From: Candidatus Saccharimonadota bacterium
Lineage (GTDB): Bacteria; Patescibacteriota; Saccharimonadia; Saccharimonadales; Saccharimonadaceae
Length of the DNA: 64,000 nt
Direction: 5' to 3'
Assembly (NCBI GenBank): GCA_009783235.1
Contig: WRHN01000003.1
Location: 1 to 64,000 of the forward strand
The notes under the pieces were generated by a model. The model made no database searches and had not been told where the DNA came from. It saw only the letters and a program-made list of their open reading frames with translations. The translations under genes and the position numbers were made by a program. How positions within the stretch are numbered: the first letter of the stretch is position 1; each line of letters starts with the position of its first letter. This document shows positions 1-64,000 of the stretch, in pieces.

Positions 1-2433
1 GCCAACTCAGACAACGCCACCAACCCCAATGCCGAACCAGGCACCTGGCAAGGCGTAGGCGCCTGGCAAAACCTAAACACCAAAACCCAAACCCCAGAGC
101 AGGGTGAGGGAGCTGAACAGGGCAATGAAGGTAATGATGGGGGAGAAGGGACTAGTCCTGCTGAGGGGGCATCCAAAGTTCCTGAGACAGGACCCGATGC
201 AGGTAAGGCGCCCCTGTTCAAGGTCTTAGAGGAGTCTCGCAGAAAGGTGGCTGCGCTGAGCTTGGGCGGTGAAGCGGCCAAAAAAGAAATGCCTGAAGAG
301 TATAAACGTAGTCAGCGCAAGCAACTATACGAAGAAGAGAAAGGCAATTATGAGCAACTAGCTCTTCAGAAAGCCCAGGAAGAACTCGCTGAACTAACAG
401 AGATTAACCCAGACATGACCGATGCCGAAAAGCAAGCGTTCTTTGCTGAACGTCAAATGCAGATGTGGCAGGATGTTAATGATGTGCGAGATGAAATTTT
501 TAAAGATACTAAATATGGTAAGGTTGTAAACTGGCTAGGCAAGCACAAGGTTGTTAGAACTTTGGCTGGCTTTGGCGCTGGCGCTGCTGTTGGCGTGGGA
601 ATATCCGCAACTGGCGGGTTAGCTGCCCCTGCACTTATCCCAGTACTAGGAGTTGCTGCTAGAATGGCCAAGGGCAAGGTGCTTGTTGATGCTGGCATGT
701 CGGCCAGCAACCGAGATCGGGATAAAAATACAAAGATTGACAAAGCACAGGCTAAGCTGATGAATCTGCCCCCGCTCAAGTGGGCTGCAGGCAAGATGGA
801 AGGGTTTGTTCAGCGTAAATATGACCGCGATCTCAACCAAAGACTTGGCGCTATCAGTCGGGAAGAAGGACTGAGTGAGCATGAACGCTCAGCTAAAGTA
901 GCAAGGGCAAATTACGAGGCAGGTCGTACTAGAGAGAAATACCAGGAGGCCATGGCCGTTGGCGCCAGTTGGGCTCTGATAGGTGCGGGTACTGCCGCTG
1001 GTACTATGGCTGGCGAAATGTTTTTGTCTGACATGCAGGATCTTGGTAGCGCTGCTGCTGGTCCAGGGGGTGTTGAAGACGTAGACTTATCTCAAATTGA
1101 AATGGGCACTATTTTGAGCTCGCATGACTTAAGCGGCTCTGGCACGCCTAATGTTTTTGGCTATGATTTAGACGGCAATGGCAGCATAGACTCCTGGATG
1201 CTTGACACCACTGGCGATGGCATAGGAGATACCCCCATGCTTGACTTGGACGGTGATGGCATACCCGATGTGCTAGACGTAGCTAATCTAACATACGATG
1301 TTAACCAAGATTACGGTTTTGTGGCATCTATAGACATAAACGGTGACGGCAAAGAGGACATCATAATCCAAGGTCACGACAGTATCCCCGCTGAGGCTGC
1401 GGGCTTTGGTACGCGCTTTGCAAACATCGAGTTCAGTAATGATTTTAACGACTTGAGCGCCGAGCAACAGTCAGCGGCTATAGCACACGCCATTAATACG
1501 GTGGATTCTAAGGAGCCAGCGGCGCTTGCTTCGCATGCAGCAGAAGTTCTGTCACCGCAACAAGTCGAGGAGCTGTTCGGTAGCAATATGAGTGCAGAAC
1601 AGATGGCACAGGCTATGACCAATGATTATAATTTGCACCAAGGTGTGTTTGAGACAGTACAGACACTGCGCAGTGATCACACGTTTGCCATGGAGCAGAT
1701 TCCAGACGGGCTGTATGGCAATGCCTATCTGTCACATCCAGATGATCCAGAGCAGCAAGGCATGTTGCTACACAAAGGCATCGTAACTAACGAGCAGGGC
1801 ACATTCGCTATGGTCGAACGCGACGAAAATGGCGATGTTGTGGCGATGTATAAGGTGCCATGTTCTCAGCCATTGCATCCAGTGCCAGCTGGAACGCCAA
1901 TCACCCCTACCCCTAGTTATACTCCGCAAACTCCAGGTACTGTTGTTCCACCAGTTGTGCCTCCAGTAAAACCGCCAGAAGAACCAGAACTCGACCTAGA
2001 TCCAAAAGACCCAGCGGAGTCTATAGATCTTAATCCTGATTTACCAGACCAGATCCAGACTGGTGATGATCCACTGGTTGAAGTGCCGACGGACGACAGC
2101 AACGGTCCTGGTTCAGGTCCAGAAGAACAGCCTAGCCAAGAAACCGGTAATGGGGTGCCCGGCACTGATAATACGGTCGAACAGCCTGGCCGCACGCCAG
2201 TTATTGACGGAAACGATCCAGGTCAAGAAAAGCCAATTGACCATAATGATGGTTCACAGGCTCCAGGCGCTACTAGCCCACCTCCTTCAGGTGGTGGCTC
2301 AGCTCATAGCGGCGCCACGAGTCACGAGCAAACTAGTGGTCCAGGGGCTGATCGTCCAGCTGACAAGGTGCCAGCACAGCAATCGCCACCACCGGTTAAC
2401 ACCACGCCAAACGAACAGCTAGATGATCTATAG
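1..2433 (+). CDS. Large membrane-associated protein with calcium-binding-type repeats (5' partial)
   Basis: The frame is open from base 1, so the true start lies upstream; 810 codons are visible and the GTG at 247 is only an internal codon. The visible N-terminus is Gly/Glu/Asn-rich and probably disordered. It is followed by a charged helical region and two hydrophobic stretches (encoded at about 550-680, and again at 950-1030) that look like membrane segments. Next come several Asp-rich loops of the DxDxDG type (about 1150-1380), as in EF-hand, dockerin or thrombospondin-3 calcium sites. The last 200 codons are a Pro/Asp/Gly-rich linker without hydrophobic residues. It is followed after 20 bp by another surface-type gene. 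The function is not recognised; a cell-surface or secretion-associated role is inferred. Confidence 0.7.
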   Translation, partial: ANSDNATNPNAEPGTWQGVGAWQNLNTKTQTPEQGEGAEQGNEGNDGGEGTSPAEGASKVPETGPDAGKAPLFKVLEESRRKVAALSLGGEAAKKEMPEEYKRSQRKQLYEEEKGNYEQLALQKAQEELAELTEINPDMTDAEKQAFFAERQMQMWQDVNDVRDEIFKDTKYGKVVNWLGKHKVVRTLAGFGAGAAVGVGISATGGLAAPALIPVLGVAARMAKGKVLVDAGMSASNRDRDKNTKIDKAQAKLMNLPPLKWAAGKMEGFVQRKYDRDLNQRLGAISREEGLSEHERSAKVARANYEAGRTREKYQEAMAVGASWALIGAGTAAGTMAGEMFLSDMQDLGSAAAGPGGVEDVDLSQIEMGTILSSHDLSGSGTPNVFGYDLDGNGSIDSWMLDTTGDGIGDTPMLDLDGDGIPDVLDVANLTYDVNQDYGFVASIDINGDGKEDIIIQGHDSIPAEAAGFGTRFANIEFSNDFNDLSAEQQSAAIAHAINTVDSKEPAALASHAAEVLSPQQVEELFGSNMSAEQMAQAMTNDYNLHQGVFETVQTLRSDHTFAMEQIPDGLYGNAYLSHPDDPEQQGMLLHKGIVTNEQGTFAMVERDENGDVVAMYKVPCSQPLHPVPAGTPITPTPSYTPQTPGTVVPPVVPPVKPPEEPELDLDPKDPAESIDLNPDLPDQIQTGDDPLVEVPTDDSNGPGSGPEEQPSQETGNGVPGTDNTVEQPGRTPVIDGNDPGQEKPIDHNDGSQAPGATSPPPSGGGSAHSGATSHEQTSGPGADRPADKVPAQQSPPPVNTTPNEQLDDL

Positions 2434-2453
2434 ATAGAATAGAAAGGTAAAAA

Positions 2454-3902
2454 ATGGTAAAAAAATCACAAACCAAAAAAAGTACTCGTAAGACGTCCAC
2501 TAAAGGCCGTCGCACGAGTGCGCCAAAGAAAACTCAAATGCACCTGCATCATAAACTAGCGTGGGTGTTGTCAATAGGTGCTATTTTGACGCTGGGTGTA
2601 GCTACTCTCCCTAGTTGGGTAGGCAACGCTTGGGGACCAGCCAGTCGAGCGACTTTTACTGAGGCAAAACCAGCTGACTACATTACTTTTAACTCAATTA
2701 CTGACGACTCTAATTATGGCGATGAACGCAATTTTGTTCTGGTCAAAGATGACAATAATACTCAGGCGGGCGGTTTCGCTGACGTGGTTACCGTTCAAGA
2801 TGACCACACTTACTTGGTCAGAGTGTTCGTCCATAACAATGCGGCCGCCAATTTGAATTTGGTGGCGGAAAATGTTCGTTTGTCTGCTGGTATAACCACG
2901 GGATTGACTAAGAATGGTGAAATCGAGGTGCACATCAACTCTTCTAATGCTAATCCTAAAGAGGTTTGGGACGAGGTTAATTTAAAAGCTGATAAAGAGT
3001 TCCAGATAGCCTATGTTTCGGGCTCTGGCCGATATTACACTAACGCTAATGGTTTTTCCACCTTTGCACTTGGAGATGAAATAGTTACCAATAAAGACGG
3101 TGTTTTATTAGGCTACGATAAACTAGACGGTAAGATTCCAGGTTGCTATAAATACTCTGGTATCGCCACGTTTAAGGTAAAAGTTAACTTCGTCGGTACC
3201 CCGAATTTCACTGTGGACAAAACAGTTCGCGTTGAAGAGCAAGAAGACAAGACCTACCGCAAGATTGTAGAGGCAAAGCCTGGTGATACGGTTAAATACA
3301 AAATTGAATACAACAACACCGGTACAGTTACGCAGTCTGATGTTATCGCTAAAGATACTTTGCCTGGAGGCTTGGTTTTTCACAGTGGCAGCGTAGTTTT
3401 ACAGAACGGTAACTATCCGTCTGGCACACCACATACTGACTCACTGATGAACGCTAATGGTATAGACATTCAAAGTTACGCTCCTGGTGCTGGCGCTAAA
3501 ATTTATTTCACGGCTAAGGTTCCAGAAGATGCCGCATGTGGTACAGTTTTGACCAACTGGGGGATTATTAAGACCCAAAATGGTTCAAAAGAAGATTCAG
3601 CTGATGTTATCGTAAATTGTACACCGCCGCCAGAACAAGAATACTGCTTGCCGGGTGTTCCTGTGGGTGATGAGCGTTGTGAGCCAAAAACCGAATACTG
3701 CAAGCCGGGGATTCCCGTGGGCGATAAACTTTGCAACGAGAAGAGCTGCGAAGAAGACGGCACCTGCCCAGCAGAGATTGCAAAAACTGGCGCTGGCATC
3801 ACAATTTTCTTAGTAGTCATCGCTGCTGCGGCCGTTGTGTACCATCACTATTACGTCCAAAACAACAAACTTAAGAAAAAACCAGTTCATCGCAAGAAAT
3901 AA
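2454..3902 (+). CDS. Cell-surface protein with DUF11-type repeat domain and LPxTG-like C-terminal anchor
   Basis: This 482-residue protein begins with a very basic segment (K/R/T-rich, residues 1-33) and then a hydrophobic signal or anchor helix (about 34-58). The ectodomain includes a DUF11-like module (about 270-390, with the typical VKYKIEYNNTG and DTLPGGL motifs) found in bacterial surface adhesins. Two short Cys-containing repeats follow (about 397-440, each C-x-PG-x-PVGD). The C-terminus has the order of a sorting signal: an IAKTGAG motif, a hydrophobic helix, then a Lys/Arg tail. IAKTG resembles LPxTG or the LAxTG sites of class E sortases, so covalent wall attachment is possible. A Shine-Dalgarno GAAAGG precedes the ATG. 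No sortase gene is in the window. It probably belongs to one operon with the upstream gene. Confidence 0.75.
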   Translation: MVKKSQTKKSTRKTSTKGRRTSAPKKTQMHLHHKLAWVLSIGAILTLGVATLPSWVGNAWGPASRATFTEAKPADYITFNSITDDSNYGDERNFVLVKDDNNTQAGGFADVVTVQDDHTYLVRVFVHNNAAANLNLVAENVRLSAGITTGLTKNGEIEVHINSSNANPKEVWDEVNLKADKEFQIAYVSGSGRYYTNANGFSTFALGDEIVTNKDGVLLGYDKLDGKIPGCYKYSGIATFKVKVNFVGTPNFTVDKTVRVEEQEDKTYRKIVEAKPGDTVKYKIEYNNTGTVTQSDVIAKDTLPGGLVFHSGSVVLQNGNYPSGTPHTDSLMNANGIDIQSYAPGAGAKIYFTAKVPEDAACGTVLTNWGIIKTQNGSKEDSADVIVNCTPPPEQEYCLPGVPVGDERCEPKTEYCKPGIPVGDKLCNEKSCEEDGTCPAEIAKTGAGITIFLVVIAAAAVVYHHYYVQNNKLKKKPVHRKK

Positions 3903-3922
3903 ACACTGAACGTTAGAATAGA

Positions 3923-3946
3923 CCCCTTACTCTAGTAAGGGGTTTT
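3923..3946 (+). terminator. Rho-independent terminator
   Basis: An 8-bp stem (CCCCTTAC paired with GTAAGGGG, loop TCTA) is followed directly by TTTT, 20 nt after the stop codon of the surface-protein gene. Confidence 0.9.
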
Positions 3947-4006
3947 AACAAGCCAGTTTCACTGGGGTCGGCGCTATGCTAGAGTGCTGAGCGTCGCTGC
4001 AGAGCC

Positions 4007-4035
4007 TTGACTTTTTACCATAAGTGTGATACAAT
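4007..4035 (+). promoter_or_regulatory. Strong sigma70-type promoter of the 4201 gene cassette
   Basis: TTGACT (4007-4012), a 17-bp spacer and TACAAT (4030-4035) with an extended TG one base upstream. The predicted transcription start is about 4042, which coincides with the ATG of a 15-codon open frame. Confidence 0.85.
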
Positions 4036-4041
4036 AGGGGC

Positions 4042-4089
4042 ATGAGTTATGATTATAGCTCATCGTACCTTACAAGAATTTTACCTTAA
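4042..4089 (+). CDS. Candidate leader peptide (15 aa) MSYDYSSSYLTRILP
   Basis: This ATG lies 7 nt after the last base of the -10 box, the spacing seen at leaderless starts of housekeeping genes in this window. The 15-residue product has four Ser and three Tyr codons in its first nine positions and ends in Pro immediately before TAA. The stop is 10 nt upstream of a 17-bp hairpin in the leader of the membrane-protein gene at 4201. The arrangement resembles ribosome-mediated attenuation or arrest-peptide control. The peptide matches no family I know. Translation is inferred from position alone. Confidence 0.45.
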   Translation: MSYDYSSSYLTRILP

Positions 4090-4098
4090 TACCTCAGC

Positions 4099-4158
4099 GT
4101 TTTGTTCGCCGTTTTGATGATTTTTGCCTAAAAAAGTCGCCAAAATGGCGGATAAAAC
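4099..4158 (+). promoter_or_regulatory. Long leader hairpin (17-bp stem)
   Basis: Bases 4099-4115 pair with 4142-4158 along all 17 positions at the RNA level; 14 are Watson-Crick pairs and three are G-U. An inner U/A-rich stem (around 4121-4138) can extend the helix. There is no U-run after it, and it ends about 30 nt before the AGGAGG Shine-Dalgarno of the 4201 gene. It is therefore more likely a regulatory or stabilising structure than a simple terminator. Confidence 0.75.
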
Positions 4159-4200
4159 CAAAAGAATTTAGTCAAAACAATTCAACTAGGAGGTAGAAAA

Positions 4201-4614
4201 ATGTCAAACTTAATCATAGCGATTCTTGCCTTCACGGTGCTTTTTCTGGCAGGGCTAATGATCGCTTTTGCGGTGGGTTACTACCGCGAGGCGGTCTGGA
4301 CGAGAGACCGCAAAAATGGCACATACCATTTAGCAGTCTTAGTCAATTACAAAATTAAGATTGCCCTAGTGGTATACGCTGCAGTTGTTGCAGCCGCCAC
4401 ATTGTGGTTGTTGATTGTCATCTATACTGCGATGCGGTTGGACGAAGGAGGAGAAGCTCTCCTGTTCATGCCGCCTTTGGTGGCATATATAATGTATCAA
4501 TGTATGATGAGCGCAGCAAAAACTGCAGCCCGTCTGCAAACGCAGGATTACGATTATGAACCTAGGTTATTACGCCGTCACGTAGAGGACGGTCAGGTTT
4601 TCGTAATAAGGTAA
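4201..4614 (+). CDS. Small polytopic membrane protein, unknown function
   Basis: This 137-residue protein has hydrophobic helices at about 3-26 and 52-77 and a weaker one at about 86-104. A short basic loop lies between the first two, and the C-terminal 30 residues are polar. The start is supported by an AGGAGG Shine-Dalgarno about 5 nt upstream. The gene stands alone: it has its own consensus promoter, a leader with a possible leader peptide and a 17-bp hairpin, and its own nested-stem terminator that begins inside the stop codon. No family is recognised. The setting suggests a regulated accessory membrane protein. Confidence 0.75.
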   Translation: MSNLIIAILAFTVLFLAGLMIAFAVGYYREAVWTRDRKNGTYHLAVLVNYKIKIALVVYAAVVAAATLWLLIVIYTAMRLDEGGEALLFMPPLVAYIMYQCMMSAAKTAARLQTQDYDYEPRLLRRHVEDGQVFVIR

Positions 4615-4683
4615 AATTCGCCCCCGCGTAGTAAATTGATGACTTACGTCATTACATATAGCTGCGCGGGTTTACCTTTTTTT
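4610..4683 (+). terminator. Elaborate nested-stem terminator
   Basis: Three stacked stems: GGTAAA (4610-4615) with TTTACC (4671-4676), CCCGCGTAG (4623-4631) with CTGCGCGGG (4662-4670), and TGATGAC (4637-4643) with GTCATTA (4648-4654). Seven T follow (4677-4683). The first arm overlaps the TAA stop codon of the preceding gene. It is larger than a normal terminator. Confidence 0.85.
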
Positions 4684-4706
4684 AAAGATTTCTAAAGCGC
4701 TTATCC

Positions 4707-4735
4707 TTGGCGAGAGCCGTTAATTTTGTTAGACT
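4707..4735 (+). promoter_or_regulatory. Promoter of the 4781 gene
   Basis: TTGGCG (4707-4712), 17-bp spacer, TAGACT (4730-4735), with an extended TG. The predicted start is near 4742. A short frame, MSFAATLQGRE (4740-4775), begins here and stops 5 nt before the ATG at 4781, so translational coupling is possible. Confidence 0.6.
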
Positions 4736-4780
4736 GAAAATGTCATTCGCTGCGACTTTGCAAGGAAGGGAGTGAGGAAC

Positions 4781-5161
4781 ATGAAGAAGGTGAAGGACGA
4801 GAAAAAAGAGCAAGAATATCTTTTGCTCCTGCTCACTAACATGCTTGAAAATTTTTTTCACGTTGTTAGTAATCCGGAAGAGGAGAGGTGCATCGATGCC
4901 ATCACAAAAGGAATGAAGTTTGCGCATATGCGGCAATATCGCATACAGTCTCCTCCAAGGTTCGAGCCCGTCATAGGCGAAGTGAAGCAAGTGCTCGAGA
5001 AAGAGGCTCACGGGTTACAAGACTTCGATAAGATTTATGTCTCTCCGCTGGTTCCAGCCATGGAAGGGGTAGCCCGTTCGGTGGTTGACTGGCTGCAAGC
5101 TGAGTTTCCTGGCTATGACTTTGAGCTTCTGGTCTCTGCTCGAACCTGGCATGAAGAATGA
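4781..5161 (+). CDS. Hypothetical protein (126 aa)
   Basis: The ATG at 4781 is preferred over the GTG at 4772 because GGAAGGGAG (4764-4772) is then at a normal Shine-Dalgarno distance. The product is soluble. It has a Lys/Glu-rich N-terminus, a Leu-rich helix, and a C-terminal part ending in a Trp-containing helix and strand (VVDWLQ, FELLVSARTW). There is no signal peptide, membrane helix or catalytic motif that I recognise. The gene has its own promoter and terminator and sits between another accessory cassette and rsmD. Codon choice (AAG, GAG, CTC) differs from the core genes nearby, which suggests acquisition. Confidence 0.65.
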   Translation: MKKVKDEKKEQEYLLLLLTNMLENFFHVVSNPEEERCIDAITKGMKFAHMRQYRIQSPPRFEPVIGEVKQVLEKEAHGLQDFDKIYVSPLVPAMEGVARSVVDWLQAEFPGYDFELLVSARTWHEE

Positions 5162-5185
5162 AAAAAATCATGCCAACACCCAAAA

Positions 5186-5222
5186 GGGTGTGCGATAAAT
5201 TAAATTTTACGCACACCTCTTT
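5186..5222 (+). terminator. Rho-independent terminator
   Basis: GGTGTGCG (5187-5194) pairs with CGCACACC (5210-5217) across an AT-rich loop and is followed by TCTTTT. It closes the 4781 cassette just upstream of the rsmD promoter. Confidence 0.85.
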
Positions 5223-5228
5223 TAATTA

Positions 5229-5237
5229 TGCTAAAAT
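5229..5237 (+). promoter_or_regulatory. Extended -10 promoter of rsmD
   Basis: TGCTAAAAT with no recognisable -35. The last base is 8 nt before the GTG at 5245, so a leaderless mRNA is predicted. Confidence 0.65.
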
Positions 5238-5244
5238 AAGGACT

Positions 5245-5805
5245 GTGAAAGTGCGAATTATATCTGGAAGTTTGGGCGGTCGATTGATTGACACGCCGCC
5301 GCGCCGTTCGACTCATGTTATGGGCGATCGCGTGCGTTCGGCTTTGTTTAATATTTTGGGCGATAGGGTAAGAGATGCTGAGGTGCTGGACGCCTTTGCT
5401 GGTTCTGGCGCAGTGGGTATAGAAGCGATTAGCCGCGGTGCTAAATCGGCCGTGTTTATTGAAAAAAATCGTGTGGCAGCTGGCATTATTGTCAAAAACA
5501 CAACGGATTTGGCAATTAGTCAAAAAACCAAAGTGATTCAGGCTACTTTATCTAATTGGCTGGCCACAACAAAAGTGGAGGACGCGCAGTTTGATGTGAT
5601 ATTTGCAGACCCGCCGTACTATGACCCGCAGTTTTCCACAAGCTTAAAGCTCGTGGGGCTTTTAAAACCAAATGGAATTATGGTACTATCATATCCAGGA
5701 AGTATGTGTGTTCCAACCGTTACAGGGGTTGTTGTGGTGGATAATCGCAAATACGGAGAAGCGGGATTAGCATTCTTTCGGAAAAAGAAGGAGGCGGCAA
5801 AGTAG
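5245..5805 (+). CDS. rsmD: 16S rRNA (guanine966-N2)-methyltransferase RsmD
   Basis: A 186-residue SAM-dependent methyltransferase that modifies G966 of 16S rRNA during 30S assembly. The SAM-binding loop is FAGSGAVGIEA (about 51-61), and the N6/N2-methylase motif is DPPY (about 122-125). The family N-terminus (RIISGSLGGR) begins only at GTG 5245 or 5251. A longer upstream frame from 5158 would run through the preceding terminator and promoter and is rejected. The GTG at 5245 fits a leaderless transcript; 5251 is the alternative. Length is normal for the family. Confidence 0.92.
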   Translation: MKVRIISGSLGGRLIDTPPRRSTHVMGDRVRSALFNILGDRVRDAEVLDAFAGSGAVGIEAISRGAKSAVFIEKNRVAAGIIVKNTTDLAISQKTKVIQATLSNWLATTKVEDAQFDVIFADPPYYDPQFSTSLKLVGLLKPNGIMVLSYPGSMCVPTVTGVVVVDNRKYGEAGLAFFRKKKEAAK

Positions 5806-5827
5806 CGCCTCTTTCACTTGTCTGACC

Positions 5828-5850
5828 AACCCCTTGCAGGGGTTGTTTTT
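5828..5850 (+). terminator. Rho-independent terminator after rsmD
   Basis: AACCCCT (5828-5834), loop TGC, AGGGGTT (5838-5844), then G and five T. Confidence 0.9.
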
Positions 5851-5865
5851 ATAGGGTGTTTTCGT

Positions 5866-5871
5866 TACAAT
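5866..5871 (+). promoter_or_regulatory. -10 box of the FAD-oxidase/hisS operon
   Basis: TACAAT ends 8 nt before the ATG at 5879. The upstream in-frame ATG at 5870 lies inside the -10 box and cannot be transcribed from it. Confidence 0.6.
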
Positions 5872-5878
5872 GGAGGTT

Positions 5879-7504
5879 ATGGATAAAGTATCTCGATATT
5901 TAGCCGAGCACATTGCTGGCGAAGTAGTTAACGATTCTAAGGTGCGAGAGGTTTACTCGCGGGACGCGTCGATTTTGCAGATTCACCCTTCGGCGATTAT
6001 TTACCCACGGACTATTGACGATTTGCAGAAGATTCTCAGGTTTTCGTATCGTCTGGCTGACAAGGGAATTAATGTACCGATTACGGCGCGCGGCGGCGGC
6101 ACCGATCAAACTGGTGCGGCAATTGGCGAAGGGCTGTTGCTGGTTTTTCCGGCGCATATGAGCAAGCTGTTTGAGCTGGACGTGAAAGACGCTAAGGTGC
6201 GAGTCGAGGCAGGCATGAATTTTCGGGCGCTGCAAGAGATTCTCTATACTCATGGTCTGCATTTGCCGATTTTTCCTACTAGTTATAAATTGGCGACTAT
6301 CGGTGGGTCCATTGCTAACAATGCTAGCGGTGAGCGTTCAATTAAATACGGCTATATGCGTGACTTTGTTGATCGTTTGGAGGTGATATTATCTAACGGC
6401 GAGATTATTGAGACGGGGCGGTTGAGCAAACATGATCTTAACAAAAAGAAAGGCTTACCAGGGCTGGAAGGCGAAATTTATCGTCAACTTGATGGGTTGA
6501 TTTCGGACAATAAAGAGCTGATTTTAGGGCTTTCTAAAGATAGAATTTCGACTAATATTGGCTACGCTCTAGACAAAGTTAGACATCAAGACGGCTCGTT
6601 TGATTTGACGCCGCTGTTTGTGGGCTCCCAGGGAACATTGGGTGTAATTTCGCAGGCGGTTTTACGCGCTGAGCCAAAAGCGCCAGTCTCGACTTTGATG
6701 GCGGTAGCGGTGCCTACGCGCCACCTGCAACCGCTGCTTAATAAATTGTTTGAGCTAAAGCCTAGCATGATTGATTTGGTGGACAAGAGTGTCTTCAGCT
6801 TGGCTGAGAAAATTACTGGTCGCAACACTTATAAAGTTCTGTCCAATAAAATTCCTGACGCTACGTTGTTGATTGAATTTGACGATCGGGATGCTAAGCG
6901 CAAAAAAATGGTGAAGAAAGCCGAAAAGATTTTTGCCGAACATGGTGCTAAGTTTATTTCTGCTGAAGAACAAGATGACAAAGAAGAGATTTTGTCGCTG
7001 AGGCATATTACTTCGGCGATTGCGCAGGCTAATTTTGGTGGTAAAGTCGCGCTGCCACTTTTGGAGGACGCTATCATACCAATAGAAAATATTGCCAGCA
7101 TCATAAAAGCGACCAAAGCTTTGGCCAAAAGCAAGCACATTGAAGTAGCTATTTGGGGGCATATTGGCTCTGGACATTTGACGGTCATGCCGTTTATTGA
7201 TTTAGCTCGGCTAGAAGGTCGCCAGAGCGTGGTGGGTTTGATGGAAAGTTATTACGACAAAGTGCAAGAGTTGGGCGGTGTTATTAGTGGTGCGCGAGCG
7301 GACGGTCGTATTCGTGCGCCGTTTGCCGAAAAACAAGTTGGCAAAGAAATCCACGAGTTGTTTTCTAAGGTGAAAGAGATTTTTGACCCGCGCGGCATTT
7401 TAAATCCAGAGGTTAAATTGGGGACAGATGTTAGAGAATTGATTAAGCGTTTGCGCGTAGAGTACAATTTGACGCACTTTAGCGATCATCAACCAAGGGG
7501 GTAG
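5879..7504 (+). CDS. FAD-binding oxidase, GlcD / D-lactate dehydrogenase type
   Basis: A 541-residue flavoprotein of the PCMH (VAO) superfamily. The FAD domain (about 40-215) has the conserved RGGGTDQTGA loop (71-80), then IGGSIANNASGERS for pyrophosphate and flavin binding. The C-terminal FAD-oxidase domain ends with an IFDPRGILNPE motif typical of GlcD and D-lactate dehydrogenases. The likely reaction is oxidation of a 2-hydroxy acid such as D-lactate or glycolate, with an unknown electron acceptor. The ATG at 5879 fits the promoter position. hisS follows one base after the stop, so the two are probably co-transcribed. An LctP-type lactate permease lies elsewhere in the window, which makes lactate a reasonable substrate guess. 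Confidence 0.8.
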   Translation: MDKVSRYLAEHIAGEVVNDSKVREVYSRDASILQIHPSAIIYPRTIDDLQKILRFSYRLADKGINVPITARGGGTDQTGAAIGEGLLLVFPAHMSKLFELDVKDAKVRVEAGMNFRALQEILYTHGLHLPIFPTSYKLATIGGSIANNASGERSIKYGYMRDFVDRLEVILSNGEIIETGRLSKHDLNKKKGLPGLEGEIYRQLDGLISDNKELILGLSKDRISTNIGYALDKVRHQDGSFDLTPLFVGSQGTLGVISQAVLRAEPKAPVSTLMAVAVPTRHLQPLLNKLFELKPSMIDLVDKSVFSLAEKITGRNTYKVLSNKIPDATLLIEFDDRDAKRKKMVKKAEKIFAEHGAKFISAEEQDDKEEILSLRHITSAIAQANFGGKVALPLLEDAIIPIENIASIIKATKALAKSKHIEVAIWGHIGSGHLTVMPFIDLARLEGRQSVVGLMESYYDKVQELGGVISGARADGRIRAPFAEKQVGKEIHELFSKVKEIFDPRGILNPEVKLGTDVRELIKRLRVEYNLTHFSDHQPRG

Positions 7505-7505
7505 C

Positions 7506-8759
7506 ATGGCACTACTAAAGACACCATACAAAGGCACGCGAGACCATTATCCCGAAGAGCTAAGAATTAGAAAATATATTTTTGCTAAGTGGGCGCAGGT
7601 CTGCGAGAGCTTTGGTTTTCAAGAGTATTCCACGCCAATTTTAGAACCTCTGGAAATTTATGCTGCTAAGACGGGTGACGAAATTGTCAACGAGCAGACG
7701 TATAGTTTTGAGGATCGTGGCGGACGCAAAGTAGTAATTCGCCCGGAAATGACGCCGAGCATCTCGCGCATGGTGGCGGCGCGGCGTCAAGAAATGGCCT
7801 ATCCGGCGCGGCTGTATTCCATTGCTAATTTTATGCGTTACGAAAAAATGCAACGTGGACGCGATCGCGAATTTTGGCAGCTTAACGCCGATGTTTTTGG
7901 TGATGATTCTTCGTTTGTTGAAGCCGAAGTGATTTATATGGCCGAGAAAATTCTCAAATCTTTTGGCGCAGACGAGTCAATGTTTGAGATTCGTATTAAT
8001 GACCGTCGATTGATAGATTTGGTGATGCACCAATATCTGGAGTTAAATGACACTGAGTCAAAAGCTGTGGTGCGGTTAATCGACAAGATTAATAAATTGT
8101 CGGCGAAAGATTTTGAGCTGGCCGTTAAGGATTTGTTTGGCAAAAAACGTCAAGATGAGGTTTGGAGTAAGCTAAATAGTGTGATTAACGCTAAGACGTT
8201 TGAGGAAATTCCGCCCGAAATTGTCAAGAGTGCGGAGTTCCAAAATGTGCAGGAGCTTTTTAAGGCGCTGGCTAGTCTCGGCGTTGGTTCGGCGATTTTT
8301 GATATTACGCTGATGCGTGGTTTTGATTATTATACTGGCACGGTTTTTGAAGTGTTTGATCTTGATCCTGAGAATAATCGTGCGATGTTTGGTGGTGGAC
8401 GCTATGACGGTCTGGTGGGACTTTTTGGTGTAGAGCCGATTTCGGCTTTCGGTTTTGCGCCAGGGCAACTGCCGATGGAGTTGTTTTTGGAGAGCCATAA
8501 ATTGCTGCCAAGATTGCTCAGCGAGATCGAAATTGGCATAGCTTTGGTTGAGCCAGAATATGTTAGCCAGGCGTTTGAGTTGGCCGAAAAACTGCGAGAC
8601 GAAGGCCACAATGTTGAGCTTGATAGTCGCGACGTTAAGTTGGACAAAAAATTTAAAACTTTCGAAAAAAAGGGCATTGAAAAAGCTATTGTGTTTGGCG
8701 AGGCCGAGGCTAAGTCGGGCGAATATGAGATTAAAAATCTTGGTAGATCGGGGCGTTAG
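7506..8759 (+). CDS. hisS: Histidine--tRNA ligase
   Basis: A 417-residue class II synthetase that charges tRNA-His. Motif 2 is recognisable around residues 98-125 (FMRYEKMQRGRDREFWQ). The histidine-specific motif RGFDYYTGTVFE is at about 271-282, and FGGGRYDGL at about 297. A C-terminal HGTP anticodon-binding domain follows (about 335-417). Motif 3 reads GFAPGQLPMELFL, where many bacterial enzymes have GLERL, so the usual motif-3 arginine is not visible. The anticodon domain and histidine motif favour a true synthetase over HisZ. The ATG is one base after the preceding stop, with AAGGGGG just upstream. Confidence 0.9.
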   Translation: MALLKTPYKGTRDHYPEELRIRKYIFAKWAQVCESFGFQEYSTPILEPLEIYAAKTGDEIVNEQTYSFEDRGGRKVVIRPEMTPSISRMVAARRQEMAYPARLYSIANFMRYEKMQRGRDREFWQLNADVFGDDSSFVEAEVIYMAEKILKSFGADESMFEIRINDRRLIDLVMHQYLELNDTESKAVVRLIDKINKLSAKDFELAVKDLFGKKRQDEVWSKLNSVINAKTFEEIPPEIVKSAEFQNVQELFKALASLGVGSAIFDITLMRGFDYYTGTVFEVFDLDPENNRAMFGGGRYDGLVGLFGVEPISAFGFAPGQLPMELFLESHKLLPRLLSEIEIGIALVEPEYVSQAFELAEKLRDEGHNVELDSRDVKLDKKFKTFEKKGIEKAIVFGEAEAKSGEYEIKNLGRSGR

Positions 8760-8763
8760 CTGG

Positions 8764-8792
8764 TTGCATTTTTGCGTGAGTTAGCATAAACT
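8764..8792 (+). promoter_or_regulatory. Probable promoter of the 8814 gene
   Basis: TTGCAT (8764-8769), 17-bp spacer, TAAACT (8787-8792). An AGGGAGGG Shine-Dalgarno precedes the ATG at 8814. Confidence 0.5.
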
Positions 8793-8813
8793 TATATGTA
8801 ATTAGGGAGGGCG

Positions 8814-9815
8814 ATGAGCGAAACAGTGACGATAAAAGGAGTTTTATATGAAGCAGCGACGGGGTTGCCGGTTAAGGTTGCCAAAAAACCTGCGCCTAGT
8901 GTGAAGACCTTAAAACCTGGCGAGAAGTTAGCGCGAGGTGTAGTTGGTGAGCGAGTGGTTATCAAGAAAACTTCAGCGACTAAGCCCGCAGTGGCCGTCA
9001 AGAAACGATCGCCGGCTAAAGTTCGTGGCAGTGCGCGCAGCAGGCGTCCCCAGAAATCAGTCACGCTAAGCCGTCGTTACGTCACTAAACCAATCCACGC
9101 AGTTCATGTGTCGGCTCCGCGTTCAACAACTGTCAAAAAACACCCCGAGGTCTCGCATTTTAACAACGGCACGCCTTTGCCGAGCCCGGTTAGACTGCCA
9201 GTTAAACCAGCGTCCCAGCCAAAACCTCGGCCAAAGACCATTGTTACTCCAAAAAACTTGATGACTGACGTTCATCGCGTTGCGCCTCAATCGAAATCGC
9301 ATTCAAAACCTCTGGCCAAAAAACCAGAGTCCGCCAGAGCGCTGCCGCTTGAAGAAATCGACCATGTTTTTAGCGAAGTCACTAAATCGATTAGTCAAGA
9401 AATTAAAAAAGACGTTAAAAAAATTAAAAAATCGCCCAAGAGTTTTTATATTATTACGGGTATCGTAGCGGTGGTATTGATTGCGGGGATAGTAGCGATT
9501 TTTCGCTTGCCGCAACTTGAAATGTTGATTGCGTCGCACTACGCAAAAGTTGACGGTCATATACCAACTTACGTAGCTCCAGGGTATTATATTAACGGTT
9601 CGATTAGTTATTCGCCTGAGCAGGTACATATAAAATATCGCAATGATCGTCAAGGTGAAGAATATACATTGGTAGAATCGAAAACCACAGAAGCCGATGC
9701 AGATTTAGTGATTAGTGGCAATACGGCGGTGTTTACTAAGGACGGCATTCGTTATCAAATTATATATTCGGCGCTGTCTGAAGAACAAGTTCGGCGCATC
9801 GCAGACAGTCTTTAG
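8814..9815 (+). CDS. Single-pass membrane protein with basic Lys/Pro-rich N-terminal region
   Basis: A 333-residue protein of unknown function. Residues 1-170 are strongly basic and rich in Lys, Pro, Ser and Thr, so they are probably disordered and cytoplasmic. One membrane helix lies at about 213-235. The C-terminal 95 residues form a compact extracytoplasmic domain (YVAPGYYINGSISYSPEQ onward) reminiscent of DUF4367-type domains. That resemblance is weak. The start is supported by AGGGAGGG at a good distance. It stands between hisS and gltX on its own transcript. Confidence 0.7.
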   Translation: MSETVTIKGVLYEAATGLPVKVAKKPAPSVKTLKPGEKLARGVVGERVVIKKTSATKPAVAVKKRSPAKVRGSARSRRPQKSVTLSRRYVTKPIHAVHVSAPRSTTVKKHPEVSHFNNGTPLPSPVRLPVKPASQPKPRPKTIVTPKNLMTDVHRVAPQSKSHSKPLAKKPESARALPLEEIDHVFSEVTKSISQEIKKDVKKIKKSPKSFYIITGIVAVVLIAGIVAIFRLPQLEMLIASHYAKVDGHIPTYVAPGYYINGSISYSPEQVHIKYRNDRQGEEYTLVESKTTEADADLVISGNTAVFTKDGIRYQIIYSALSEEQVRRIADSL

Positions 9816-9878
9816 TTTTGAGCGCGAGAGTTTTAAGAATTTTTTAGTGGCACAGCCTAGCCCTTCTGGGCGTGCGTG

Positions 9879-9887
9879 TGTTATACT
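9879..9887 (+). promoter_or_regulatory. Extended -10 promoter of gltX
   Basis: TGTTATACT, whose last base is 7 nt before the ATG at 9894; a leaderless transcript is predicted. Confidence 0.65.
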
Positions 9888-9893
9888 GCTGAT

Positions 9894-11318
9894 ATGGTAA
9901 AAGTTCGCACTCGTTTTGCTCCCAGCCCGACTGGGTTTGCACATGTTGGCAATATTCGTACGGCGTTGTTCTCCTTTTTAGTAGCACGCCATACCGGTGG
10001 TGAATTCATCTTAAGACTCGAAGATACTGATAAAAATCGAGAAGTTGTAGGGGCTGATGATTACATTTTAGATGCTGTCAAAAATCTGGGAATTGTTTAC
10101 GATGAAGGACCCGATATTGGCGGACCGTTTGCACCGTATCGCCAGAGCGAGCGACTGGACGTTTATAAAAAGTGGGCCGATAAATTGGTGGCGACTGGGC
10201 GAGCTTACGCCGATCCATATACGCCGGAGCAAGTCAAGAGCTTTCGCGTGGAAGCAACTAGAAACAAGCATGCCTTTTTATACCGTAATCATCGACCAGA
10301 TAACCCGCCAGCGTGGGATGGCACTCGTCCACTACGCTTCAAATCTGACCCCAAAAATTACGCCTGGCACGACGAGGTAATGGGTGATTTGCATGCCGGC
10401 GAAGAGGCAATTGATGATTTTATTATAATTAAGTCTGATGGATACCCGACCTATAACTTTGCTCACATTGTTGACGACGCTGAAATGGAAATCACCCACG
10501 TCATTCGTGGTCAGGAGTTTGTGTCCAGCATGCCGAACTACCTTAATTTATACGAAGCGTTGGAGATTTCGCGGCCCATTTTTGCGACTATGCCACACAT
10601 TTTGAACGAAACTGGTAATAAAAAACTTGGTAAGCGCGACGACGCTAAAGACGTTATGGAATATTTCAAAGAAGGTTTCCTGCAGGAAGCGATGGTTAAT
10701 TTTATCGCTAGTATGGGCTGGAATGACGGCACAGAGCAGGAGATTTTTTCTGTGGACGAACTAGTCGCTAAATTTAGCCTCGACCGCGTCGGTCGCAGTG
10801 GCGCACGCTTCGACGAAAAGCGTCTGATTTGGATGAATGGACAGTGGATTAAACGGCTTAATTTAGATGATTTGTACGAACGGGCGCAAGACTTTTGGGG
10901 AACATCTGGTCGAGAAGCCAGTGATGATGAGAAAAAGAAAGTTCTAGCTATTATCCAGGACAGATTGAAAGTTTTGGCAGATTTACCAGCACTCAGTGAG
11001 TACCTCTTCGAACGACCGCAGCCAAATTGGACGATGGTTGACAGTAACAAGCAACTCGTCAAATTGAATCGCGACGAACAGATCAAGCTGCTCGAAACTA
11101 CGGCAGCCAAGCTTGAAATGACTGACTGGACAGAAGAAAAAATCCAGATTAGCCTTAACGAACTATTGGAGCAGACTGGTCAAAAACCGCCAGTTTTGTT
11201 TGGGCTAATTCGTTTTGCTTTGACTTGGGCTATATTTTCGCCTGGGCTCCCAGAAACTATGGCACTACTTGGACGTGAGGAAACGCTGGCACGGCTTAAA
11301 ATAGCCACCGCTGGATAG
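9894..11318 (+). CDS. gltX: Glutamate--tRNA ligase
   Basis: A 474-residue class I synthetase that attaches glutamate to tRNA-Glu, possibly also tRNA-Gln in an organism using the GatCAB route. The N-terminal RFAPSPTGFAHVGN carries the HIGH-type motif (HVGN at about 17-20). The second signature is KKLGKR (about 243-248), a KMSKS variant. The helical anticodon-binding domain occupies the C-terminal third. The family start is MVKVRTRFAPSPTG at 9894; an upstream extension to 9876 would overlap the -10 box and is rejected. Confidence 0.95.
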   Translation: MVKVRTRFAPSPTGFAHVGNIRTALFSFLVARHTGGEFILRLEDTDKNREVVGADDYILDAVKNLGIVYDEGPDIGGPFAPYRQSERLDVYKKWADKLVATGRAYADPYTPEQVKSFRVEATRNKHAFLYRNHRPDNPPAWDGTRPLRFKSDPKNYAWHDEVMGDLHAGEEAIDDFIIIKSDGYPTYNFAHIVDDAEMEITHVIRGQEFVSSMPNYLNLYEALEISRPIFATMPHILNETGNKKLGKRDDAKDVMEYFKEGFLQEAMVNFIASMGWNDGTEQEIFSVDELVAKFSLDRVGRSGARFDEKRLIWMNGQWIKRLNLDDLYERAQDFWGTSGREASDDEKKKVLAIIQDRLKVLADLPALSEYLFERPQPNWTMVDSNKQLVKLNRDEQIKLLETTAAKLEMTDWTEEKIQISLNELLEQTGQKPPVLFGLIRFALTWAIFSPGLPETMALLGREETLARLKIATAG

Positions 11319-11339
11319 CTTGCAAAACATAAGCGCTTC

Positions 11340-11348
11340 TGTTAAAAT
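11340..11348 (+). promoter_or_regulatory. Extended -10 promoter of the 11372 operon
   Basis: TGTTAAAAT; the predicted start near 11355 gives a short leader of about 17 nt that contains AAGGAAA. Confidence 0.55.
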
Positions 11349-11371
11349 TATCTCAAGGAAAGCCTTTTGTA

Positions 11372-12316
11372 ATGGAAGAAATATTTAGCAGCGCACAGAC
11401 TTTTGCGGTAGCCGCGAATACCGCTGTGGCGAGCGGGCAATCGTTTTCGCCAGTCGTGCTCGTCGAAAACATCTACCGCGGTCTGAGTTTACCGATGCCA
11501 GACCCCACTGCTATGGGGCGCGTTTTTGCTTTAGCCACGGCCGCCATCGCGTTGTTGATGGTTCTGGCGTACGTTTATCACGGTTTTTTCATGCAAAAAA
11601 TATTCAAAAAAACCGGCACGGTGCCAGCCTGGTCAGCTTGGGTGCCAGTTTATGGCCAGTGGAAATTCCTAGAAGCTGGCAAGCAGACATGGTGGTTGAT
11701 TTTTATACCGTTGGTGAACCTGGTCTTTATGATTGTGGCGGCCTATCGAATTGCGACCGGGCTCAGGAAAGGCAGCGGCTATATTGTCTTGTTTCTGTTT
11801 TTCCCATGGCTGTGGTTGATTTTGCTGAGCTCAAAGCGGGTGACAGCTATTTCGGAAGGCGTGGTCAATGACGAATATGAACCACCTGAATATGAGCCAG
11901 AGCCAGTGATTGAGAGCCACGAAGAAAATGACAATGAGGGCAATGGGCCGGTGAGTAGTATAGTGACCGATCCGACGGCCGCTGCTACCGCTGTAGCGAC
12001 CGCGGCGACGGCTGGACTAGATGGTGCTCCAGATTTTGATCCGAACAACGAGGCGGCGGGTGTCAAACCAGAAGTTAGCGCGAAAGAGAAGTCGATGAAT
12101 CCTTTTCCAGAAGAGTCAGTTTTTGAGATTCGTCAGGCCGAAGAAAAAGCTAAACAACAGGCTGAGATTGACGCGGCCAATGCTGTGCCAGAGGAGCCTG
12201 CGTCCGCTGAGTTAGCCGCTGATACTGGCAGCACGACGGAAGACGTCAAAACTCCAGACGCTCTTGCAGCACCAAGCGTCGAGCCACCGCTAACAGAAGA
12301 AGTTAAGACAGAGTAA
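11372..12316 (+). CDS. DUF5684-like membrane protein with acidic C-terminal tail
   Basis: A 314-residue protein. Hydrophobic segments lie at about 49-70 and 95-155. Between them is the sequence style PAWSAWVPVYGQW, typical of DUF5684, a small membrane module often found with signal peptidases and envelope proteins. From about residue 170 to the end the chain is Glu/Ala/Pro-rich and probably disordered. The next two genes, a histidine kinase and a receiver protein, have similar tails and follow within 5 and 17 bp, so the three are probably one operon and may act together. The biochemical function is unknown. Confidence 0.7.
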   Translation: MEEIFSSAQTFAVAANTAVASGQSFSPVVLVENIYRGLSLPMPDPTAMGRVFALATAAIALLMVLAYVYHGFFMQKIFKKTGTVPAWSAWVPVYGQWKFLEAGKQTWWLIFIPLVNLVFMIVAAYRIATGLRKGSGYIVLFLFFPWLWLILLSSKRVTAISEGVVNDEYEPPEYEPEPVIESHEENDNEGNGPVSSIVTDPTAAATAVATAATAGLDGAPDFDPNNEAAGVKPEVSAKEKSMNPFPEESVFEIRQAEEKAKQQAEIDAANAVPEEPASAELAADTGSTTEDVKTPDALAAPSVEPPLTEEVKTE

Positions 12317-12320
12317 TAAT

Positions 12321-13760
12321 ATGGGATTATTCAGCCGTTCTAATAAATCATCTAAGCTGGCCAGCGGTCATCACACATCTGGTAATGATACCTCTGATTT
12401 GATTATAAATTCTATTAGCGATGGCGTGGTGCTGCTTGACAGCACGGGTAATATTAGGGTGGTTAACCCAGGCGCTAGCACTATTACTGGCTGGCGTAGC
12501 AAAGACGCTTTTGGCCTGAATTATCTATCGGTAGTTAAGCTGGTTGATGACAAAGATGTCGAGGCCAAAGACAGCGCCAATCCAATAGCCGAGACTCTAA
12601 AAACGTGCCAGCCCAAAAATACCGATGCTCTGTTTTTGCTCACTAAGTCTAATAGAAGAATCAACGTTGACGTTAGCGTGTCGCCAGTTTCTAACAATGA
12701 AAATCGCGGCGCTATTGTGGTGTTTCGTGATATTACCTTGCGTAAACAAAACGAAGAAGAAAAGAGCAATTTTATTTCCACCGCCTCGCACGAAATGCGC
12801 ACGCCAGTGGCGATTATCGAGGGATATTTGGGAATGTTGCTTAACTCTCAGCTCGCCACTATTGACGATCGCGCCAAAAACTATGTTGAAAAAGCGCACG
12901 AAAATTCACAACACCTAGGCAATTTATTTCAGGATTTGTTAGACATCACTCAGCTGGACGACAATCGAATGGAGCAACACCCTTCGCCGATTAACGCCAT
13001 AGATTTTTTGCGTGGCGTGGCGGAGGATTTGCAGCCAAAAGCTAAAGAAAAAAATCTGCAGTTGGTTTTTGCTATGGGCAACTACAGCTCGGCGGTGGTG
13101 ATGCCGACTTATCATATTATGGCCGACAAAGATCATCTGTTGGAAATATTGGAAAACGTGATTGACAACGCCATTAAATATACTGACAACGGAAGTGTGG
13201 ATGTGAGCGTGGACGGCGATGTGTCGAAAGTGCGCTTTGTTGTTAAAGACAGCGGTGTTGGCATTGCGCCAGAAGACGTTTCTCACTTGTTCCAGAAGTT
13301 TTATCGTGTAAATAATGACGACACACGCGAAGTTGGCGGCACTGGCTTGGGGTTGTATCTGGTTAAAAAAATGGCTGAGTCGATGGACGGTCGGGTTTGG
13401 CTAGAGAGCGAACCCAAAAAAGGCAGCACTTTTTACATTGAATTTCCACGAATTTCTGACGCGCAGGTTAATTTATATAACAATCAAGACAAAGTTTTGA
13501 AGGTGCAAAATCCGTTGCAGCAAGTTGAGCCAGAAGAAGAGACGGAGGCCCAAACAGAGAAAACCCCAGAGACAGATTCGGTTTCTGACTCAGAGGTTGA
13601 GCCGACCGAGGAGCCAACGGCAGGGCCGGAAACTGAGCAAGAAGCGCCCGTAGAGCAGGAACCCGCAGAAGAGCCATCAGCAGAACAGTCATCAGTGGAG
13701 CAGCCGCCTCAGGCGCCCACAGAGGAACAAAACGATATTGCAAACCAAGCACAAGCGTGA
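12321..13760 (+). CDS. PAS-domain histidine kinase with acidic C-terminal tail
   Basis: A 479-residue cytoplasmic sensor kinase without clear membrane helices. A PAS domain (about 25-140) precedes the HisKA dimerisation domain with the phospho-acceptor in FISTASHEMRTP (His near 157). A HATPase domain follows, with N box (NVIDNAIKYTDNG), DSGVGIAPED and GGTGLGLYLV. The last 85 residues are Glu/Pro/Gln-rich low complexity, which is not part of the family core. It probably phosphorylates the receiver protein encoded next. The signal is unknown. The adjacent DUF5684-like membrane protein may tether or inform it. Confidence 0.9.
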   Translation: MGLFSRSNKSSKLASGHHTSGNDTSDLIINSISDGVVLLDSTGNIRVVNPGASTITGWRSKDAFGLNYLSVVKLVDDKDVEAKDSANPIAETLKTCQPKNTDALFLLTKSNRRINVDVSVSPVSNNENRGAIVVFRDITLRKQNEEEKSNFISTASHEMRTPVAIIEGYLGMLLNSQLATIDDRAKNYVEKAHENSQHLGNLFQDLLDITQLDDNRMEQHPSPINAIDFLRGVAEDLQPKAKEKNLQLVFAMGNYSSAVVMPTYHIMADKDHLLEILENVIDNAIKYTDNGSVDVSVDGDVSKVRFVVKDSGVGIAPEDVSHLFQKFYRVNNDDTREVGGTGLGLYLVKKMAESMDGRVWLESEPKKGSTFYIEFPRISDAQVNLYNNQDKVLKVQNPLQQVEPEEETEAQTEKTPETDSVSDSEVEPTEEPTAGPETEQEAPVEQEPAEEPSAEQSSVEQPPQAPTEEQNDIANQAQA

Positions 13761-13766
13761 TAGAAT
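13761..13766 (+). promoter_or_regulatory. Possible internal -10 box before the receiver gene
   Basis: TAGAAT preceded by TGA; it lies 12 nt before the ATG at 13778, just after the kinase stop, and AGGGGTGG serves as Shine-Dalgarno. Confidence 0.4.
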
Positions 13767-13777
13767 AGGGGTGGAAA

Positions 13778-14578
13778 ATGGCGAAGATTTTATTAGCTGA
13801 AGATGATAATAGCCTGCGTGAGATTTACGGTACGCGGCTTTTGGCTGAAGGGTACGATATTGTTTCTGCCCCTGACGGCGAAGCGGCTCTGCAGATGGCT
13901 GTCAAAGAAAAACCAGACCTGATTTTGAGCGACGTGATGATGCCGCGCATCTCTGGTTTTGAGATGATTGATATTTTGCGCTCGCAAGACGAAACTAGAA
14001 ATATCAAGGTTATTGTGATGACCGCCCTTTCGACCGACGGTCAGCGTGAAAAAGGTGAATCTTTGGGTGTTGATAGATACCTGGTCAAATCGCAAGTTGG
14101 CATTGAGGACGTGGTGGCGGCCGTTCATGAAGTTCTGGGCGACGCCGGCGCAACTATAGCGTCAACTGCTAATGATCCAAGTGAGTCGGTGGTGTCAGAG
14201 GCAGCAGCGCAGCCAACGACGCCCGAGCCTACTGCTCCAGTCGAGCCAATAGCGGTAGAGCCAGCGGTGGTATCGCCAGAAGTTGCTGCTAATCCTGCCC
14301 CTAATATTGTTCCTAGCACTGACCCAGTAGAAGCTGGGACGATATCGGCTGTCGAGACTGATGTGCAGCCAGAAGAAGAATTGTCTCCGACATTAAGTTT
14401 TGATAACGAAATTTTGGCCGAGGCGGTCAGCGAACCAATGCCTGTCCAGGAGCTAGCGCCAGCAAGTGACCCAGCGACTGCGCCAGAGGTTGCACCCGTA
14501 GTCGAAAGCGCCAACGAAACGTCAACAGAGGGCGCCGAGATTTTTGATGAAGTTCCGCCGCCAGCAGCGTCATATTAA
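13778..14578 (+). CDS. Stand-alone response-regulator receiver protein with acidic tail
   Basis: A 266-residue protein. The receiver domain (1-122) has the acidic pair EDD (8-10), the phospho-acceptor Asp52 in SDVMMP, the conserved Thr in VMTAL and a Lys in YLVKS. There is no DNA-binding or enzymatic output domain. The remaining 140 residues are Pro/Ala/Glu/Val-rich low complexity, similar in style to the tails of the two preceding gene products. It probably signals by protein-protein contact, as CheY-like proteins do. It is the likely partner of the kinase encoded 17 bp upstream. Confidence 0.88.
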   Translation: MAKILLAEDDNSLREIYGTRLLAEGYDIVSAPDGEAALQMAVKEKPDLILSDVMMPRISGFEMIDILRSQDETRNIKVIVMTALSTDGQREKGESLGVDRYLVKSQVGIEDVVAAVHEVLGDAGATIASTANDPSESVVSEAAAQPTTPEPTAPVEPIAVEPAVVSPEVAANPAPNIVPSTDPVEAGTISAVETDVQPEEELSPTLSFDNEILAEAVSEPMPVQELAPASDPATAPEVAPVVESANETSTEGAEIFDEVPPPAASY

Positions 14579-14600
14579 ATTGATTTTTTTCAAAAAATAT

Positions 14601-14608
14601 TGTAGAAT
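14601..14608 (+). promoter_or_regulatory. -10 promoter of the 14615 gene
   Basis: TGTAGAAT; its last base is 7 nt before the ATG at 14615, which predicts a leaderless transcript. Confidence 0.6.
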
Positions 14609-14614
14609 ATCAGC

Positions 14615-16165
14615 ATGGATAGCTTAAATCCTTTTGGGCAGGCTTTTCGGAGCAATCTAGCCAATGTCGCCGCCGCTAGGCAGGCGTTTTTGGAATATAA
14701 CGCCAAGAATGAATGTTTTCATATCACTGGCACTGGCAAATTCATCACGGGCGCTTACGAGCAACTGAGAAATGCTAGCGAAAATGCCGAACAGCACCTA
14801 TTGCTACAGCGAGCGATTAGGCGTTTTTTGAAAAGATTTTATTTGACCAACGGCGACAGAGTCAATGACGACGTTGGTATTGAGCTTATCACCGAGCTAA
14901 CTCTGGCGGGTTACGTCAAAAACGACTCGGTGCCAGTTAGCACGGTCAAGTTGATTACCAAGTTAATTGCTGAATATACCGCAGCTCGGGATACTATTAA
15001 AAGAAAAGTTTCGTTCCAGAGACTGAATATTTATACTATTGACCCGCTATCGGTTGAAATATCTGAAATTCTGAGCCCGCGTTACGAGGTGGCTGCTATC
15101 ACAGATCTGGCCTATCATTATTTTATTACTAATCTGCAGATCAAGGGTTACTGGAAGAAAAAACCAGCGGATTATACGGAGGCGTTGTTTGTGGCGATTT
15201 ATTCGACGATTTTGCGGGCTGACGAACAGGGCATTCGTCATGAATATCTGCGCCGTTTTAAGGTTAAACCTGGGCACGCCGATTTCTTGCAGCGAAATCA
15301 ACAGGTTGACGCGCTGTTGAAATCTCCGACTGCCGATAAATTGCAAAAAATTGTTGACCGTCAGGGGTCGCCGTTTCGTATTTTGTTCCAAATGGTCAGC
15401 AGCGATCAGTTTGATGTTAGTAAGCTACTGTTGACCCGTACGGCGTTTTTGACTAATTTCGAGGTAGCGGTGAAGGCTCATTACGAATCGCTGGACTCCT
15501 CGATTAATCGCGGCGTGGTGCGCAGCATTATTTTCTTGATTATTACTAAATTTCTTCTCGGCATTGCCGTGGAGCTGCCGTATGATTATATGATTTTGGG
15601 CTACATTCAATGGTTGCCGCTGGTGATTAACTTGTTGTTCCCGCCGATTTATATGTTCATTTTGCGCTTTACTATGTACATGCCAGACCAGGCTAACACT
15701 ACGGCGCTGACTGCAGAAATAGATCGTATTTTGTTCCAGACGCCGAGCAAGTTGATCGTGCGTCCACCCAGAAAATTCGGTTTGGGCTACAAGCTATTCT
15801 ATGCGTTTGTAGTTTTGGCAGTATTTTACGGCGCCGGCGCGGCTCTGGTTAGCCTGGGCTTCAACTGGGTGCAGTTGATTATTTTCTACGTTTTCGTCTC
15901 AGGCGCTTCGTTCTTGGGCTTCCGCCTGAACCGCTTAATTCGTGATATTGAAATTATCGCCAGCCACCAAAACATCGTAACTATCGTGCGGGACTTTCTT
16001 TATATGCCGTTTGTGATTGTCGGGCAATGGGTAACTGAAAAATACCAAAAAATTCACATCGTGTCGCGATTGCTGGACATGTTCGTTGAGTTGCCGCTGA
16101 AGAGTATCTTGTACATGATCCGTCAATGGACTAATTTTATTAGCGGCGAAAAGGACAGATTGTAA
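14615..16165 (+). CDS. Large membrane protein, unknown function
   Basis: A 516-residue protein. The N-terminal 300 residues are soluble, mostly helical and charged. About four or five membrane helices follow (around 304-325, 335-355, 392-415, 418-435 and perhaps 455-475), and the C-terminus is short. I recognise no family. The gene is co-directional with der, and its TAA overlaps the der ATG by one base, so the two are translationally coupled. An envelope role is possible, but nothing in the sequence fixes it. The start at 14615 is set by the promoter position and by the absence of another good start. Confidence 0.75.
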   Translation: MDSLNPFGQAFRSNLANVAAARQAFLEYNAKNECFHITGTGKFITGAYEQLRNASENAEQHLLLQRAIRRFLKRFYLTNGDRVNDDVGIELITELTLAGYVKNDSVPVSTVKLITKLIAEYTAARDTIKRKVSFQRLNIYTIDPLSVEISEILSPRYEVAAITDLAYHYFITNLQIKGYWKKKPADYTEALFVAIYSTILRADEQGIRHEYLRRFKVKPGHADFLQRNQQVDALLKSPTADKLQKIVDRQGSPFRILFQMVSSDQFDVSKLLLTRTAFLTNFEVAVKAHYESLDSSINRGVVRSIIFLIITKFLLGIAVELPYDYMILGYIQWLPLVINLLFPPIYMFILRFTMYMPDQANTTALTAEIDRILFQTPSKLIVRPPRKFGLGYKLFYAFVVLAVFYGAGAALVSLGFNWVQLIIFYVFVSGASFLGFRLNRLIRDIEIIASHQNIVTIVRDFLYMPFVIVGQWVTEKYQKIHIVSRLLDMFVELPLKSILYMIRQWTNFISGEKDRL

Positions 16166-17499
16166 TGGCGTCCAAGCTCCCGGTGGTTGCCATCGTTGGG
16201 CGCGCTAACGCTGGCAAGAGCGCTCTATTCAACAGGTTGGTCGGCACACGCCGAGCTATCGTTTCGCGTGAGGCTGGTACCACGCGTGATTCGGTGGTGG
16301 CGCGCATTGACAACAGATTTTTGTTGATTGATACGGCGGGGTTAAAAAATCCTGAAGATGAGTTTGAAGCGACCATTCAAGACCAAATTGCCGATGCGGT
16401 AACGTCGGCCGAGGCGGTTTTGTTTGTGGTGGATTCAACTGAGTATCCTGATCAGACAGACCGAGAATTAGCGAAAAAAGTGCTGAAATCTGGCAAGCCG
16501 GTGGTATTGTGCGTAAATAAAATCGACCTCAAGGGCAGTTTGCCCGCGGAAGAATTCTTGAAACTCGGTATTAAAGATATTGTTAAAACTAGCGCCGAGC
16601 ACGGCAGGGGCGTGCCTGAGTTGAGAAAGCGACTGCTGAAAATGTTGCCCGAGGCGTACGAAAAAACTGTTGAGTCCACCAAGGTCGCTTTGATTGGTCG
16701 GCCGAATGTTGGCAAGAGCAGTTTGTTTAACACTTTGGCTGGCAAACAGCAGGCTATTGTGGCGAACCTGGCGGGTACCACGCGCGACGTTAATCGTGTG
16801 GGTTTGAAATTTAAGAGTGAAAATTTGGAGTTATTGGATACTGCGGGGGTGCGCCGACCAGGTAAAGTTGAGCGCGGAGTGGAGAATTTTTCGGTGCTGA
16901 GAACGATGGCGGCGGTTGAGGAATCGGACGTTTGTTTGTTATTGCTGGACGCTACGGAGTTGGCCACGGCGCTGGATCAAAAATTGGCGGGCATTATTGA
17001 AGATGCTGGCAAGGGGCTGATTATTGTGGTAACTAAGTGGGATCAGTTGGCTGATAAAGATGGTAAAACTGGCGATGAGGTTGCGGCACGCGTTGCGGAG
17101 CTGTTTGATTTTGTGCCGTTTGCACCATTGATTTTTACTTCGGCAGTGACGGGGCAAAATGCTACCAAAATTTTTGACTTGATTTTGGGAATAAAACAGC
17201 GGCGTCTGCAGCAGATTCCGACGCGTGAACTGAATAAAGTTTTGGCCAAGGCCGTGTCATCGCACCCGCCAGCTGGCCTAAAAAACACCCACCCAAAGTT
17301 TCGCTATGTCGTTCAAACTGACACAGCGCCGCCATGGTTTGTGATTTATGGCTCACATTTTAAATTCATTCATTGGAGTTATAAGCGTTATTTGGAGCGA
17401 ATGTGGCGTGAGAATTTTGACCTAGCCGGCACGCCGATAAAGTTCAGCTTTCGTGATGAAAAACAGATTAAAAAAGGGAGGGAAAATGGAACAAGATAG
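16165..17499 (+). CDS. der: Ribosome assembly GTPase Der (EngA)
   Basis: A 444-residue protein with two tandem GTPase domains and a C-terminal KH-like domain. It acts in 50S subunit maturation. The first domain has GRANAGKSALFNRL, DTAGL and NKID; the second has GRPNVGKSSLFNTL, DTAGV and TKWD. The C-terminus contains the typical NTHPKFRYVVQT and PIKFSFR segments. The start overlaps the preceding stop by one base, and the end overlaps the next gene by 14 bp, so it sits in a tightly packed operon. Length is normal. Confidence 0.95.
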   Translation: MASKLPVVAIVGRANAGKSALFNRLVGTRRAIVSREAGTTRDSVVARIDNRFLLIDTAGLKNPEDEFEATIQDQIADAVTSAEAVLFVVDSTEYPDQTDRELAKKVLKSGKPVVLCVNKIDLKGSLPAEEFLKLGIKDIVKTSAEHGRGVPELRKRLLKMLPEAYEKTVESTKVALIGRPNVGKSSLFNTLAGKQQAIVANLAGTTRDVNRVGLKFKSENLELLDTAGVRRPGKVERGVENFSVLRTMAAVEESDVCLLLLDATELATALDQKLAGIIEDAGKGLIIVVTKWDQLADKDGKTGDEVAARVAELFDFVPFAPLIFTSAVTGQNATKIFDLILGIKQRRLQQIPTRELNKVLAKAVSSHPPAGLKNTHPKFRYVVQTDTAPPWFVIYGSHFKFIHWSYKRYLERMWRENFDLAGTPIKFSFRDEKQIKKGRENGTR

Positions 17500-17974
17500 C
17501 AAACCTGAGGGGACTATAAAAACCAAGCAGCCGCTCAAAGTTACTAGAGCGTTTATTGTCGTGGCTTTGTTTGCTTTGTTGATATTTCTCGGTTGGGCGC
17601 TCGTGGTAGGGGTAGAGTTTTGTTTTTTGGGTTGTAGTACTTTCTATGGGAAGGATGCTATTATTATTATGCTGATATATCTTTTTGCAATTCCCGTGAT
17701 ACCTGTGGTGGCAATATGGATATTCATCGTGAGCCGCATAGAGAAGAAGCGTCTGTCGATGGGCGAGGCCGATAAAGCCAAACAGCGCTTATACTCGGTT
17801 GCATTTGCGAGATCGTCTGTGTACGCCCTTGTTATTTTATGTCTTGTGGCTATAGTGGTGATTGGGACACTTGTGCACTGGGACGTCTTTGTTATTTTAT
17901 GTCTTGTGGCTATAGTGGTGATTGGGAGACTTATGCACCGGGAAATCGGGAACTTTCGTAGAGATGGAAACTAA
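17486..17974 (+). CDS. Small membrane protein with an internally duplicated transmembrane segment
   Basis: A 162-residue protein of unknown function. The ATG at 17486 is chosen because GGGAGGG lies directly upstream; an earlier in-frame ATG at 17453 is inside der without such a site. Membrane helices are at about 22-43, 58-83, 112-127 and 134-147. The last two are nearly identical (VILCLVAIVVIG twice) because a 60-bp segment is tandemly duplicated. The gene overlaps the 3' end of der and the 5' end of pth, so it is part of the same operon. Confidence 0.75.
   Translation: MEQDSKPEGTIKTKQPLKVTRAFIVVALFALLIFLGWALVVGVEFCFLGCSTFYGKDAIIIMLIYLFAIPVIPVVAIWIFIVSRIEKKRLSMGEADKAKQRLYSVAFARSSVYALVILCLVAIVVIGTLVHWDVFVILCLVAIVVIGRLMHREIGNFRRDGN
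17821..17940 (+). repeat. In-frame 60-bp tandem duplication
   Basis: Bases 17821-17880 and 17881-17940 match at 54 of 60 positions with no gaps. The repeat adds 20 codons and one extra hydrophobic segment to the encoded membrane protein. The differences cluster near the ends, and the central 37 bases are identical. Confidence 0.95.
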
Positions 17975-18530
17975 AATAATTATTTTTCTTGGTAATCCTG
18001 GGTTAAAATATCGTAAAACTCGCCATAATATTGGCTTTATGGTGGGGGATTTTTGGGCGCGCGAAATGACATTAAAGTGGAAAGATCAGCCGAAGTTTGG
18101 CGCAACGACTGCCGAGACGATAATCGACGGTCAAAAAACCATTCTGGCCAAACCGCAACTCTACTACAATCGAACTGGAGAGGTGGTGCAAAAACTCTGT
18201 CATTTTTATAAAATTTCGGTCAGTGATATTTTGGTGGTTTGTGATGATTTTAACCTGGATTTTGGTACTTTGCGTCTGCGCCAAAAAGGCAGCGATGGCG
18301 GAAATAACGGCTTGAAATCGACCATTGCGGCTGTAGGGAATGGTTTTGCTCGTCTGCGTATTGGCACCAGTAACGAAAAACGCGCGCAAATGGGCGATAC
18401 GGATTTTGTGCTGGCTAAGCTGTCGCGCGAAGAACAGGCGAAAATTCCAGAAATTGTTAAAAACGCCGTTGACATAGTCCACGATTTTTTGTTGGAAGAC
18501 TTGAAAAACCAGAAAACTGTGATAAAATAA
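17964..18530 (+). CDS. pth: Peptidyl-tRNA hydrolase
   Basis: A 188-residue enzyme that releases peptides from tRNAs dropped by the ribosome. The N-terminal FLGNPGLKYRKTRHNIGF carries the catalytic His (about 21). The downstream active-site elements are present, including YYNRTGEVV and DDFNLDFGTLRLR. The usual GGHNG segment reads GGNNG here. Met at 17964 matches the family start, while the longer frame from 17922 would extend far into the upstream gene. It overlaps that gene by 11 bp. Confidence 0.92.
   Translation: METKIIIFLGNPGLKYRKTRHNIGFMVGDFWAREMTLKWKDQPKFGATTAETIIDGQKTILAKPQLYYNRTGEVVQKLCHFYKISVSDILVVCDDFNLDFGTLRLRQKGSDGGNNGLKSTIAAVGNGFARLRIGTSNEKRAQMGDTDFVLAKLSREEQAKIPEIVKNAVDIVHDFLLEDLKNQKTVIK
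18501..18528 (+). promoter_or_regulatory. Possible promoter of the 18595 gene, inside the pth end
   Basis: TTGAAA (18501-18506), 16-bp spacer, TAAAAT (18523-18528) with an extended TG. It would give a leader of about 60 nt. Confidence 0.45.
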
Positions 18531-18594
18531 ACTCGGGCAGGGCGCAGGCACAGCTTCTCATCAACGCTTTATATATTATTGAAGGAGTGATCTT

Positions 18595-18945
18595 GTGCAA
18601 AATTTCAAAGAATTGATCTCTAGCAGCAAGAGCGAATTTGAGGTGATGGAAAAGGCAACCGAGATTATCGAATCCGAAATCGAGGAAATCACCGCAATGC
18701 TAAATGAAGAAAAAATGTGCCATAGCTGTGCGTGGTTAATTGAAAGAATAAAAGGCGGTAAGAAAAATCTGACCGTCTTGAAAAATGCATATTCTATCAA
18801 GAAACCAAAGAGCAAGGAACAGATTAGTAAGTGGCTGAAAACTTACGAGAAACTGCTGAGGAAGGCGGTTGAGCGGAAGAATGCGGTTTCTCGCAAAAAG
18901 CAGCCATACAAAAGAGCAAACCCCGCGTACTCTACCGTCAGGTAG
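18595..18945 (+). CDS. Hypothetical charged helical protein (116 aa)
   Basis: A GTG start with AAGGAG 7 nt upstream. The protein is rich in Glu and Lys and is predicted helical throughout, with coiled-coil character. It has one CxxC pair (MCHSCAW, about residues 41-46) in the middle and a very basic C-terminus. There is no signal peptide or membrane segment. No family is recognised; the CxxC could be redox-active or bind a metal. It forms a single-gene unit that ends at the terminator at 18997. An unrelated RNA gene faces it on the other strand immediately downstream. Confidence 0.65.
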   Translation: MQNFKELISSSKSEFEVMEKATEIIESEIEEITAMLNEEKMCHSCAWLIERIKGGKKNLTVLKNAYSIKKPKSKEQISKWLKTYEKLLRKAVERKNAVSRKKQPYKRANPAYSTVR

Positions 18946-18996
18946 GATATCTAAGATATCACTGACCTGATAAGTGCCAGCGTCCTGCCCCCCTAT

Positions 18997-19024
18997 CCCG
19001 GTTGATTAGTCAGCCGGGAATTTT
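18997..19024 (+). terminator. Terminator after the 18595 gene
   Basis: CCCGGTTGA (18997-19005), loop TTAG, TCAGCCGGG (19010-19018), then AATTTT. A second hairpin lies just upstream (GTCAG at about 18938 with CTGAC at about 18962, enclosing a GATATC repeat). Confidence 0.8.
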
Positions 19025-19032
19025 ATTGCATC

Positions 19033-19070
19033 AAAAAAGCGTTCGTAAAGGGTGGGCATTCACGAACGCT
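19033..19070 (-). terminator. Terminator of the minus-strand RNA
   Basis: AGCGTTCGT (19070-19062, minus) pairs with ACGAACGCT (19046-19038) and is followed by TTTTTT (19038-19033). Confidence 0.9.
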
Positions 19071-19289
19071 TAGTTGACCCTTTGACGCACCCAGGCTAGG
19101 GCAGAGCGTGACCCACCTCACATCACACGTGTCCAGGGGTCCGCCGGTCAAAGGGGTTAGACGAGCGTTAACTATTGGTGGAGTCTCAGGAGGGTAAAAA
19201 TAAATAGAGACCCCAGTTAACGCACGACCTAACATAAGTTATAAAATGGGGGTATAAGGTGCGGTTGATTGAAAGAGTTCAATCAATAC
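19033..19289 (-). ncRNA. Candidate structured non-coding RNA (about 257 nt), unassigned
   Basis: This unit on the minus strand has a full-consensus promoter (19296-19324) and a strong terminator (19033-19070) but no convincing gene. Read 5' to 3' it folds into several stems: TTGATTGAA with TTCAATCAA (plus-strand 19264-19285), GCGTTAAC with GTTAACGC enclosing a GGGGTCTC/GAGACTCC stem, and a long-range pair of ACCC(C)TTTGAC with GTCAAAGGGT. I see no tmRNA tRNA-like ends, no RNase P conserved GAGGAAAGTCC element and no SRP GGAAG/GCAG loop. A 6S-like RNA cannot be excluded. The stretch 18946-19490 holds no protein gene. Confidence 0.65.
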
Positions 19290-19295
19290 TCCGTC

Positions 19296-19324
19296 ATTAT
19301 AGCACACTAATTATTAAAAGTCAA
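19296..19324 (-). promoter_or_regulatory. Consensus promoter of the minus-strand RNA
   Basis: On the minus strand TTGACT (19324-19319), a 17-bp spacer and TATAAT (19301-19296) with TG one base upstream of the -10. This is as close to consensus as any promoter in the window. Confidence 0.9.
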
Positions 19325-19475
19325 TACTTATTACTAATAATTTTACAAAATAGCTATGTTATTATAGAAACATAAACGTAATGGCCCCTGTTAATGGTGC
19401 GGCTTACTTAAGTGCGTCAAAGGTCAAAATAGGTGTAGTTTTTGGGTGAGAGGGGGCTTAAATGGGGTAAAAATA

Positions 19476-19484
19476 TGCTAAAAT
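19476..19484 (+). promoter_or_regulatory. Extended -10 promoter of dprA
   Basis: TGCTAAAAT, whose last base is 7 nt before the ATG at 19491. An in-frame ATG at 19485 would start upstream of the predicted transcript. Confidence 0.6.
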
Positions 19485-19490
19485 ATGTTT

Positions 19491-20351
19491 ATGTTTGAGA
19501 TAAATAAGATAAAAACCAGGGACAATGATTTTTTGGATTTTGCTAGGCAGAGCGACAAAACGATAAAAGAGATTTATTATATGGGGCGTTTGCCGGAAAA
19601 ACACGTGCCGACGGTGACGATTGTGGGGACGCGCAAGCCCACGGCTTATGGTCGGGAAATTACTTTGAAACTGGCCGAAAGCTTGGCGCGACGCGGGGTT
19701 ATCGTGGTTTCGGGTTTAGCGCTTGGGCATGACGCGCTAGCTCATCAGGGGGCGCTGAGTGCTGGCGGGATAACCGTGGCGGTTCTGGGCAGTGCTTTGC
19801 CAGATATTACGCCGCGCACCAACAGGGCGCTGGGCGAGGCTATTTTAACCGCTGGCGGCGCTATTTTGTCGGAATTTGCGCCAGGTAGCAAAGTTTACAA
19901 GCCGAATTTTTTGCAACGTAATCGTATTGTGGCGGCCCTGGCGGATGTGATTATTGTGGTGGAGGCGAATCGCCACAGCGGTACGCTCAACACAGTTGGC
20001 CATGCGCTGGCCCAGGGTAAAGAAGTGATGGCGGTGCCTGGCAATGTTACTTCGCCGCTGTCAGAGGGCTGTAATAGGTTAATTCAACAGGGCGCGACGC
20101 CGCTTTTGGGGCTGGGCGATGTGCTAGAAAAGTTGGGCCTGAGCGACGAGAATAAAGATCGACCGGAAATTAAATTTGCTAATAAACAGGAAGAAAAAAT
20201 TTACCAGTTGATTGCTGAGGGCGTCAGGGGCGGCGATCAGTTGCAAGAGCGCTCGGGTATTGATCCAGCAGAGTTTAACACGGCTTTGACGATGTTAGAA
20301 ATTCAAGGGCTGATTCGTAATCTTGGGGCGAATAATTGGGGTATTAAGTAG
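19491..20351 (+). CDS. dprA: DNA-processing protein DprA
   Basis: A 286-residue protein that loads RecA on incoming single-stranded DNA during natural transformation. The Rossmann-like core (about 36-210) has VGTRKPTAYG, VSGLALGHDALAH, FLQRNRIVAALAD and VVEANRHSGTLNT. An N-terminal SAM-like domain of the longer homologues is missing or very short. A C-terminal winged-helix-like segment (about 225-286) is present. The start at 19491 fits a leaderless transcript. It is a monocistronic housekeeping gene between an RNA gene and a small accessory cassette. Confidence 0.92.
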   Translation: MFEINKIKTRDNDFLDFARQSDKTIKEIYYMGRLPEKHVPTVTIVGTRKPTAYGREITLKLAESLARRGVIVVSGLALGHDALAHQGALSAGGITVAVLGSALPDITPRTNRALGEAILTAGGAILSEFAPGSKVYKPNFLQRNRIVAALADVIIVVEANRHSGTLNTVGHALAQGKEVMAVPGNVTSPLSEGCNRLIQQGATPLLGLGDVLEKLGLSDENKDRPEIKFANKQEEKIYQLIAEGVRGGDQLQERSGIDPAEFNTALTMLEIQGLIRNLGANNWGIK

Positions 20352-20355
20352 CTGC

Positions 20356-20384
20356 TTGACTGTTCGGGGCTCTTGCGTTACAAT
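20356..20384 (+). promoter_or_regulatory. Promoter of the 20448 gene
   Basis: TTGACT (20356-20361), 17-bp spacer, TACAAT (20379-20384). The leader is about 57 nt. Confidence 0.8.
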
Positions 20385-20447
20385 GGCGCAAGATAGGTGT
20401 GGTATTGTACTTAGAAGTTGACATTCGAAAGAGGAGGCGCGATATCA

Positions 20448-20738
20448 ATGATGGAAAAAATTGGTCTGTGGAGCGATTGCTATAACACAGAGCGTCTGCA
20501 GGAACTTGTGGACGATGACGGTAGGCCGTTTAGGGGTGAGCCGAATGCATGGCCGCAGCTTGCGGAAAATGAGTATTTTTACGTTCGTGTTCATAAAGCT
20601 CAAAACTATCAATCCGCGATTCTCTACTTGTGCGAAAAACCAGAAGAAGCACTAGAGCTATACCGTGAATCGGTGTCTTTTGCTGGAGAGATAAAGTTTT
20701 ACAAAGGTAACGGAATTGTAGTTATGGGCTACGGTTGA
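20448..20738 (+). CDS. Small hypothetical protein (96 aa)
   Basis: The ATG at 20448 (or the next codon) follows GAGGAGG at a normal distance; the longer frame from 20418 lacks such a site. The soluble, acidic protein has several aromatic residues (SDCYNTERLQ, NEYFYVRVHK, KFYKGNGIVVMGYG) and a mixed alpha/beta pattern. There is no recognisable domain, signal peptide or membrane helix. The gene is an isolated unit with its own promoter and terminator between dprA and tyrS. Confidence 0.65.
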   Translation: MMEKIGLWSDCYNTERLQELVDDDGRPFRGEPNAWPQLAENEYFYVRVHKAQNYQSAILYLCEKPEEALELYRESVSFAGEIKFYKGNGIVVMGYG

Positions 20739-20778
20739 ACGACCCGTAACATAAAAGGCCACCGACGAATGCAAGCGT

Positions 20779-20820
20779 CCCGCTGATTGATGGAATTATA
20801 ATCGGCGGGCTTTTCTTTTT
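20779..20820 (+). terminator. Rho-independent terminator
   Basis: CCCGCTGATT (20779-20788) pairs with AATCGGCGGG (20800-20809), followed by CTTTTCTTTTT. Confidence 0.9.
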
Positions 20821-20832
20821 GAGGGGGTGTTA

Positions 20833-20841
20833 TGCTAGAAT
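20833..20841 (+). promoter_or_regulatory. Extended -10 promoter of tyrS
   Basis: TGCTAGAAT; its last base is 7 nt before the ATG at 20848, which predicts a leaderless transcript. Confidence 0.65.
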
Positions 20842-20847
20842 AAGTAC

Positions 20848-22053
20848 ATGAAATTATCGGAAGAATTGGAGTGGCGAGGATACGCTCATCAGTTTACGTT
20901 TAAGAATTTAGCAGAAGTCGACAACAAGAAAATCGTGGTGTATTTGGGCACTGATCCTAGCGGTGAATCGTTGCATATAGGGCATCTGGCATCACAGATG
21001 TTGGCGCGCTGTTTTTTGGAGCATGGCGCGAAAGTGATTTTATTGATTGGTGGCGGCACGGGGCAAGTCGGCGATCCGCGTGATACGAATGAGCGTGATT
21101 TAATTTCGATTGAAGATGTTGAAGCCAACAAAAAGGCGCTAGCCAAGCAAGTGTCGCAGCTGTTTGGCGGTCAGGATTTTGAACTGGTAGACAACGCGGA
21201 ATGGCTGAGCGACGTCAATCTACTGGATTTTTTGCGTGATACGGGAAAGTATTTTTCGATGGGGCAGCTGATTGACCGCGAACATTTTAAGGCCAGAGTT
21301 GGCGAAGGCAAGAGCGGCATGAGTTTTGCGGAATTTAGTTATACTTTGTTGCAGGGGTATGATTATTGGAATTTGTATAAAAACTACGGGGTGAATCTGC
21401 AGATTGGCGGGTCAGATCAATGGGGCAATATTTTGTCAGGCGTGGATTTGGTGCGCAAGAAAGAAGGCGTGGAAGTTGATGCGCTGACTGTCAATCTAGT
21501 TATTGATCCAGCGACTGGGCGCAAGTTTGGCAAGTCCGAGTCGGGTGAGGGTGTTTGGTTGGCGGCCAAAAAAACTTCGCCGTACAAGTTTTATCAATTT
21601 TGGCTGAATGTTAGCGATGAAGGATCGATTCAATTTCTTAAACTCTACACTAGGTTGGACAGATCAGAAATCGAACAACTAGACGCCAAAATGCAAGATG
21701 ATCCGAGCACTCGCGAGGCGCAAAAAGCCCTGGCTTTTGCAGTAACTAAATTGGTTCATGGTGAAGAGACGGCTAGTGCGGTGCGACATGCTAGCGAGGC
21801 GTTGTTTGGGCGAGACGAACTTTCGGAAAAAGATTTTGAGATTTTAGCTAGCGAACTGCCAACGGCCGAAGTTGGTGTTAGCGTGGTGGAGGCGCTAGTG
21901 CAAACGGGGCTGGCTAGTTCTAATGGCGAAGCGCTACGGTTGATAAAGGGCAATGGCGTGTCGCTAAACGACGTGAAATTGACCGAAGATCAAAAAATTA
22001 CTCAACGGGCGCTGTTAAAAAAGGGTAAAAATTCGTTTGTGTTGGTGAAATGA
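20848..22053 (+). CDS. tyrS: Tyrosine--tRNA ligase
   Basis: A 401-residue class I synthetase. The HIGH motif is intact (SLHIGHLASQM, about 41-51). Tyrosine-binding elements QGYDYWNLY and QIGGSDQWGN follow. The KMSKS loop reads KFGKS (about 226-230). A C-terminal S4-like RNA-binding domain (about 335-400) is present. Its TGA overlaps the ATG of the next gene (ATGA), so the following DUF1653 and FemABX genes form a translationally coupled operon with it. Confidence 0.95.
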   Translation: MKLSEELEWRGYAHQFTFKNLAEVDNKKIVVYLGTDPSGESLHIGHLASQMLARCFLEHGAKVILLIGGGTGQVGDPRDTNERDLISIEDVEANKKALAKQVSQLFGGQDFELVDNAEWLSDVNLLDFLRDTGKYFSMGQLIDREHFKARVGEGKSGMSFAEFSYTLLQGYDYWNLYKNYGVNLQIGGSDQWGNILSGVDLVRKKEGVEVDALTVNLVIDPATGRKFGKSESGEGVWLAAKKTSPYKFYQFWLNVSDEGSIQFLKLYTRLDRSEIEQLDAKMQDDPSTREAQKALAFAVTKLVHGEETASAVRHASEALFGRDELSEKDFEILASELPTAEVGVSVVEALVQTGLASSNGEALRLIKGNGVSLNDVKLTEDQKITQRALLKKGKNSFVLVK

Positions 22054-22313
22054 AAAAATTGTCCGAGCAAGAGTTAGTCGCCATATTGAATGAATCCTAC
22101 AAAAAAGTTGCCATGGGCGCACGATATCGCCACGTCAAGACTGGTAGTGAGTATATCACCCACGGCATCGGCCTTGTTGAATCAACGTTAGAACCGGCAG
22201 TGGTTTATAAATCCGCGAATAATCCCAGTCTGTATTTTATCCGTCCAGTTGATGAATTTGTCGACAAAGTAGAAATCGATGGTAAAAAATCCCCAAGGTT
22301 TGAAAAGTTATGA
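22050..22313 (+). CDS. DUF1653 family protein
   Basis: An 87-residue protein. The arrangement GARYRHVKTGSEY, then ESTLEPAVVYKS, then LYFIRPVDEF and a closing SPRFEKL matches the DUF1653 pattern (YRH...VVY...RP...PRF). The biochemical role of this family is unknown. It overlaps tyrS upstream and the FemABX gene downstream by 4 bp each. No membrane segment or signal peptide is visible. Confidence 0.8.
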   Translation: MKKLSEQELVAILNESYKKVAMGARYRHVKTGSEYITHGIGLVESTLEPAVVYKSANNPSLYFIRPVDEFVDKVEIDGKKSPRFEKL

Positions 22314-23494
22314 CTTTTGATGAGCTGACGGCTGAAGAATTCACAAAATTCGCCCTAGCGCAGTCGAATGTTAGTTTTGCCCAGACAGCCGAATATGTTT
22401 TTCACGCTAGTCGCGACGGGGCAAAGACAGCGTTTTTGGGTGTCAGAAGTGATGACAGAATTGTTTTAGGCGGGCTCATGACATGGCCGTACGGATTTTC
22501 GGGCGCCAATTTTTATTGCGGCCCGATTGGTGACTTAGATCAAGAAAAAATACTGAGGGTTTTTGTTCAGGGGCTTAGGAAATGGTCTGGCCGACACGGC
22601 ATTAGCCATGTTAAATTAAATCCCATTGACATTATTCGAACTAGAGATGCCAGTGGTAAAATTTTGAACGAGAATTTGGCCGCGGAGAACAACCTCAAAA
22701 ATTGCGGCTTTAAAAAAACTGGAGCTAAAGTTACGCCGCATTTCGTTTATATTAAAAATCTTGCCAAATTCGATACGCTTGAGACGCTCTTTAAAAGTTT
22801 TTCGGCCAGCACGAAAGCGATGATAAATGGTGCTGAAAAAAACTGCATTAGTTTGAAAAAACTTACTCGCAAACAACTACCAAGACTAGAAAAGCTCATG
22901 GAAGATTCGGCTGCGCGACAAGATTTTAAGGCGCGCGGTGTATATTTTCAGGAGAGTTTGTTTGACACTTTTGCGCAGTCGCCGAATTTTGAAGTTGATT
23001 TTTTGGTGGCGGAAATGGACGTCAAAAAGCTGCAAAAATCTTACGAAAAAAGAATGCGCGAGCTGAAAAAAGCGATTCAAGTCGCAGGGTCAGAGGGAAT
23101 GCAGAACGAGCTCAATAGTCAGCTTGCGGGTTTGCGGTCTCGACAAAGTTTGTTGAGTGATGCGGGCGCTGACAAAGTTGACGTGGCGGCCGGGGTGTTT
23201 GTGAAGTCCTCACGCGAAACCGTTTATTTGTTTGCTGGTAATGATCCAAAGTATCTGAAATTTAACGCTATTTATTTGATGATTTGGCGCGAAATGCAGG
23301 AGGCTTTTGAGAATAAAGTTCCGCTTTTTAATTTTTATGGCATTGAAGGAAAATTTGACGGTAGCGATGGTATTTTGGGCTACAAAAAAGGCTTTAACGG
23401 CGTTGTTCAAGAATACCTAGGTCAATGGATTTTGGTGACTAATCCGTTGAAATATAACTCGGTGCGAGCGTTAAAGAAGTTACGTCGCGGTTGA
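22310..23494 (+). CDS. FemABX-family aminoacyl-tRNA:lipid II transferase
   Basis: A 394-residue protein of the FemABX/MurM group, which adds amino acids from aminoacyl-tRNA to the peptidoglycan stem peptide. The two GNAT-like lobes are separated by a charged helical arm (about 240-280, Lys/Glu/Arg-rich) characteristic of the family. C-terminal motifs are YLMIWREMQEAF, FNFYGIEGKFDGSDG and YKKGFNGVVQEYLG. It is translationally coupled to the DUF1653 gene. The end overlaps the convergent gene by 15 bp. The amino acid transferred cannot be told from sequence. Confidence 0.88.
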   Translation: MTFDELTAEEFTKFALAQSNVSFAQTAEYVFHASRDGAKTAFLGVRSDDRIVLGGLMTWPYGFSGANFYCGPIGDLDQEKILRVFVQGLRKWSGRHGISHVKLNPIDIIRTRDASGKILNENLAAENNLKNCGFKKTGAKVTPHFVYIKNLAKFDTLETLFKSFSASTKAMINGAEKNCISLKKLTRKQLPRLEKLMEDSAARQDFKARGVYFQESLFDTFAQSPNFEVDFLVAEMDVKKLQKSYEKRMRELKKAIQVAGSEGMQNELNSQLAGLRSRQSLLSDAGADKVDVAAGVFVKSSRETVYLFAGNDPKYLKFNAIYLMIWREMQEAFENKVPLFNFYGIEGKFDGSDGILGYKKGFNGVVQEYLGQWILVTNPLKYNSVRALKKLRRG

Positions 23495-25696
23495 AAAATC
23501 TTGCATTTGAGTATAATAAACACCCCAGTTATAAAAGTAGGTGGTCGTGGCGTCTAGTTTGCACTCTCGGCCGTCCGTGTCGAATGGATCGCCCTCGTCT
23601 TCCCAGGCGTAGGGTTTATTTTGCGGTCGATCGGGGCAGTTTTTAACGAAGGTTTTGTAAGCGTTAGACAGCGCCGCACCGTCTCTCGAAATATGACCTT
23701 TTGCAACCATGAAATTGTATGTTTCGTCGTATGCTTTGAAATCTGGCAGACCGAAAGCTAAGTTGCCAAACGGCGTGCAGGCAAAGCCGGCATCTTGATA
23801 GTCCTCGTCATCGCAGATGCTGTATTTTAAAACTGGGTCAGAAGCGGCGCCAACTTTATTAAAATTGTTTATTAACCCAAACTGTAAAATCATGCCGAGG
23901 TTACTCAATATTGACCAGCCAGAAGTCAGCCTGGCAAACTTTGGCGCTAGAGCGTGGACAATTGAGCCAAAGAAAGTATATTCCGAAGTGATGTCAAAGG
24001 GGCTGCGCAATGCACGCTCTTCCTCGGCGATCTGCAGGCGATAGGCGACGGTTTGCTGGTCTTGCGCGACGGCTTGCTCGATGCTCAGCGGTGCCAAACT
24101 ATTGGCTTTGCCAACGTCGGCGTACATGGCTTCGGCTCCAGCAAAGAACATGTCGCCGTTGTTTTCTTTGCTGAGCTCGCTGGGCATTTGGCCGCCCAGG
24201 ACGTTTTGCAGGTAGATTGGCAGCAGCGCCACAGAAGCTTCAAAAGTCATCGCTGCCCAGAATCGGCCACTTTTCATGGTGTTTTTGACGATGGTCGAGA
24301 TGTTATTTTTAAGAAAAGTCATAGCGGCCTCTCTAGATACTGTCGAAGCGATTTTTACACCACCGCCAGTGAAGAACGCGGCCAGCCCGCCCAATACCAT
24401 GTCGCCGAATTGAACTATGGGATTGCGCACAAAACCGCAAGTACCGCGAATATTAGTGATGCCTACAAAAGCTAGCGTCGCGGCCAGCCCGCCCAACAGC
24501 CCGCGAAACGGCCCGTTGCCGCCCAGGCTAAACGAAGCAGCGCTCTCAGACAGCGGTCCCGCGTCGCCATACACGGCATAATTGCCGCCATAACTGTTCA
24601 GCGCGCTAGTGCCGTCAGCGTCAAAATCAGAGAAAAACTTGCCGGCAGCTTCGGTATCCTGCATGCTCACTTCGCCACCGTCTTTGATGGCGTAAAGCAG
24701 GTTGATCATAGCAAAGGCAGCGGGGATCATCCAGGCTTTGCGAATAGTTTTGGCGCCCAGGTTGGCAGCACGAGCTCCGTTGTAGAGACCGCAGAAATAA
24801 TTCGGCACGCCCCCTGACAAAGAAACGGCATCATGAGTAGCCTGGCCAATACGCTGAGCGACGCCCGGGTTTGATTCGCGCATGGCGCGCTCGACTTGTT
24901 TGGTGGCCGCGTCGTCAATTTTGCTCAGCTTAGCAGCGCGCTTAGTAACGACATCGTCAAGTGCCTTGGCTATGTCGTCAACATTATTGCCTTTTAAATT
25001 CTTGGCTTTGCTGAGTTGGTGCCATTGACGCATTTTACTCCAGGCTTTGCCAGCTTGTGATTGATACCTGGCATTGTAGACGCCCTTCATGCTTTGGCGC
25101 AATTTGGCACTGTTGGCCAACTCCTTTTCATAATTAGAGGCGGTCAGCACCTTGCCCTCGATTTCTATGCGATCAATTGACATTTTGCCGCCACCGTCAG
25201 TTGGTTTAATTTCAGTGCCGCCAGAATACATTTTCGCTCCAGCGCTCTCGAGGCGTGTGAGCTCTTTTTGACTGAATTGTTTCCATTGACAATTGGCACT
25301 GCTGCAAGTTCCAGCGCCCAGCCGCGTGGTAACACTTGAATTGTAGTTACGAGCTAGAGCTGCGCTGATGGGGTCGCCGTATTTTTCTATTGCGCCGAGC
25401 ACAGTGCCAAAAATTGAACTTGGGAACAGCATCGATCCGATAACTATCAGACCAACAAAACCAACGCTAAAACCGATCGTCTTATTGCGGCGTTTTTTTG
25501 CGCCGACGCTTTTGACGAAGTCGTTCATTTTGCGTGAGCGGCTACTGGTGTGAGTTGACCATTTCGCGCCACCACGTTCGCGTTCAGGCAGAGTCTGCGA
25601 TTGATCAGGCGCGCCGTCAGGATTAGTCTCGGCCGCTAGCAACCCGTGCTCATCTTTGGGCAGGGAATCGTACCAGGCGTCTTCGTTTTTTGACAT
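23480..25696 (-). CDS. Large secretion-system-type membrane protein
   Basis: A 738-residue protein. The N-terminal 75 residues are polar and basic, followed by a membrane helix (about 75-95). A Lys/Ala-rich helical domain (about 180-290) follows, then several hydrophobic segments (around 305-335, 395-415, 435-450 and 480-500) and a Cys-containing C-terminal domain (CDDEDYQDAGFAC, NCPDRP and others). This resembles the large membrane proteins found with VirB6/TrbL-like components in Saccharibacteria-type secretion loci, although no domain is certain. It lies 14 bp downstream of another such gene and is probably co-transcribed. No VirB4-type ATPase is in the window. Confidence 0.65.
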   Translation of the reverse strand: MSKNEDAWYDSLPKDEHGLLAAETNPDGAPDQSQTLPERERGGAKWSTHTSSRSRKMNDFVKSVGAKKRRNKTIGFSVGFVGLIVIGSMLFPSSIFGTVLGAIEKYGDPISAALARNYNSSVTTRLGAGTCSSANCQWKQFSQKELTRLESAGAKMYSGGTEIKPTDGGGKMSIDRIEIEGKVLTASNYEKELANSAKLRQSMKGVYNARYQSQAGKAWSKMRQWHQLSKAKNLKGNNVDDIAKALDDVVTKRAAKLSKIDDAATKQVERAMRESNPGVAQRIGQATHDAVSLSGGVPNYFCGLYNGARAANLGAKTIRKAWMIPAAFAMINLLYAIKDGGEVSMQDTEAAGKFFSDFDADGTSALNSYGGNYAVYGDAGPLSESAASFSLGGNGPFRGLLGGLAATLAFVGITNIRGTCGFVRNPIVQFGDMVLGGLAAFFTGGGVKIASTVSREAAMTFLKNNISTIVKNTMKSGRFWAAMTFEASVALLPIYLQNVLGGQMPSELSKENNGDMFFAGAEAMYADVGKANSLAPLSIEQAVAQDQQTVAYRLQIAEEERALRSPFDITSEYTFFGSIVHALAPKFARLTSGWSILSNLGMILQFGLINNFNKVGAASDPVLKYSICDDEDYQDAGFACTPFGNLAFGLPDFKAYDETYNFMVAKGHISRDGAALSNAYKTFVKNCPDRPQNKPYAWEDEGDPFDTDGRECKLDATTTYFYNWGVYYTQMQDFSTAT

Positions 25697-25710
25697 GATT
25701 TGGTCGCTTA

Positions 25711-27972
25711 CTAGGTTGCTTTCCAGTTGCCGTGGTCGCGCATATGTTCTAGCTGCGCGCGTTGGTCGCTGTTGAGATCTAGGCTACGATTAGCCAATAT
25801 GGCCTCCGCGCGCGCGGCATCGACGTCTAGAAGATTGGTCATATCTCTTGCTGATTGCTTCGCTATATCAGCATCCGTCAGACCTATTTCAACTGTGTGC
25901 ACCATCTCGTTTATATCGTAACCCTTGGAGTTGGTAGCAAATTGGAAAATTTGGGCGTCTTTAACAAAGTCGTCTTTATTCATGGCGATTGCGCCCTTAA
26001 TTTTGTTGTCAAATGCTGAATTGGTTGCGCCGATGCTGTGTTGCGCCATAGCTTGCTTGAGCGCCTTGCGTCCGCCACCGGTTTTCCCTAGTTTATTGGT
26101 CATGATAATATTGGCCTTCGCAAAATCGCCAGCCCTAGAGGCTTTAACAAACTCGCCTTGGTAGTAGCTAATTTGGTCAGGAAAGGACATGCCGGCAGTT
26201 TCTTTATTGAGCAGCAGCTCGTAGCCCTTGGCGTAATCTTCATCGAGCTTATTGGCGATACTAGTGCCATGAGCGCGGCGCCAATCTTGGCGATTGGGCA
26301 TATTGCGCAGCGATCGTTTGCGCTCGCCCAACTTGTAGCCGCCAGCTTTCAGGCCCTTGTCGGTCTCGGTTTTTTTGGCATAATACTGACCAACGCCAGA
26401 TTCTTTCATGCGCTTGTCAGCCAGACTCTTAGCGCCGGAGTAGCCCTTGTCGGTCATGCCTTCAATCTTTTGGCCTAGTTTACCAGTGGCAGAAACCGCG
26501 CCTTTCATGATACCGGGCACTAAAATCAGCGGCAAAATAGCGGCGGCCGAAGCAGCCATGGCCAAAAATGCTCCTGTTGCGCTGCCAGCCGAGGCAGTGG
26601 CTACGTTCATCAAAACAGATCCAGCTAGTTTGGAGCCGCCAAAAACCAATGCGACAATTGGGTACAAAAATAGCAGTTTATAAAACAGCCCCCACCATTT
26701 CTTAAATAACCCTTCGGTGTTGGGCAGAGCCATGGCGGCAAAAGCTAGCGGTGAGATAACTATTAAGACAATGATCAGCGCAGAACGTAGTACCAGAGCA
26801 AGTAAAATTGCTAAAATAGCCACAATGGCACCGAGCACGATAGGCAGCAAGAACATTAAGATGGCCCAGCCAATTGGCGCTAAGCCGCCGGCCGAAAAGA
26901 TCGCCACGCCGCCGATTATGGCGGTGCCTGCTAGGATAGAGCCAGTAAAGTCGCCGAAGTTGTTGGCGTTGCCAGTTGATAGGTCGCCGATGACGGGGAC
27001 GCTCCAGTTGCTAGGAACGTTGTGGTTGACGGTTTGGGCACTCATGCCGCTAAAGAAGCCAGGGATCGATCGCCCAATAATGTTGACCACATCTACCATG
27101 GCAGCGCAGGCGTAAAACGCCAAGTTAAGCGCTACAGCGGCGATTAATAGTTTAGGCATGTATTTTTTCAGGGTGTAATTGGGCAAGAAACCAGGAATAG
27201 CTTGGGCGATGATGACAACCAGAAAGATAATGGCTAGGGCGATGTTGGCGACGCTGAGGAACTTGCCGTAAACTTCGCCGACGCCGTTGGTTGCGCTCTC
27301 GGTGAAAATAGAAACAGGGGTTTCTAAGATGTCCTCGACCACATTGTAGGCAGCGTCAACACCTTTGGACACCGCCAAGAGAATTGGGCAGATAGCCCAG
27401 CCGACGTAGGGAACTACGCAAGTAGTGTCTCCAGTGTTAGTGGTTGGGTTAGCGGGAGTGGTGTTGACGACGTTTGCGCCGTTCTGTTTGGCCCAGCGTC
27501 GCGCTTCGTCCCAGCCAGCTTTGCAGGGGCCGTAACCAGCTGCGCCGCTATAGCGCTCGCAATAGTTGTTGACACCCATGTTCTTGGCGCCTTCTTGGCA
27601 GATTTTGGCTTCGCTAGTGTTGGTGCCGTATTTGTTGTTGCACCAACTCTCTACGCCGGAAGCTGTGTAGATGTTGGCGTTGGCCTGTCCTGGCGGTGTG
27701 GCGTTTTGTCCGAGTTTGGACATTTGGCCAACATAGCATGGGTCGTAAGCAGCCTTGCCGACGTATTGATCGCAGTAGGTGTCATCAGTGGCTCGGGTGT
27801 AAGCTTCGTTGCAGAGTTTGTATTCGGGGCTGTTAGTATTGGAATAAGCCGTATCACAGCCGGCGGCATAGACGGGCCGATTGAGCAGGAGTGTTGAGCC
27901 CAGAAGGCTCAAAACTAGCGCAAAAACTGGCAATAGCAAAGCCCAGCGGAGGTTTTTTCTCTGGTTTTTCAT
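25711..27972 (-). CDS. TrbL/VirB6-like polytopic membrane protein with Cys-rich ectodomain
   Basis: A 753-residue protein. A signal peptide (about 1-37, ending near VYAAGCD) precedes a secreted region with two related Cys-rich repeats (CDxAY...CNEAY...CDQYVG...CYVG, and WCNNKYG...CQEGA...CERYSG...CKAGW). About seven membrane helices follow (around 195-500), with the Gly/Ala-rich style of TrbL/VirB6 channel proteins. The C-terminal 230 residues are a charged cytoplasmic domain rich in Lys, Arg and Asp. It is the first gene of a two-gene unit. A role in DNA or protein transfer across the envelope is inferred. Confidence 0.7.
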   Translation of the reverse strand: MKNQRKNLRWALLLPVFALVLSLLGSTLLLNRPVYAAGCDTAYSNTNSPEYKLCNEAYTRATDDTYCDQYVGKAAYDPCYVGQMSKLGQNATPPGQANANIYTASGVESWCNNKYGTNTSEAKICQEGAKNMGVNNYCERYSGAAGYGPCKAGWDEARRWAKQNGANVVNTTPANPTTNTGDTTCVVPYVGWAICPILLAVSKGVDAAYNVVEDILETPVSIFTESATNGVGEVYGKFLSVANIALAIIFLVVIIAQAIPGFLPNYTLKKYMPKLLIAAVALNLAFYACAAMVDVVNIIGRSIPGFFSGMSAQTVNHNVPSNWSVPVIGDLSTGNANNFGDFTGSILAGTAIIGGVAIFSAGGLAPIGWAILMFLLPIVLGAIVAILAILLALVLRSALIIVLIVISPLAFAAMALPNTEGLFKKWWGLFYKLLFLYPIVALVFGGSKLAGSVLMNVATASAGSATGAFLAMAASAAAILPLILVPGIMKGAVSATGKLGQKIEGMTDKGYSGAKSLADKRMKESGVGQYYAKKTETDKGLKAGGYKLGERKRSLRNMPNRQDWRRAHGTSIANKLDEDYAKGYELLLNKETAGMSFPDQISYYQGEFVKASRAGDFAKANIIMTNKLGKTGGGRKALKQAMAQHSIGATNSAFDNKIKGAIAMNKDDFVKDAQIFQFATNSKGYDINEMVHTVEIGLTDADIAKQSARDMTNLLDVDAARAEAILANRSLDLNSDQRAQLEHMRDHGNWKAT

Positions 27973-28054
27973 ATGTCACTAGACTAACATATTTGCCCAA
28001 GAAACGCAAGAGGATATGGATATTGACTAAAAAGCACACAATAGCGGTTAAGTA

Positions 28055-28083
28055 TTGACTTATTAATATGTATATGCTATAAT
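28055..28083 (+). promoter_or_regulatory. Full-consensus promoter of the 28391 module
   Basis: TTGACT (28055-28060), 17-bp spacer, TATAAT (28078-28083) plus an extended TG. Transcription should begin near 28090. Confidence 0.9.
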
Positions 28084-28088
28084 GCTGG

Positions 28089-28382
28089 AACAGAGTCAAG
28101 CACTCTGTTGTACCTTATCAATTCTGTTGTTTTAAAACGGCTACTTAGGCCGTGTTTAGCGGTTGGGTCGAGCCAATAATTGTTGGTTGGCCCTGACTGC
28201 TAAACACAAGCGCAAGTGTTTGGCCTGGGAGGTTTTTCCTCAGTCAGTCTCGGATGCCCATGCCTGTGGGTGAGAACGAACGAGAATACTATGGTGTCCG
28301 AGCGTTCGTTTTCTAGAGAAAGAAAATTTCTTGCAAAATATTTAGCCCCGGGCAGGGCTGAAGAGACTCCCACGAAAGGGGA
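28089..28382 (+). promoter_or_regulatory. Long structured 5' leader with a pseudoknot (candidate riboswitch or cis-RNA)
   Basis: About 300 nt between promoter and gene hold no ORF but many stems. AACAGAGT pairs with ACTCTGTT at the 5' end (28089-28109), ACGGC with GCCGT (28137-28153), GTTTAGC with GCTAAAC (28154-28205), and AGCCC with GGGCT (28344-28359). CTCGGA (28249-28254) pairs with TCCGAG (28297-28302), while AACGAACG (28275-28282) pairs with CGTTCGTT (28303-28310). These interleave as an H-type pseudoknot with abutting 3' arms. Near the gene, TCCC (28368-28371) can pair with GGGA (28379-28382), which masks the Shine-Dalgarno. No known riboswitch consensus is recognised. Confidence 0.65.
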
Positions 28383-28390
28383 TGATTAAT

Positions 28391-29200
28391 ATGTCGATTA
28401 CTATAAGAGGAATTAATGGGCCAGTTGGCCCCGGCGTTTACAGCTTGGTGTTCCCAGGTGTGGTATGCACTGCAAACCTTGATTTGTATCTTGTTGGTAA
28501 TACCAGTAATGATACAAAATTAAAACAAGATACCACCGACGGCCGCAAGGCTAAGCTGACTGTAAGTCAGCACGAGCAAGGGCCGTTGACGATCATCGTG
28601 CAGGAAGACATTCCTGCGGCTGGCGGCAATCCGCAAGGGGCCGAAGTCGCCGAATTGATGGTAGAGATTAAAGGCTCAGACACCGCAACGAGCGGAGACG
28701 GAGAGATATCTCTTGATAACATCAAGAAGAAAATCTCTGACGGCAAGAATCGCCCTTGGCTGTTTGTCATTTTGGGCGTCCTAGCGGCAATCTTAGCTGG
28801 CGGCCTCTTCGGCAGCTGGGCCACCGCAGGCTTCTTCTCAGAGGCTACGTCGTCCGTAGAGGCGATGAAGTCTCTGACACCAGAGGCTTACGAAGCCCTA
28901 AACGCACCAGGTCTTTACAACGCCTGGAATGGATGGCTGTGGGTCGCCGTGATTTTTGTATCCATTGTGATAACGCTAAAGGCGTTGTCGAAAACTGGCG
29001 GGAAACCGCGAGATTTCTTCGCTCACTGCGCCACGATCCTGACGGCTACAGCTGCGGTGTTTGCTATTAAGAATCTCTTGATAGCCATCTTCCACGGTCT
29101 GCCTTGGAGTTTGCTGCCGCTCCCGCCGCTGATTGTGGCAATTTCCCTGCTTGCAGTCACTTTTTTCTTAGTAAATAAATACTGGAAAAAAGTGGCCTAG
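28391..29200 (+). CDS. Four-helix membrane protein with N-terminal soluble domain, unknown function
   Basis: The ATG at 28391 is preferred over the ATG at 28382 because AAAGGGG ends at 28381, which is a normal distance only for 28391. Residues 1-118 form a beta-rich soluble domain (PGVYSLVFPGVVCTANLDLY, LTIIVQEDIPA). Membrane helices lie at about 122-145, 181-198, 210-233 and 243-262. No family is recognised. The gene is the only protein of a self-contained module with a consensus promoter, a 300-nt folded leader and a nested terminator. That suggests tight regulation. Confidence 0.75.
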   Translation: MSITIRGINGPVGPGVYSLVFPGVVCTANLDLYLVGNTSNDTKLKQDTTDGRKAKLTVSQHEQGPLTIIVQEDIPAAGGNPQGAEVAELMVEIKGSDTATSGDGEISLDNIKKKISDGKNRPWLFVILGVLAAILAGGLFGSWATAGFFSEATSSVEAMKSLTPEAYEALNAPGLYNAWNGWLWVAVIFVSIVITLKALSKTGGKPRDFFAHCATILTATAAVFAIKNLLIAIFHGLPWSLLPLPPLIVAISLLAVTFFLVNKYWKKVA

Positions 29201-29220
29201 CGCCCAAAAACAACAGAATC

Positions 29221-29310
29221 AGCCTTGAAGTAATTTAATGCAGAAGATTTTGCCCCTACCGTTTCTGACGGTACGCAATCTCTAAACATTCACACTTCAA
29301 GGCTTTTTCT
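29221..29310 (+). terminator. Large nested-stem terminator
   Basis: An 11-bp outer stem (AGCCTTGAAGT 29221-29231 with ACTTCAAGGCT 29294-29304) is followed by TTTTCT. It encloses AGATTTTGC/GCAATCT (29245-29281) and TACCGT/ACGGTA (29257-29273). The 62-nt enclosed region is unusually long for a terminator, and a processed 3' RNA is possible. Confidence 0.8.
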
Positions 29311-29312
29311 TG

Positions 29313-29321
29313 TGTTAAAAT
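29313..29321 (+). promoter_or_regulatory. Extended -10 promoter of tilS
   Basis: TGTTAAAAT; its last base is 7 nt before the ATG at 29328, which predicts a leaderless transcript. Confidence 0.65.
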
Positions 29322-29327
29322 TGTAAT

Positions 29328-30161
29328 ATGAAATATATTTTGGCGGTGTCGGGGGGAATTGACTCGGTGGTGCTGTTGGACATGGTGGCAACCCGCACGA
29401 AAGACGAATTTGTGGTGGCGCATTTTGACCATGGTATTCGTTCGGAGTCAAAAAAAGACGCAGAATTTGTCGGCGGGCTGGCTAAAAAACATGGGGCGGT
29501 TTTTGAGCTAGGCCAGGCGCGGTTGGGCGCACAGGCTTCAGAAGAGATGGCGCGCAAAGCTCGCTACAGTTTTTTGAAGAAGTTGGAGAAAAAATATGCG
29601 CCAGCGAAAGTTGTAACGGCGCATCATCAAGATGATTTGGTAGAAACAGTGGTGATGAATCTTGTGCGTGGCACAGGTTGGCGGGGGCTGGCTCCAATGA
29701 GTGCTGAGCTGGAGCGGCCGCTGTTGGGACTATCTAAAGTGGAGTTGACAGAGTACGCCATTGCTAATAATCTGGGGTGGATAGAAGACGAGACGAATTA
29801 TGGCGATAGGTATTTTCGTAATCGCGTGAGGCGGTTTTTGTTGAAAATGAGCCCTGAGCAGCGCCGAGATTTGTTGATTTTAAACGCCAAACAACAATTG
29901 TTGAGAGGCCAAATAGAAGAGATTAGTCGAGCGGCCGCAAAAACGGATGCCTTGCGTAGCCCAGCTATTTTGGCTTTGCCTGTTGGCGCGGCGCTGGAGC
30001 TTTTGCGAGCTTGGACTGGGGGCAAGTTAACCACGCCTCAGCTTAAGCTGCTGCTAAAGAAGTTGAAGAGCGCAAAATCTGGCGATTTGATTCAACCAGG
30101 GGGCAAGATGCAGATTGGCGTTTATGGCGAGCAGTTGACAAGGAGTGAGATAAGCGGTTGA
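29328..30161 (+). CDS. tilS: tRNA(Ile)-lysidine synthase
   Basis: A 277-residue N-type ATP pyrophosphatase that converts C34 of tRNA-Ile2 to lysidine, so that AUA is read as Ile. The PP-loop SGGIDSVV is at about 7-14, with AHFDHGIR and TAHHQDDLVETVVMNLVRGTG following. DETNYGDRYFRNRVRR matches the TilS-specific segment. It is short and lacks the full C-terminal domain of the E. coli enzyme, as in many small genomes. Confidence 0.92.
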   Translation: MKYILAVSGGIDSVVLLDMVATRTKDEFVVAHFDHGIRSESKKDAEFVGGLAKKHGAVFELGQARLGAQASEEMARKARYSFLKKLEKKYAPAKVVTAHHQDDLVETVVMNLVRGTGWRGLAPMSAELERPLLGLSKVELTEYAIANNLGWIEDETNYGDRYFRNRVRRFLLKMSPEQRRDLLILNAKQQLLRGQIEEISRAAAKTDALRSPAILALPVGAALELLRAWTGGKLTTPQLKLLLKKLKSAKSGDLIQPGGKMQIGVYGEQLTRSEISG

Positions 30162-30318
30162 CTTAGTTGTTTTATACGCCACACTGACGCCTTATAACCC
30201 AGCGCTGGTGCAAATTTCCGAAGTACTAGGTGGCGTGATTAAACAATACGACAGCGATGCAGCGGGCCACTTCCGCCCTTCAGTCAAATTTCAATATCGC
30301 CGGATAAAGACGATTTAG
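30154..30318 (+). other. Open frame without a start codon, possible gene remnant
   Basis: Frame 30154-30318 encodes 54 residues that look protein-like (LYATLTPYNPALVQISEVLG, then GGVIKQYDSD). The LVQISEVLGGVIK portion resembles the segment after the motif in LAGLIDADG homing endonucleases, but no LAGLIDADG motif is present. There is no ATG near the front. The frame overlaps the last codons of tilS and meets the convergent gene at 30315. It could be a decayed fragment or chance. Confidence 0.25.
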
Positions 30319-31022
30319 GAATTATTCTCTATATTGTCTGGGCTTTTAGCAGAGTCGCCACTTGGTTCTGGGTTTGATTTCAAAACGGTCGGGGTGGTGG
30401 GTTGACTCTTGCTCCTGATGCGAGACACCAGAAGAGTCAGGGCGGAGACCAATAAACAACCGAATAAAAATAGATAATCTTGCAGCCCCAATGTCCCTTT
30501 ATAGTTACCGGTAGCAGCATTAAATAAGATGCCTATAATAAGAAATATCATGATCGGGGCTATGATGAGATAATGAACATAGCGAGCCTTGCCTATCGTG
30601 TCTAGAGTGTCTCTCAGAGTCTTTTTCATTTGTGCCGGGTGCAGTAGCGAGGGAGCTAGATGGGCTACTTTTGCGGATTTGATTATGTTTATCAAACCAA
30701 GAACGACAAATACGATACTGGCGTGTATACAGAACATTACGCTGAGCATAATATATGTTATGTTTGTACCGCTCGCCAACCCTATGTCGTCGTTCTGTAG
30801 AAAGTCCTGAAGGGGAAAAATCATGATAAGCGCCACTACTAAGAAGAGAGCCATGCTGAAAGATAACTGGATCCTGCCTTTCTGGTACCTCATTATGATA
30901 GCGTCAAGGTCAGTTTCTTTTGTTGGTGAGTTGGTTATTCCTGGCTTCCTATTTCTCTTCTCGTGCGGCAGTAAATCAGTCATTTTAGTTTTCTCTCCTG
31001 GTAGCAGATCTATATGTTTCAT
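30315..31022 (-). CDS. Four-helix membrane protein, paralogous to its upstream neighbour
   Basis: A 235-residue protein with a polar N-terminus, helices at about 56-74, 85-112, 148-168 and 180-198, and a polar, Pro-containing C-terminus. A KETDLDAI motif is followed by a basic segment and the first helix. The same layout (KETDIYNA) is found in the next gene upstream, so the two are likely diverged paralogues. The first codon overlaps the preceding stop (ATGA). A second start at the internal MTDLLPHEK is possible. Function unknown. Confidence 0.65.
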   Translation of the reverse strand: MKHIDLLPGEKTKMTDLLPHEKRNRKPGITNSPTKETDLDAIIMRYQKGRIQLSFSMALFLVVALIMIFPLQDFLQNDDIGLASGTNITYIMLSVMFCIHASIVFVVLGLINIIKSAKVAHLAPSLLHPAQMKKTLRDTLDTIGKARYVHYLIIAPIMIFLIIGILFNAATGNYKGTLGLQDYLFLFGCLLVSALTLLVSRIRSKSQPTTPTVLKSNPEPSGDSAKSPDNIENNS

Positions 31023-31762
31023 ATGTGACTCTTTATATTATCCAGATCTTTTGCGAAATCACCAGTTGAGTGTGATGTTGATTGTGACGTTGATTGGACC
31101 GGCTCCATTCGTACTCCTGAATAATCGACATAATACCTTTTGGGGTTTGCTATGTCGATGTAAACGTCAAGGGGTATAGGATTATCTGCGAAATCCTGGC
31201 TTGCGGTTACCCACTGCCCACTGGTCAGAGCGTCGCTAATAAACTCTCTGTTCTCACCATCGCCAAGATCTGCTGTAACTATAGGCTCGTGGTAAAAGCT
31301 TGGCCCATACTTCCCCCTGACGACATAACTTTGAATTCCAGCCAACTGCCCGGTCACTTTGCGGCCAGTTGCCTTCAAATTATTGATAGCTGACTGCTTG
31401 AGTTTTTTCTTCCCAACCGACCACATGCGTCTGGGCGGCCAGCTCTTCTTGGATCGAAGATAGAGATAGTTATCAGTCGGCACTTGTCTACCATGTCTCA
31501 CAAGGTTGAGCGCGCCTAAGACAATCATGACAGGAAAAGAAAGCACAGCGATTCCAATTATGACCATAAGAGCACGACCCAACACAGGGTGACTAAATAC
31601 AGGGTCACTAGCATGAGCACTGCCATATTCAATTATGCCCAATGCTATGAACGGCGCAATAATGCCAACAGAAATCTGTATTGTGCCCCTTCTCTTGATC
31701 TTTTTCTTTTCGGCGTTATAAATGTCAGTTTCTTTTACTGTCGGCTGATCGTTGGGATTCAT
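31019..31762 (-). CDS. Membrane protein with two N-terminal helices and a soluble C-terminal domain
   Basis: A 247-residue protein. Helices lie at about 27-47 and 62-88. Residues 90-247 form a soluble domain with Gly/Tyr-rich strands (YVVRGKYGPSFYHEP, VDYSGVRMEP) that looks like a DUF3592-like or SH3-like ectodomain, although I cannot assign it. AGAAAGG lies upstream of the ATG. It is the first gene of a pair. The promoter region faces that of ftsH, with two TATAAT-like boxes on the minus strand between 31775 and 31805. Confidence 0.65.
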   Translation of the reverse strand: MNPNDQPTVKETDIYNAEKKKIKRRGTIQISVGIIAPFIALGIIEYGSAHASDPVFSHPVLGRALMVIIGIAVLSFPVMIVLGALNLVRHGRQVPTDNYLYLRSKKSWPPRRMWSVGKKKLKQSAINNLKATGRKVTGQLAGIQSYVVRGKYGPSFYHEPIVTADLGDGENREFISDALTSGQWVTASQDFADNPIPLDVYIDIANPKRYYVDYSGVRMEPVQSTSQSTSHSTGDFAKDLDNIKSHI

Positions 31763-31890
31763 ATTTGCCTTTCTTGCGATTAATTATAACAGATTTCATT
31801 ATATCACAGAATATGACGAACCCATTTAAGCTTGTGCTTGGCTGGTGCTGGCACAGGTTTGTTGGCGGGCTAGACCTAGTTGCTAATATG

Positions 31891-31899
31891 TGTTAAAAT
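31891..31899 (+). promoter_or_regulatory. Extended -10 promoter of ftsH
   Basis: TGTTAAAAT ends 9 nt before the ATG at 31908. Confidence 0.6.
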
Positions 31900-31907
31900 T
31901 ACCCAGT

Positions 31908-33806
31908 ATGAATAAAAAACCCAGATTGCCGCAGAAGCAGGATTTGAAGAAACCAAAGAAGAGCGATGTTGTGAAAAATGCGATTTTTTGGGGTTTGATT
32001 ATTGTTTTTGTCTGGTTTTTGGTGGGTGGTGAGAGCGCGTTGAGACAGTCTGAGATAGAGGACGTATCGTTTTCGGTGTTGAAGCGGCAAGTTGAAAATG
32101 ATGAAATTGGTAAAATCACTGAACAGGGGCAAGAACTGATAATAACTAGAAAAGACGCTGACGGCGAGTGGGAAAAAACGCCAAGCGAGCGTTCGCGTAT
32201 CCCCGTGGGCGCGTCGGCTGCCGAGCAGGGGTTGGACTTATCGAAGGTTGAATATGAGAGCGTGGAACCAGATAAGACTGGCGATATCGCCTTGGCAGTG
32301 TTGACTATTGTGATACCGGTGTTGTTGATTGGCGGGTTGATGATTTGGATGATGCGCGGCATTGCGGGGCAAAATAATCAATCGATGTCGTTTGGCCGTT
32401 CGAAAGCTAAATTGTACGGCACCGACAAAGGCGAAGTGAAGTTTATCGACATTGCGGGAAATGCCGAGGCCAAGGAAGATTTGTTTGAGGTAGTGGACTT
32501 TTTGCGTAATCCCAAAAAATATGAAAATTTAGGCGCTAAAATTCCGCGTGGCGTGCTGCTGGTTGGCCCGCCGGGGACTGGTAAAACAATGATCGCTAAG
32601 GCGGTGGCAGGCGAGGCCAAGGTGCCGTTCTTCTCGATTTCGGGCTCGGAATTTGTGGAAATGTTTGTGGGCGTAGGCGCTTCGAGAGTGCGAGATATGT
32701 TTGAAAAGGCTAAGAAAAACGCACCGTGCATTATATTTGTTGACGAAATTGATGCGGTAGGGCGTCGGCGTGGTAGCGGCATGGGCGGCGGCCATGACGA
32801 GCGTGAGCAGACGCTGAACCAAATTCTGGTGGAAATGGACGGTTTTGAAAAAGGCCAAACGGTGATTGTGCTGGCGGCGACTAACCGCGTAGATGTGCTT
32901 GATCCAGCGCTGTTGCGCCCAGGTCGATTTGACCGCAGGGTGGCCATTGATCTGCCTGAGCGTAAAGATCGCGAGGCGATTTTGAGGGTGCATTTCAAGA
33001 ATAAGCCGCTGGAAAAATCGGTTGATTTAGATGCGCTGTCTGCTAAAACGGCTGGTTCGTCGGGTGCGGACTTGGCGAATGTGGCTAATGAAGCGGCAAT
33101 TATTGCGGCTAAGTCTGGTCGTAAGACGATTAATAATGATGACGTGACGGCGGCTTTTGAGAAAGTGGCCATAGGCCCAGAGCGCAAATCTAAAGTCATG
33201 AACGAAGATGATAAAAAATTGACAGCCTATCATGAGGCGGGCCATGCTTTGGTCGGACATGTTTTGCCAGACAGCGATCCGGTGCACAAGGTAACTATTA
33301 TTGCTCGTGGGCACACTGGCGGCGTAACTTGGTTTATCCCGCCTGAGGATAGAAATTACACATCGATTATTGAATATAAAGACATGTTAGCACGGTTGTT
33401 TGGCGGGCGCTTGGCAGAGGAAATTGTGCTGGGCCGAGACCGTGTGACTACTGGCGCGAGCTCGGACTTGCGCAGCGCTACTGATTTGGCACGGGACATG
33501 ATTATCGAACAGGGCATGGGTACTAAACTGCGCAATAAAGTTTTTCATGAAGCAGAGGGCGGATTGATGTTTGATAAAATGACTCGCGAAAAGCCGTACA
33601 GCGAAAAAACGGCCGAAGAAATCGATGCGGAGGTTGAGGTTTTGCTTGACGAAGCTTCGGTGCGGGCGCGCGAAATCATCAATGCCAATCGTGGCCATCT
33701 CGACAAGCTAGCCGAAGAACTTTTGGCCAAAGAAACGCTAGAAGCCGAAGAAGTTTCGGCTGCCTTGAAAGACGCAAAATTGCCGGCCAAGGCAAAACTG
33801 TACTAA
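31908..33806 (+). CDS. ftsH: ATP-dependent zinc metalloprotease FtsH
   Basis: A 632-residue membrane protease that degrades misfolded membrane proteins and short-lived regulators. Helices at about 23-42 and 125-150 bracket an extracytoplasmic segment. The AAA domain has GPPGTGKT (about 222-229), [11 protein letters not shown] and the SRH segment (about 320-345). The zinc-binding HEAGH is at about 442-446, with the third ligand Asp in the later [12 protein letters not shown] region. An alternative GTG start at 31890 would lie before the -10 box and is rejected. The C-terminal tail is short. Confidence 0.95.
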
Positions 33807-33831
33807 TGTGCTAAGTGCGAACGTGCTTTCG

Positions 33832-33840
33832 TGTTAGAAT
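33832..33840 (+). promoter_or_regulatory. Extended -10 promoter of recG
   Basis: TGTTAGAAT; its last base is 7 nt before the ATG at 33847. Confidence 0.65.
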
Positions 33841-33846
33841 GGTTTT

Positions 33847-35871
33847 ATGAATTTGGCGACTTCTTTGAGCGAAGTAAAAGGGGTGGGGGACAAGACTTTT
33901 GCGCTGCTGCAATCGGCCGGCCTGGACAGCGTGGGCAAGTTGATTGAATTTTTGCCCAGAAAATATGAAGATTTTTCAAAAGTAACCCCAATTGCTGAAA
34001 TTAAACCAGGCAAGGCGACGATTAAGGCCAAGGTTACGTCTGTTAATGTGCGCCAGTTGGGCTGGCGCTCGAGTTTGACCACAGCGGTGCTTGACGATGG
34101 CACGGGACGGATTAACGCGGTTTGGTTTAACCAGGCCTACCGAGCGCGACAATTTAGCCACGAGGAGTTTTATTTTTCGGGTCTCTTTGAAATGAGGTAT
34201 GGGCGTTTTCAATTGACTAGTCCGAGCGCTGAAAAAGTTAAAGAATTGCCGGTTCAAACAGGGCGCATTTTGCCAGTTTATATGGCCAAAAAAGGTTTGA
34301 AGCCGGCCGTGACTCGCAAAATTCTAGATGAACTGAGGCCGTTTATCACTATGTTGCCCGAATTCTTGCCAGCAGAATTAATTAAAAAATTTCAACTGTT
34401 GCCGTACGCGGATGCCTTGTTGAAGATTCATTTTCCAGAAAGTTTGCAAGAGTTTGAAACGGCGCGCGAGCGTTTGGCGTTTAACGAAGTTTTTGAGCTG
34501 ATTTTGGCGGCCAAATTGAACAAGCAAGAAAATCAAAAATTATCTGGATTTAAAATTGAGTTTAATCAGCCAAAGATTAAAGAATTTGTGGCGGGCTTGC
34601 CGTTTAAAATGACGACCGCGCAGCGGCGAGCTGTTTGGGAAGTTGTGCAAGATTTTGAAAAGGCCGTGCCGATGAATCGACTATTGCAGGGCGATGTGGG
34701 CGCGGGTAAAACTGTGGTAGCGGCCGCGGCGGCTTATCAGGCGCACTTGGCGGGTTTCCAAGTGGCGTTTGCTGCACCAACGGCAATTTTGGCAGCACAA
34801 CACGCCAAGACCCTAGATCAGCTTTTGTCGCCGTTGGGGGTTCAGGTGGCGCTACTGACTGGTGGATCTAGTAAACCTAAACAGGAAACTCTGCGACGTC
34901 TGGCGCGCGGCGAGGTTAACGTGGTGGTTGGCACGCACGCACTTTTTGAAGATTCGGTCAAGTTTAAAAATCTTGGTTTTGTGGTGGTTGATGAGCAACA
35001 CAGATTTGGCGTCAAGCAGAGAAACGAATTGCTAGCAACAAGCGGCGGTGCTATGCCGCATCTGTTAGCGATGTCGGCGACGCCAATTCCGCGCAGTTTG
35101 CAATTGACGTTATTCGGTGATTTGGAGATATCGATACTTGATGAATCGCCAGGTGGTCGACAGCCAATTGTTACTAAAATCTGGCGCAATTCTACGCGCA
35201 ATGAACTATACGCTTTGGTGAAAAAAGAACTGGACGAAGGTCGCCAAGCCTATGTGGTGGCGCCGACTATTGAAGAGTCGACGGAGGATAAAACTTTAAA
35301 ATCGGTAGAGACGGTCTATAAGGCTATGCTGAAAACTTTTGCGCGGTGGCGGGTGGGGATTTTGCATGGCAAGATGAAACAGAACGAAAAGGAGGCGCGC
35401 ATGAGTGAGTTTAAAAACCACGAGTTAGATGTTTTGGTGTCTACTACGGTAATAGAAGTTGGCGTAGACGTGCCGAATGCTACTTTGATGATGATTGAAA
35501 ATGCTGAACGTTTTGGTTTGGCGCAGCTACATCAGTTGCGTGGTCGGGTTGGGCGCGGGGAGTATCAGAGCCATTGTTTTTTGTTGCCGAGTGATATAGA
35601 AAAAATACCCAGGCGGCTGCGTTATGTGGAGGAATCTGTCGACGGTTTTTACTTGGCCGAAAAAGATCTGGAGTTGCGCGGGCCGGGCGAGATTTATGGC
35701 GCGGCGCAACATGGCGAGCTAGATTTGCAGGTTGCTAATATAGCTGACACAAAATTAATTCGCACGGCGTCTGAAGCGACTGACTGGTTTATGAAAAATC
35801 AGACGCTAGATAATTTTAGAGTTTTGCGGGAGCGCGTGCAGAAGTTACAAAAAGTAACCACGCTAAATTAG
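33847..35871 (+). CDS. recG: ATP-dependent DNA helicase RecG
   Basis: A 674-residue superfamily 2 helicase that remodels stalled replication forks and branched DNA. The N-terminal wedge domain with an OB fold (about 1-150) is present. The helicase motifs are GDVGAGKT (about 282-289), DEQHRFG (about 381-387), SATPIPRS, and in the second lobe STTVIEVGVDVPNAT and QLRGRVGRG. Length is normal for the family. It is transcribed from its own leaderless promoter, with dnaX downstream on a separate one. Confidence 0.95.
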   Translation: MNLATSLSEVKGVGDKTFALLQSAGLDSVGKLIEFLPRKYEDFSKVTPIAEIKPGKATIKAKVTSVNVRQLGWRSSLTTAVLDDGTGRINAVWFNQAYRARQFSHEEFYFSGLFEMRYGRFQLTSPSAEKVKELPVQTGRILPVYMAKKGLKPAVTRKILDELRPFITMLPEFLPAELIKKFQLLPYADALLKIHFPESLQEFETARERLAFNEVFELILAAKLNKQENQKLSGFKIEFNQPKIKEFVAGLPFKMTTAQRRAVWEVVQDFEKAVPMNRLLQGDVGAGKTVVAAAAAYQAHLAGFQVAFAAPTAILAAQHAKTLDQLLSPLGVQVALLTGGSSKPKQETLRRLARGEVNVVVGTHALFEDSVKFKNLGFVVVDEQHRFGVKQRNELLATSGGAMPHLLAMSATPIPRSLQLTLFGDLEISILDESPGGRQPIVTKIWRNSTRNELYALVKKELDEGRQAYVVAPTIEESTEDKTLKSVETVYKAMLKTFARWRVGILHGKMKQNEKEARMSEFKNHELDVLVSTTVIEVGVDVPNATLMMIENAERFGLAQLHQLRGRVGRGEYQSHCFLLPSDIEKIPRRLRYVEESVDGFYLAEKDLELRGPGEIYGAAQHGELDLQVANIADTKLIRTASEATDWFMKNQTLDNFRVLRERVQKLQKVTTLN

Positions 35872-35891
35872 TCTAAACTAACAGATTTTTG

Positions 35892-35900
35892 TGTTAGAAT
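35892..35900 (+). promoter_or_regulatory. Extended -10 promoter of dnaX
   Basis: TGTTAGAAT; its last base is 10 nt before the ATG at 35910. Confidence 0.6.
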
Positions 35901-35909
35901 TGAACTTGT

Positions 35910-37211
35910 ATGAGTGAGGCGTTATATCGAAAACATCGTTCGCGCGGTCTGGACGAAATTATTGGTCAAGACCATGTGACGGATATTTTGAAGGTGGTGA
36001 TAAAAGACAAGAAACCGTCGCACGCTTATTTGTTCACTGGCCCTAGGGGGGTGGGCAAAACTTCGCTGGCGCGGATTTTGGCGCATGAGTTTAACGAGCT
36101 GCCTTACGAAAAAAATTCACTAGATATTATTGAGATTGACGCTGCTAGCCATGGCGGCGTAGACGATGCGCGCGACTTGCGTGATAAAGCGGTGATTTCG
36201 CCATCCGAGCTCAAATACAAAGTTTACATTATTGACGAGGTGCATATGCTTTCGCGCCAGGCATTTGACGCGCTGCTCAAGTTGATTGAAGAGCCGCCTG
36301 CGCACACGATTTTCATCATGGCTACGACTGAAGTTGACAAAGTGCCGGCGACCATTAAGAGCCGCGCTCATCAATACCATTTGCGTTTGGCTCCTCAAGA
36401 AATAATCGCGAAGCACCTTAAGAATATTGCGCAAAAAGAAAGTTTGGCACATGAGCCAGAAGCGTTAACGTTGTTGGCGGAGCTGGGTGCTGGGAGTTTT
36501 CGTGACGCTATTTCGCTGCTTGACCAGGTATCTGGCGAGGCAATTACCGTTGAGACAGTCGAGCGAGTTTTTGGGTTGACAACTCAGCGGCAAATTGATG
36601 AGATTATATCGGCGATGAGTGAGAGAAACACTGAGCGCTTATATGAAATATTGAGCGCCGCTCGTGAACGCGGCAGCAGTGGTATTGGCCTGGCGGATCA
36701 AATTATTCGTCATCTAGAAAAATTAGCACCGAGCGAACCGAGATATTTTGAATTGATAGATAGATTGCTAGATGTGCGAAAATCGACAGCCCCTAATTTG
36801 AAGCTGATGGCGATTCTGGCTAATTGGTCAGCACCTGTTGCGGCTAGCCTCAAATCAGAAACGCCAAAAAATGAGCCCGCAAAAAAATCCGAGAAAAAAA
36901 CCGAGTATAAAGTTGTTGAAGAAAAAGTTAATGACCCTGCAATCAGCCAGAAGATTGAAGAAACGACGCCGCCAGCGCGACATCAGATCAATTGGCTCGA
37001 CGTGGTTGATGAAATTGCCAAAACTAATCCAATGGTGGCGACCAATCTACGCAAGTCCGAGCACGCTTTTGATGGCAATAAACTGACTATCACGCCAGCC
37101 ACGAGTTTGACTTACAAAACTACTAATTCTGCTAAGAACCTGAAGTTGATAGTTGAGACTATCCGCGATGGTTACGGATTTACGCCCGAAGTTGAAATAT
37201 TGGAAAAATAA
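35910..37211 (+). CDS. dnaX: DNA polymerase III subunit gamma/tau
   Basis: A 433-residue clamp-loader ATPase that opens the sliding clamp during replication. Walker A is GPRGVGKTS (about 43-51), DEVHMLS is at about 109-115, and the sensor region is MATTEVDKVPATIKSR. The zinc module normally between Walker A and the IEIDAAS motif is replaced by a short Cys-free linker (HEFNELPYEKNSLD), and the Cys usually found after SR is Ala. The C-terminal tau-specific part is short and charged. No slippery A-run was identified as a frameshift site. Confidence 0.92.
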   Translation: MSEALYRKHRSRGLDEIIGQDHVTDILKVVIKDKKPSHAYLFTGPRGVGKTSLARILAHEFNELPYEKNSLDIIEIDAASHGGVDDARDLRDKAVISPSELKYKVYIIDEVHMLSRQAFDALLKLIEEPPAHTIFIMATTEVDKVPATIKSRAHQYHLRLAPQEIIAKHLKNIAQKESLAHEPEALTLLAELGAGSFRDAISLLDQVSGEAITVETVERVFGLTTQRQIDEIISAMSERNTERLYEILSAARERGSSGIGLADQIIRHLEKLAPSEPRYFELIDRLLDVRKSTAPNLKLMAILANWSAPVAASLKSETPKNEPAKKSEKKTEYKVVEEKVNDPAISQKIEETTPPARHQINWLDVVDEIAKTNPMVATNLRKSEHAFDGNKLTITPATSLTYKTTNSAKNLKLIVETIRDGYGFTPEVEILEK

Positions 37212-37222
37212 ACCACTTGTAG

Positions 37223-37228
37223 TACAAT
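37223..37228 (+). promoter_or_regulatory. -10 box of dnaB
   Basis: TACAAT, 11 nt before the ATG at 37239, with TTG three bases further upstream. Confidence 0.45.
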
Positions 37229-37238
37229 TAGGTTAATT

Positions 37239-38594
37239 ATGGCGAAGAGCGAGGGAAAGTTGCCACCGCAAAATGTTGATGCTGAGATGTCGGTCTTGGG
37301 TTCTATTTTGATTGATCCAGACGCAATTGCTGAAGTGACCGATAAAATTAAACCCGCGGATTTTTATGATAAAAAACACGGATTGATTTATGAAGCGATG
37401 TTAAGGTTGTACGCCACGTCAAAGCCCATTGACCTATTGACCTTGAGTGAGGAGCTGGAGCGCAAAAAGGAGCTGGAGCTCGTTGGCGGTAAAAAATATT
37501 TGGTAGAGCTAACAGATTATGTGCCGAGCGCGGCCAACGTGGTGTCATATGCGGACATGGTGAGCAATGTTTCAATGCGGCGACAGCTGATTCAAATTTC
37601 TGGCGAAGTTTCTAAGATGGCTTATGATGGCGAAGAGACTGCTAAAGACATCATCGAGAAGGCCGAGTCAGATTTTTTTGCGGTATCACAAAACACCCAA
37701 AAGGGCGATTTGACGCCAATATCAAAACTGTTGATCGACAGCTTTAGTCGTTTGGAGGAATTGCAAAACAACAAGGGCGCTTTGCGCGGCGAGGCGACTG
37801 GCTTTAAAGATCTGGATAGAATCTTGAATGGTCTGCAGCGATCGGAATTAATTATTTTGGGTGCTCGCCCGTCGATGGGCAAGTCAACTTTAGCCCAGAA
37901 TATTGCCTACTACGTGGCTACGCACTCGGGCAAACACGTGCTGTTTTTCTCGCTGGAAATGAGCAACGATAGTTTGGTCGATCGTTTGATCGCCGAGGCT
38001 TCGGGCGTGGATCATAGCCGAATTCGCAGTGGCTACCTAGAGGGCTCAGACTATGAAAAAATTACCGAAGCGATGGCGGAAATGGAAAACGCTAACATTG
38101 CTTTTGACGAAACTTCGGTGTTGACGGTTAATGATATTCGTTCGAAGTCGCGCCGTTATGCTATGAAAAACAAACTGGGGCTGATAATCGTTGACTATTT
38201 GTCGTTGATGGACACGGTGACTAATTATAACGGTAACCAAGTGCAGAAAATCGCCGATATTTCGCGCGGGCTGAAAGCTTTGGCGCGCGAACTGGATGTG
38301 CCAGTTTTGGCGCTTTCTCAGTTGTCGCGTGCTAGCGTCAGTCAAGATGATAAGACGCCGCAATTGCAGCATTTGCGCGATTCTGGCGCGGTTGAACAGG
38401 ACGCCGATGTGGTGCTGTTTATTCATCGTGAAGATTATTATCACAAACGCGAAAAAGAACGCGGCGAATATGAGGACACTAATATCGCAGAAATTTTGAT
38501 TGAAAAAAATCGTAACGGTCGTACGGGCGTGATTAATTTGTATTGGCATCCGCAGCTTTTGAAATTTCAGTCGTTGAAAAAGGACGGTTCGTGA
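37239..38594 (+). CDS. dnaB: Replicative DNA helicase DnaB
   Basis: A 451-residue hexameric helicase that unwinds DNA at the replication fork. The N-terminal domain (about 8-110) opens with PPQNVDAEMSVLGSILID. The RecA-like domain has Walker A GARPSMGKST (about 208-217), SLEMS, VDYLSLM and the R-finger region LSQLSRASVSQDDKTPQL, followed by LRDSGAVEQDADVV. No intein or insertion is seen. Its TGA overlaps the GTG start of the following gene by 4 bp. Confidence 0.95.
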   Translation: MAKSEGKLPPQNVDAEMSVLGSILIDPDAIAEVTDKIKPADFYDKKHGLIYEAMLRLYATSKPIDLLTLSEELERKKELELVGGKKYLVELTDYVPSAANVVSYADMVSNVSMRRQLIQISGEVSKMAYDGEETAKDIIEKAESDFFAVSQNTQKGDLTPISKLLIDSFSRLEELQNNKGALRGEATGFKDLDRILNGLQRSELIILGARPSMGKSTLAQNIAYYVATHSGKHVLFFSLEMSNDSLVDRLIAEASGVDHSRIRSGYLEGSDYEKITEAMAEMENANIAFDETSVLTVNDIRSKSRRYAMKNKLGLIIVDYLSLMDTVTNYNGNQVQKIADISRGLKALARELDVPVLALSQLSRASVSQDDKTPQLQHLRDSGAVEQDADVVLFIHREDYYHKREKERGEYEDTNIAEILIEKNRNGRTGVINLYWHPQLLKFQSLKKDGS

Positions 38595-40105
38595 GCAAAA
38601 AACCAGTCAATAAAAAACCAGCTTCGCCCAAAAAGCAGCCTTCTAAAAAACCCAATGAAGAGCTGGGGGTCGCCAAACAGATTACGCTTTACCGTTATCG
38701 CTACTTGATTGGCTATGTTTTTTTTGCATTTATTTTGCTGTTTATGGTGGTTTATAAAATTTGGGATATGCCAGCGGGCTTGAGCCAAAGCGAAATTGCG
38801 AGCGTGACTAATTCGGCATGGCTGAATACGGAGGCGCTGCAGAGCAACGCTGCCGCTATCATAAACTTACCGTATCATTTACTGCAGAAATTTAGCGTGA
38901 TGATTTTTGGCGCGAATCTGTGGGCGCTGAGACTACCGAGCGTGATTTTGGCTATTTTGTCTGGCGTTGTTTTAGAGCGGTTGCTGGGGCGATTATTTAA
39001 GCGCAACGTGGCAGTCATTGCGACAATTTTAGCGGTTTCTTCGGTGTTGTTTATAACTTTGGCACATGACGGCAGCCCGATGATTATGAACGCGTTTCTA
39101 ACCATCATGCTGACTTATCTGGCTACTCGAGTTTTTCATGGTGACAAAGCTGGCGTGCTTTGGCAGGTATTGTTGGTTTTGACTTTGGCGCTGAGTCTTT
39201 ACTCGCCGCTAGGTTTGGTACCATTGGCTGGCATATTGATTGCTTGTTTCAACAAAGATGTCAGGGCCCGAGTTCGGCAAATTCCAATTTGGACTTTGAT
39301 TATTTTCGTAGTTGTTTTAGCTGTGGTTTTGGCACCGCTGGTTTTGTCGTTGGTGCTGAATTTTACTGACACTGTCAAAGCTTGGCTGGCCTGGAGCGAC
39401 TGGGGCAGTCTGTCCGATAACGCTAGCGCATTAGGCATCTTGTTTTTGGACATGCCCGCTGGCGATTTTGTGTCTTCTTTTGCGCCGTCAATTTTTGGCC
39501 TGCCGTTGCTACTGCTGACGATTATCGGCTTAGTGCGCGCCATTATTGATCATAAGTCTCCGCGCAGTTATTTAATCCTAACTTGGTTTATAGTTTTAAT
39601 ACCTATACTTTTGTTTAACCACCGGGCGATATATTTAATGTTTGTGCCAATTAGTTTATTGGTTACTATGGGCGTGGCGTTTTTGCTGGATAGTTGGAAC
39701 AGACTTTTTCCGATTAACCCATATGCGCGAGTGGCGGGGCTGATTCCGATAGCGGTGCTGATGGTCGGTATTGTTACTTTGACACTGGGCAGATATTTTA
39801 ACCTCGAGAGTTATGCGCCAAACGTGGTGCTAGCTTACAATCAAACGCCAGTTGCGGTGTTTAACGAAGTAGCAAGGCAAGACGAGCAGGTTAAACTGTT
39901 GGTTAGCGAAAACGAAAGGGCGTTTTATAGGTTGCTGGGTAATGAAGTTGAAATTATTGTTGAACCACCGCAAGATTTTGCCAGGTTACTGGTGGCGCCG
40001 AGTGTGCAAGAACTTTATGTCGATAAATTGCCAAAGACACCGACGCGTATAGTGGTTAGCCAGCTAAAAGACGACAGCGTTTTGTTGCGGGTTTACGAAA
40101 AATAG
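38591..40105 (+). CDS. Glycosyltransferase-like membrane protein (PMT/ArnT type)
   Basis: A 504-residue protein starting at GTG 38591 (GTGA overlap with dnaB). The longer frame from 38543 lies within dnaB. The N-terminal 35 residues are very basic. About nine or ten membrane helices follow, with the first long extracytoplasmic loop (about 58-100: PAGLSQSEIASV, then ANLWALRLPSV) arranged as in the dolichyl-phosphomannose and ArnT group of lipid-linked-sugar transferases. The C-terminal 90 residues are soluble. A role in glycosylating surface polymers or proteins is inferred. The substrate is unknown. Confidence 0.7.
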   Translation: MSKKPVNKKPASPKKQPSKKPNEELGVAKQITLYRYRYLIGYVFFAFILLFMVVYKIWDMPAGLSQSEIASVTNSAWLNTEALQSNAAAIINLPYHLLQKFSVMIFGANLWALRLPSVILAILSGVVLERLLGRLFKRNVAVIATILAVSSVLFITLAHDGSPMIMNAFLTIMLTYLATRVFHGDKAGVLWQVLLVLTLALSLYSPLGLVPLAGILIACFNKDVRARVRQIPIWTLIIFVVVLAVVLAPLVLSLVLNFTDTVKAWLAWSDWGSLSDNASALGILFLDMPAGDFVSSFAPSIFGLPLLLLTIIGLVRAIIDHKSPRSYLILTWFIVLIPILLFNHRAIYLMFVPISLLVTMGVAFLLDSWNRLFPINPYARVAGLIPIAVLMVGIVTLTLGRYFNLESYAPNVVLAYNQTPVAVFNEVARQDEQVKLLVSENERAFYRLLGNEVEIIVEPPQDFARLLVAPSVQELYVDKLPKTPTRIVVSQLKDDSVLLRVYEK

Positions 40106-40145
40106 AGTACAATTATAACGATAAATTAGAGAAGGAGTTTTGACT

Positions 40146-40436
40146 ATGGCAATGGACCAAATGAAAATGTTGATGCAGCTAAAGAAAGCGCAGAAGGAGC
40201 TGCAAAAAGAGCTGATTGAGGTGGAGGCTGGCGATGGCGCGGTGGTGGTGCAGGTCAACGGCGAGCTGAAAGTGAAGTCTATCAAAGTGGACGAGGCGTT
40301 GGTTGACGGCGATTATCGTAAATTAGAAAAATGGCTGATGGCGGCGATTCACGACGGCATGGAAGAAGCCCAAAAAATGGCGGCCGAGAAAATGAAGCCT
40401 TTGATGGGCGGCCTGGGTAATATGGGCTTGCAGTAA
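40146..40436 (+). CDS. YbaB/EbfC family nucleoid-associated protein
   Basis: A 96-residue protein that starts MAMDQMKMLMQLKKAQKELQ at the ATG after GAAGGAG; an earlier TTG at 40140 is unlikely. The helical N-terminus, the central beta part (VVVQVNGELKVKSIKVD) and the helical C-terminus match the YbaB/EbfC dimer fold, which binds DNA. The family gene usually precedes recR after dnaX. Here dnaB and a membrane protein separate dnaX from it, but recR still follows 8 bp downstream. Confidence 0.88.
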   Translation: MAMDQMKMLMQLKKAQKELQKELIEVEAGDGAVVVQVNGELKVKSIKVDEALVDGDYRKLEKWLMAAIHDGMEEAQKMAAEKMKPLMGGLGNMGLQ

Positions 40437-40444
40437 AAATCGCA

Positions 40445-41053
40445 ATGTTGCCAAAAGCACTGGAGAGCTTGATTGAGGCGTTCGGGCAGCTACCCGGAGT
40501 GGGCCCGCGCAGCGCGGAGCGGTACGCTTATTTTGTTCTGAAACACTCAGCGGCAGATGCCAAAAGGTTGTCGAGCGCTCTGGAGAAAGTCCATTCTGGA
40601 GTTAAGCTCTGTCCGATGACGTTTGCTTTTATTGACGCTAGTGAAAATATTTCTCGACTTTATGAAAATCCAGGGCGCAACAAGCAATTAGTGGCGGTGG
40701 TTGAGGATCCGTTTGATGTTATAGCGCTGGAAAACACTGGCCAGTTCAAAGGTACCTATCATGTTTTGGGCGGTGCGATTTCGCCAATTGACGGTGTTAC
40801 GCCAGAACAATTGCATATTCCAGAACTGATTGAGCGGCTGAAAAACGACAAGGTTGGCGAGGTGATTTTGGCCACCAACGCTTCGGTCGAGGGCGAATCT
40901 ACGGCGCTGTATATCCAAAAGCAACTTGAGGAAGCGAGCCTTGGCGAAATTAAAGTTACGCGGTTGGCGCGCGGGTTGCCGGTGGGCGTTGATCTCGAGT
41001 ATGCAGACCAAATCACTCTGACACACGCTTTGCAGGGGCGCAAAGAGCTGTAG
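40445..41053 (+). CDS. recR: Recombination protein RecR with degenerate zinc finger
   Basis: A 202-residue protein of the RecFOR pathway that forms a ring around DNA and helps load RecA at gaps. The N-terminal HhH region (FGQLPGVGPRSAERYAYF) is intact. The Toprim domain is present (VVEDPFDVIALE, ILATNASVEGESTA). The normal four-Cys zinc finger around residues 55-75 keeps only its first Cys; the others are replaced (CPMT, then SRLY). The C-terminal Walker-like motif RLARGLPVGVDLEYAD is normal. It is translated right after the ebfC-type gene, as in most bacteria. Confidence 0.93.
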   Translation: MLPKALESLIEAFGQLPGVGPRSAERYAYFVLKHSAADAKRLSSALEKVHSGVKLCPMTFAFIDASENISRLYENPGRNKQLVAVVEDPFDVIALENTGQFKGTYHVLGGAISPIDGVTPEQLHIPELIERLKNDKVGEVILATNASVEGESTALYIQKQLEEASLGEIKVTRLARGLPVGVDLEYADQITLTHALQGRKEL

Positions 41054-41086
41054 CATAAAACGACTCTATGCTAAGCTTGATGATTA

Positions 41087-41095
41087 TGTTAAAAT
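41087..41095 (+). promoter_or_regulatory. Extended -10 promoter of the 41102 gene
   Basis: TGTTAAAAT; its last base is 7 nt before the ATG at 41102. Confidence 0.6.
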
Positions 41096-41101
41096 TAGAA
41101 C

Positions 41102-41395
41102 ATGGAAAATAGAGACGAAGAATACGAGAAGGTTTTTGGTGTTAAGCCCAAAAAACCCAAGAAGGCGAAAAAATCTACCGCCGCTAGTAGCGTTAAAAAA
41201 ACGCCCAAGACGTCAAAGCAGTTAGAGCCAGTGGCGGTTGAAGATCCCGGTGCATGGGGCTATGATGCGAAAAAACCAGCAGTAGATGATAAAAAAACTA
41301 AAAAGAATATAAATTTCTTGATTGGGTTGGTGGTGGTTTTTGTGGCGCTGCTGGTCATAAATTGGATATCACAACTGATTTCTATGATAAAATAA
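41102..41395 (+). CDS. Small tail-anchored membrane protein (97 aa)
   Basis: The N-terminal 70 residues are charged (Lys/Pro-rich, probably disordered). A single hydrophobic helix (about 71-92) sits at the C-terminus with only a few residues after it, so the protein is tail-anchored or bitopic. No family is recognised. It has a leaderless-type promoter. The -10 box for the next gene lies within its last codons. Confidence 0.65.
   Translation: MENRDEEYEKVFGVKPKKPKKAKKSTAASSVKKTPKTSKQLEPVAVEDPGAWGYDAKKPAVDDKKTKKNINFLIGLVVVFVALLVINWISQLISMIK
41385..41393 (+). promoter_or_regulatory. Extended -10 promoter of the DHH phosphoesterase gene
   Basis: TGATAAAAT overlaps the end of the preceding gene; its last base is 8 nt before the ATG at 41401. 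Confidence 0.55.
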
Positions 41396-41400
41396 TGGTG

Positions 41401-42408
41401 ATGAAGTTAAAAGAATTGGTTGATGGCGTCAAGAAAGTCGTTGTGATTCAGGCTGAGAATCCCGACGGAGATTCTTTAGGGTCGAGCGTGGCTCTAGAAC
41501 AGATTTTGGTAGACTTAGGTTTAGAGGTAAGTATGCACTGCATTGTGCAAATACCGACATATCTTCGGCATATTGCTGGTTGGGACAGGGTAGCCCAGGA
41601 GTTTGATTTTGACGCGGACGCAGCGATTATCGTGGATACGGTTTCGTCAGCTTTACTGAAGCGCACGCTGGAAATTCCTGGCGTGAGCGATTTTTTAAGC
41701 AAGCATCCTGTGCTAGTTATTGACCATCACAGTTTGCCTGAGCCTGACTTTAATTTTGATGCGCAATACGTGATTGACAATGGTGCGGCTGCTGCGGGCG
41801 AGATTATTTTTGGCCTTGCGCGCAAGGGCGGTTTAGCAATTAATGCCCAGGCCGCCACCAGTCTGTTTATCGCAATCCAGGCTGATACGCTTGGCCTGAC
41901 GACTGAATCAACGACGGCTGAGAGTTATGAAATTTCGGCGGAATTAATAAAGCTGGGCGCGGATCCAGCCAAGATTGAGACGGCCCGCAGAGAGTTAATG
42001 AAAAAATCGCCGCGCATTTTGGAGTACAAAGGAAAATTAATTGAGCGAATCACCTATCACTGCGACGGGCGGTTGGCCGTGGTGCGGATTCCGTTCGAGG
42101 AAATCGAGGAATTCAGTGCGGAATATAATCCGACTATGTTGGTGTTGGACGAAATGCGTTTGGTTACGGGGGTTGATGTGGCTTGCGGTATCAAGACTTA
42201 CCCTGACGGCAAGTTTACCGCCAAGTTTCGTACGAATTTGCCGGTTGCAGACACCATAGCGGGATATTTTGGCGGCGGCGGCCATGCCTATGCCTCGGGA
42301 TTTAAGGTGTTTGATGATGATTTTGAAAAAGTCGAAAATGAAATGATTGGTGCGATCGACAAAACATTAATCAGCTACGACAGGGAAAATGATGCTGAAG
42401 TTTCATAA
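41401..42408 (+). CDS. DHH-family phosphoesterase (NrnA / bifunctional oligoribonuclease type)
   Basis: A 335-residue protein. The DHH domain has NPDGDSLGS (about 20-28) and the signature IDHHS (about 106-110). The DHHA1 domain ends with GGGGHAYASGF (about 290-300). These are typical of NrnA-like enzymes, which degrade short RNA oligonucleotides and in some species dephosphorylate pAp. Manganese is the usual cofactor. The start at 41401 is favoured by promoter position; ATG 41395 is the alternative and 41362 is inside the preceding gene. cysS begins 20 bp before its end. Confidence 0.88.
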   Translation: MKLKELVDGVKKVVVIQAENPDGDSLGSSVALEQILVDLGLEVSMHCIVQIPTYLRHIAGWDRVAQEFDFDADAAIIVDTVSSALLKRTLEIPGVSDFLSKHPVLVIDHHSLPEPDFNFDAQYVIDNGAAAAGEIIFGLARKGGLAINAQAATSLFIAIQADTLGLTTESTTAESYEISAELIKLGADPAKIETARRELMKKSPRILEYKGKLIERITYHCDGRLAVVRIPFEEIEEFSAEYNPTMLVLDEMRLVTGVDVACGIKTYPDGKFTAKFRTNLPVADTIAGYFGGGGHAYASGFKVFDDDFEKVENEMIGAIDKTLISYDRENDAEVS

Positions 42409-43795
42409 CACTCTGACCCGCAAAGTCGAGTCGTTTCAGCCGAGTTCTGCGGCAATCACGACTATGTATTCGTGTGGCCCTACGGTGTATAATTATGCGC
42501 ATATCGGCAATCTTTCGGCATATATTTATTCGGATATTTTGACGCGCATGATAAAATTGTCGACGGGCAAACCGGTGAAGCGGGTGATGAATTTTACTGA
42601 TGTGGACGACAAAACAGTGCGCGACTCGAAGCTCAAGTATGCTGATATGGAACCGATGCTGGCGTTGGCGAGTTTGACGCGTGAATATGAAGAGATTTTC
42701 AAAAAAGAGATGCGCGAAATTGGTAATGATATTAGCGAGGTGCATTTTACGCGGGCTACTGAACATATCGAAGGAATTAAAAAACAAATTGAATTTTTAT
42801 TGGATGCGAAAATTGCTTACAAGGCTAGTGATGGAATTTATTTTTCGCTGAGCGAATATCAAAAAACTAGGAAATATGGCCAGCTATTGAAAATTTCTGT
42901 GGGCAATTCGCGCATTGATAATGATGAGTACGACAAAGACGTGGCGGGGGATTTTGCCCTGTGGAAGAAGCAAAAGGGCGACGAGCCGGCTTGGGAGTTT
43001 ACTTTAGCGGGGGAAGATTTTACTGGTCGTCCGGGTTGGCACATTGAGTGTTCGGCGATGATTAAAGAGAATCTGGGTCAGCCGATTGATGTTCATACTG
43101 GTAGCGTTGACAATATATTTCCGCATCACGAAAACGAAATTGCTCAAAGCACGGCTGGGCAGCAGCCCGAAAAATTGGCTAATTATTTTTTCCATAATGA
43201 ACATCTGCTAGTGGACGGCAAAAAAATGAGCAAGTCTTTGGGCAATTTTTACAAGTTGAGCGATGTGACGGACCGGGGGTTTTCGCCGCTGGCTTTCCGA
43301 CTGTTGGTTTTGCAGGGACATTATCGTAAGACGACTAATTTTACTTGGGGGAATTTAGAGGCGGCGAGCAATCGTTTGAATAAGTGGAAGAATGTTTTTG
43401 AGCTGACTTATCAAACCGAGGACAGTCGAGACGAAGCGCAGCTGGAGCGAGTTAACGCGTTGGTCGATCAGGCGATTGGTGCGATGATGGACGATTTAAA
43501 TGTAGCGGAGGCATTGAAATATTTGGACGAAGCGTTTACTTTGTTCGCGGGCTCAGACGGGGTCAATCATCTAGCTTTGACGGCGCTGGCGGTTTTTTGC
43601 TCAAGAGAGTTGGGGTTGTCGGTGGTTTCTTTGACTGATGATATTACGGACGAACAGAAAGCCAAAATAGCCGAGCGCGAAGAAGCTCGCGCTAGTCAGA
43701 ATTGGGCTTTGGCAGATGAAATTCGTAACGTGCTAGACCAGCAAGGCATAGTTTTGGATGATGCTAAGGGCGGCGTAATCTGGCATCGAGCCTGA
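42389..43795 (+). CDS. cysS: Cysteine--tRNA ligase
   Basis: A 468-residue class I synthetase. The HIGH-type motif is HIGN in CGPTVYNYAHIGN (about 30-42), and KMSKS is intact in KKMSKSLGNF (about 277-286). The zinc ligands are present: the Cys of SCGPT, the Cys of HIECS, and His/Glu in PHHENEIAQS. The enzyme selects cysteine through that zinc. The first codon lies inside the previous gene (20-bp overlap), which indicates translational coupling. A terminator overlaps its TGA. Confidence 0.95.
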   Translation: MMLKFHNTLTRKVESFQPSSAAITTMYSCGPTVYNYAHIGNLSAYIYSDILTRMIKLSTGKPVKRVMNFTDVDDKTVRDSKLKYADMEPMLALASLTREYEEIFKKEMREIGNDISEVHFTRATEHIEGIKKQIEFLLDAKIAYKASDGIYFSLSEYQKTRKYGQLLKISVGNSRIDNDEYDKDVAGDFALWKKQKGDEPAWEFTLAGEDFTGRPGWHIECSAMIKENLGQPIDVHTGSVDNIFPHHENEIAQSTAGQQPEKLANYFFHNEHLLVDGKKMSKSLGNFYKLSDVTDRGFSPLAFRLLVLQGHYRKTTNFTWGNLEAASNRLNKWKNVFELTYQTEDSRDEAQLERVNALVDQAIGAMMDDLNVAEALKYLDEAFTLFAGSDGVNHLALTALAVFCSRELGLSVVSLTDDITDEQKAKIAEREEARASQNWALADEIRNVLDQQGIVLDDAKGGVIWHRA

Positions 43796-43813
43796 GCTTG
43801 GGCTCGGGTTTTT
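43787..43813 (+). terminator. Terminator after cysS
   Basis: CGAGCC (43787-43792) pairs with GGCTCG (43801-43806), followed by GGTTTTTG. The stem begins within the last codons of cysS. Confidence 0.8.
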
Positions 43814-43843
43814 GCGCGCGGTATTGCTTGGAAAAAACAGCAA

Positions 43844-45262
43844 TTAAGACGCGGGTTGATACTTGGTGATGTCATCGACGCGTGTGGCGAAGTATGGTTG
43901 AGGGCGACCTTTTTGGCGGATAAACAACGCAAAGGTGCTGTCGACATTGAAGTAGCGAGGCTCCTCGGGCCTTGTTGGCGGTTCAACCATGCCCGTTGCT
44001 GCGTGCATCATTGCTTCACTTCTAACCGAGCCGCCCTTTTCGTCCAAGCTCAGCTGAATGGTTTGAATAGCGTCTATGATGACCATTGGCTCTGAATTAG
44101 GCTGCTTAACAGGAAACGGGTGCCCGACCAATTCGTCGTACTTGCGCACCTCGTTCAGTTTTAGGTTTGGTGCCTTGAAAGTGTCTTGGTCGCGCAAGCG
44201 CTTTGCGTCGTCATATTTTTTAGTCGCGTCATTCATATTGTTGTAAATTTCGCCAAACGAATCGCCCTCTGGATTTTTGACAAAAATCACTTCATCACCA
44301 GTTTTGGTATTGATGGCGATCGCAAAACTGTCAGCAGAGTCGTAATATAAAATTTCAATTTGGTTGCGCGCGGCGTCTTGAGAGGGACCGTCAAGGCCGA
44401 AGTAGTTGACTTCTTGATAGTCGCCAAAATCCGCGGCGTCTAGTTTTGCAAATTCGTATTGATATTCAAAAATTCGTTTTAGCATGGCGTAGAGAACGTA
44501 GTCGCCGTTTTCGCTCCAGTCAATAGTGTCTAAAATGTCGCTGGTTTCGCTAAATTTTTGTTTAATGCCGTTTTCGATTTTAGTTTTAAGCGCGGGTGTT
44601 TTGGGGCCGTGGGCTTTAAAATAGTAGTCGTTCGACAACATAGAGGTGTTGAACGACCCTTTGTTGAGGTTGTCCACCATGGCGATTTGAACGTCGCCAA
44701 AGTCAATATCTTGGTGGACGACTTCGTTTTTCAAATCATTCCAAATCAGTTGGAAGGTGCCGCACCAAGCACTGTTGGCGTTGATAGTGTCGTCAAACGT
44801 CGGCACAATGTTGATGCCCTCGGCGTGCGCTGGCGTGGATGACGCGGGCGTTTGTTGGCTGCTAGATTGGTGAGTGGGCTCCGGATTATTTTGTTTGTCA
44901 GTCAGCAGAAAATACGCTAGAGCGCCAACGCAGAGAATAAGTACCAGAGCATTTACGATGATGACCAGCAGCGGCTTTTTCTTTTTGGTTGGGGTTGGAG
45001 GCGCAAAAGCGTAGTTTGGCTCGGGTGCGGGGTCAGGTTGTTCTGGTTGTAGTGGCGCTGGTTGAGGTGTTGGCTGCTGCGACAATTCGCCGGGCGCAGG
45101 TTGGCTAGGCGCAGCATCGACAGCCGGCACTTGGTTTAGTACGGGTTCAGCAACTGGCGTTTGATCTAGCGCGGGTTCGATATTTGGCGTTGGATTTGGT
45201 TCGCCAGCACCTGGATCTGTTCCCGGCACGGGCGTTACTGGATTTTGACTGTCGTCATTCAT
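43844..45262 (-). CDS. Membrane-anchored protein with serpin-like ectodomain
   Basis: A 472-residue protein. The N-terminal 95 residues are Pro/Gln/Glu-rich, followed by KKKK and one membrane helix (about 98-120). The ectodomain (about 150-470) has the order of features of a serpin: a VLYAMLKRIFEYQYEF segment, ILYYDSADSFAIAINTK, then LDEKGG at the hinge position, SEAMMHAATGM in the reactive-loop position, and finally FNVDSTFALFIRQKG resembling the serpin C-terminal signature. Serpins inhibit proteases by loop insertion. The resemblance was judged by eye and is divergent. A leaderless-type promoter (45269-45277) serves it. Confidence 0.6.
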   Translation of the reverse strand: MNDDSQNPVTPVPGTDPGAGEPNPTPNIEPALDQTPVAEPVLNQVPAVDAAPSQPAPGELSQQPTPQPAPLQPEQPDPAPEPNYAFAPPTPTKKKKPLLVIIVNALVLILCVGALAYFLLTDKQNNPEPTHQSSSQQTPASSTPAHAEGINIVPTFDDTINANSAWCGTFQLIWNDLKNEVVHQDIDFGDVQIAMVDNLNKGSFNTSMLSNDYYFKAHGPKTPALKTKIENGIKQKFSETSDILDTIDWSENGDYVLYAMLKRIFEYQYEFAKLDAADFGDYQEVNYFGLDGPSQDAARNQIEILYYDSADSFAIAINTKTGDEVIFVKNPEGDSFGEIYNNMNDATKKYDDAKRLRDQDTFKAPNLKLNEVRKYDELVGHPFPVKQPNSEPMVIIDAIQTIQLSLDEKGGSVRSEAMMHAATGMVEPPTRPEEPRYFNVDSTFALFIRQKGRPQPYFATRVDDITKYQPAS

Positions 45263-45268
45263 GGGTTA

Positions 45269-45277
45269 ATTATAACA
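45269..45277 (-). promoter_or_regulatory. Extended -10 promoter of the serpin-like gene
   Basis: On the minus strand TGTTATAAT; its last base is 7 nt before the ATG at 45262. Confidence 0.65.
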
Positions 45278-45298
45278 AAGCGTAAGCTAAGTGGCAAC

Positions 45299-45970
45299 TC
45301 AAGACCAGTCAATAGGCTCGAGGCCTTTTGCTCTCAGATAGTCATTGGTTTTAGAAAAAGGTTTGGAGCCAAAAAAGCCGCCAGACGCCGACAGCGGCGA
45401 CGGGTGCACAGACTCTAAAATGAGAATTTCTGGACTGGTCAAAAACTGTTTTAGTTGACGAGCGTTGGCGCCCCAGAGAATCGCAACCAGCGGTTCGTCG
45501 CGCTGATTGAGGACTTTGATGGCTTGTTCGGTGACGGCTTCCCACCCTTTACCGGCGTGGGAGTTTGGTCTGCCAGATTGAACCGACAAAGTGCGATTCA
45601 GCAACATAACGCCCTGCTCGCTCCAGCGTGACAGATCGCCGTCTGGCGGTGGTGGCACATCGAGATCGTTTGTGAGCTCTTGGTAAATATTCTGTAAACT
45701 TTTAGGCAGAGGCTTAACGTTTTTGGCGACCGCGAAGCTCAAGCCAATGGGATGACCTGGCGTAGGATAGGGGTCTTGGCCAACAATCAACACCCGTACG
45801 TCTTTGAGCGGAGTAGAAAAAGCACGGAAAATGTTCTCAGCTTGCGGCAAAAATCGCCGCCCAGCACGCACTTCTTCACGCAAGAAGTCGCCCATTTTAC
45901 GAATATCTGTTTCGACAGGTTTCATGGCCGTTGCCCAATCCGGCGCCATGATTTCTGATAATTTTTTCAT
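45299..45970 (-). CDS. ung: Uracil-DNA glycosylase
   Basis: A 223-residue family 1 glycosylase that removes uracil from DNA. The water-activating motif reads [18 protein letters not shown] (about 63-80), with the PYP variant usual in actinobacterial enzymes. The Leu-loop [19 protein letters not shown] is near 193-211, and [16 protein letters not shown] is also typical. It is transcribed divergently from the transporter gene at 46037. Confidence 0.94.
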
Positions 45971-45976
45971 GAACTC

Positions 45977-45985
45977 ATTTTAGCA
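45977..45985 (-). promoter_or_regulatory. Extended -10 promoter of ung
   Basis: Minus-strand TGCTAAAAT; its last base is 7 nt before the ATG at 45970. Confidence 0.65.
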
Positions 45986-46021
45986 CATCATGGGCCAACC
46001 CTTGAAGCAACCGAAAATTAG

Positions 46022-46030
46022 TGTTACAAT
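46022..46030 (+). promoter_or_regulatory. Extended -10 promoter of the AI-2E transporter gene
   Basis: TGTTACAAT; its last base is 7 nt before the ATG at 46037. A GTG at 46031 would be too close. Confidence 0.65.
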
Positions 46031-46036
46031 GTGTAT

Positions 46037-47188
46037 ATGGATAAAACTCCGAGGAAACACATAAGTATTTCGACCAAAACAATTCTGCGTTTTTGGTTGG
46101 TGCCGCTGGCGATTGTGGCGGCTGTGTTGGCGGTGCGCTGGGCTTTGCCGGCTTTGGTGATGATTTTTGTGGCGTTTTTCTTGGCGGTGGTGCTGAATCG
46201 GCCGACAGTGTTTTTGGCGAAATATATAAAATCGCGCTCGGCTTCGGCCATTATAGCTTTGGCCGGGTTGATTTTGGTGACGGTGCTGGCTTTTTACACG
46301 GTGGTGCCACTTTTTGCTAAACAAACGGTAACTTTTGTTTCGAGTTTGCCGAACACTTTTAGCCAATTGCAGCAATCGAGCGATGAGGTTTATGAATTTT
46401 TGCGCGATCATGGTCTGGAAGAACAGTACACCCAGGTCGTTGACAGTGCGAAAAGCGGTATCGTCAGTATGCTGAGCAATGCGGCCCAGAATGTGGTGGG
46501 CCTGTTTGGCGGTTTGTTGAATGCTTTGATCGTGGCGACGCTGGTTGTTGTGATGACGTTGTTTATGTTGATTGAGGGGCCCATGTGGACGGAGCGTTTC
46601 TGGCGGCTGGCGTACACCGACAAGGCGCGACGCGAACACCACCAGGGAATCGCTGAAAAAATGTACCATGTGGTAACCGGCTATATCAACGGCGCGGCGC
46701 TACTTGGTTTAATGACGGCAATTGTTTGCGGTCTGGCGGTTTTTGTTGCGACGCTGGTTGCACCAGTGCCAATTGACGTGGTCATACCTTCGATGCTGGT
46801 GATGTTTGTCTGCGCGTTTATTCCGATGTTTGGTTCGCCTGTTTCTGGCACGGTGGTTTCTTTGCTGCTGTTGCTTTATAGTTGGCCGGCAGCGCTTATT
46901 TTTGCCGCTTACTTCATCATCTTTCAGCAAATTCAAAACAACATATTTGTGCCGAAAATTTTCGCAAAGCGCGTTAACATTTCTAATTTGATGGTACTTA
47001 TTGCGGTGGTGATTGGTACTTATTGCGGCGGTTTCTTGGGCATTCTGATTTCGATACCAGCAGCGGGATGTCTGCAAATTTTGATTCGTGAAATTATTGT
47101 CAGGAAAAAATTGAGCAGCCAAGACAAGGTCGAAAAAGAAAAAGACGCTAAAAAATTGGCAGCCAAGTCCGAATCGCCAAAAAATTAA
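46037..47188 (+). CDS. AI-2E family transporter (PerM-like)
   Basis: A 383-residue inner-membrane protein. Two or three N-terminal helices (about 18-55 and 65-85) are followed by a soluble helical segment (about 95-150). Further helices lie at about 155-180, 210-240, 245-275 and 280-340. The GSPVSGTVVSLLLLLYSW and IFVPKIFAKRVNISNLMVLIA stretches are typical of this family. Members export small molecules or ions; the AI-2 name does not prove that substrate. The C-terminal 30 residues are Lys-rich. Confidence 0.88.
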   Translation: MDKTPRKHISISTKTILRFWLVPLAIVAAVLAVRWALPALVMIFVAFFLAVVLNRPTVFLAKYIKSRSASAIIALAGLILVTVLAFYTVVPLFAKQTVTFVSSLPNTFSQLQQSSDEVYEFLRDHGLEEQYTQVVDSAKSGIVSMLSNAAQNVVGLFGGLLNALIVATLVVVMTLFMLIEGPMWTERFWRLAYTDKARREHHQGIAEKMYHVVTGYINGAALLGLMTAIVCGLAVFVATLVAPVPIDVVIPSMLVMFVCAFIPMFGSPVSGTVVSLLLLLYSWPAALIFAAYFIIFQQIQNNIFVPKIFAKRVNISNLMVLIAVVIGTYCGGFLGILISIPAAGCLQILIREIIVRKKLSSQDKVEKEKDAKKLAAKSESPKN

Positions 47189-47208
47189 GCTTTTAAAAAT
47201 CCACACAA

Positions 47209-47246
47209 AAGAGAAAGGCCCAGCGCTTCTAGGAAGCGGCTGGGCC
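47209..47246 (-). terminator. Terminator of the 47278 operon (minus strand)
   Basis: GGCCCAGC (47217-47224) pairs with GCTGGGCC (47239-47246) and the inner GCTTC with GAAGC. On the minus strand it is followed by TTTCTCTTTT. Confidence 0.8.
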
Positions 47247-47277
47247 GTGTAAGTTGATTTACATTTGTTTCTCTACT

Positions 47278-48531
47278 CTAGACAGGGGCCGTATCAAACA
47301 GATTTTTGACGATGTTGGCCTCTTCTCCAGTATGATCGAATTTACCAATTAAAGCAAAATCGATAGCTTGCTCCAGGTTGTCGGCCCTTGCCAAAAAACT
47401 GACGTTGTTGACTAGCCCTGCAAAATAAATTTGCAGTTTAGAATAAAATACGCCCGGCTGCTTCCAGTCGGTACCCCTAAAGGCATTGTCAAGATGAGTC
47501 AGAGCCTCGGCCTCGCTAAACGAATAAACGCTCAGCAAATCCTCAAAGGTCTCGCGACCGTCACGGGGAAGTGCCTCTTTGCGGTCAATGCCCGCGATCA
47601 AGCCGGCCGCGATATAACGCTTGCGCGCTCTATCGATGCCTTCGTTCTCCCAACTGCCAGAGGCGCCACATTCCAAAAGTACGGCTAGGCCTTCTTCTTT
47701 CTCCAAGTAATCAGCCGTGCCACTTTCAAGGGACTTGTAACCAGTTTCTTTACCTGATATACCTCGTCCGACGTGAATAACCAGTTCATGAACTATGCGC
47801 CCCCTCAGGGCCGCCGCAGTCATCTGTCGGCTTGGTGGCACGAACACTCGCTTCTTGCCGTGGTTCGTAGCAATTGTTGAGTGGGCCTCGCTAATCTCTG
47901 CCGCATAACCAGCAGCATGATAATTGAGCACCATCATAGCCTCGTTCAGAACGTAGACAATCTGCTGGGCATTATATACCACCTCGTCGTCAGTTTCTGG
48001 TGCTACTGCAAGAGCGTCACCCCAACGGTTATATACGAGACCGTTTAATTGGTTCATGAGTTGGTCGTTAAATATTGTTTCAGGCTGCAATGCAATCTGG
48101 AACAATTCCGGCGCTACCACACCATGAAGCAGGCGATTGTACTGTACGAAACGTTGTGGATCGCCAGTACGCAAAAGACATTCAGCACCCCGCACAAGCT
48201 CCATCTTGTTGAGGTTGCGTATGTGTCTTCCGCCCTCTAGCGAACAGACAGCCCAAAGCGGAATATCTCCTTGTTCTTTGTAAGCATGGCCAGCCAGCAG
48301 TAGATTTCGAGCTGCTTCGCTAGTTTGCTCGAGCTTACTCATAAAGCTGTCTGTTGCGTAGAGATTCTCCAGCTCCGGATATAAATATTCCGGAAACTCG
48401 ACTTCTCCGCGAGCAAACTTTTCACGACTTAGCTTTCGCGCATCTTCATCACCCTGAAACTTTTTATAGTCGACGAACGATGATTTAACGTCGATCCATT
48501 GCTGAATCTCCGCGGGGATATTGACTGTCAT
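47278..48531 (-). CDS. DUF1704 family zinc metallopeptidase (MATCAP-like)
   Basis: A 417-residue protein. The zinc motif HELVIH (an HExxxH form, about 246-251) is followed after about 28 residues by EEGLAVLLE, which supplies the third ligand. This pair is diagnostic of DUF1704, the family that includes eukaryotic tyrosine carboxypeptidases of the MATCAP type. Bacterial members have unknown substrates. No signal peptide is visible, so it is probably cytoplasmic. The ATG at 48531 follows AGGAGT at a good distance; TTG 48537 is less likely. It is the second gene after a small acidic protein, from which it may be translated in concert. Confidence 0.75.
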   Translation of the reverse strand: MTVNIPAEIQQWIDVKSSFVDYKKFQGDEDARKLSREKFARGEVEFPEYLYPELENLYATDSFMSKLEQTSEAARNLLLAGHAYKEQGDIPLWAVCSLEGGRHIRNLNKMELVRGAECLLRTGDPQRFVQYNRLLHGVVAPELFQIALQPETIFNDQLMNQLNGLVYNRWGDALAVAPETDDEVVYNAQQIVYVLNEAMMVLNYHAAGYAAEISEAHSTIATNHGKKRVFVPPSRQMTAAALRGRIVHELVIHVGRGISGKETGYKSLESGTADYLEKEEGLAVLLECGASGSWENEGIDRARKRYIAAGLIAGIDRKEALPRDGRETFEDLLSVYSFSEAEALTHLDNAFRGTDWKQPGVFYSKLQIYFAGLVNNVSFLARADNLEQAIDFALIGKFDHTGEEANIVKNLFDTAPV

Positions 48532-48554
48532 TTGCAATCAACTCCTTTCTATTT

Positions 48555-48893
48555 CTATTGCGATTTCCGTCGGTTGGGTTTGGTCCCGTACTGTTCAAAC
48601 AGTGCGTCTTGCAATTCTTCATCGAGCGGATCTTGCTGGTCGTCGGGGTCATCCAATTCTTTCAACTCCTCAAGCTCTTCCAGCTTGCCAAACTTGTATT
48701 GCTGGGGTTTGAGACCCAGAAATAGCCGCTTCAGCTTTTGGAAAAAACTAACATTGTGATCAGCATTTGCCACTGTAAGAATCAAGGCATTAATTTCCTG
48801 AATTCTCAAGTTATTTATCCAAACTATTTGGTTGTTGTTCGCGATGATATAATTTCTGTCAGAAATTTCATCGGCAAGTTCTTGGCTGTACAT
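48555..48893 (-). CDS. Small hypothetical protein with acidic tail (112 aa)
   Basis: ATG 48893 is chosen because AAAGGTGG lies 8-10 nt upstream; the longer frame to 49007 runs back through the promoter. The N-terminal 50 residues look like a small alpha/beta unit (YIIANNNQIVWINNLR, INALILTVANA). A basic patch (LKRLFLGLKPQQYK) is followed by a very acidic Glu/Asp/Leu tail. No family is recognised. It is the first gene of a two-gene operon with the DUF1704 peptidase, so a regulatory or substrate role is possible. Confidence 0.65.
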   Translation of the reverse strand: MYSQELADEISDRNYIIANNNQIVWINNLRIQEINALILTVANADHNVSFFQKLKRLFLGLKPQQYKFGKLEELEELKELDDPDDQQDPLDEELQDALFEQYGTKPNRRKSQ

Positions 48894-48978
48894 CTGTACG
48901 CACCACCTTTCTTTCTCGTAGAAAAACAAATTGTAAAAGTAAAAGCACCTTCGCTGAGCGAGAGTACCCTCTGTCAGT

Positions 48979-49007
48979 ATTTTATCATAACAAGGCTGAT
49001 AAGTCAA
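48979..49007 (-). promoter_or_regulatory. Consensus promoter of the DUF1704 operon
   Basis: Minus-strand TTGACT (49007-49002), 17-bp spacer, TAAAAT (48984-48979) with an extended TG. The leader is about 80 nt with a GAGGGTACTC-type hairpin. Confidence 0.85.
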
Positions 49008-49016
49008 TAATTCAAA

Positions 49017-50190
<1,174 letters not shown>

Positions 50191-50243
50191 AGTACGGCGC
50201 GGAGTTAATTTAATGTATTATCGCCAAAAGCTGATGGCCGCTG

Positions 50244-51275
50244 TCATAAAATCAACATACTATCACCGTAGCTCAAAAATTTGTAAGAATCCGATTTGGC
50301 GTGCTCGTAGGCTGCGCTCAAGTTATCCCAGCCGGCAAACGCCGCCGCTAACATCAACACCGTAGAGTTGGGCGCATGAAAGTTGGTGAGCAGGCCATCG
50401 ACGATTTTAAAATTATATCCTGGGTATATGAAAATATCGGCCTCGCCGCGCACTTCGCTAGGAGTCGCTTGCGCGTTGATTGTCTTGGCACAGTATTCTA
50501 GCGTTCTGGCCACTGTAGTGCCGAGGGCGATAACGCGATAACCACTTTGCTTGGCGTGGCGGATAGCGGTGAGAGTCTGGGTTGGCAACACGAAGTATTC
50601 GGCGTGCATTCGGTGTTTTCGGATATCATCAACGCGGATTGGCAAGAAAGTGCCCAACCCGACACGCAAGGTCAGGCTGGTAATTTTTATTTTCTTGGCG
50701 CGGAGTTTTTCAAGTAGCGAGTCGGTCATGTTCAGGCTGGCGGTCGGTGCGGCGGCCGAGCCTAAATTGCGGGCAAAAACCGTTTGATAGCGCTCGGTGT
50801 CGCTGGGCGTAGCGTCGCGCTTGAGGTAGGGTGGCAGAGGGGGCGTGCCATACTCGTTAGTGAGTTCTAGCAAGTCTGATTTTGAGCGAATAATCGCTAG
50901 CCCATTACCGAGTATGTCCACCACCTCTAGTTTGTGTTGATCAATAAACAATTCTTCGCCCGTCTGAAGTCGTCCGCGATACAGCACTTGGTGTTGATGC
51001 CAATTGGTGTCGGCTAGGTGCTTTTCCAAGACGACCAATTCGCGCTTGGCACCGTTTTTCTTAGTAGCAATGAGGCGCGACTTCATAACTTTAGTGTCGT
51101 TGATGATTAGAAGATCGCCAGGGTCAAGAAATTCGGCCAGATTCGCATAATGAGAATCTTGAACGCGACCGGTTCGGCGGTCTAAAACTAGTAGGCGCGA
51201 AGTTCCGCGCGTTCGCGGCGGATGTTTGGCGATTAAGTTTTCTGGCAAATTGTAACTAAAGTCTGATGGTTTCAT
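50244..51275 (-). CDS. queA: S-adenosylmethionine:tRNA ribosyltransferase-isomerase QueA
   Basis: A 343-residue enzyme that transfers and isomerises the ribose of SAM onto preQ1 in tRNA to give epoxyqueuosine. The N-terminus MKPSDFSYNLPENLIAKHP is typical and sets the start at 51275; the longer frame would run through the divergent promoter. Other motifs are DPGDLLIINDTKVMKSRL, GSAAAPTASLNMTDSLLEKL, and NFHAPNSTVLMLAAAFAG. It lies just upstream of tgt. The last pathway step (QueG or QueH) is represented only by a short QueH-like remnant at 51758. Confidence 0.94.
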   Translation of the reverse strand: MKPSDFSYNLPENLIAKHPPRTRGTSRLLVLDRRTGRVQDSHYANLAEFLDPGDLLIINDTKVMKSRLIATKKNGAKRELVVLEKHLADTNWHQHQVLYRGRLQTGEELFIDQHKLEVVDILGNGLAIIRSKSDLLELTNEYGTPPLPPYLKRDATPSDTERYQTVFARNLGSAAAPTASLNMTDSLLEKLRAKKIKITSLTLRVGLGTFLPIRVDDIRKHRMHAEYFVLPTQTLTAIRHAKQSGYRVIALGTTVARTLEYCAKTINAQATPSEVRGEADIFIYPGYNFKIVDGLLTNFHAPNSTVLMLAAAFAGWDNLSAAYEHAKSDSYKFLSYGDSMLIL

Positions 51276-51283
51276 TGCTAGCA

Positions 51284-51292
51284 AATATATCA
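51284..51292 (-). promoter_or_regulatory. Extended -10 promoter of queA
   Basis: Minus-strand TGATATATT, 9 nt before the ATG at 51275, back-to-back with the promoter of the GNAT gene. Confidence 0.45.
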
Positions 51293-51298
51293 TAAAGA

Positions 51299-51307
51299 TG
51301 CTAGAAT
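51299..51307 (+). promoter_or_regulatory. Extended -10 promoter of the GNAT gene
   Basis: TGCTAGAAT; its last base is 8 nt before the ATG at 51315. Confidence 0.6.
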
Positions 51308-51314
51308 ATACACA

Positions 51315-51755
51315 ATGACTAGCGTTGAGAGATTGAGTTTTTGCGAACGAGACGATGTGGAACAATTGGGCAAGTTGGCGTTAGAGCTGACTGAGAAGTT
51401 TGAGGGGCGCCAAATAGACAAGAAGCTGTTGCGGGATATTATGGATTCACCCAGCCATGATTTATTGGTGGCGCGCGACAAATTGGCCCAACCAGTTGGC
51501 ATGGCGACAATGTCGTTGATTATGGGCCCAGTGGCGGGGCGGATAGCTTATCTGGAAGATTTTGTGGTGAGTGAAGCTGCGCGCGGACAACATGTTGGTG
51601 GTGCGCTGTGGCTAGAGATTGAGAATTGGAGTCGCGAACAGGGAGCCAAGCGAATTGAATGGACGTGCAATCCGAGTCGCGAAGCCGCACACGGATTTTA
51701 TATGGCCAAGGGCGCGCAAATTCGCGAGACAGATGTTTTTAGGTTAGAGTTATAA
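51315..51755 (+). CDS. GNAT-family N-acetyltransferase
   Basis: A 146-residue protein with the GNAT fold. Motif A reads LEDFVVSEAARGQHVGGALWLEIENWSR, interrupted here for description: the strand LEDFVV, the acetyl-CoA loop RGQHVGGAL, then a helix. Motif B is present as EWTCNPSREAAHGFYMAKGA. These show acetyl-CoA binding. The acceptor cannot be deduced. It shares a 40-bp divergent promoter region with queA and is followed after 2 bp by a small QueH-like frame. Confidence 0.88.
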   Translation: MTSVERLSFCERDDVEQLGKLALELTEKFEGRQIDKKLLRDIMDSPSHDLLVARDKLAQPVGMATMSLIMGPVAGRIAYLEDFVVSEAARGQHVGGALWLEIENWSREQGAKRIEWTCNPSREAAHGFYMAKGAQIRETDVFRLEL

Positions 51756-51757
51756 AA

Positions 51758-51850
51758 ATGAAAAAACCGAAATTGTACCGTCAGGATTATTGCGGGTGTG
51801 AGCATTCTAAACGAGAGGCCAGCGCGCGCGGACTTAAAGCCGTCAGTTGA
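51758..51850 (+). pseudogene. C-terminal fragment resembling epoxyqueuosine reductase QueH
   Basis: A 30-codon frame whose centre, LYRQDYCGCEHS, matches the characteristic C-terminal LYRQ.YCGC.S signature of QueH (formerly DUF208). Full QueH has about 180-250 residues with a second Cys pair near its N-terminus, and that part is missing here. queA and tgt, which make the QueH substrate, are encoded next to it on the other strand. I read it as a decayed queH remnant. A functional micropeptide is less likely but not excluded. It begins with its own ATG 2 bp after the GNAT gene. Confidence 0.5.
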
Positions 51851-51859
51851 AACCAGCTC

Positions 51860-51888
51860 TTGATTTTCTCTGTTTGTTGTGCTAGAAT
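51860..51888 (+). promoter_or_regulatory. Promoter of the ribosomal protein block
   Basis: TTGATT (51860-51865), 17-bp spacer, TAGAAT (51883-51888) with an extended TG. The leader of about 110 nt contains a TTTGAC/GTCAAA tetraloop hairpin (51927-51942). Confidence 0.8.
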
Positions 51889-52003
51889 GAGTCCAACATA
51901 AACCAAAAATTCGCGAAATTGCTAAGTTTGACTAGTGTCAAATACTGGTGAGTCGGGAATTGTTTACATTGTTAAATAGTAGTAAGATAAGAAAGGATAG
52001 TAA

Positions 52004-52231
52004 GTGGCAAAAATCATTAAAGCCCAGGACTTGCGTGAGATGTCGACCGAGAAATTGGCCGCACATATTGCTGGTCTGGAAAAAGATTTGCTAAGCGCTA
52101 AAAAAGCCTTGGCTGATGGCAGCCTGCCTAACCCGCGCGTGATTAGCAAAGCTCGCAAAGACTTAGCGCGCGCCAAAACTATCTTGAACGAGAAAGCTCG
52201 GGAAGCGAAGCAGAAAGAAGGAGAGAAATAA
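52004..52231 (+). CDS. rpmC: 50S ribosomal protein L29
   Basis: A 75-residue helical protein at the peptide exit tunnel. It starts at GTG 52004 with AAAGGAT upstream. The LREMSTEKLAAHIAGLEKDL helix and the later NPRVISKARKDLARAKTIL motif match the L29 family, with a slightly longer Lys/Glu C-terminus. It opens a block of seven ribosomal genes. rplP, which normally precedes it, is not upstream here. Confidence 0.9.
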   Translation: MAKIIKAQDLREMSTEKLAAHIAGLEKDLLSAKKALADGSLPNPRVISKARKDLARAKTILNEKAREAKQKEGEK

Positions 52232-52632
52232 TGGCGAAACAGAAAATTGTAGGCATTGTTACTTCGGCCGTTCAGGATAAAACCATAGTGGTCACACAAG
52301 TTACGCGGGAAACTCACCCGTTGTATGGCAAGAAGTTTACCAAGAATCGTAAATTTGTGGCGCACGACGAACAAAATGAAGCGATGAAAGGCGACAGAGT
52401 AGAAATTATCGAAAATCGACCGGTTTCTAAAACTAAGCGGTTTGTTTTGAGCAAAGTTTTGGAACATGGTCATGAGTCGGTGGCGGTCAAGAAAGCTGAA
52501 GTTGAAGAAGAGATGGACGCTAAGATGGCTGAACGTAAAGCCAAGACTGAGGCTAAGAAAGAGGCCGAAAAAGAAGCCGCAGTAAAGGCCAAGAAGGCTG
52601 TCGAAAAAACTCCAGAAAGCGAGGAGAAATAA
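52231..52632 (+). CDS. rpsQ: 30S ribosomal protein S17 with long C-terminal extension
   Basis: A 133-residue protein. The S17 OB-fold core (1-85) is clear: [52 protein letters not shown]17 is usually 80-90 residues, so about 45 extra residues rich in Ala, Lys and Glu are appended and predicted to form a charged helix. Its ATG overlaps the L29 stop. It binds 16S rRNA early in 30S assembly. Confidence 0.94.
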
Positions 52633-52633
52633 A

Positions 52634-53002
52634 ATGATTCAGCAAGAGTCTCGCTTGAAAGTTGCCGACAATAGCGGTGCCAAGGAAATCTTGTGCATTC
52701 GTGTGTTGGGCGGTACGCGACGTCGTTATGCTCGCGTTGGCGATGTGATAGTGGCGACCGTGAAAGATGCTTCGACTACTGGTCAGGTCAAGAAAAAATC
52801 AGTGGTGAGAGCGGTGGTGGTGCGTACTGTTGATCAGATTCGCCGCAAAGATGGTTCGACGATTAGGTTTGATGAAAATGCTGCGGTGATTATTGACGAA
52901 AATAAAGAGCCACGTTGCACGCGCGTATTTGGCCCGATTCCTCGGGAGTTGCGCGATTTGGGTTATTATAAAATTGTGTCTTTGGCACCGGAGGTTTTGT
53001 AA
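52634..53002 (+). CDS. rplN: 50S ribosomal protein L14
   Basis: A 122-residue protein of exact family length. It begins [19 protein letters not shown] and has the [19 protein letters not shown] and [24 protein letters not shown] segments. L14 sits at the subunit interface. It is one base from rpsQ and overlaps rplX. Confidence 0.97.
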
Positions 53003-53304
53003 TGTTGAGAATTAAAAAAGGCGACTCGGTCAAGGTAATTGCTGGCGGTCAAAAAGGCAAGGACGGCAAAGTAGTAAAAGTTTTGGGCGACAAAGTTTTC
53101 ATTGAAAAAGTGAATGTTCGAGAGCGACACATTCGTCCAACTGCGGCTAATCCCAAGGGCGGCAAAAAAGATATTCATGTTGGTCTGCACGTTTCTAATG
53201 TGGCGCTGCTGGACGGCGAAAAAACCACCAAAGTTGGTTTCAAATTGAACGATAATAACCAAAAAGTTCGCGTTGCTAAGAAGACCAGAAAGGAGATTAA
53301 GTAA
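53002..53304 (+). CDS. rplX: 50S ribosomal protein L24
   Basis: A 100-residue protein with an N-terminal KOW motif (IKKGDSVKVIAGGQKGKDGK) and the downstream VFIEKVNVRERHIRP segment. L24 initiates 50S assembly. The ATG overlaps the L14 stop by one base, and the stop overlaps the rplE start. Confidence 0.96.
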   Translation: MLRIKKGDSVKVIAGGQKGKDGKVVKVLGDKVFIEKVNVRERHIRPTAANPKGGKKDIHVGLHVSNVALLDGEKTTKVGFKLNDNNQKVRVAKKTRKEIK

Positions 53305-53876
53305 TGGCGGAAAAGAAAATACAACCTCGCTTAAAATCTCTTTATAATGAGAAAATCGCGCGGGAACTGAAAGAAGAGTTGGAGTTGAAAAATATTAACC
53401 AAGTGCCGAAAATTGAGAAAGTCGTGGTGGCTAGTGGTATGGGGCGCAACAAAGACGACAAAAATTACTGGCTTGTGGTGGCTAATACGATTGCCAAAGT
53501 TACTGGTCAAGTGCCGGTAGAGCGCATGGCGAAAAAGTCGATTGCGAGTTTCAAAATTCGCAAAGGCATGAACAAGGTCGGTCTGAGCGCTACTTTGCGG
53601 GGCGATAAAATGTACGAGTTTATTGACCGTTTGGTGAACGTGAGCTTGCCGCGAGTGCGCGACTTTCACGGCGTTCGCCTGAGCGGTTTTGACAGACAGG
53701 GCAACTACAATCTTGGTATTGTTGAGCAGTCGATATTTCCAGAGTTGAGCTTCGAGGACACCACTACCCTGCACGGTTTGCAAATAACGTTTGTTATTAA
53801 AAATGGTTCGGCCTCGGCTAGCCAAAAGTTGTTAGAAAAATTCGGTATGCCGTTTGAAAAGAAAGGAGCGAAATAA
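53304..53876 (+). CDS. rplE: 50S ribosomal protein L5
   Basis: A 190-residue protein that anchors 5S rRNA in the central protuberance. Family segments are [55 protein letters not shown] and [10 protein letters not shown]. Length is slightly above the usual 180 residues because of a short charged tail. It overlaps its neighbours by one base at each side. Confidence 0.97.
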
Positions 53877-54145
53877 TGGCGAAAACCTCAATAGTCGCTC
53901 GTGATTTGAAGCGACAGAAAATGTATGAACAATATGCTGCTAAGCGGGCAGAACTAAAAGCTGCGGGTGATCAAGAAGGGCTGCAAAAACTGCCGCGTAA
54001 TTCTAGCCCGACTCGTCGCAAGAATCGTTGCAACGAGACTGGCCGATCGCGTGCGTATATGCGTAAGTTTGGTCTGAGCAGAATAAGTTTTAGAGAACAC
54101 GCTTCGAAGGGCGAAATCCCAGGCGTGACAAAGTCAAGTTGGTAA
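53876..54145 (+). CDS. rpsN: 30S ribosomal protein S14, zinc-free type
   Basis: An 89-residue S14 of the C-minus form: it lacks the CxxC pairs of the 61-residue zinc type. The motif [19 protein letters not shown] and the ending [22 protein letters not shown] are typical. It lies in the head of the 30S subunit. Confidence 0.96.
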
Positions 54146-54164
54146 AGGAAAGGAGAAATAGAAT

Positions 54165-54566
54165 ATGAGTTTACAATCTACTGACCCAATTGCGGATCTC
54201 CTGACCCGAATCCGTAACGCGATTGCTGTTGGCAAAACCGAAGTGGTGCTGCCGACTAGCAAACAAAAAGAAACCGTGGCGCGAGTGCTGAAGGCCGCGG
54301 GATATTTGAAAGATGTCAAAATTGAAAAAGCTGAGCCGCGCGCTAATTTGATAGTTACTATCATGGGTGAGGGGGACGTTTCGACTATCCACGAGATTGA
54401 TCGCGTGTCCAAACCTGGTCGCCGCGTTTACGCCAAAAAGGCGGAGATTCCTAAAGTCAAGTCTGGTCGTGGGGTTTATATAATCTCGACCAGCAAAGGC
54501 GTGATGACTTCGCGCGAGGCCGTTAAGGCGGGTCTGGGCGGCGAACTGATTTGTAAGGTTTATTAG
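54165..54566 (+). CDS. rpsH: 30S ribosomal protein S8
   Basis: A 133-residue protein that binds the 16S central domain. DPIADLLTRIRNA near the N-terminus and the C-terminal GVYIISTSKGVMTSREAVKAGLGGELICKVY region are typical. AAGGAG lies upstream of the ATG. It is the last gene of the block; rplF, rplR, rpsE, rplO and secY do not follow as they would in a complete spc operon. Confidence 0.97.
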   Translation: MSLQSTDPIADLLTRIRNAIAVGKTEVVLPTSKQKETVARVLKAAGYLKDVKIEKAEPRANLIVTIMGEGDVSTIHEIDRVSKPGRRVYAKKAEIPKVKSGRGVYIISTSKGVMTSREAVKAGLGGELICKVY

Positions 54567-54596
54567 TCACTAGTTCAACAGTTTCGACAAAATAGA

Positions 54597-54627
54597 AAAT
54601 CAACCATCCGCGAGCGGTTGATTTTTG
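54597..54627 (+). terminator. Terminator after rpsH
   Basis: AAATCAACC (54597-54605) pairs with GGTTGATTT (54616-54624), followed by further T. Confidence 0.9.
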
Positions 54628-54672
54628 TGTGAGCTTATGTCGAAAAAGCTCGAAGGTCTCGTCACGCGGTTT

Positions 54673-55341
54673 CTACTCGCTTGATTTCTTGAACCGTTGT
54701 TTATTAATCTCGTCTAATATTTCCCGTGCTTCGGCTTGGTTCGGGCGTTTTTTGAGCTCATGAAATCGTCCAAGCTCTCTAAAACCATTTTCAATCAGTT
54801 TCATTTGTTCGTCGGTAGCTGGTGACCCGTCATTGTATAAGCCGTCACCAGTAGCGTCGCCCGTCTTAAACCTTATCAAACTCACCAAACTTGACACTAG
54901 GAACAAAACGCCAACTGCTGCAAAGATTATGCCGCCCAACAGCGGAGACGAAGATTTTTTGGGATTACGTCAAGAATTGTCGGTCGGGTGGGCGGGATTG
55001 TAGTGGACCTCCACAGAATCTTGTATCCTTAATCTGCAGAATTCACTAGAACCGTAGTTCGCTGACCCAGTATATTGTTGACCGTCGACTACAAAATCGT
55101 AAGTAACCCAGCAAGACTTCTCGCCTTGTTGGATATTTGAAATCTGCCCGACAGCAGATGCGGTTTGAGTGCCACTGGGCCGATCGATGAATATGGTGGC
55201 TAGCCCCATCGCCAAAAACACTAAACCTATACATGTAGGCATAAGAAACTCAAATCTTCCGAACCGCGGGTTTGGTTTAATTATGAGCATGTCACTGGTT
55301 TCTGTCGAGTCGTAATCTGGAGGGTTTGTGTTTGTATCCAT
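54673..55341 (-). pseudogene. DUF3592-like membrane protein gene interrupted by one in-frame TGA
   Basis: Codons from 55341 to 54970 encode a helix (about 31-51), then an extracytoplasmic domain with Cys residues ending in YNPAHPTDNS and TGA. Reading on in the same frame without a gap gives RNPKKSSSPLLGG, a second helix and a polar tail to 54673. The whole matches the DUF3592 layout (helix, SH3-like domain ending in YxPxxP, helix). The TGA therefore falls in the linker before the second helix. The downstream half has no ATG and no Shine-Dalgarno near its front. A nonsense mutation is likeliest; stop readthrough (context TGAC) is possible. Two separate proteins are unlikely. Confidence 0.65.
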
Positions 55342-55420
55342 ACGGACATTCTAGCACGCACCTTAAGCGCAATCAAGGATTTACACGAACGTGCTCTGGT
55401 GCTCGCGCTGTCCTTAACAT

Positions 55421-55449
55421 AAAACCGCCTCTTTGATAGAAGCGGTTTT
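55421..55449 (-). terminator. Terminator of the 55466 gene (minus strand)
   Basis: AAAACCGC (55421-55428) pairs with GCGGTTTT (55442-55449), with a U-run on either strand. Confidence 0.8.
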
Positions 55450-55465
55450 TAAAAGTGGTGGTCGA

Positions 55466-55921
55466 TTATTTTTTACTGTGTTTGCGAATTTCTTCGGTGT
55501 TGCGCCAAATCATCACCATGATGAGCGACAATTCATAAACCAGGCGGGTAGCTAGGTTGCCACCGATGATGAAGACGAAGAACATCCACCAAGTTGAACC
55601 AGTGCCGAACCAAGTGAACGACCACAGGGTAAAGAAGATAGCGGTCATCAAGTAGCAAACTTTCAGAATAATCTCAATGCTCATAGTCTTGAACTTGAGA
55701 AAGTTGTAAAGCCAGCCCAGAAAACCCTTGAATTTACCTTCGTTTTTCTTGTTTAAAAATAGCGCGTAGACTAAAATTCCGCCTATGATAGCCAGAATAA
55801 TAGAGATGATTGTCCAAATCAACGCGCCAGTCCCCATGCCTACGCTTAATTGGCCTGTCGACGCGCTACTCGAAAGGCCGCTGTAGCCTCCGTAATAACT
55901 AGATGATACCGCTAGAAACAT
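55466..55921 (-). CDS. Small polytopic membrane protein (151 aa)
   Basis: A Ser/Gly/Tyr-rich N-terminus precedes membrane helices at about 34-54, 82-100 and 109-130. A positively charged loop (FLNKKNEGKFKGF) sits between the first and second. It looks like a small envelope protein of unknown function. GAGGAGG precedes the ATG at a good distance, and TGCTAAACT further upstream could be its -10. It stands alone, bounded by a terminator. Confidence 0.68.
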   Translation of the reverse strand: MFLAVSSSYYGGYSGLSSSASTGQLSVGMGTGALIWTIISIILAIIGGILVYALFLNKKNEGKFKGFLGWLYNFLKFKTMSIEIILKVCYLMTAIFFTLWSFTWFGTGSTWWMFFVFIIGGNLATRLVYELSLIMVMIWRNTEEIRKHSKK

Positions 55922-55995
55922 AACTCTTTCCTCCTCATTATGTCTTAATTAATAATAGTTAAAGTTTAGCATATGGGGGTGGGGTTGGCAAATGT

Positions 55996-57246
55996 TCAGC
56001 GGTGTTTTTTGATGTAATCGGCATAATAATGCGCCGAGGAGCGAACGACGCGTCGCTGGTCATTGTTGTAGTCAACGCCGACCAAACCAAAACACGGCCA
56101 AGCGCCGCGCGCCCATTCGAAATTGTCCAGCAGCGACCAGTGGAGATACCCCAATATCGGCACGTTTTGCTCGAGCGCGTATTCTAGGCTGGCAAAGGTC
56201 TCAGCCAACCACCACTGACGATTTTTGTCGTATTTGTCGGCCAGGCCATTTTCGGTGATGAGCAGCGGCAGGCCGTATTTTTTCCAGAGGCGTTTTAAAA
56301 CAAAATTGATGTCCATAGGCCGCATGTCCCAGCCCAAATCAGACAGGCGTTTGTTGCCGTTAGCAAATTTAAAACCGAACATGCGCGAAGCAAAATAATA
56401 ATTCACACCTATGAAATCACAATTTTTACGGACGCGACTCAAGAAGAAATCATCACCTATAGTACGCCAAACCCAAACCGCCAGTTTGGTCAGCGGGTTT
56501 TTATTGCCGGGGTAGTAGTTGACAGAATCAGTAGCGATCGACAGTTTAATCTCGTGATTAATCTCGCGCAGTTTAGGCGCGGTGATGTTATGGGCGTGAG
56601 CTAGGTTAAAAATAACTTTGAGCAGTTGTATTTTTGATCGAGCCATGGGTGGCCATTCGCCAACAAGATAGCCCGCCGAGGCGAAGACTTCCGGTTCATT
56701 GATGGTGATGACCAGGTTAACATCGGGAGCAATTTCTTTGATGACTTTTTGGCAAAAGCGTGTAAAGTAGCGCACGTTTTTGCGTTTTAAAAAACCGCCG
56801 CGGTCTGCAAACCAGGTGGGCGTAGTGAAATGAAATAAAGTCAAAACGGGCTCTAGGCCGTGCGCGCGCATGGACTTGATGTATTTTTTGTAATGTTGAA
56901 TGGCTGGGGCGCTCCACTCGCCGGGGCGAGGTTCAATGCGTGACCATTCAACGCTAAAACGAAAAGAATTAAAACCCAGTTTTTGGCAAATTTTGAAATC
57001 TTCTTCGTAACGATGATAATGATCGGTCGAGCGACCAGAAATGTAATTTTCGGGATTTTCGCCCAGCTTGGCAAAGCGCTCCAGCTCTGGTATGAACCAG
57101 TTGCTCTTGCGAAATTCCCGACCCAGGCGCGCAGCGTTGGCTTGCTCCCAGCGCGTCCATTGGTTGTTGTTGTCTCCTTCGACTTGGTGCGCCGCAGTGG
57201 CCGTGCCCCATAAAAAACCTTTTGGATATTGGCTGTCTTTATCCAT
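55996..57246 (-). CDS. Glycoside hydrolase family 1 (beta-glucosidase-like)
   Basis: A 416-residue cytoplasmic enzyme with the GH1 barrel. FLWGTATAAHQVEG near the start is the family N-terminal signature. The acid/base Glu is in TINEP (about Glu184), and the nucleophile Glu is in ITENG (about Glu332). WSLLDNFEW near 367-375 forms part of the active site. It hydrolyses beta-linked glucosides or related sugars; the exact sugar cannot be told. Length is slightly short for GH1 (usually 440-480). It shares a 37-bp divergent promoter region with argS. Confidence 0.93.
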   Translation of the reverse strand: MDKDSQYPKGFLWGTATAAHQVEGDNNNQWTRWEQANAARLGREFRKSNWFIPELERFAKLGENPENYISGRSTDHYHRYEEDFKICQKLGFNSFRFSVEWSRIEPRPGEWSAPAIQHYKKYIKSMRAHGLEPVLTLFHFTTPTWFADRGGFLKRKNVRYFTRFCQKVIKEIAPDVNLVITINEPEVFASAGYLVGEWPPMARSKIQLLKVIFNLAHAHNITAPKLREINHEIKLSIATDSVNYYPGNKNPLTKLAVWVWRTIGDDFFLSRVRKNCDFIGVNYYFASRMFGFKFANGNKRLSDLGWDMRPMDINFVLKRLWKKYGLPLLITENGLADKYDKNRQWWLAETFASLEYALEQNVPILGYLHWSLLDNFEWARGAWPCFGLVGVDYNNDQRRVVRSSAHYYADYIKKHR

Positions 57247-57252
57247 GAACTT

Positions 57253-57261
57253 ATTTTAACA
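57253..57261 (-). promoter_or_regulatory. Extended -10 promoter of the GH1 gene
   Basis: Minus-strand TGTTAAAAT, its last base 7 nt before the ATG at 57246. Confidence 0.65.
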
Positions 57262-57268
57262 TAAGTTA

Positions 57269-57277
57269 TGCTAGAAT
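57269..57277 (+). promoter_or_regulatory. Extended -10 promoter of argS
   Basis: TGCTAGAAT, its last base 7 nt before the ATG at 57284. Any -35 would overlap the opposing promoter. Confidence 0.65.
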
Positions 57278-57283
57278 GGATTC

Positions 57284-58966
57284 ATGGATATCAAACGGGA
57301 GATCGAGAACGAGCTGAAAAAAGTATTGCCGAGCGCTGATTTTGACGGTGAGCTGGTCAAGATTCCGACTGATAAAACTAAGGCGGACTATGTGAGTAAC
57401 GTGGCATTTGTGTTGGCAAAAACTTTGGGCAAAAATCCGCTAGAGCTGGCGGAGGAGCTAGCGACGCGTGTGAAGAGCGAGCTTTTTACAGCGTCAAGCG
57501 AGCGGGGTTTTATTAACTTTCATTTGACTGACCTTGCGATTACGCAGTGCGCTAAGCAAGTGGTGAGCGCGGGCAAGGATTTTGGTAAGCACGAAGATTT
57601 GCAAGGGCAAATTTGGGAGGTGGAGCACACTAGCCCTAATCCGAACAAAGCCATGCACATCGGACATTTGCGGAATAATCTGGTTGGTATGAGCATAGCT
57701 AATTTAGGAGAAGTTGGCGGAGCAAAAGTAGTGCGTGATTGGATTGATAATAACCGAGGCATTGCTATTTCTATGGCCATGTGGGCGTACGAGAGGTTTC
57801 ACCAAAATGAGACGCCAGAGTCGCTAGGGTTGAAACCAGATCACTTCGTGGGGCAGTGTTATCAAGAAGGCTCAGACGCAGCCAAGAGCGATGATAAGGC
57901 CGATCGCGAAATTCGGGACATGACGGTGGCGTGGGAGAGCGGTGATGAGAAGACGCATCAATTGTGGCAGAAAATTATTGACTGGGCGCACGAGGGGATT
58001 TTTGCGACGCTGGGTCGCATCGGTTCGCGCTGGGATAATGATTGGCATGAGAGCGATCACTATCAGGCGGGTAAAAACTTAGTCGACGAAGGGCTGAAAA
58101 AGAGCGTTTTTACAAGGTTAGACGATGGGGCGATTTTGACCAAGCTGGAAGATTACAATATCCCCAATACTATTGTGCAAAAATCGGACGGCACTTCGCT
58201 GTATATCACGCAAGATTTGGAGTTGACGCGCTTGAAGAAAGCGGAATATTCAGCAGACAAGTTGTTTTGGGTGGTTGGCCCGGAGCAGACGTTGGCGTTG
58301 AAGCAGGTTTTTGCGGTTTGTGAGCAGTTGGGCATTGGTAAGTTGGAAGATTTTACTCATGTGCCATATGGTTTGGTGAGTTTTAGGGACGAAGACGGCA
58401 AACGCAAAAAGATTTCGTCGCGCGGCGGAGCTTTAAGTTTGGACGAAATCTTAGATGAAGTCAAAAATTATTTGCTCAAGCAAGATCGCGGTTATTCCGA
58501 AGAAAAAGCCGATGCTATTGGTGTGGCAGCGGTCAAATTTGCTATGTTGAAGCCGGGGCGAACGACGGATACGGTGCTTGACTTGAAGGAGCTGACTAAT
58601 TTGCAAGGAGACAGCGGAGTTTATGTGCTGTACACCAGGGCGCGGATTTTGTCAGTGATGCGCAAAATTGGCGAAACTCAAGACAACGGTGATTTTTCCT
58701 GGAATGAAGCCGAGAAAAATTTGGTGGCCACGGTCAATTATCTGCCTGAAATCATCAAAGCGGCCACTAGCGAATTAGCACCAAATCAGTTGGTAGAATT
58801 TTTGATTGATGTTTGCCGCCAGTTCAATTCGATTTACGGTAACGAAAAGTTCATTACTGAGAACGAACAAGAAACCGCCAAGAAGCTGCTGCTATCTGAG
58901 GCGACCCTGACGGCCATTAACACTGCGTTGGATATCCTGGGTATTGAGCCGGTTGATCAGATTTAA
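57284..58966 (+). CDS. argS: Arginine--tRNA ligase
   Basis: A 560-residue class I synthetase. The N-terminal Add-1 domain (about 1-85) is present. The HIGH motif lies in NPNKAMHIGHLRNNL (HIGH at 125-128), and the KMSKS-type loop reads KKISSRGG (about 374-381). The C-terminal DALR anticodon-binding domain carries YVLYTRARI and ends in a helical bundle. Length is normal. The start fits a leaderless transcript. Confidence 0.95.
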   Translation: MDIKREIENELKKVLPSADFDGELVKIPTDKTKADYVSNVAFVLAKTLGKNPLELAEELATRVKSELFTASSERGFINFHLTDLAITQCAKQVVSAGKDFGKHEDLQGQIWEVEHTSPNPNKAMHIGHLRNNLVGMSIANLGEVGGAKVVRDWIDNNRGIAISMAMWAYERFHQNETPESLGLKPDHFVGQCYQEGSDAAKSDDKADREIRDMTVAWESGDEKTHQLWQKIIDWAHEGIFATLGRIGSRWDNDWHESDHYQAGKNLVDEGLKKSVFTRLDDGAILTKLEDYNIPNTIVQKSDGTSLYITQDLELTRLKKAEYSADKLFWVVGPEQTLALKQVFAVCEQLGIGKLEDFTHVPYGLVSFRDEDGKRKKISSRGGALSLDEILDEVKNYLLKQDRGYSEEKADAIGVAAVKFAMLKPGRTTDTVLDLKELTNLQGDSGVYVLYTRARILSVMRKIGETQDNGDFSWNEAEKNLVATVNYLPEIIKAATSELAPNQLVEFLIDVCRQFNSIYGNEKFITENEQETAKKLLLSEATLTAINTALDILGIEPVDQI

Positions 58967-58974
58967 ATAGTTTA

Positions 58975-58983
58975 TGCTAAAAT
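58975..58983 (+). promoter_or_regulatory. Extended -10 promoter of lctP
   Basis: TGCTAAAAT, its last base 9 nt before the ATG at 58992. Confidence 0.55.
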
Positions 58984-58991
58984 AAGGTCGT

Positions 58992-60572
58992 ATGTCTTTT
59001 GTATTAGCGCTCTTCCCGATTTTACTGAGTATTTTACTGCTAGTGTGGCTAAAACTTTCTAGCCGTTTGACGCTGTTTTTTGCTTGGTTGTCAGCGGTGT
59101 TAATCGCGATGTTCTTTTGGAACATGAATGTGCTGGAATTGTCGGCGTGGACTGTGCTGGGCGGGTTGAAGGCGATCGACATTATATTGATTATTTCTGG
59201 GGCGATTTTGCTGTTGAATGTTTTGAAACATTCGGGCGGCATGCGGGCTATTGAGAAATCTTTGATGGCCATCAGCGTGGACGCGCGCGTGCAGGCGCTG
59301 TTGATCGGCTGGTTTTTTGTCAGTTTTATGGAGGGCGCCGCGGGTTTTGGGGTACCGGCGGCCTTGGCAGCGCCGCTACTAGTCAGCGCTGGTTTTGCGC
59401 CGCTAGCAGCGGTCGCTTTTGCTCTAATTTGTAACGGTACCGCCACGGCCTTTGGCGCGGCTGGTACACCAATGTTGACTGAGCTATCCATTGTCGCTGG
59501 TCAGGTTGATGGCGGTGCGGTAGTGGCTTTGACTGCGGGCATTCACGCCGTGGTTGGTTTGATAGTTCCACTGGTCGGTATGTTTGTTTTATTGAAAATG
59601 CAGAAAATAGACAATTTCAAGCGAAGATTTATTGAAATTATTCCGTTTACTCTGGTCGCGGCGGCAGCGTTCGTGGTGCCATATCTGACTTTGGCGTTGA
59701 TTTTTGGTGTGGAGCTGCCAAGTATAGTAGGTGCTGTGGTGGGTCTGCTAGTGGTGGTGTTGATTACTAAAAAAGGTTGGCTGGTGCCGAAGCGACATTT
59801 GACGCTTGAGCTGCAGGCGGAAATTAAAACCAAAAATATCCACCCCAAGAAAATGGGCACATTGAGGGCCTGGCTGCCGTATTTGATGATTGTGGTGATA
59901 TTGGTTTTGACGCGGCTGCCGTTTTGGGATTTGGGGAGCTGGCTTAAGGGTGTCGGTTTTGCTTGGACAGATATTTTGGGCGTGGCAGGTGCGGGGCATA
60001 CGATAGCGCCGCTCTGGTCGCCAGGCGTGTGGTTTATAGTGGTGGCGGTGATAACGATATTTTTGCACGGCGTGCGCAGTAGGGGCGTCGGCGAGATATT
60101 AAAAAATACTGGCAAGCAAGTTTGGGGCGCGGCGGTAGCATTGGTCTTTGGCGTGGCCCTGACCCAGGTGATGATAAACTCTGGTGGCGAAGAAACTCTC
60201 AGTATGGTGGGGGCTATTGCCATGGGCTTGAGTCAGGCACTCGGGCCTGTTTATCTGGCGATTTCACCAGTGCTGGGCATACTGGGAGCCTTTGTTTCGG
60301 GCAGCAATACGGTTGCCAATATGTTATTCACACCATCGCAATTTGCTAGCGCCACGGCTCTGGGTTTACCGACGACGTTGATTCTGGCGCTGCAATGCGT
60401 GGGCGGTAGCTTTGGTAATATTGTGGCCATCAACAACGTGGTGGCGGCCAGCGCTACGGTCGGGCTGACGGGCCAAGAAGGCCGAGTCATTAAAACTAAC
60501 TTCATTCCACTCTTGATATTCACCGTGTTAATAGTCGTCGTGAGCTTGGTAATCTATCAATTTTTGCGCTAA
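58992..60572 (+). CDS. lctP: L-lactate permease (LctP family)
   Basis: A 526-residue membrane protein with about 12-13 helices. FMEGAAGFGVPAALAAPLLV and the CNGTATAFGAAGTPMLTE stretch are diagnostic for LctP. Related motifs return near the C-terminus (FVSGSNTVANMLFTPSQF and GGSFGNIVAINNVVAASA). The family moves lactate or glycolate with protons. In a fermentative organism it may export lactate, or import it for the FAD-linked oxidase encoded at 5879. It is not linked to other lactate genes in an operon. Confidence 0.92.
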   Translation: MSFVLALFPILLSILLLVWLKLSSRLTLFFAWLSAVLIAMFFWNMNVLELSAWTVLGGLKAIDIILIISGAILLLNVLKHSGGMRAIEKSLMAISVDARVQALLIGWFFVSFMEGAAGFGVPAALAAPLLVSAGFAPLAAVAFALICNGTATAFGAAGTPMLTELSIVAGQVDGGAVVALTAGIHAVVGLIVPLVGMFVLLKMQKIDNFKRRFIEIIPFTLVAAAAFVVPYLTLALIFGVELPSIVGAVVGLLVVVLITKKGWLVPKRHLTLELQAEIKTKNIHPKKMGTLRAWLPYLMIVVILVLTRLPFWDLGSWLKGVGFAWTDILGVAGAGHTIAPLWSPGVWFIVVAVITIFLHGVRSRGVGEILKNTGKQVWGAAVALVFGVALTQVMINSGGEETLSMVGAIAMGLSQALGPVYLAISPVLGILGAFVSGSNTVANMLFTPSQFASATALGLPTTLILALQCVGGSFGNIVAINNVVAASATVGLTGQEGRVIKTNFIPLLIFTVLIVVVSLVIYQFLR

Positions 60573-60606
60573 ATAGCATTAATCCTCAAAAAATTGTTGA
60601 TTCTGC

Positions 60607-60635
60607 TTGACTTTGAATTGATTTTTAGTTAGAAT
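60607..60635 (+). promoter_or_regulatory. Promoter of tuf
   Basis: TTGACT (60607-60612), 17-bp spacer, TAGAAT (60630-60635). Confidence 0.85.
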
Positions 60636-60647
60636 TTGTTCATCGTC

Positions 60648-60678
60648 GCGTCGTGGGTTTTTTTATAGCGTGCGACGC
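60648..60678 (+). promoter_or_regulatory. Hairpin in the tuf leader
   Basis: GCGTCGT (60648-60654) pairs with GCGACGC (60672-60678) near the predicted 5' end of the mRNA; the loop holds a run of seven T. It could be a stability element or an attenuator. Confidence 0.55.
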
Positions 60679-60715
60679 AAGAATATAAATTTATTTAAGT
60701 GTAAGGAGGAAATCT

Positions 60716-61897
60716 ATGGCAGATTCTTACGGTGGTAAGCCGCACGTAAACGTTGGTACTATGGGCCACGTTGACCACGGAAAAACCACATTAACAGCAG
60801 CTATCAAAAAAGTTACAGCTGACAAATGGCCTTCAGAGGTCAACAAATTCGTTGGTGTTGATGAAATCGACAACGCACCAGAAGAGAAAACTCGCGGTAT
60901 TACTATTGCGACTTCTCACCAAGAGTATGAGACAGAGAAGCGTCACTACGCTCACGTCGACATGCCAGGTCACGCCGACTATATTAAAAACATGATTACG
61001 GGTGCCGCCCAGATTGACGGTGCTATTTTGGTAATCGCCGCTACTGACGGCCCGATGCCGCAAACACGCGAGCACGTGCTGTTGGCTAAGCAGGTTGGTG
61101 TGCCTAAGATTATGGTTTTCTTGAACAAGATGGACATTGCAGATGCTGATTTAGTCGAACTTATCGAGGACGATATTCGCGAGCTATTGAAGAAAAATGA
61201 CTTTGACGCTGATGCGCCAATTGTTAAAGGTTCGGCCGTTAAAGCTCTTGAGGGCGACGACAAATATGTCGAGGCCATTGTTGAGTTGCTGGAGAAAATG
61301 GACGAATATATCCCAGAGCCAGTACGCGATCTAGACAAACCATTTTTGATGCCTATCGAAGATGTCTTTTCGATCAAGGGTCGTGGCACGGTTGCTACGG
61401 GTCGTGTTGAGACTGGTAAAGCTAAAGTTAACGACGAAGTTGAGATTGTTGGCATTCGTGAGACTCAAAAATCTGTGGTTACTGGTACTCAAGCTTTCCA
61501 CAAAGATATTGACGAAGTTAAAGCAGGCGACAACGCTGGTATTTTGCTGCGCGGTATTGAGCGAACTGATATCGAGCGTGGTCAGGTTATTGTTAAACCC
61601 GGTACTATCACTCCGCACACTGAGTTCGAGGCTGAGGTTTACGTTTTGACCAAGGAAGAGGGCGGTCGTCATACGCCGTTCACCAAGGGTTATAAGCCGC
61701 AGTTTTACTTCCGTACTACTGACGTAACTGGCGAAGTTGAATTGCCAGCCGACAAAGAGTTGGTGATGCCTGGTGACCAGGTGACCTTTAAGGTTAAATT
61801 GCACAGCCCAATTGCTATGGACGAAGGTTTGACTTTGGCCATTCGCGAAGGCGGTCGCACCGTCGGCGCTGGTGTGGTTACCAAAATTGTCAAATAA
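60716..61897 (+). CDS. tuf: Elongation factor Tu
   Basis: A 393-residue GTPase that delivers aminoacyl-tRNA to the ribosome. G1 is GHVDHGKT (about 17-24); DMPGH, NKMD and GSAVKAL follow; domains 2 and 3 are complete to the normal end ([10 protein letters not shown]). AAGGAGG stands ahead of the ATG. The gene is monocistronic here, without rpsL, rpsG or fusA beside it, and has its own promoter and terminator. Confidence 0.98.
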
Positions 61898-61920
61898 CAT
61901 TGGTTTTTAAGCCGCAGAAG

Positions 61921-61949
61921 CCGAGCCGAAACAGCTCGGTTTTTGTTTT
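61921..61949 (+). terminator. Terminator after tuf
   Basis: CCGAGC (61921-61926), loop CGAAACA, GCTCGG (61934-61939), then TTTTTGTTTT. Confidence 0.9.
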
Positions 61950-61983
61950 CACGGTGTCTCGCGGTTATCAATGGCGCAGCCCA

Positions 61984-62012
61984 TTGACATTTGACTCTAA
62001 CTATGATACAAT
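61984..62012 (+). promoter_or_regulatory. Full-consensus promoter of the 62078 gene
   Basis: TTGACA (61984-61989), 17-bp spacer, TACAAT (62007-62012) with an extended TG. Confidence 0.9.
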
Positions 62013-62022
62013 ACACGGTATA

Positions 62023-62041
62023 TTGTGGTCGGATACCACAA
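62023..62041 (+). promoter_or_regulatory. Hairpin at the 5' end of the 62078 mRNA
   Basis: TTGTGGT pairs with ACCACAA around a 5-nt loop, a few bases after the predicted transcription start. A tiny frame from GTG 62025 to TAG 62051 overlaps it; I do not consider that frame established. Confidence 0.6.
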
Positions 62042-62077
62042 GAGACTTTAGAAATTCGGATGTGATAGGAGAATATT

Positions 62078-62926
62078 ATGAGGAAATTGACTAGTGTTAA
62101 GCTTGTAGTTGCAGGTGCGGCCCGAGACGGCAACTACAAAGAATTTGCACTGCCAAAAGGTCACCGGGTGCGCCTCGCTCTGAGAAAGCAGCTGGTCGTC
62201 TCGGAACTCGAGGAAATAATAGATAGATTGACGGATTACGCATATTTTATCGCTAAGCACAGCGATAAGGAAAATGTAGTCTGGCCGAAAAAGCCCGCGC
62301 TGAGAAAACAGATTCAGGAAAGCGTCTACGGTTTATACGTCAGGGGCTACGAGTTAGAGTGCTTTTTGCGCTTAGGCGCAGACGTAATATCAACCGAACG
62401 TCTGACGGAACTAGCCAACCCTGAGTACATCTACGACAGGCTCTGGATACCCGGTCATGACCGGAAGGGTTTCACAGAGGACGATCTAGACGGCACGTTC
62501 ACGGGCGTATCCGTTTGTGGCGTGTTTTTGCGCTACGATGAAAAACCACTCGACAGCATCGATAGAAAATTAATATTACTTAATATGCCTTTCGATAGTG
62601 GGATGATGGGCAGTCTTCACGTAATGACCCAGGTCAAGGCCATCGAGGGGTTAGTTGGATTTGATTTTGACCCAGTGTTTGAAAAAGCTCCCGTGAGCTA
62701 CCGCGACAGTTTGTCCATGTACTTAATGGCCAAAAACAGCAAGACTGGCGCCATGCCTTACACCGGGGAAGGCGTTCTGGCATTCCCAGAATTACGAAGG
62801 CGTAAGATCTACGATATGTCCATGGTTGGCGCGTCCCAGGTGCAAGATGGTATTTTGCACCTGGGCGGGACTAAAGGTGACGCGAGATGGTGTCGTGGTG
62901 TTTCGCTTCTGGTTGGATTAAGATAA
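62078..62926 (+). CDS. Hypothetical protein (282 aa)
   Basis: AGGAGA precedes the ATG. The soluble protein has a charged helical N-terminal half (LRKQLVVSELEEIIDRLTDYAYF) and a mixed alpha/beta C-terminal half ending in LHLGGTKGDARWCRGVSLLV. There is no signal peptide, membrane helix or catalytic motif that I recognise. The gene is a single-gene cassette with a consensus promoter, a 5' hairpin and a strong terminator, placed between tuf and tig. An 11-bp inverted repeat (62835-62865) lies within its last third. Codon use (many CGC, CTC, GAC) looks unlike the core genes, which suggests acquisition. Confidence 0.68.
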   Translation: MRKLTSVKLVVAGAARDGNYKEFALPKGHRVRLALRKQLVVSELEEIIDRLTDYAYFIAKHSDKENVVWPKKPALRKQIQESVYGLYVRGYELECFLRLGADVISTERLTELANPEYIYDRLWIPGHDRKGFTEDDLDGTFTGVSVCGVFLRYDEKPLDSIDRKLILLNMPFDSGMMGSLHVMTQVKAIEGLVGFDFDPVFEKAPVSYRDSLSMYLMAKNSKTGAMPYTGEGVLAFPELRRRKIYDMSMVGASQVQDGILHLGGTKGDARWCRGVSLLVGLR

Positions 62927-62978
62927 AATTAGGCTTTAAACTTTTTAACTTTTCCTCTCCGCAATCGCAACCGATAAG

Positions 62979-63032
62979 GGCGTAAACTGCTCGGGGTCTT
63001 ACCCTGAGACAAGTTTGCGCCTTTCTTCTTTA
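62979..63032 (+). terminator. Two-tier terminator after the 62078 gene
   Basis: GGCGTAAACT (62979-62988) pairs with AGTTTGCGCC (63012-63021) and CTCGGGGT (62990-62997) with ACCCTGAG (63001-63008), followed by TTTCTTCTTT. Confidence 0.88.
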
Positions 63033-63045
63033 TTCAGAGGATTTA

Positions 63046-63054
63046 TGTTAAGAT
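63046..63054 (+). promoter_or_regulatory. Extended -10 promoter of tig
   Basis: TGTTAAGAT, its last base 8 nt before the ATG at 63062. Confidence 0.55.
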
Positions 63055-63061
63055 AGGAATT

Positions 63062-64000
63062 ATGAAAAAGACATTGAAGAAACTAAGTGACAATCAAATT
63101 GAAATTAAAGTAACGCTAGAGGCACCGGAGCTGAAATTAGCTCAGGACACTGCTGAAAAAGAACTGATTAAAGACGTTAAAGTTAAGGGCTTTCGCGAAG
63201 GCAAGGTGCCTAAAGACGTGGCCAAAAAGAATATCAACCAGATGGAGCTGATGAATCGTACGGCGGAACTGGCGATTAATAATGCGTTAATTGTTATTAT
63301 CAACGACGAGGGGATTCGGCCGCTATTGCGCCCCGAAGTGCAGTTGGGTAATTTCACTCCAGGGGTGAAATTGGATTTCACGGCTAATTTTACGGTACTG
63401 CCAGAAATTAAGTTGCCTAATTATAAAAAACTGACGACTAAAAAAATGCCAGCTGAGATTCGCGACGAAGACATAGAGGGCGTAATTGGCAACCTGTTGG
63501 CGGGCCAAGCTAAAAAAACTGCCAAGAAAGGCAAGGCCGAGCTGGGCGATGAAGTAACCATTGATTTTGTTGGGCGTTTTGCTAAGGACGACAAGGAATT
63601 TCCTGGGGGCTCGGGCAAAGATTTTCCGCTCAAACTTGGCTCGAATCAGTTTATCCCAGGTTTTGAAGAAGCTTTGGTTGGCGCTAAAGTGGGGCAAAAA
63701 TTTGACATTCCGCTGACTTTTCCTAAAGATTATCACGCTAAAAACTTAGCGGGACAAAAAGTGCAGTTTAAAACTACTGTTTCGAAAATTCACAAACTGG
63801 AGCAGCCAGAACTCACGGACGATTTTGCGGCTTCGCTGGGCGCGCCAAACGTTAAAACGGTGCAGCAACTGCGAGACGACATTGAACGCGAGCTGACGAT
63901 GCGCGCTGAGTATAATATTAACGAGCGTTTTCGCAATGATTTGCTAGATGAATTGGTGGGTAAAACCAATTTGGAGGTGCCGAAGCCGTTGATTGATGAT
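63062..64000 (+). CDS. tig: Trigger factor (3' partial)
   Basis: 313 codons are visible and the frame runs off the window end. The N-terminal ribosome-binding domain has the signature GFREGKVP (about 43-50). The FKBP-like PPIase domain (about 155-240) has DEVTIDFVGRF and LGSNQFIPGFEEALVGAKVG. The beginning of the C-terminal helical domain (LTDDFAASLGAPNVKTV) follows. It is the ribosome-associated chaperone for nascent chains. The start fits a nearly leaderless transcript. Confidence 0.93.
   Translation, partial: MKKTLKKLSDNQIEIKVTLEAPELKLAQDTAEKELIKDVKVKGFREGKVPKDVAKKNINQMELMNRTAELAINNALIVIINDEGIRPLLRPEVQLGNFTPGVKLDFTANFTVLPEIKLPNYKKLTTKKMPAEIRDEDIEGVIGNLLAGQAKKTAKKGKAELGDEVTIDFVGRFAKDDKEFPGGSGKDFPLKLGSNQFIPGFEEALVGAKVGQKFDIPLTFPKDYHAKNLAGQKVQFKTTVSKIHKLEQPELTDDFAASLGAPNVKTVQQLRDDIERELTMRAEYNINERFRNDLLDELVGKTNLEVPKPLIDD

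Follow-up and report, generated by a model that had tools for sequence, protein, structure and literature searches.

The roughly 300 nt that precede a membrane-protein gene in the DNA analysed here (64 kb at full length, termed the window) appear to encode a real, uncatalogued and narrowly distributed structured leader with two competing folds, which is probably cis-regulatory. Comparison with the only homologous locus found, L005 (JAISBI010000011.1), which belongs to another genus of the same family, shows that the leader, its predicted architecture and two mutually exclusive predicted pairings are conserved in both genomes. We regard it as fairly probable that this element is a structured 5' leader that acts in cis on an mRNA with a single gene and has a two-state fold that sets translation.

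The window is part of a 0.68-Mb genome in six contigs. Approximately 410 non-coding bases separate a divergent gene (25711-27972, - strand) from the gene of a 269-codon membrane protein (28391-29200, + strand), which is presumed to be the controlled gene. The divergent gene may be virB6-like; it was named from its appearance and has no Pfam or NCBIfam match. Two long genes of 738 and 753 codons occupy positions 23480-27972 on the - strand and show no significant Pfam or NCBIfam matches; relatives of the second, 753-codon gene are present in 375 of the 394 family genomes, often in at least two copies. A promoter-like site with an extended -10, TTGACT-17-TGCTATAAT, is located at 28055-28083 (+ strand), and transcription is expected to start near 28090. 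The -10 element (TATAAT) is preceded by TG, and TTGACT-17-TATAAT matches 11 of 12 consensus positions, in line with the strong promoter that had been proposed ahead of the leader. L005 harbors a promoter-like site, TTGACT-17-TGCTACAAT, at the equivalent place. Downstream of the membrane-protein gene, a long terminator-like hairpin followed by a T run spans 29221-29309 (+ strand; z -5.2); it is branched and has an 11-bp base, AGCCUUGAAGU/ACUUCAAGGCU. A similar terminator-like hairpin with a T run, different in sequence, is found at the same place after the gene in L005. The presence of this hairpin 3' of the gene in both genomes indicates that leader and gene form what looks like one transcript.

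The leader as a whole (28088-28390, + strand) has a fold energy of -122 kcal/mol, corresponding to a z-score of -5.6 to -6.6 with respect to dinucleotide shuffles, none of which folded as well. It ranked first among the 852 300-nt segments of the 64-kb stretch when composition was corrected for by regression. For the leader of L005 the z-score was -8.0 to -8.5. In both genomes folding of the sense strand is much stronger than that of the opposite strand, which indicates that the leader RNA is read on the + strand and speaks against an opposite-strand structured RNA. The coding sequence that follows, of the membrane-protein gene (28801-29250, + strand), also shows unusually strong folding of the sense strand, with a residual z of -3.2 to -3.7.

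The absence of a gene from these roughly 300 nt, as originally predicted, was corroborated: the + strand of the leader contains no open reading frame of more than 57 codons and none that is a convincing gene. A small coding gene inside the leader was also rejected by comparison with L005, since the short reading frames share no frame between the two. Nor does the RNA match a known class, in agreement with the original prediction. A covariance-model search of the window with Rfam 15 yielded no match at the gathering threshold and only chance-level matches, far below the cut-off, at a relaxed threshold. No tRNA was found in the window. The leader is similar in length to tmRNA and the large housekeeping RNAs, which likewise contain pseudoknots, but it matches none of them. 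A tmRNA was ruled out by the lack of a match to RF00023 and because the tmRNA of this genome is encoded elsewhere (contig C1, 118259-118668; 59 bits, above the cut-off).

The gene order of L005 is that of the window, with a divergent virB6-like gene, the leader, the membrane-protein gene, tilS and, further on, ftsH. The encoded proteins share 75% (FtsH), 61% (TilS), 48% (virB6-like) and 34-38% (membrane protein) identity with those of the window. At this degree of protein divergence, unconstrained intergenic DNA is expected to be near random. Nevertheless, the two loci have in common the promoter and two motifs, TCTGTTGTTTTAA of 13 nt and ACGAACGAGAATAC of 14 nt. The motifs UCUGUUGUUUUAA and ACGAACGAGAAUAC are identical in both leaders, and the remaining leader sequence has diverged. 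When each leader was folded separately, the same architecture was obtained from mostly different sequences. Thus both structure and position of the leader are conserved in the single homologue found.

The dominant predicted fold consists of a 5' hairpin (P1), a hairpin of about 25 bp (P3) and a three-way junction formed by P4, P5 and P6. The predicted 5' end is formed by P1, a hairpin of 8 bp (28089-28109; AACAGAGU/ACUCUGUU in the window, GUAUGGCU/AGUCAUAC in L005) that exceeds shuffled sequences with p 0.008 in the window and 0.0035 in L005. The identical motif UCUGUUGUUUUAA (28123-28135) forms the 5' side of the small hairpin P2, in which 28126-28131 pair with 28136-28141 and which starts within the conserved motif UGUUGUUUUAA. 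P3 (28152-28207) comprises 25 bp in the window and 27 bp in L005. The closing stem of the junction, P4, comprises 20 bp in the window and 23 bp in L005. Its 5' strand (28246-28271) is divided into an outer part (28246-28251) and an inner part (28256-28271), which face the outer segment GAGACU (28363-28368) and the inner segment 28345-28358 of the 3' strand (28345-28368). As two-strand duplexes, P3 and P4 surpassed in strength every one of 2000 shuffles, in the window as well as in L005 (P4, p 0.0005 in both). When P4 was scored on a plain sequence alignment, standard pairs made up 90% of its cells, compared to 35-60% for slid versions, and three pairs are changed on both sides between window and L005. 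A column-shuffle control of P4 reached the same level in 67 of 500 cases, which is not significant. As there are only two sequences, the case for P4 rests on position, strength and differing sequence rather than on formal covariation.

P4 encloses the two remaining arms of the junction. P5 (28272-28313; GAGAACGAACG/CGUUCGUUUUC, the ACGAACG hairpin) holds the motif ACGAACGAGAAUAC at 28276-28289, of which all 14 nt are identical in L005; all eight counted pairs of P5 are kept there, one A-U being replaced by G-C. P6 (28316-28332) is an A/U-rich hairpin, GAGAAA/UUUCUU, with GAUU-GAGA/UCUU-AAUC as its counterpart in L005. Strong sequence conservation is limited to the 14-nt stem-loop motif of P5 and to UCUGUUGUUUUAA, which looks single-stranded. 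This pattern would also suit a leader in which an RNA-binding protein, perhaps the product of the gene's own regulator, recognizes P5 with ACGAACGAGAAUAC and alters translation or mRNA stability. No candidate for such a protein was found, and at the level of sequence its site would look like that of a ligand; we consider this explanation unlikely.

The two-state leader that we favour is based on a second structure, a pseudoknot between the loop of P5 and a strand outside it. The interleaved pairs CTCGGA (28249-28254)/TCCGAG (28297-28302) and AACGAACG (28275-28282)/CGTTCGTT (28303-28310) lie where the original prediction had placed them, and their 3' arms abut. The 5' arm, CUCGGA in the RNA, overlaps outer P4 and is situated just 5' of inner P4, and the 3' arm UCCGAG lies in the P5 loop next to the P5 3' strand. 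In L005 the counterpart arms, UCUUGUGU and ACACAAGA, occupy the same two places with a different sequence. Pairing of a loop with an outside strand, as is characteristic of H-type pseudoknots, is therefore kept in the homologue, in a comparison of two sequences; an extra hairpin or the P4 strand lies between the arms. In a geometry-restricted shuffle test, p was about 0.001-0.005 for L005 and 0.003-0.01 for the window, where the pairing had been chosen after the fact. The test on L005 is independent, because the geometry had been fixed by the window. An energy-based test gave p 0.008-0.017.

The long P4 stem, which encloses P5 and P6, was absent from the original prediction and competes with the pseudoknot. 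Because they share a strand, the pseudoknot excludes outer P4 in both genomes, so that each leader has two mutually exclusive predicted structures. Opening outer P4 costs about 10 kcal/mol in the window and 12 kcal/mol in L005, and the pseudoknot duplex returns 7-8 kcal/mol. With the usual pseudoknot penalty applied, we infer that the P4 state is favoured as the ground state, with a margin of roughly 5-10 kcal/mol. The pseudoknot fold originally predicted thus recurs with a different sequence in L005, but as an alternative to the P4 junction, which is the predicted ground state. These energies bear on the possibility that the structure only stabilizes the mRNA or sets a basal level of translation, without switching, and that the pseudoknot is accidental. 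The high stability of P3 and P4, the hairpin at the 5' end and the competition of the pseudoknot against a stronger stem in both genomes would be in line with this. However, the pseudoknot reappears in the same geometry with different sequence, as six Watson-Crick pairs in the window and eight in L005, and a structure without switching is a serious but somewhat unlikely alternative. In the two-state reading, the pseudoknot strands are transcribed ahead of the P4 3' strand, and so the pseudoknot could form first. Mutually exclusive pairings that are kept through sequence change appear switch-like.

The Shine-Dalgarno sequence AAAGGGG is located at 28375-28381 (+ strand). It had been suggested that the last stem of the leader masks this site. 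The possible mask, CCC (28369-28371) with GGG (28378-28380), is weak, consists of three pairs with a pairing probability of 0.41 and is not conserved in L005. For the Shine-Dalgarno against the strand 5' of P4, p was 0.66 in the window (not significant) and 0.055 in L005 (marginal). Sequestration of the Shine-Dalgarno in one of two states, by which a translational riboswitch is recognized, was not found. The layout of such a riboswitch, as originally proposed, therefore stands with regard to the structured leader and the recurrence of its fold in L005, but not with regard to the Shine-Dalgarno mask. P4 ends 9 nt ahead of GGGG in the window, and in L005 the gap to GGAGG is about 5 nt. The conserved position of P4 puts the end of the stem within reach of a loading ribosome, and control through the nearness of P4 to the Shine-Dalgarno is possible.

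In the mechanism that we propose, transcription would start near 28090 and yield a unit of promoter, leader, membrane-protein gene and terminator. P1, P2 and the long P3 would fold first in the emerging RNA, followed by P5, after which CUCGGA could pair with the P5 loop to form the pseudoknot. Once 28345-28368 had been transcribed, P4 could form and its outer half would take the CUCGGA strand from the pseudoknot. Only 5-9 nt would then separate the base of the closed three-way junction from the Shine-Dalgarno. Which of the two states prevails might depend on a small molecule, a protein, temperature or folding kinetics alone, and would in turn determine how readily ribosomes load onto the membrane-protein gene.

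A small molecule or an ion would be the signal if the leader were a translational riboswitch of a new class, a specific form of the two-state leader in which the P5 loop and the pseudoknot bind and outer P4 with the Shine-Dalgarno is the output. Such a riboswitch would be consistent with loop nucleotides that are conserved next to stems of changing sequence, with the pseudoknot and with a competing stem near the Shine-Dalgarno. However, no conserved mask of the Shine-Dalgarno is present, the leader was found in two genomes only whereas most known riboswitch classes are more widely distributed, and nothing known about the gene's function suggests a ligand. The membrane protein has no relative in Pfam, NCBIfam or the PDB, searches that thus gave no ligand hint, and only insignificant matches in PHROG. 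Its structure model is of low confidence (pLDDT 47); it shows N-terminal strands and, towards the C terminus, long helices that would fit a membrane domain. As the function of the gene provides no ligand, a riboswitch is one possibility among several, and we regard sensing of a metabolite or ion as doubtful.

Compact H-type pseudoknots of 50-80 nt with the Shine-Dalgarno inside the fold are known from the translational riboswitches preQ1-II and SAM-II. As in these, the loop of a stem in the leader pairs with a strand that lies outside the stem and near the ribosome binding site, but its pseudoknot lies about 75 nt upstream of the Shine-Dalgarno and would act, if at all, through P4. Orphan riboswitch candidates and cis-regulatory leader motifs have been described from comparative genomics (PMC7266159, PMC8632094, PMC11109978). 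As far as the available parts of these papers describe them, the orphan candidates resemble the leader in being structured, conserved single-gene leaders with conserved loop nucleotides, alternative pairings and no known trigger. In contrast to them, the leader is known from only two genomes, has no Rfam family and is larger, its hairpin P3 comprising 25 bp and its junction stem 20 bp. Titles and abstracts of open-licence papers retrieved by text searches on riboswitches or structured RNAs in Saccharibacteria, Patescibacteria or the candidate phyla radiation describe no such RNA, and a perspective from 2024 mentions riboswitches solely as genetic tools that might be used in these bacteria (PMC11665869). 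That a P5-loop pseudoknot competing with outer P4 gates translation of the membrane protein as a new riboswitch class of ultrasmall, Patescibacteria-like bacteria is a tentative and rather unlikely reading. A conserved switch-like leader would offer a tangible starting point for the study of gene regulation in these bacteria, which are difficult to cultivate, and a ligand, if one exists, would point to the role of the membrane protein.

Searches for further copies detected leader and gene in the two genomes only. The membrane protein found a single relative, in the L005 genome, among 151 and then 198 family genomes; its profile detected only the window genome and the L005 genome among the 198 and nothing in viral contigs, and a single-sequence query detected nothing in GTDB genome contigs or plasmids. 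The leader DNA has no further copies in the host genome and no match in phages, and BLAST against 151 family genomes returned only a promoter-sized fragment of 24 nt in one other genome (G058). A single-sequence covariance model (R1) was too weak to recover L005 reliably. The custom covariance-model search that had been suggested for homologous leaders was carried out with a two-sequence model (R2) on 394 family and 295 order genomes; it recovered window and L005 but no further homologues. A weak R2 match in G580 (E 0.049) was discarded, as it lacks the two motifs. In a motif scan of the 394 family genomes many single-motif matches occurred by chance, and among the 30 loci examined both motifs were present only at the one already known. 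The two-motif pattern had 13 matches in GTDB genome contigs, which is about the chance estimate and of which only the already known locus belongs to a Patescibacteria record, and none in viral contigs. A virB6-like gene is present in 13 other regions that were compared, none of which has tilS or the membrane protein alongside.

In the genomes searched, RNA and gene always occurred together and neither was detected on its own. Such exclusive linkage favors a role in cis. It also bears on the possibility that the leader, with its own promoter and a large compact fold of about 280 nt, is a separate trans-acting non-coding RNA gene that merely lies upstream of the membrane-protein gene. In addition to the linkage, the short distance to the Shine-Dalgarno is fixed in both genomes and no terminator-like site is present on the + strand between P4 and the gene, and a separate RNA gene is distinctly improbable.

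Elsewhere in the window, the region 3901-4200 (+ strand) is among the most strongly folded stretches (residual z about -3.9). It contains a terminator-like hairpin after an open reading frame that ends at 3902, and a promoter-like TTGACT..TACAAT near 4008-4036, which is followed by a leader of about 160 nt before a small membrane-protein-like open reading frame (4201-4614).
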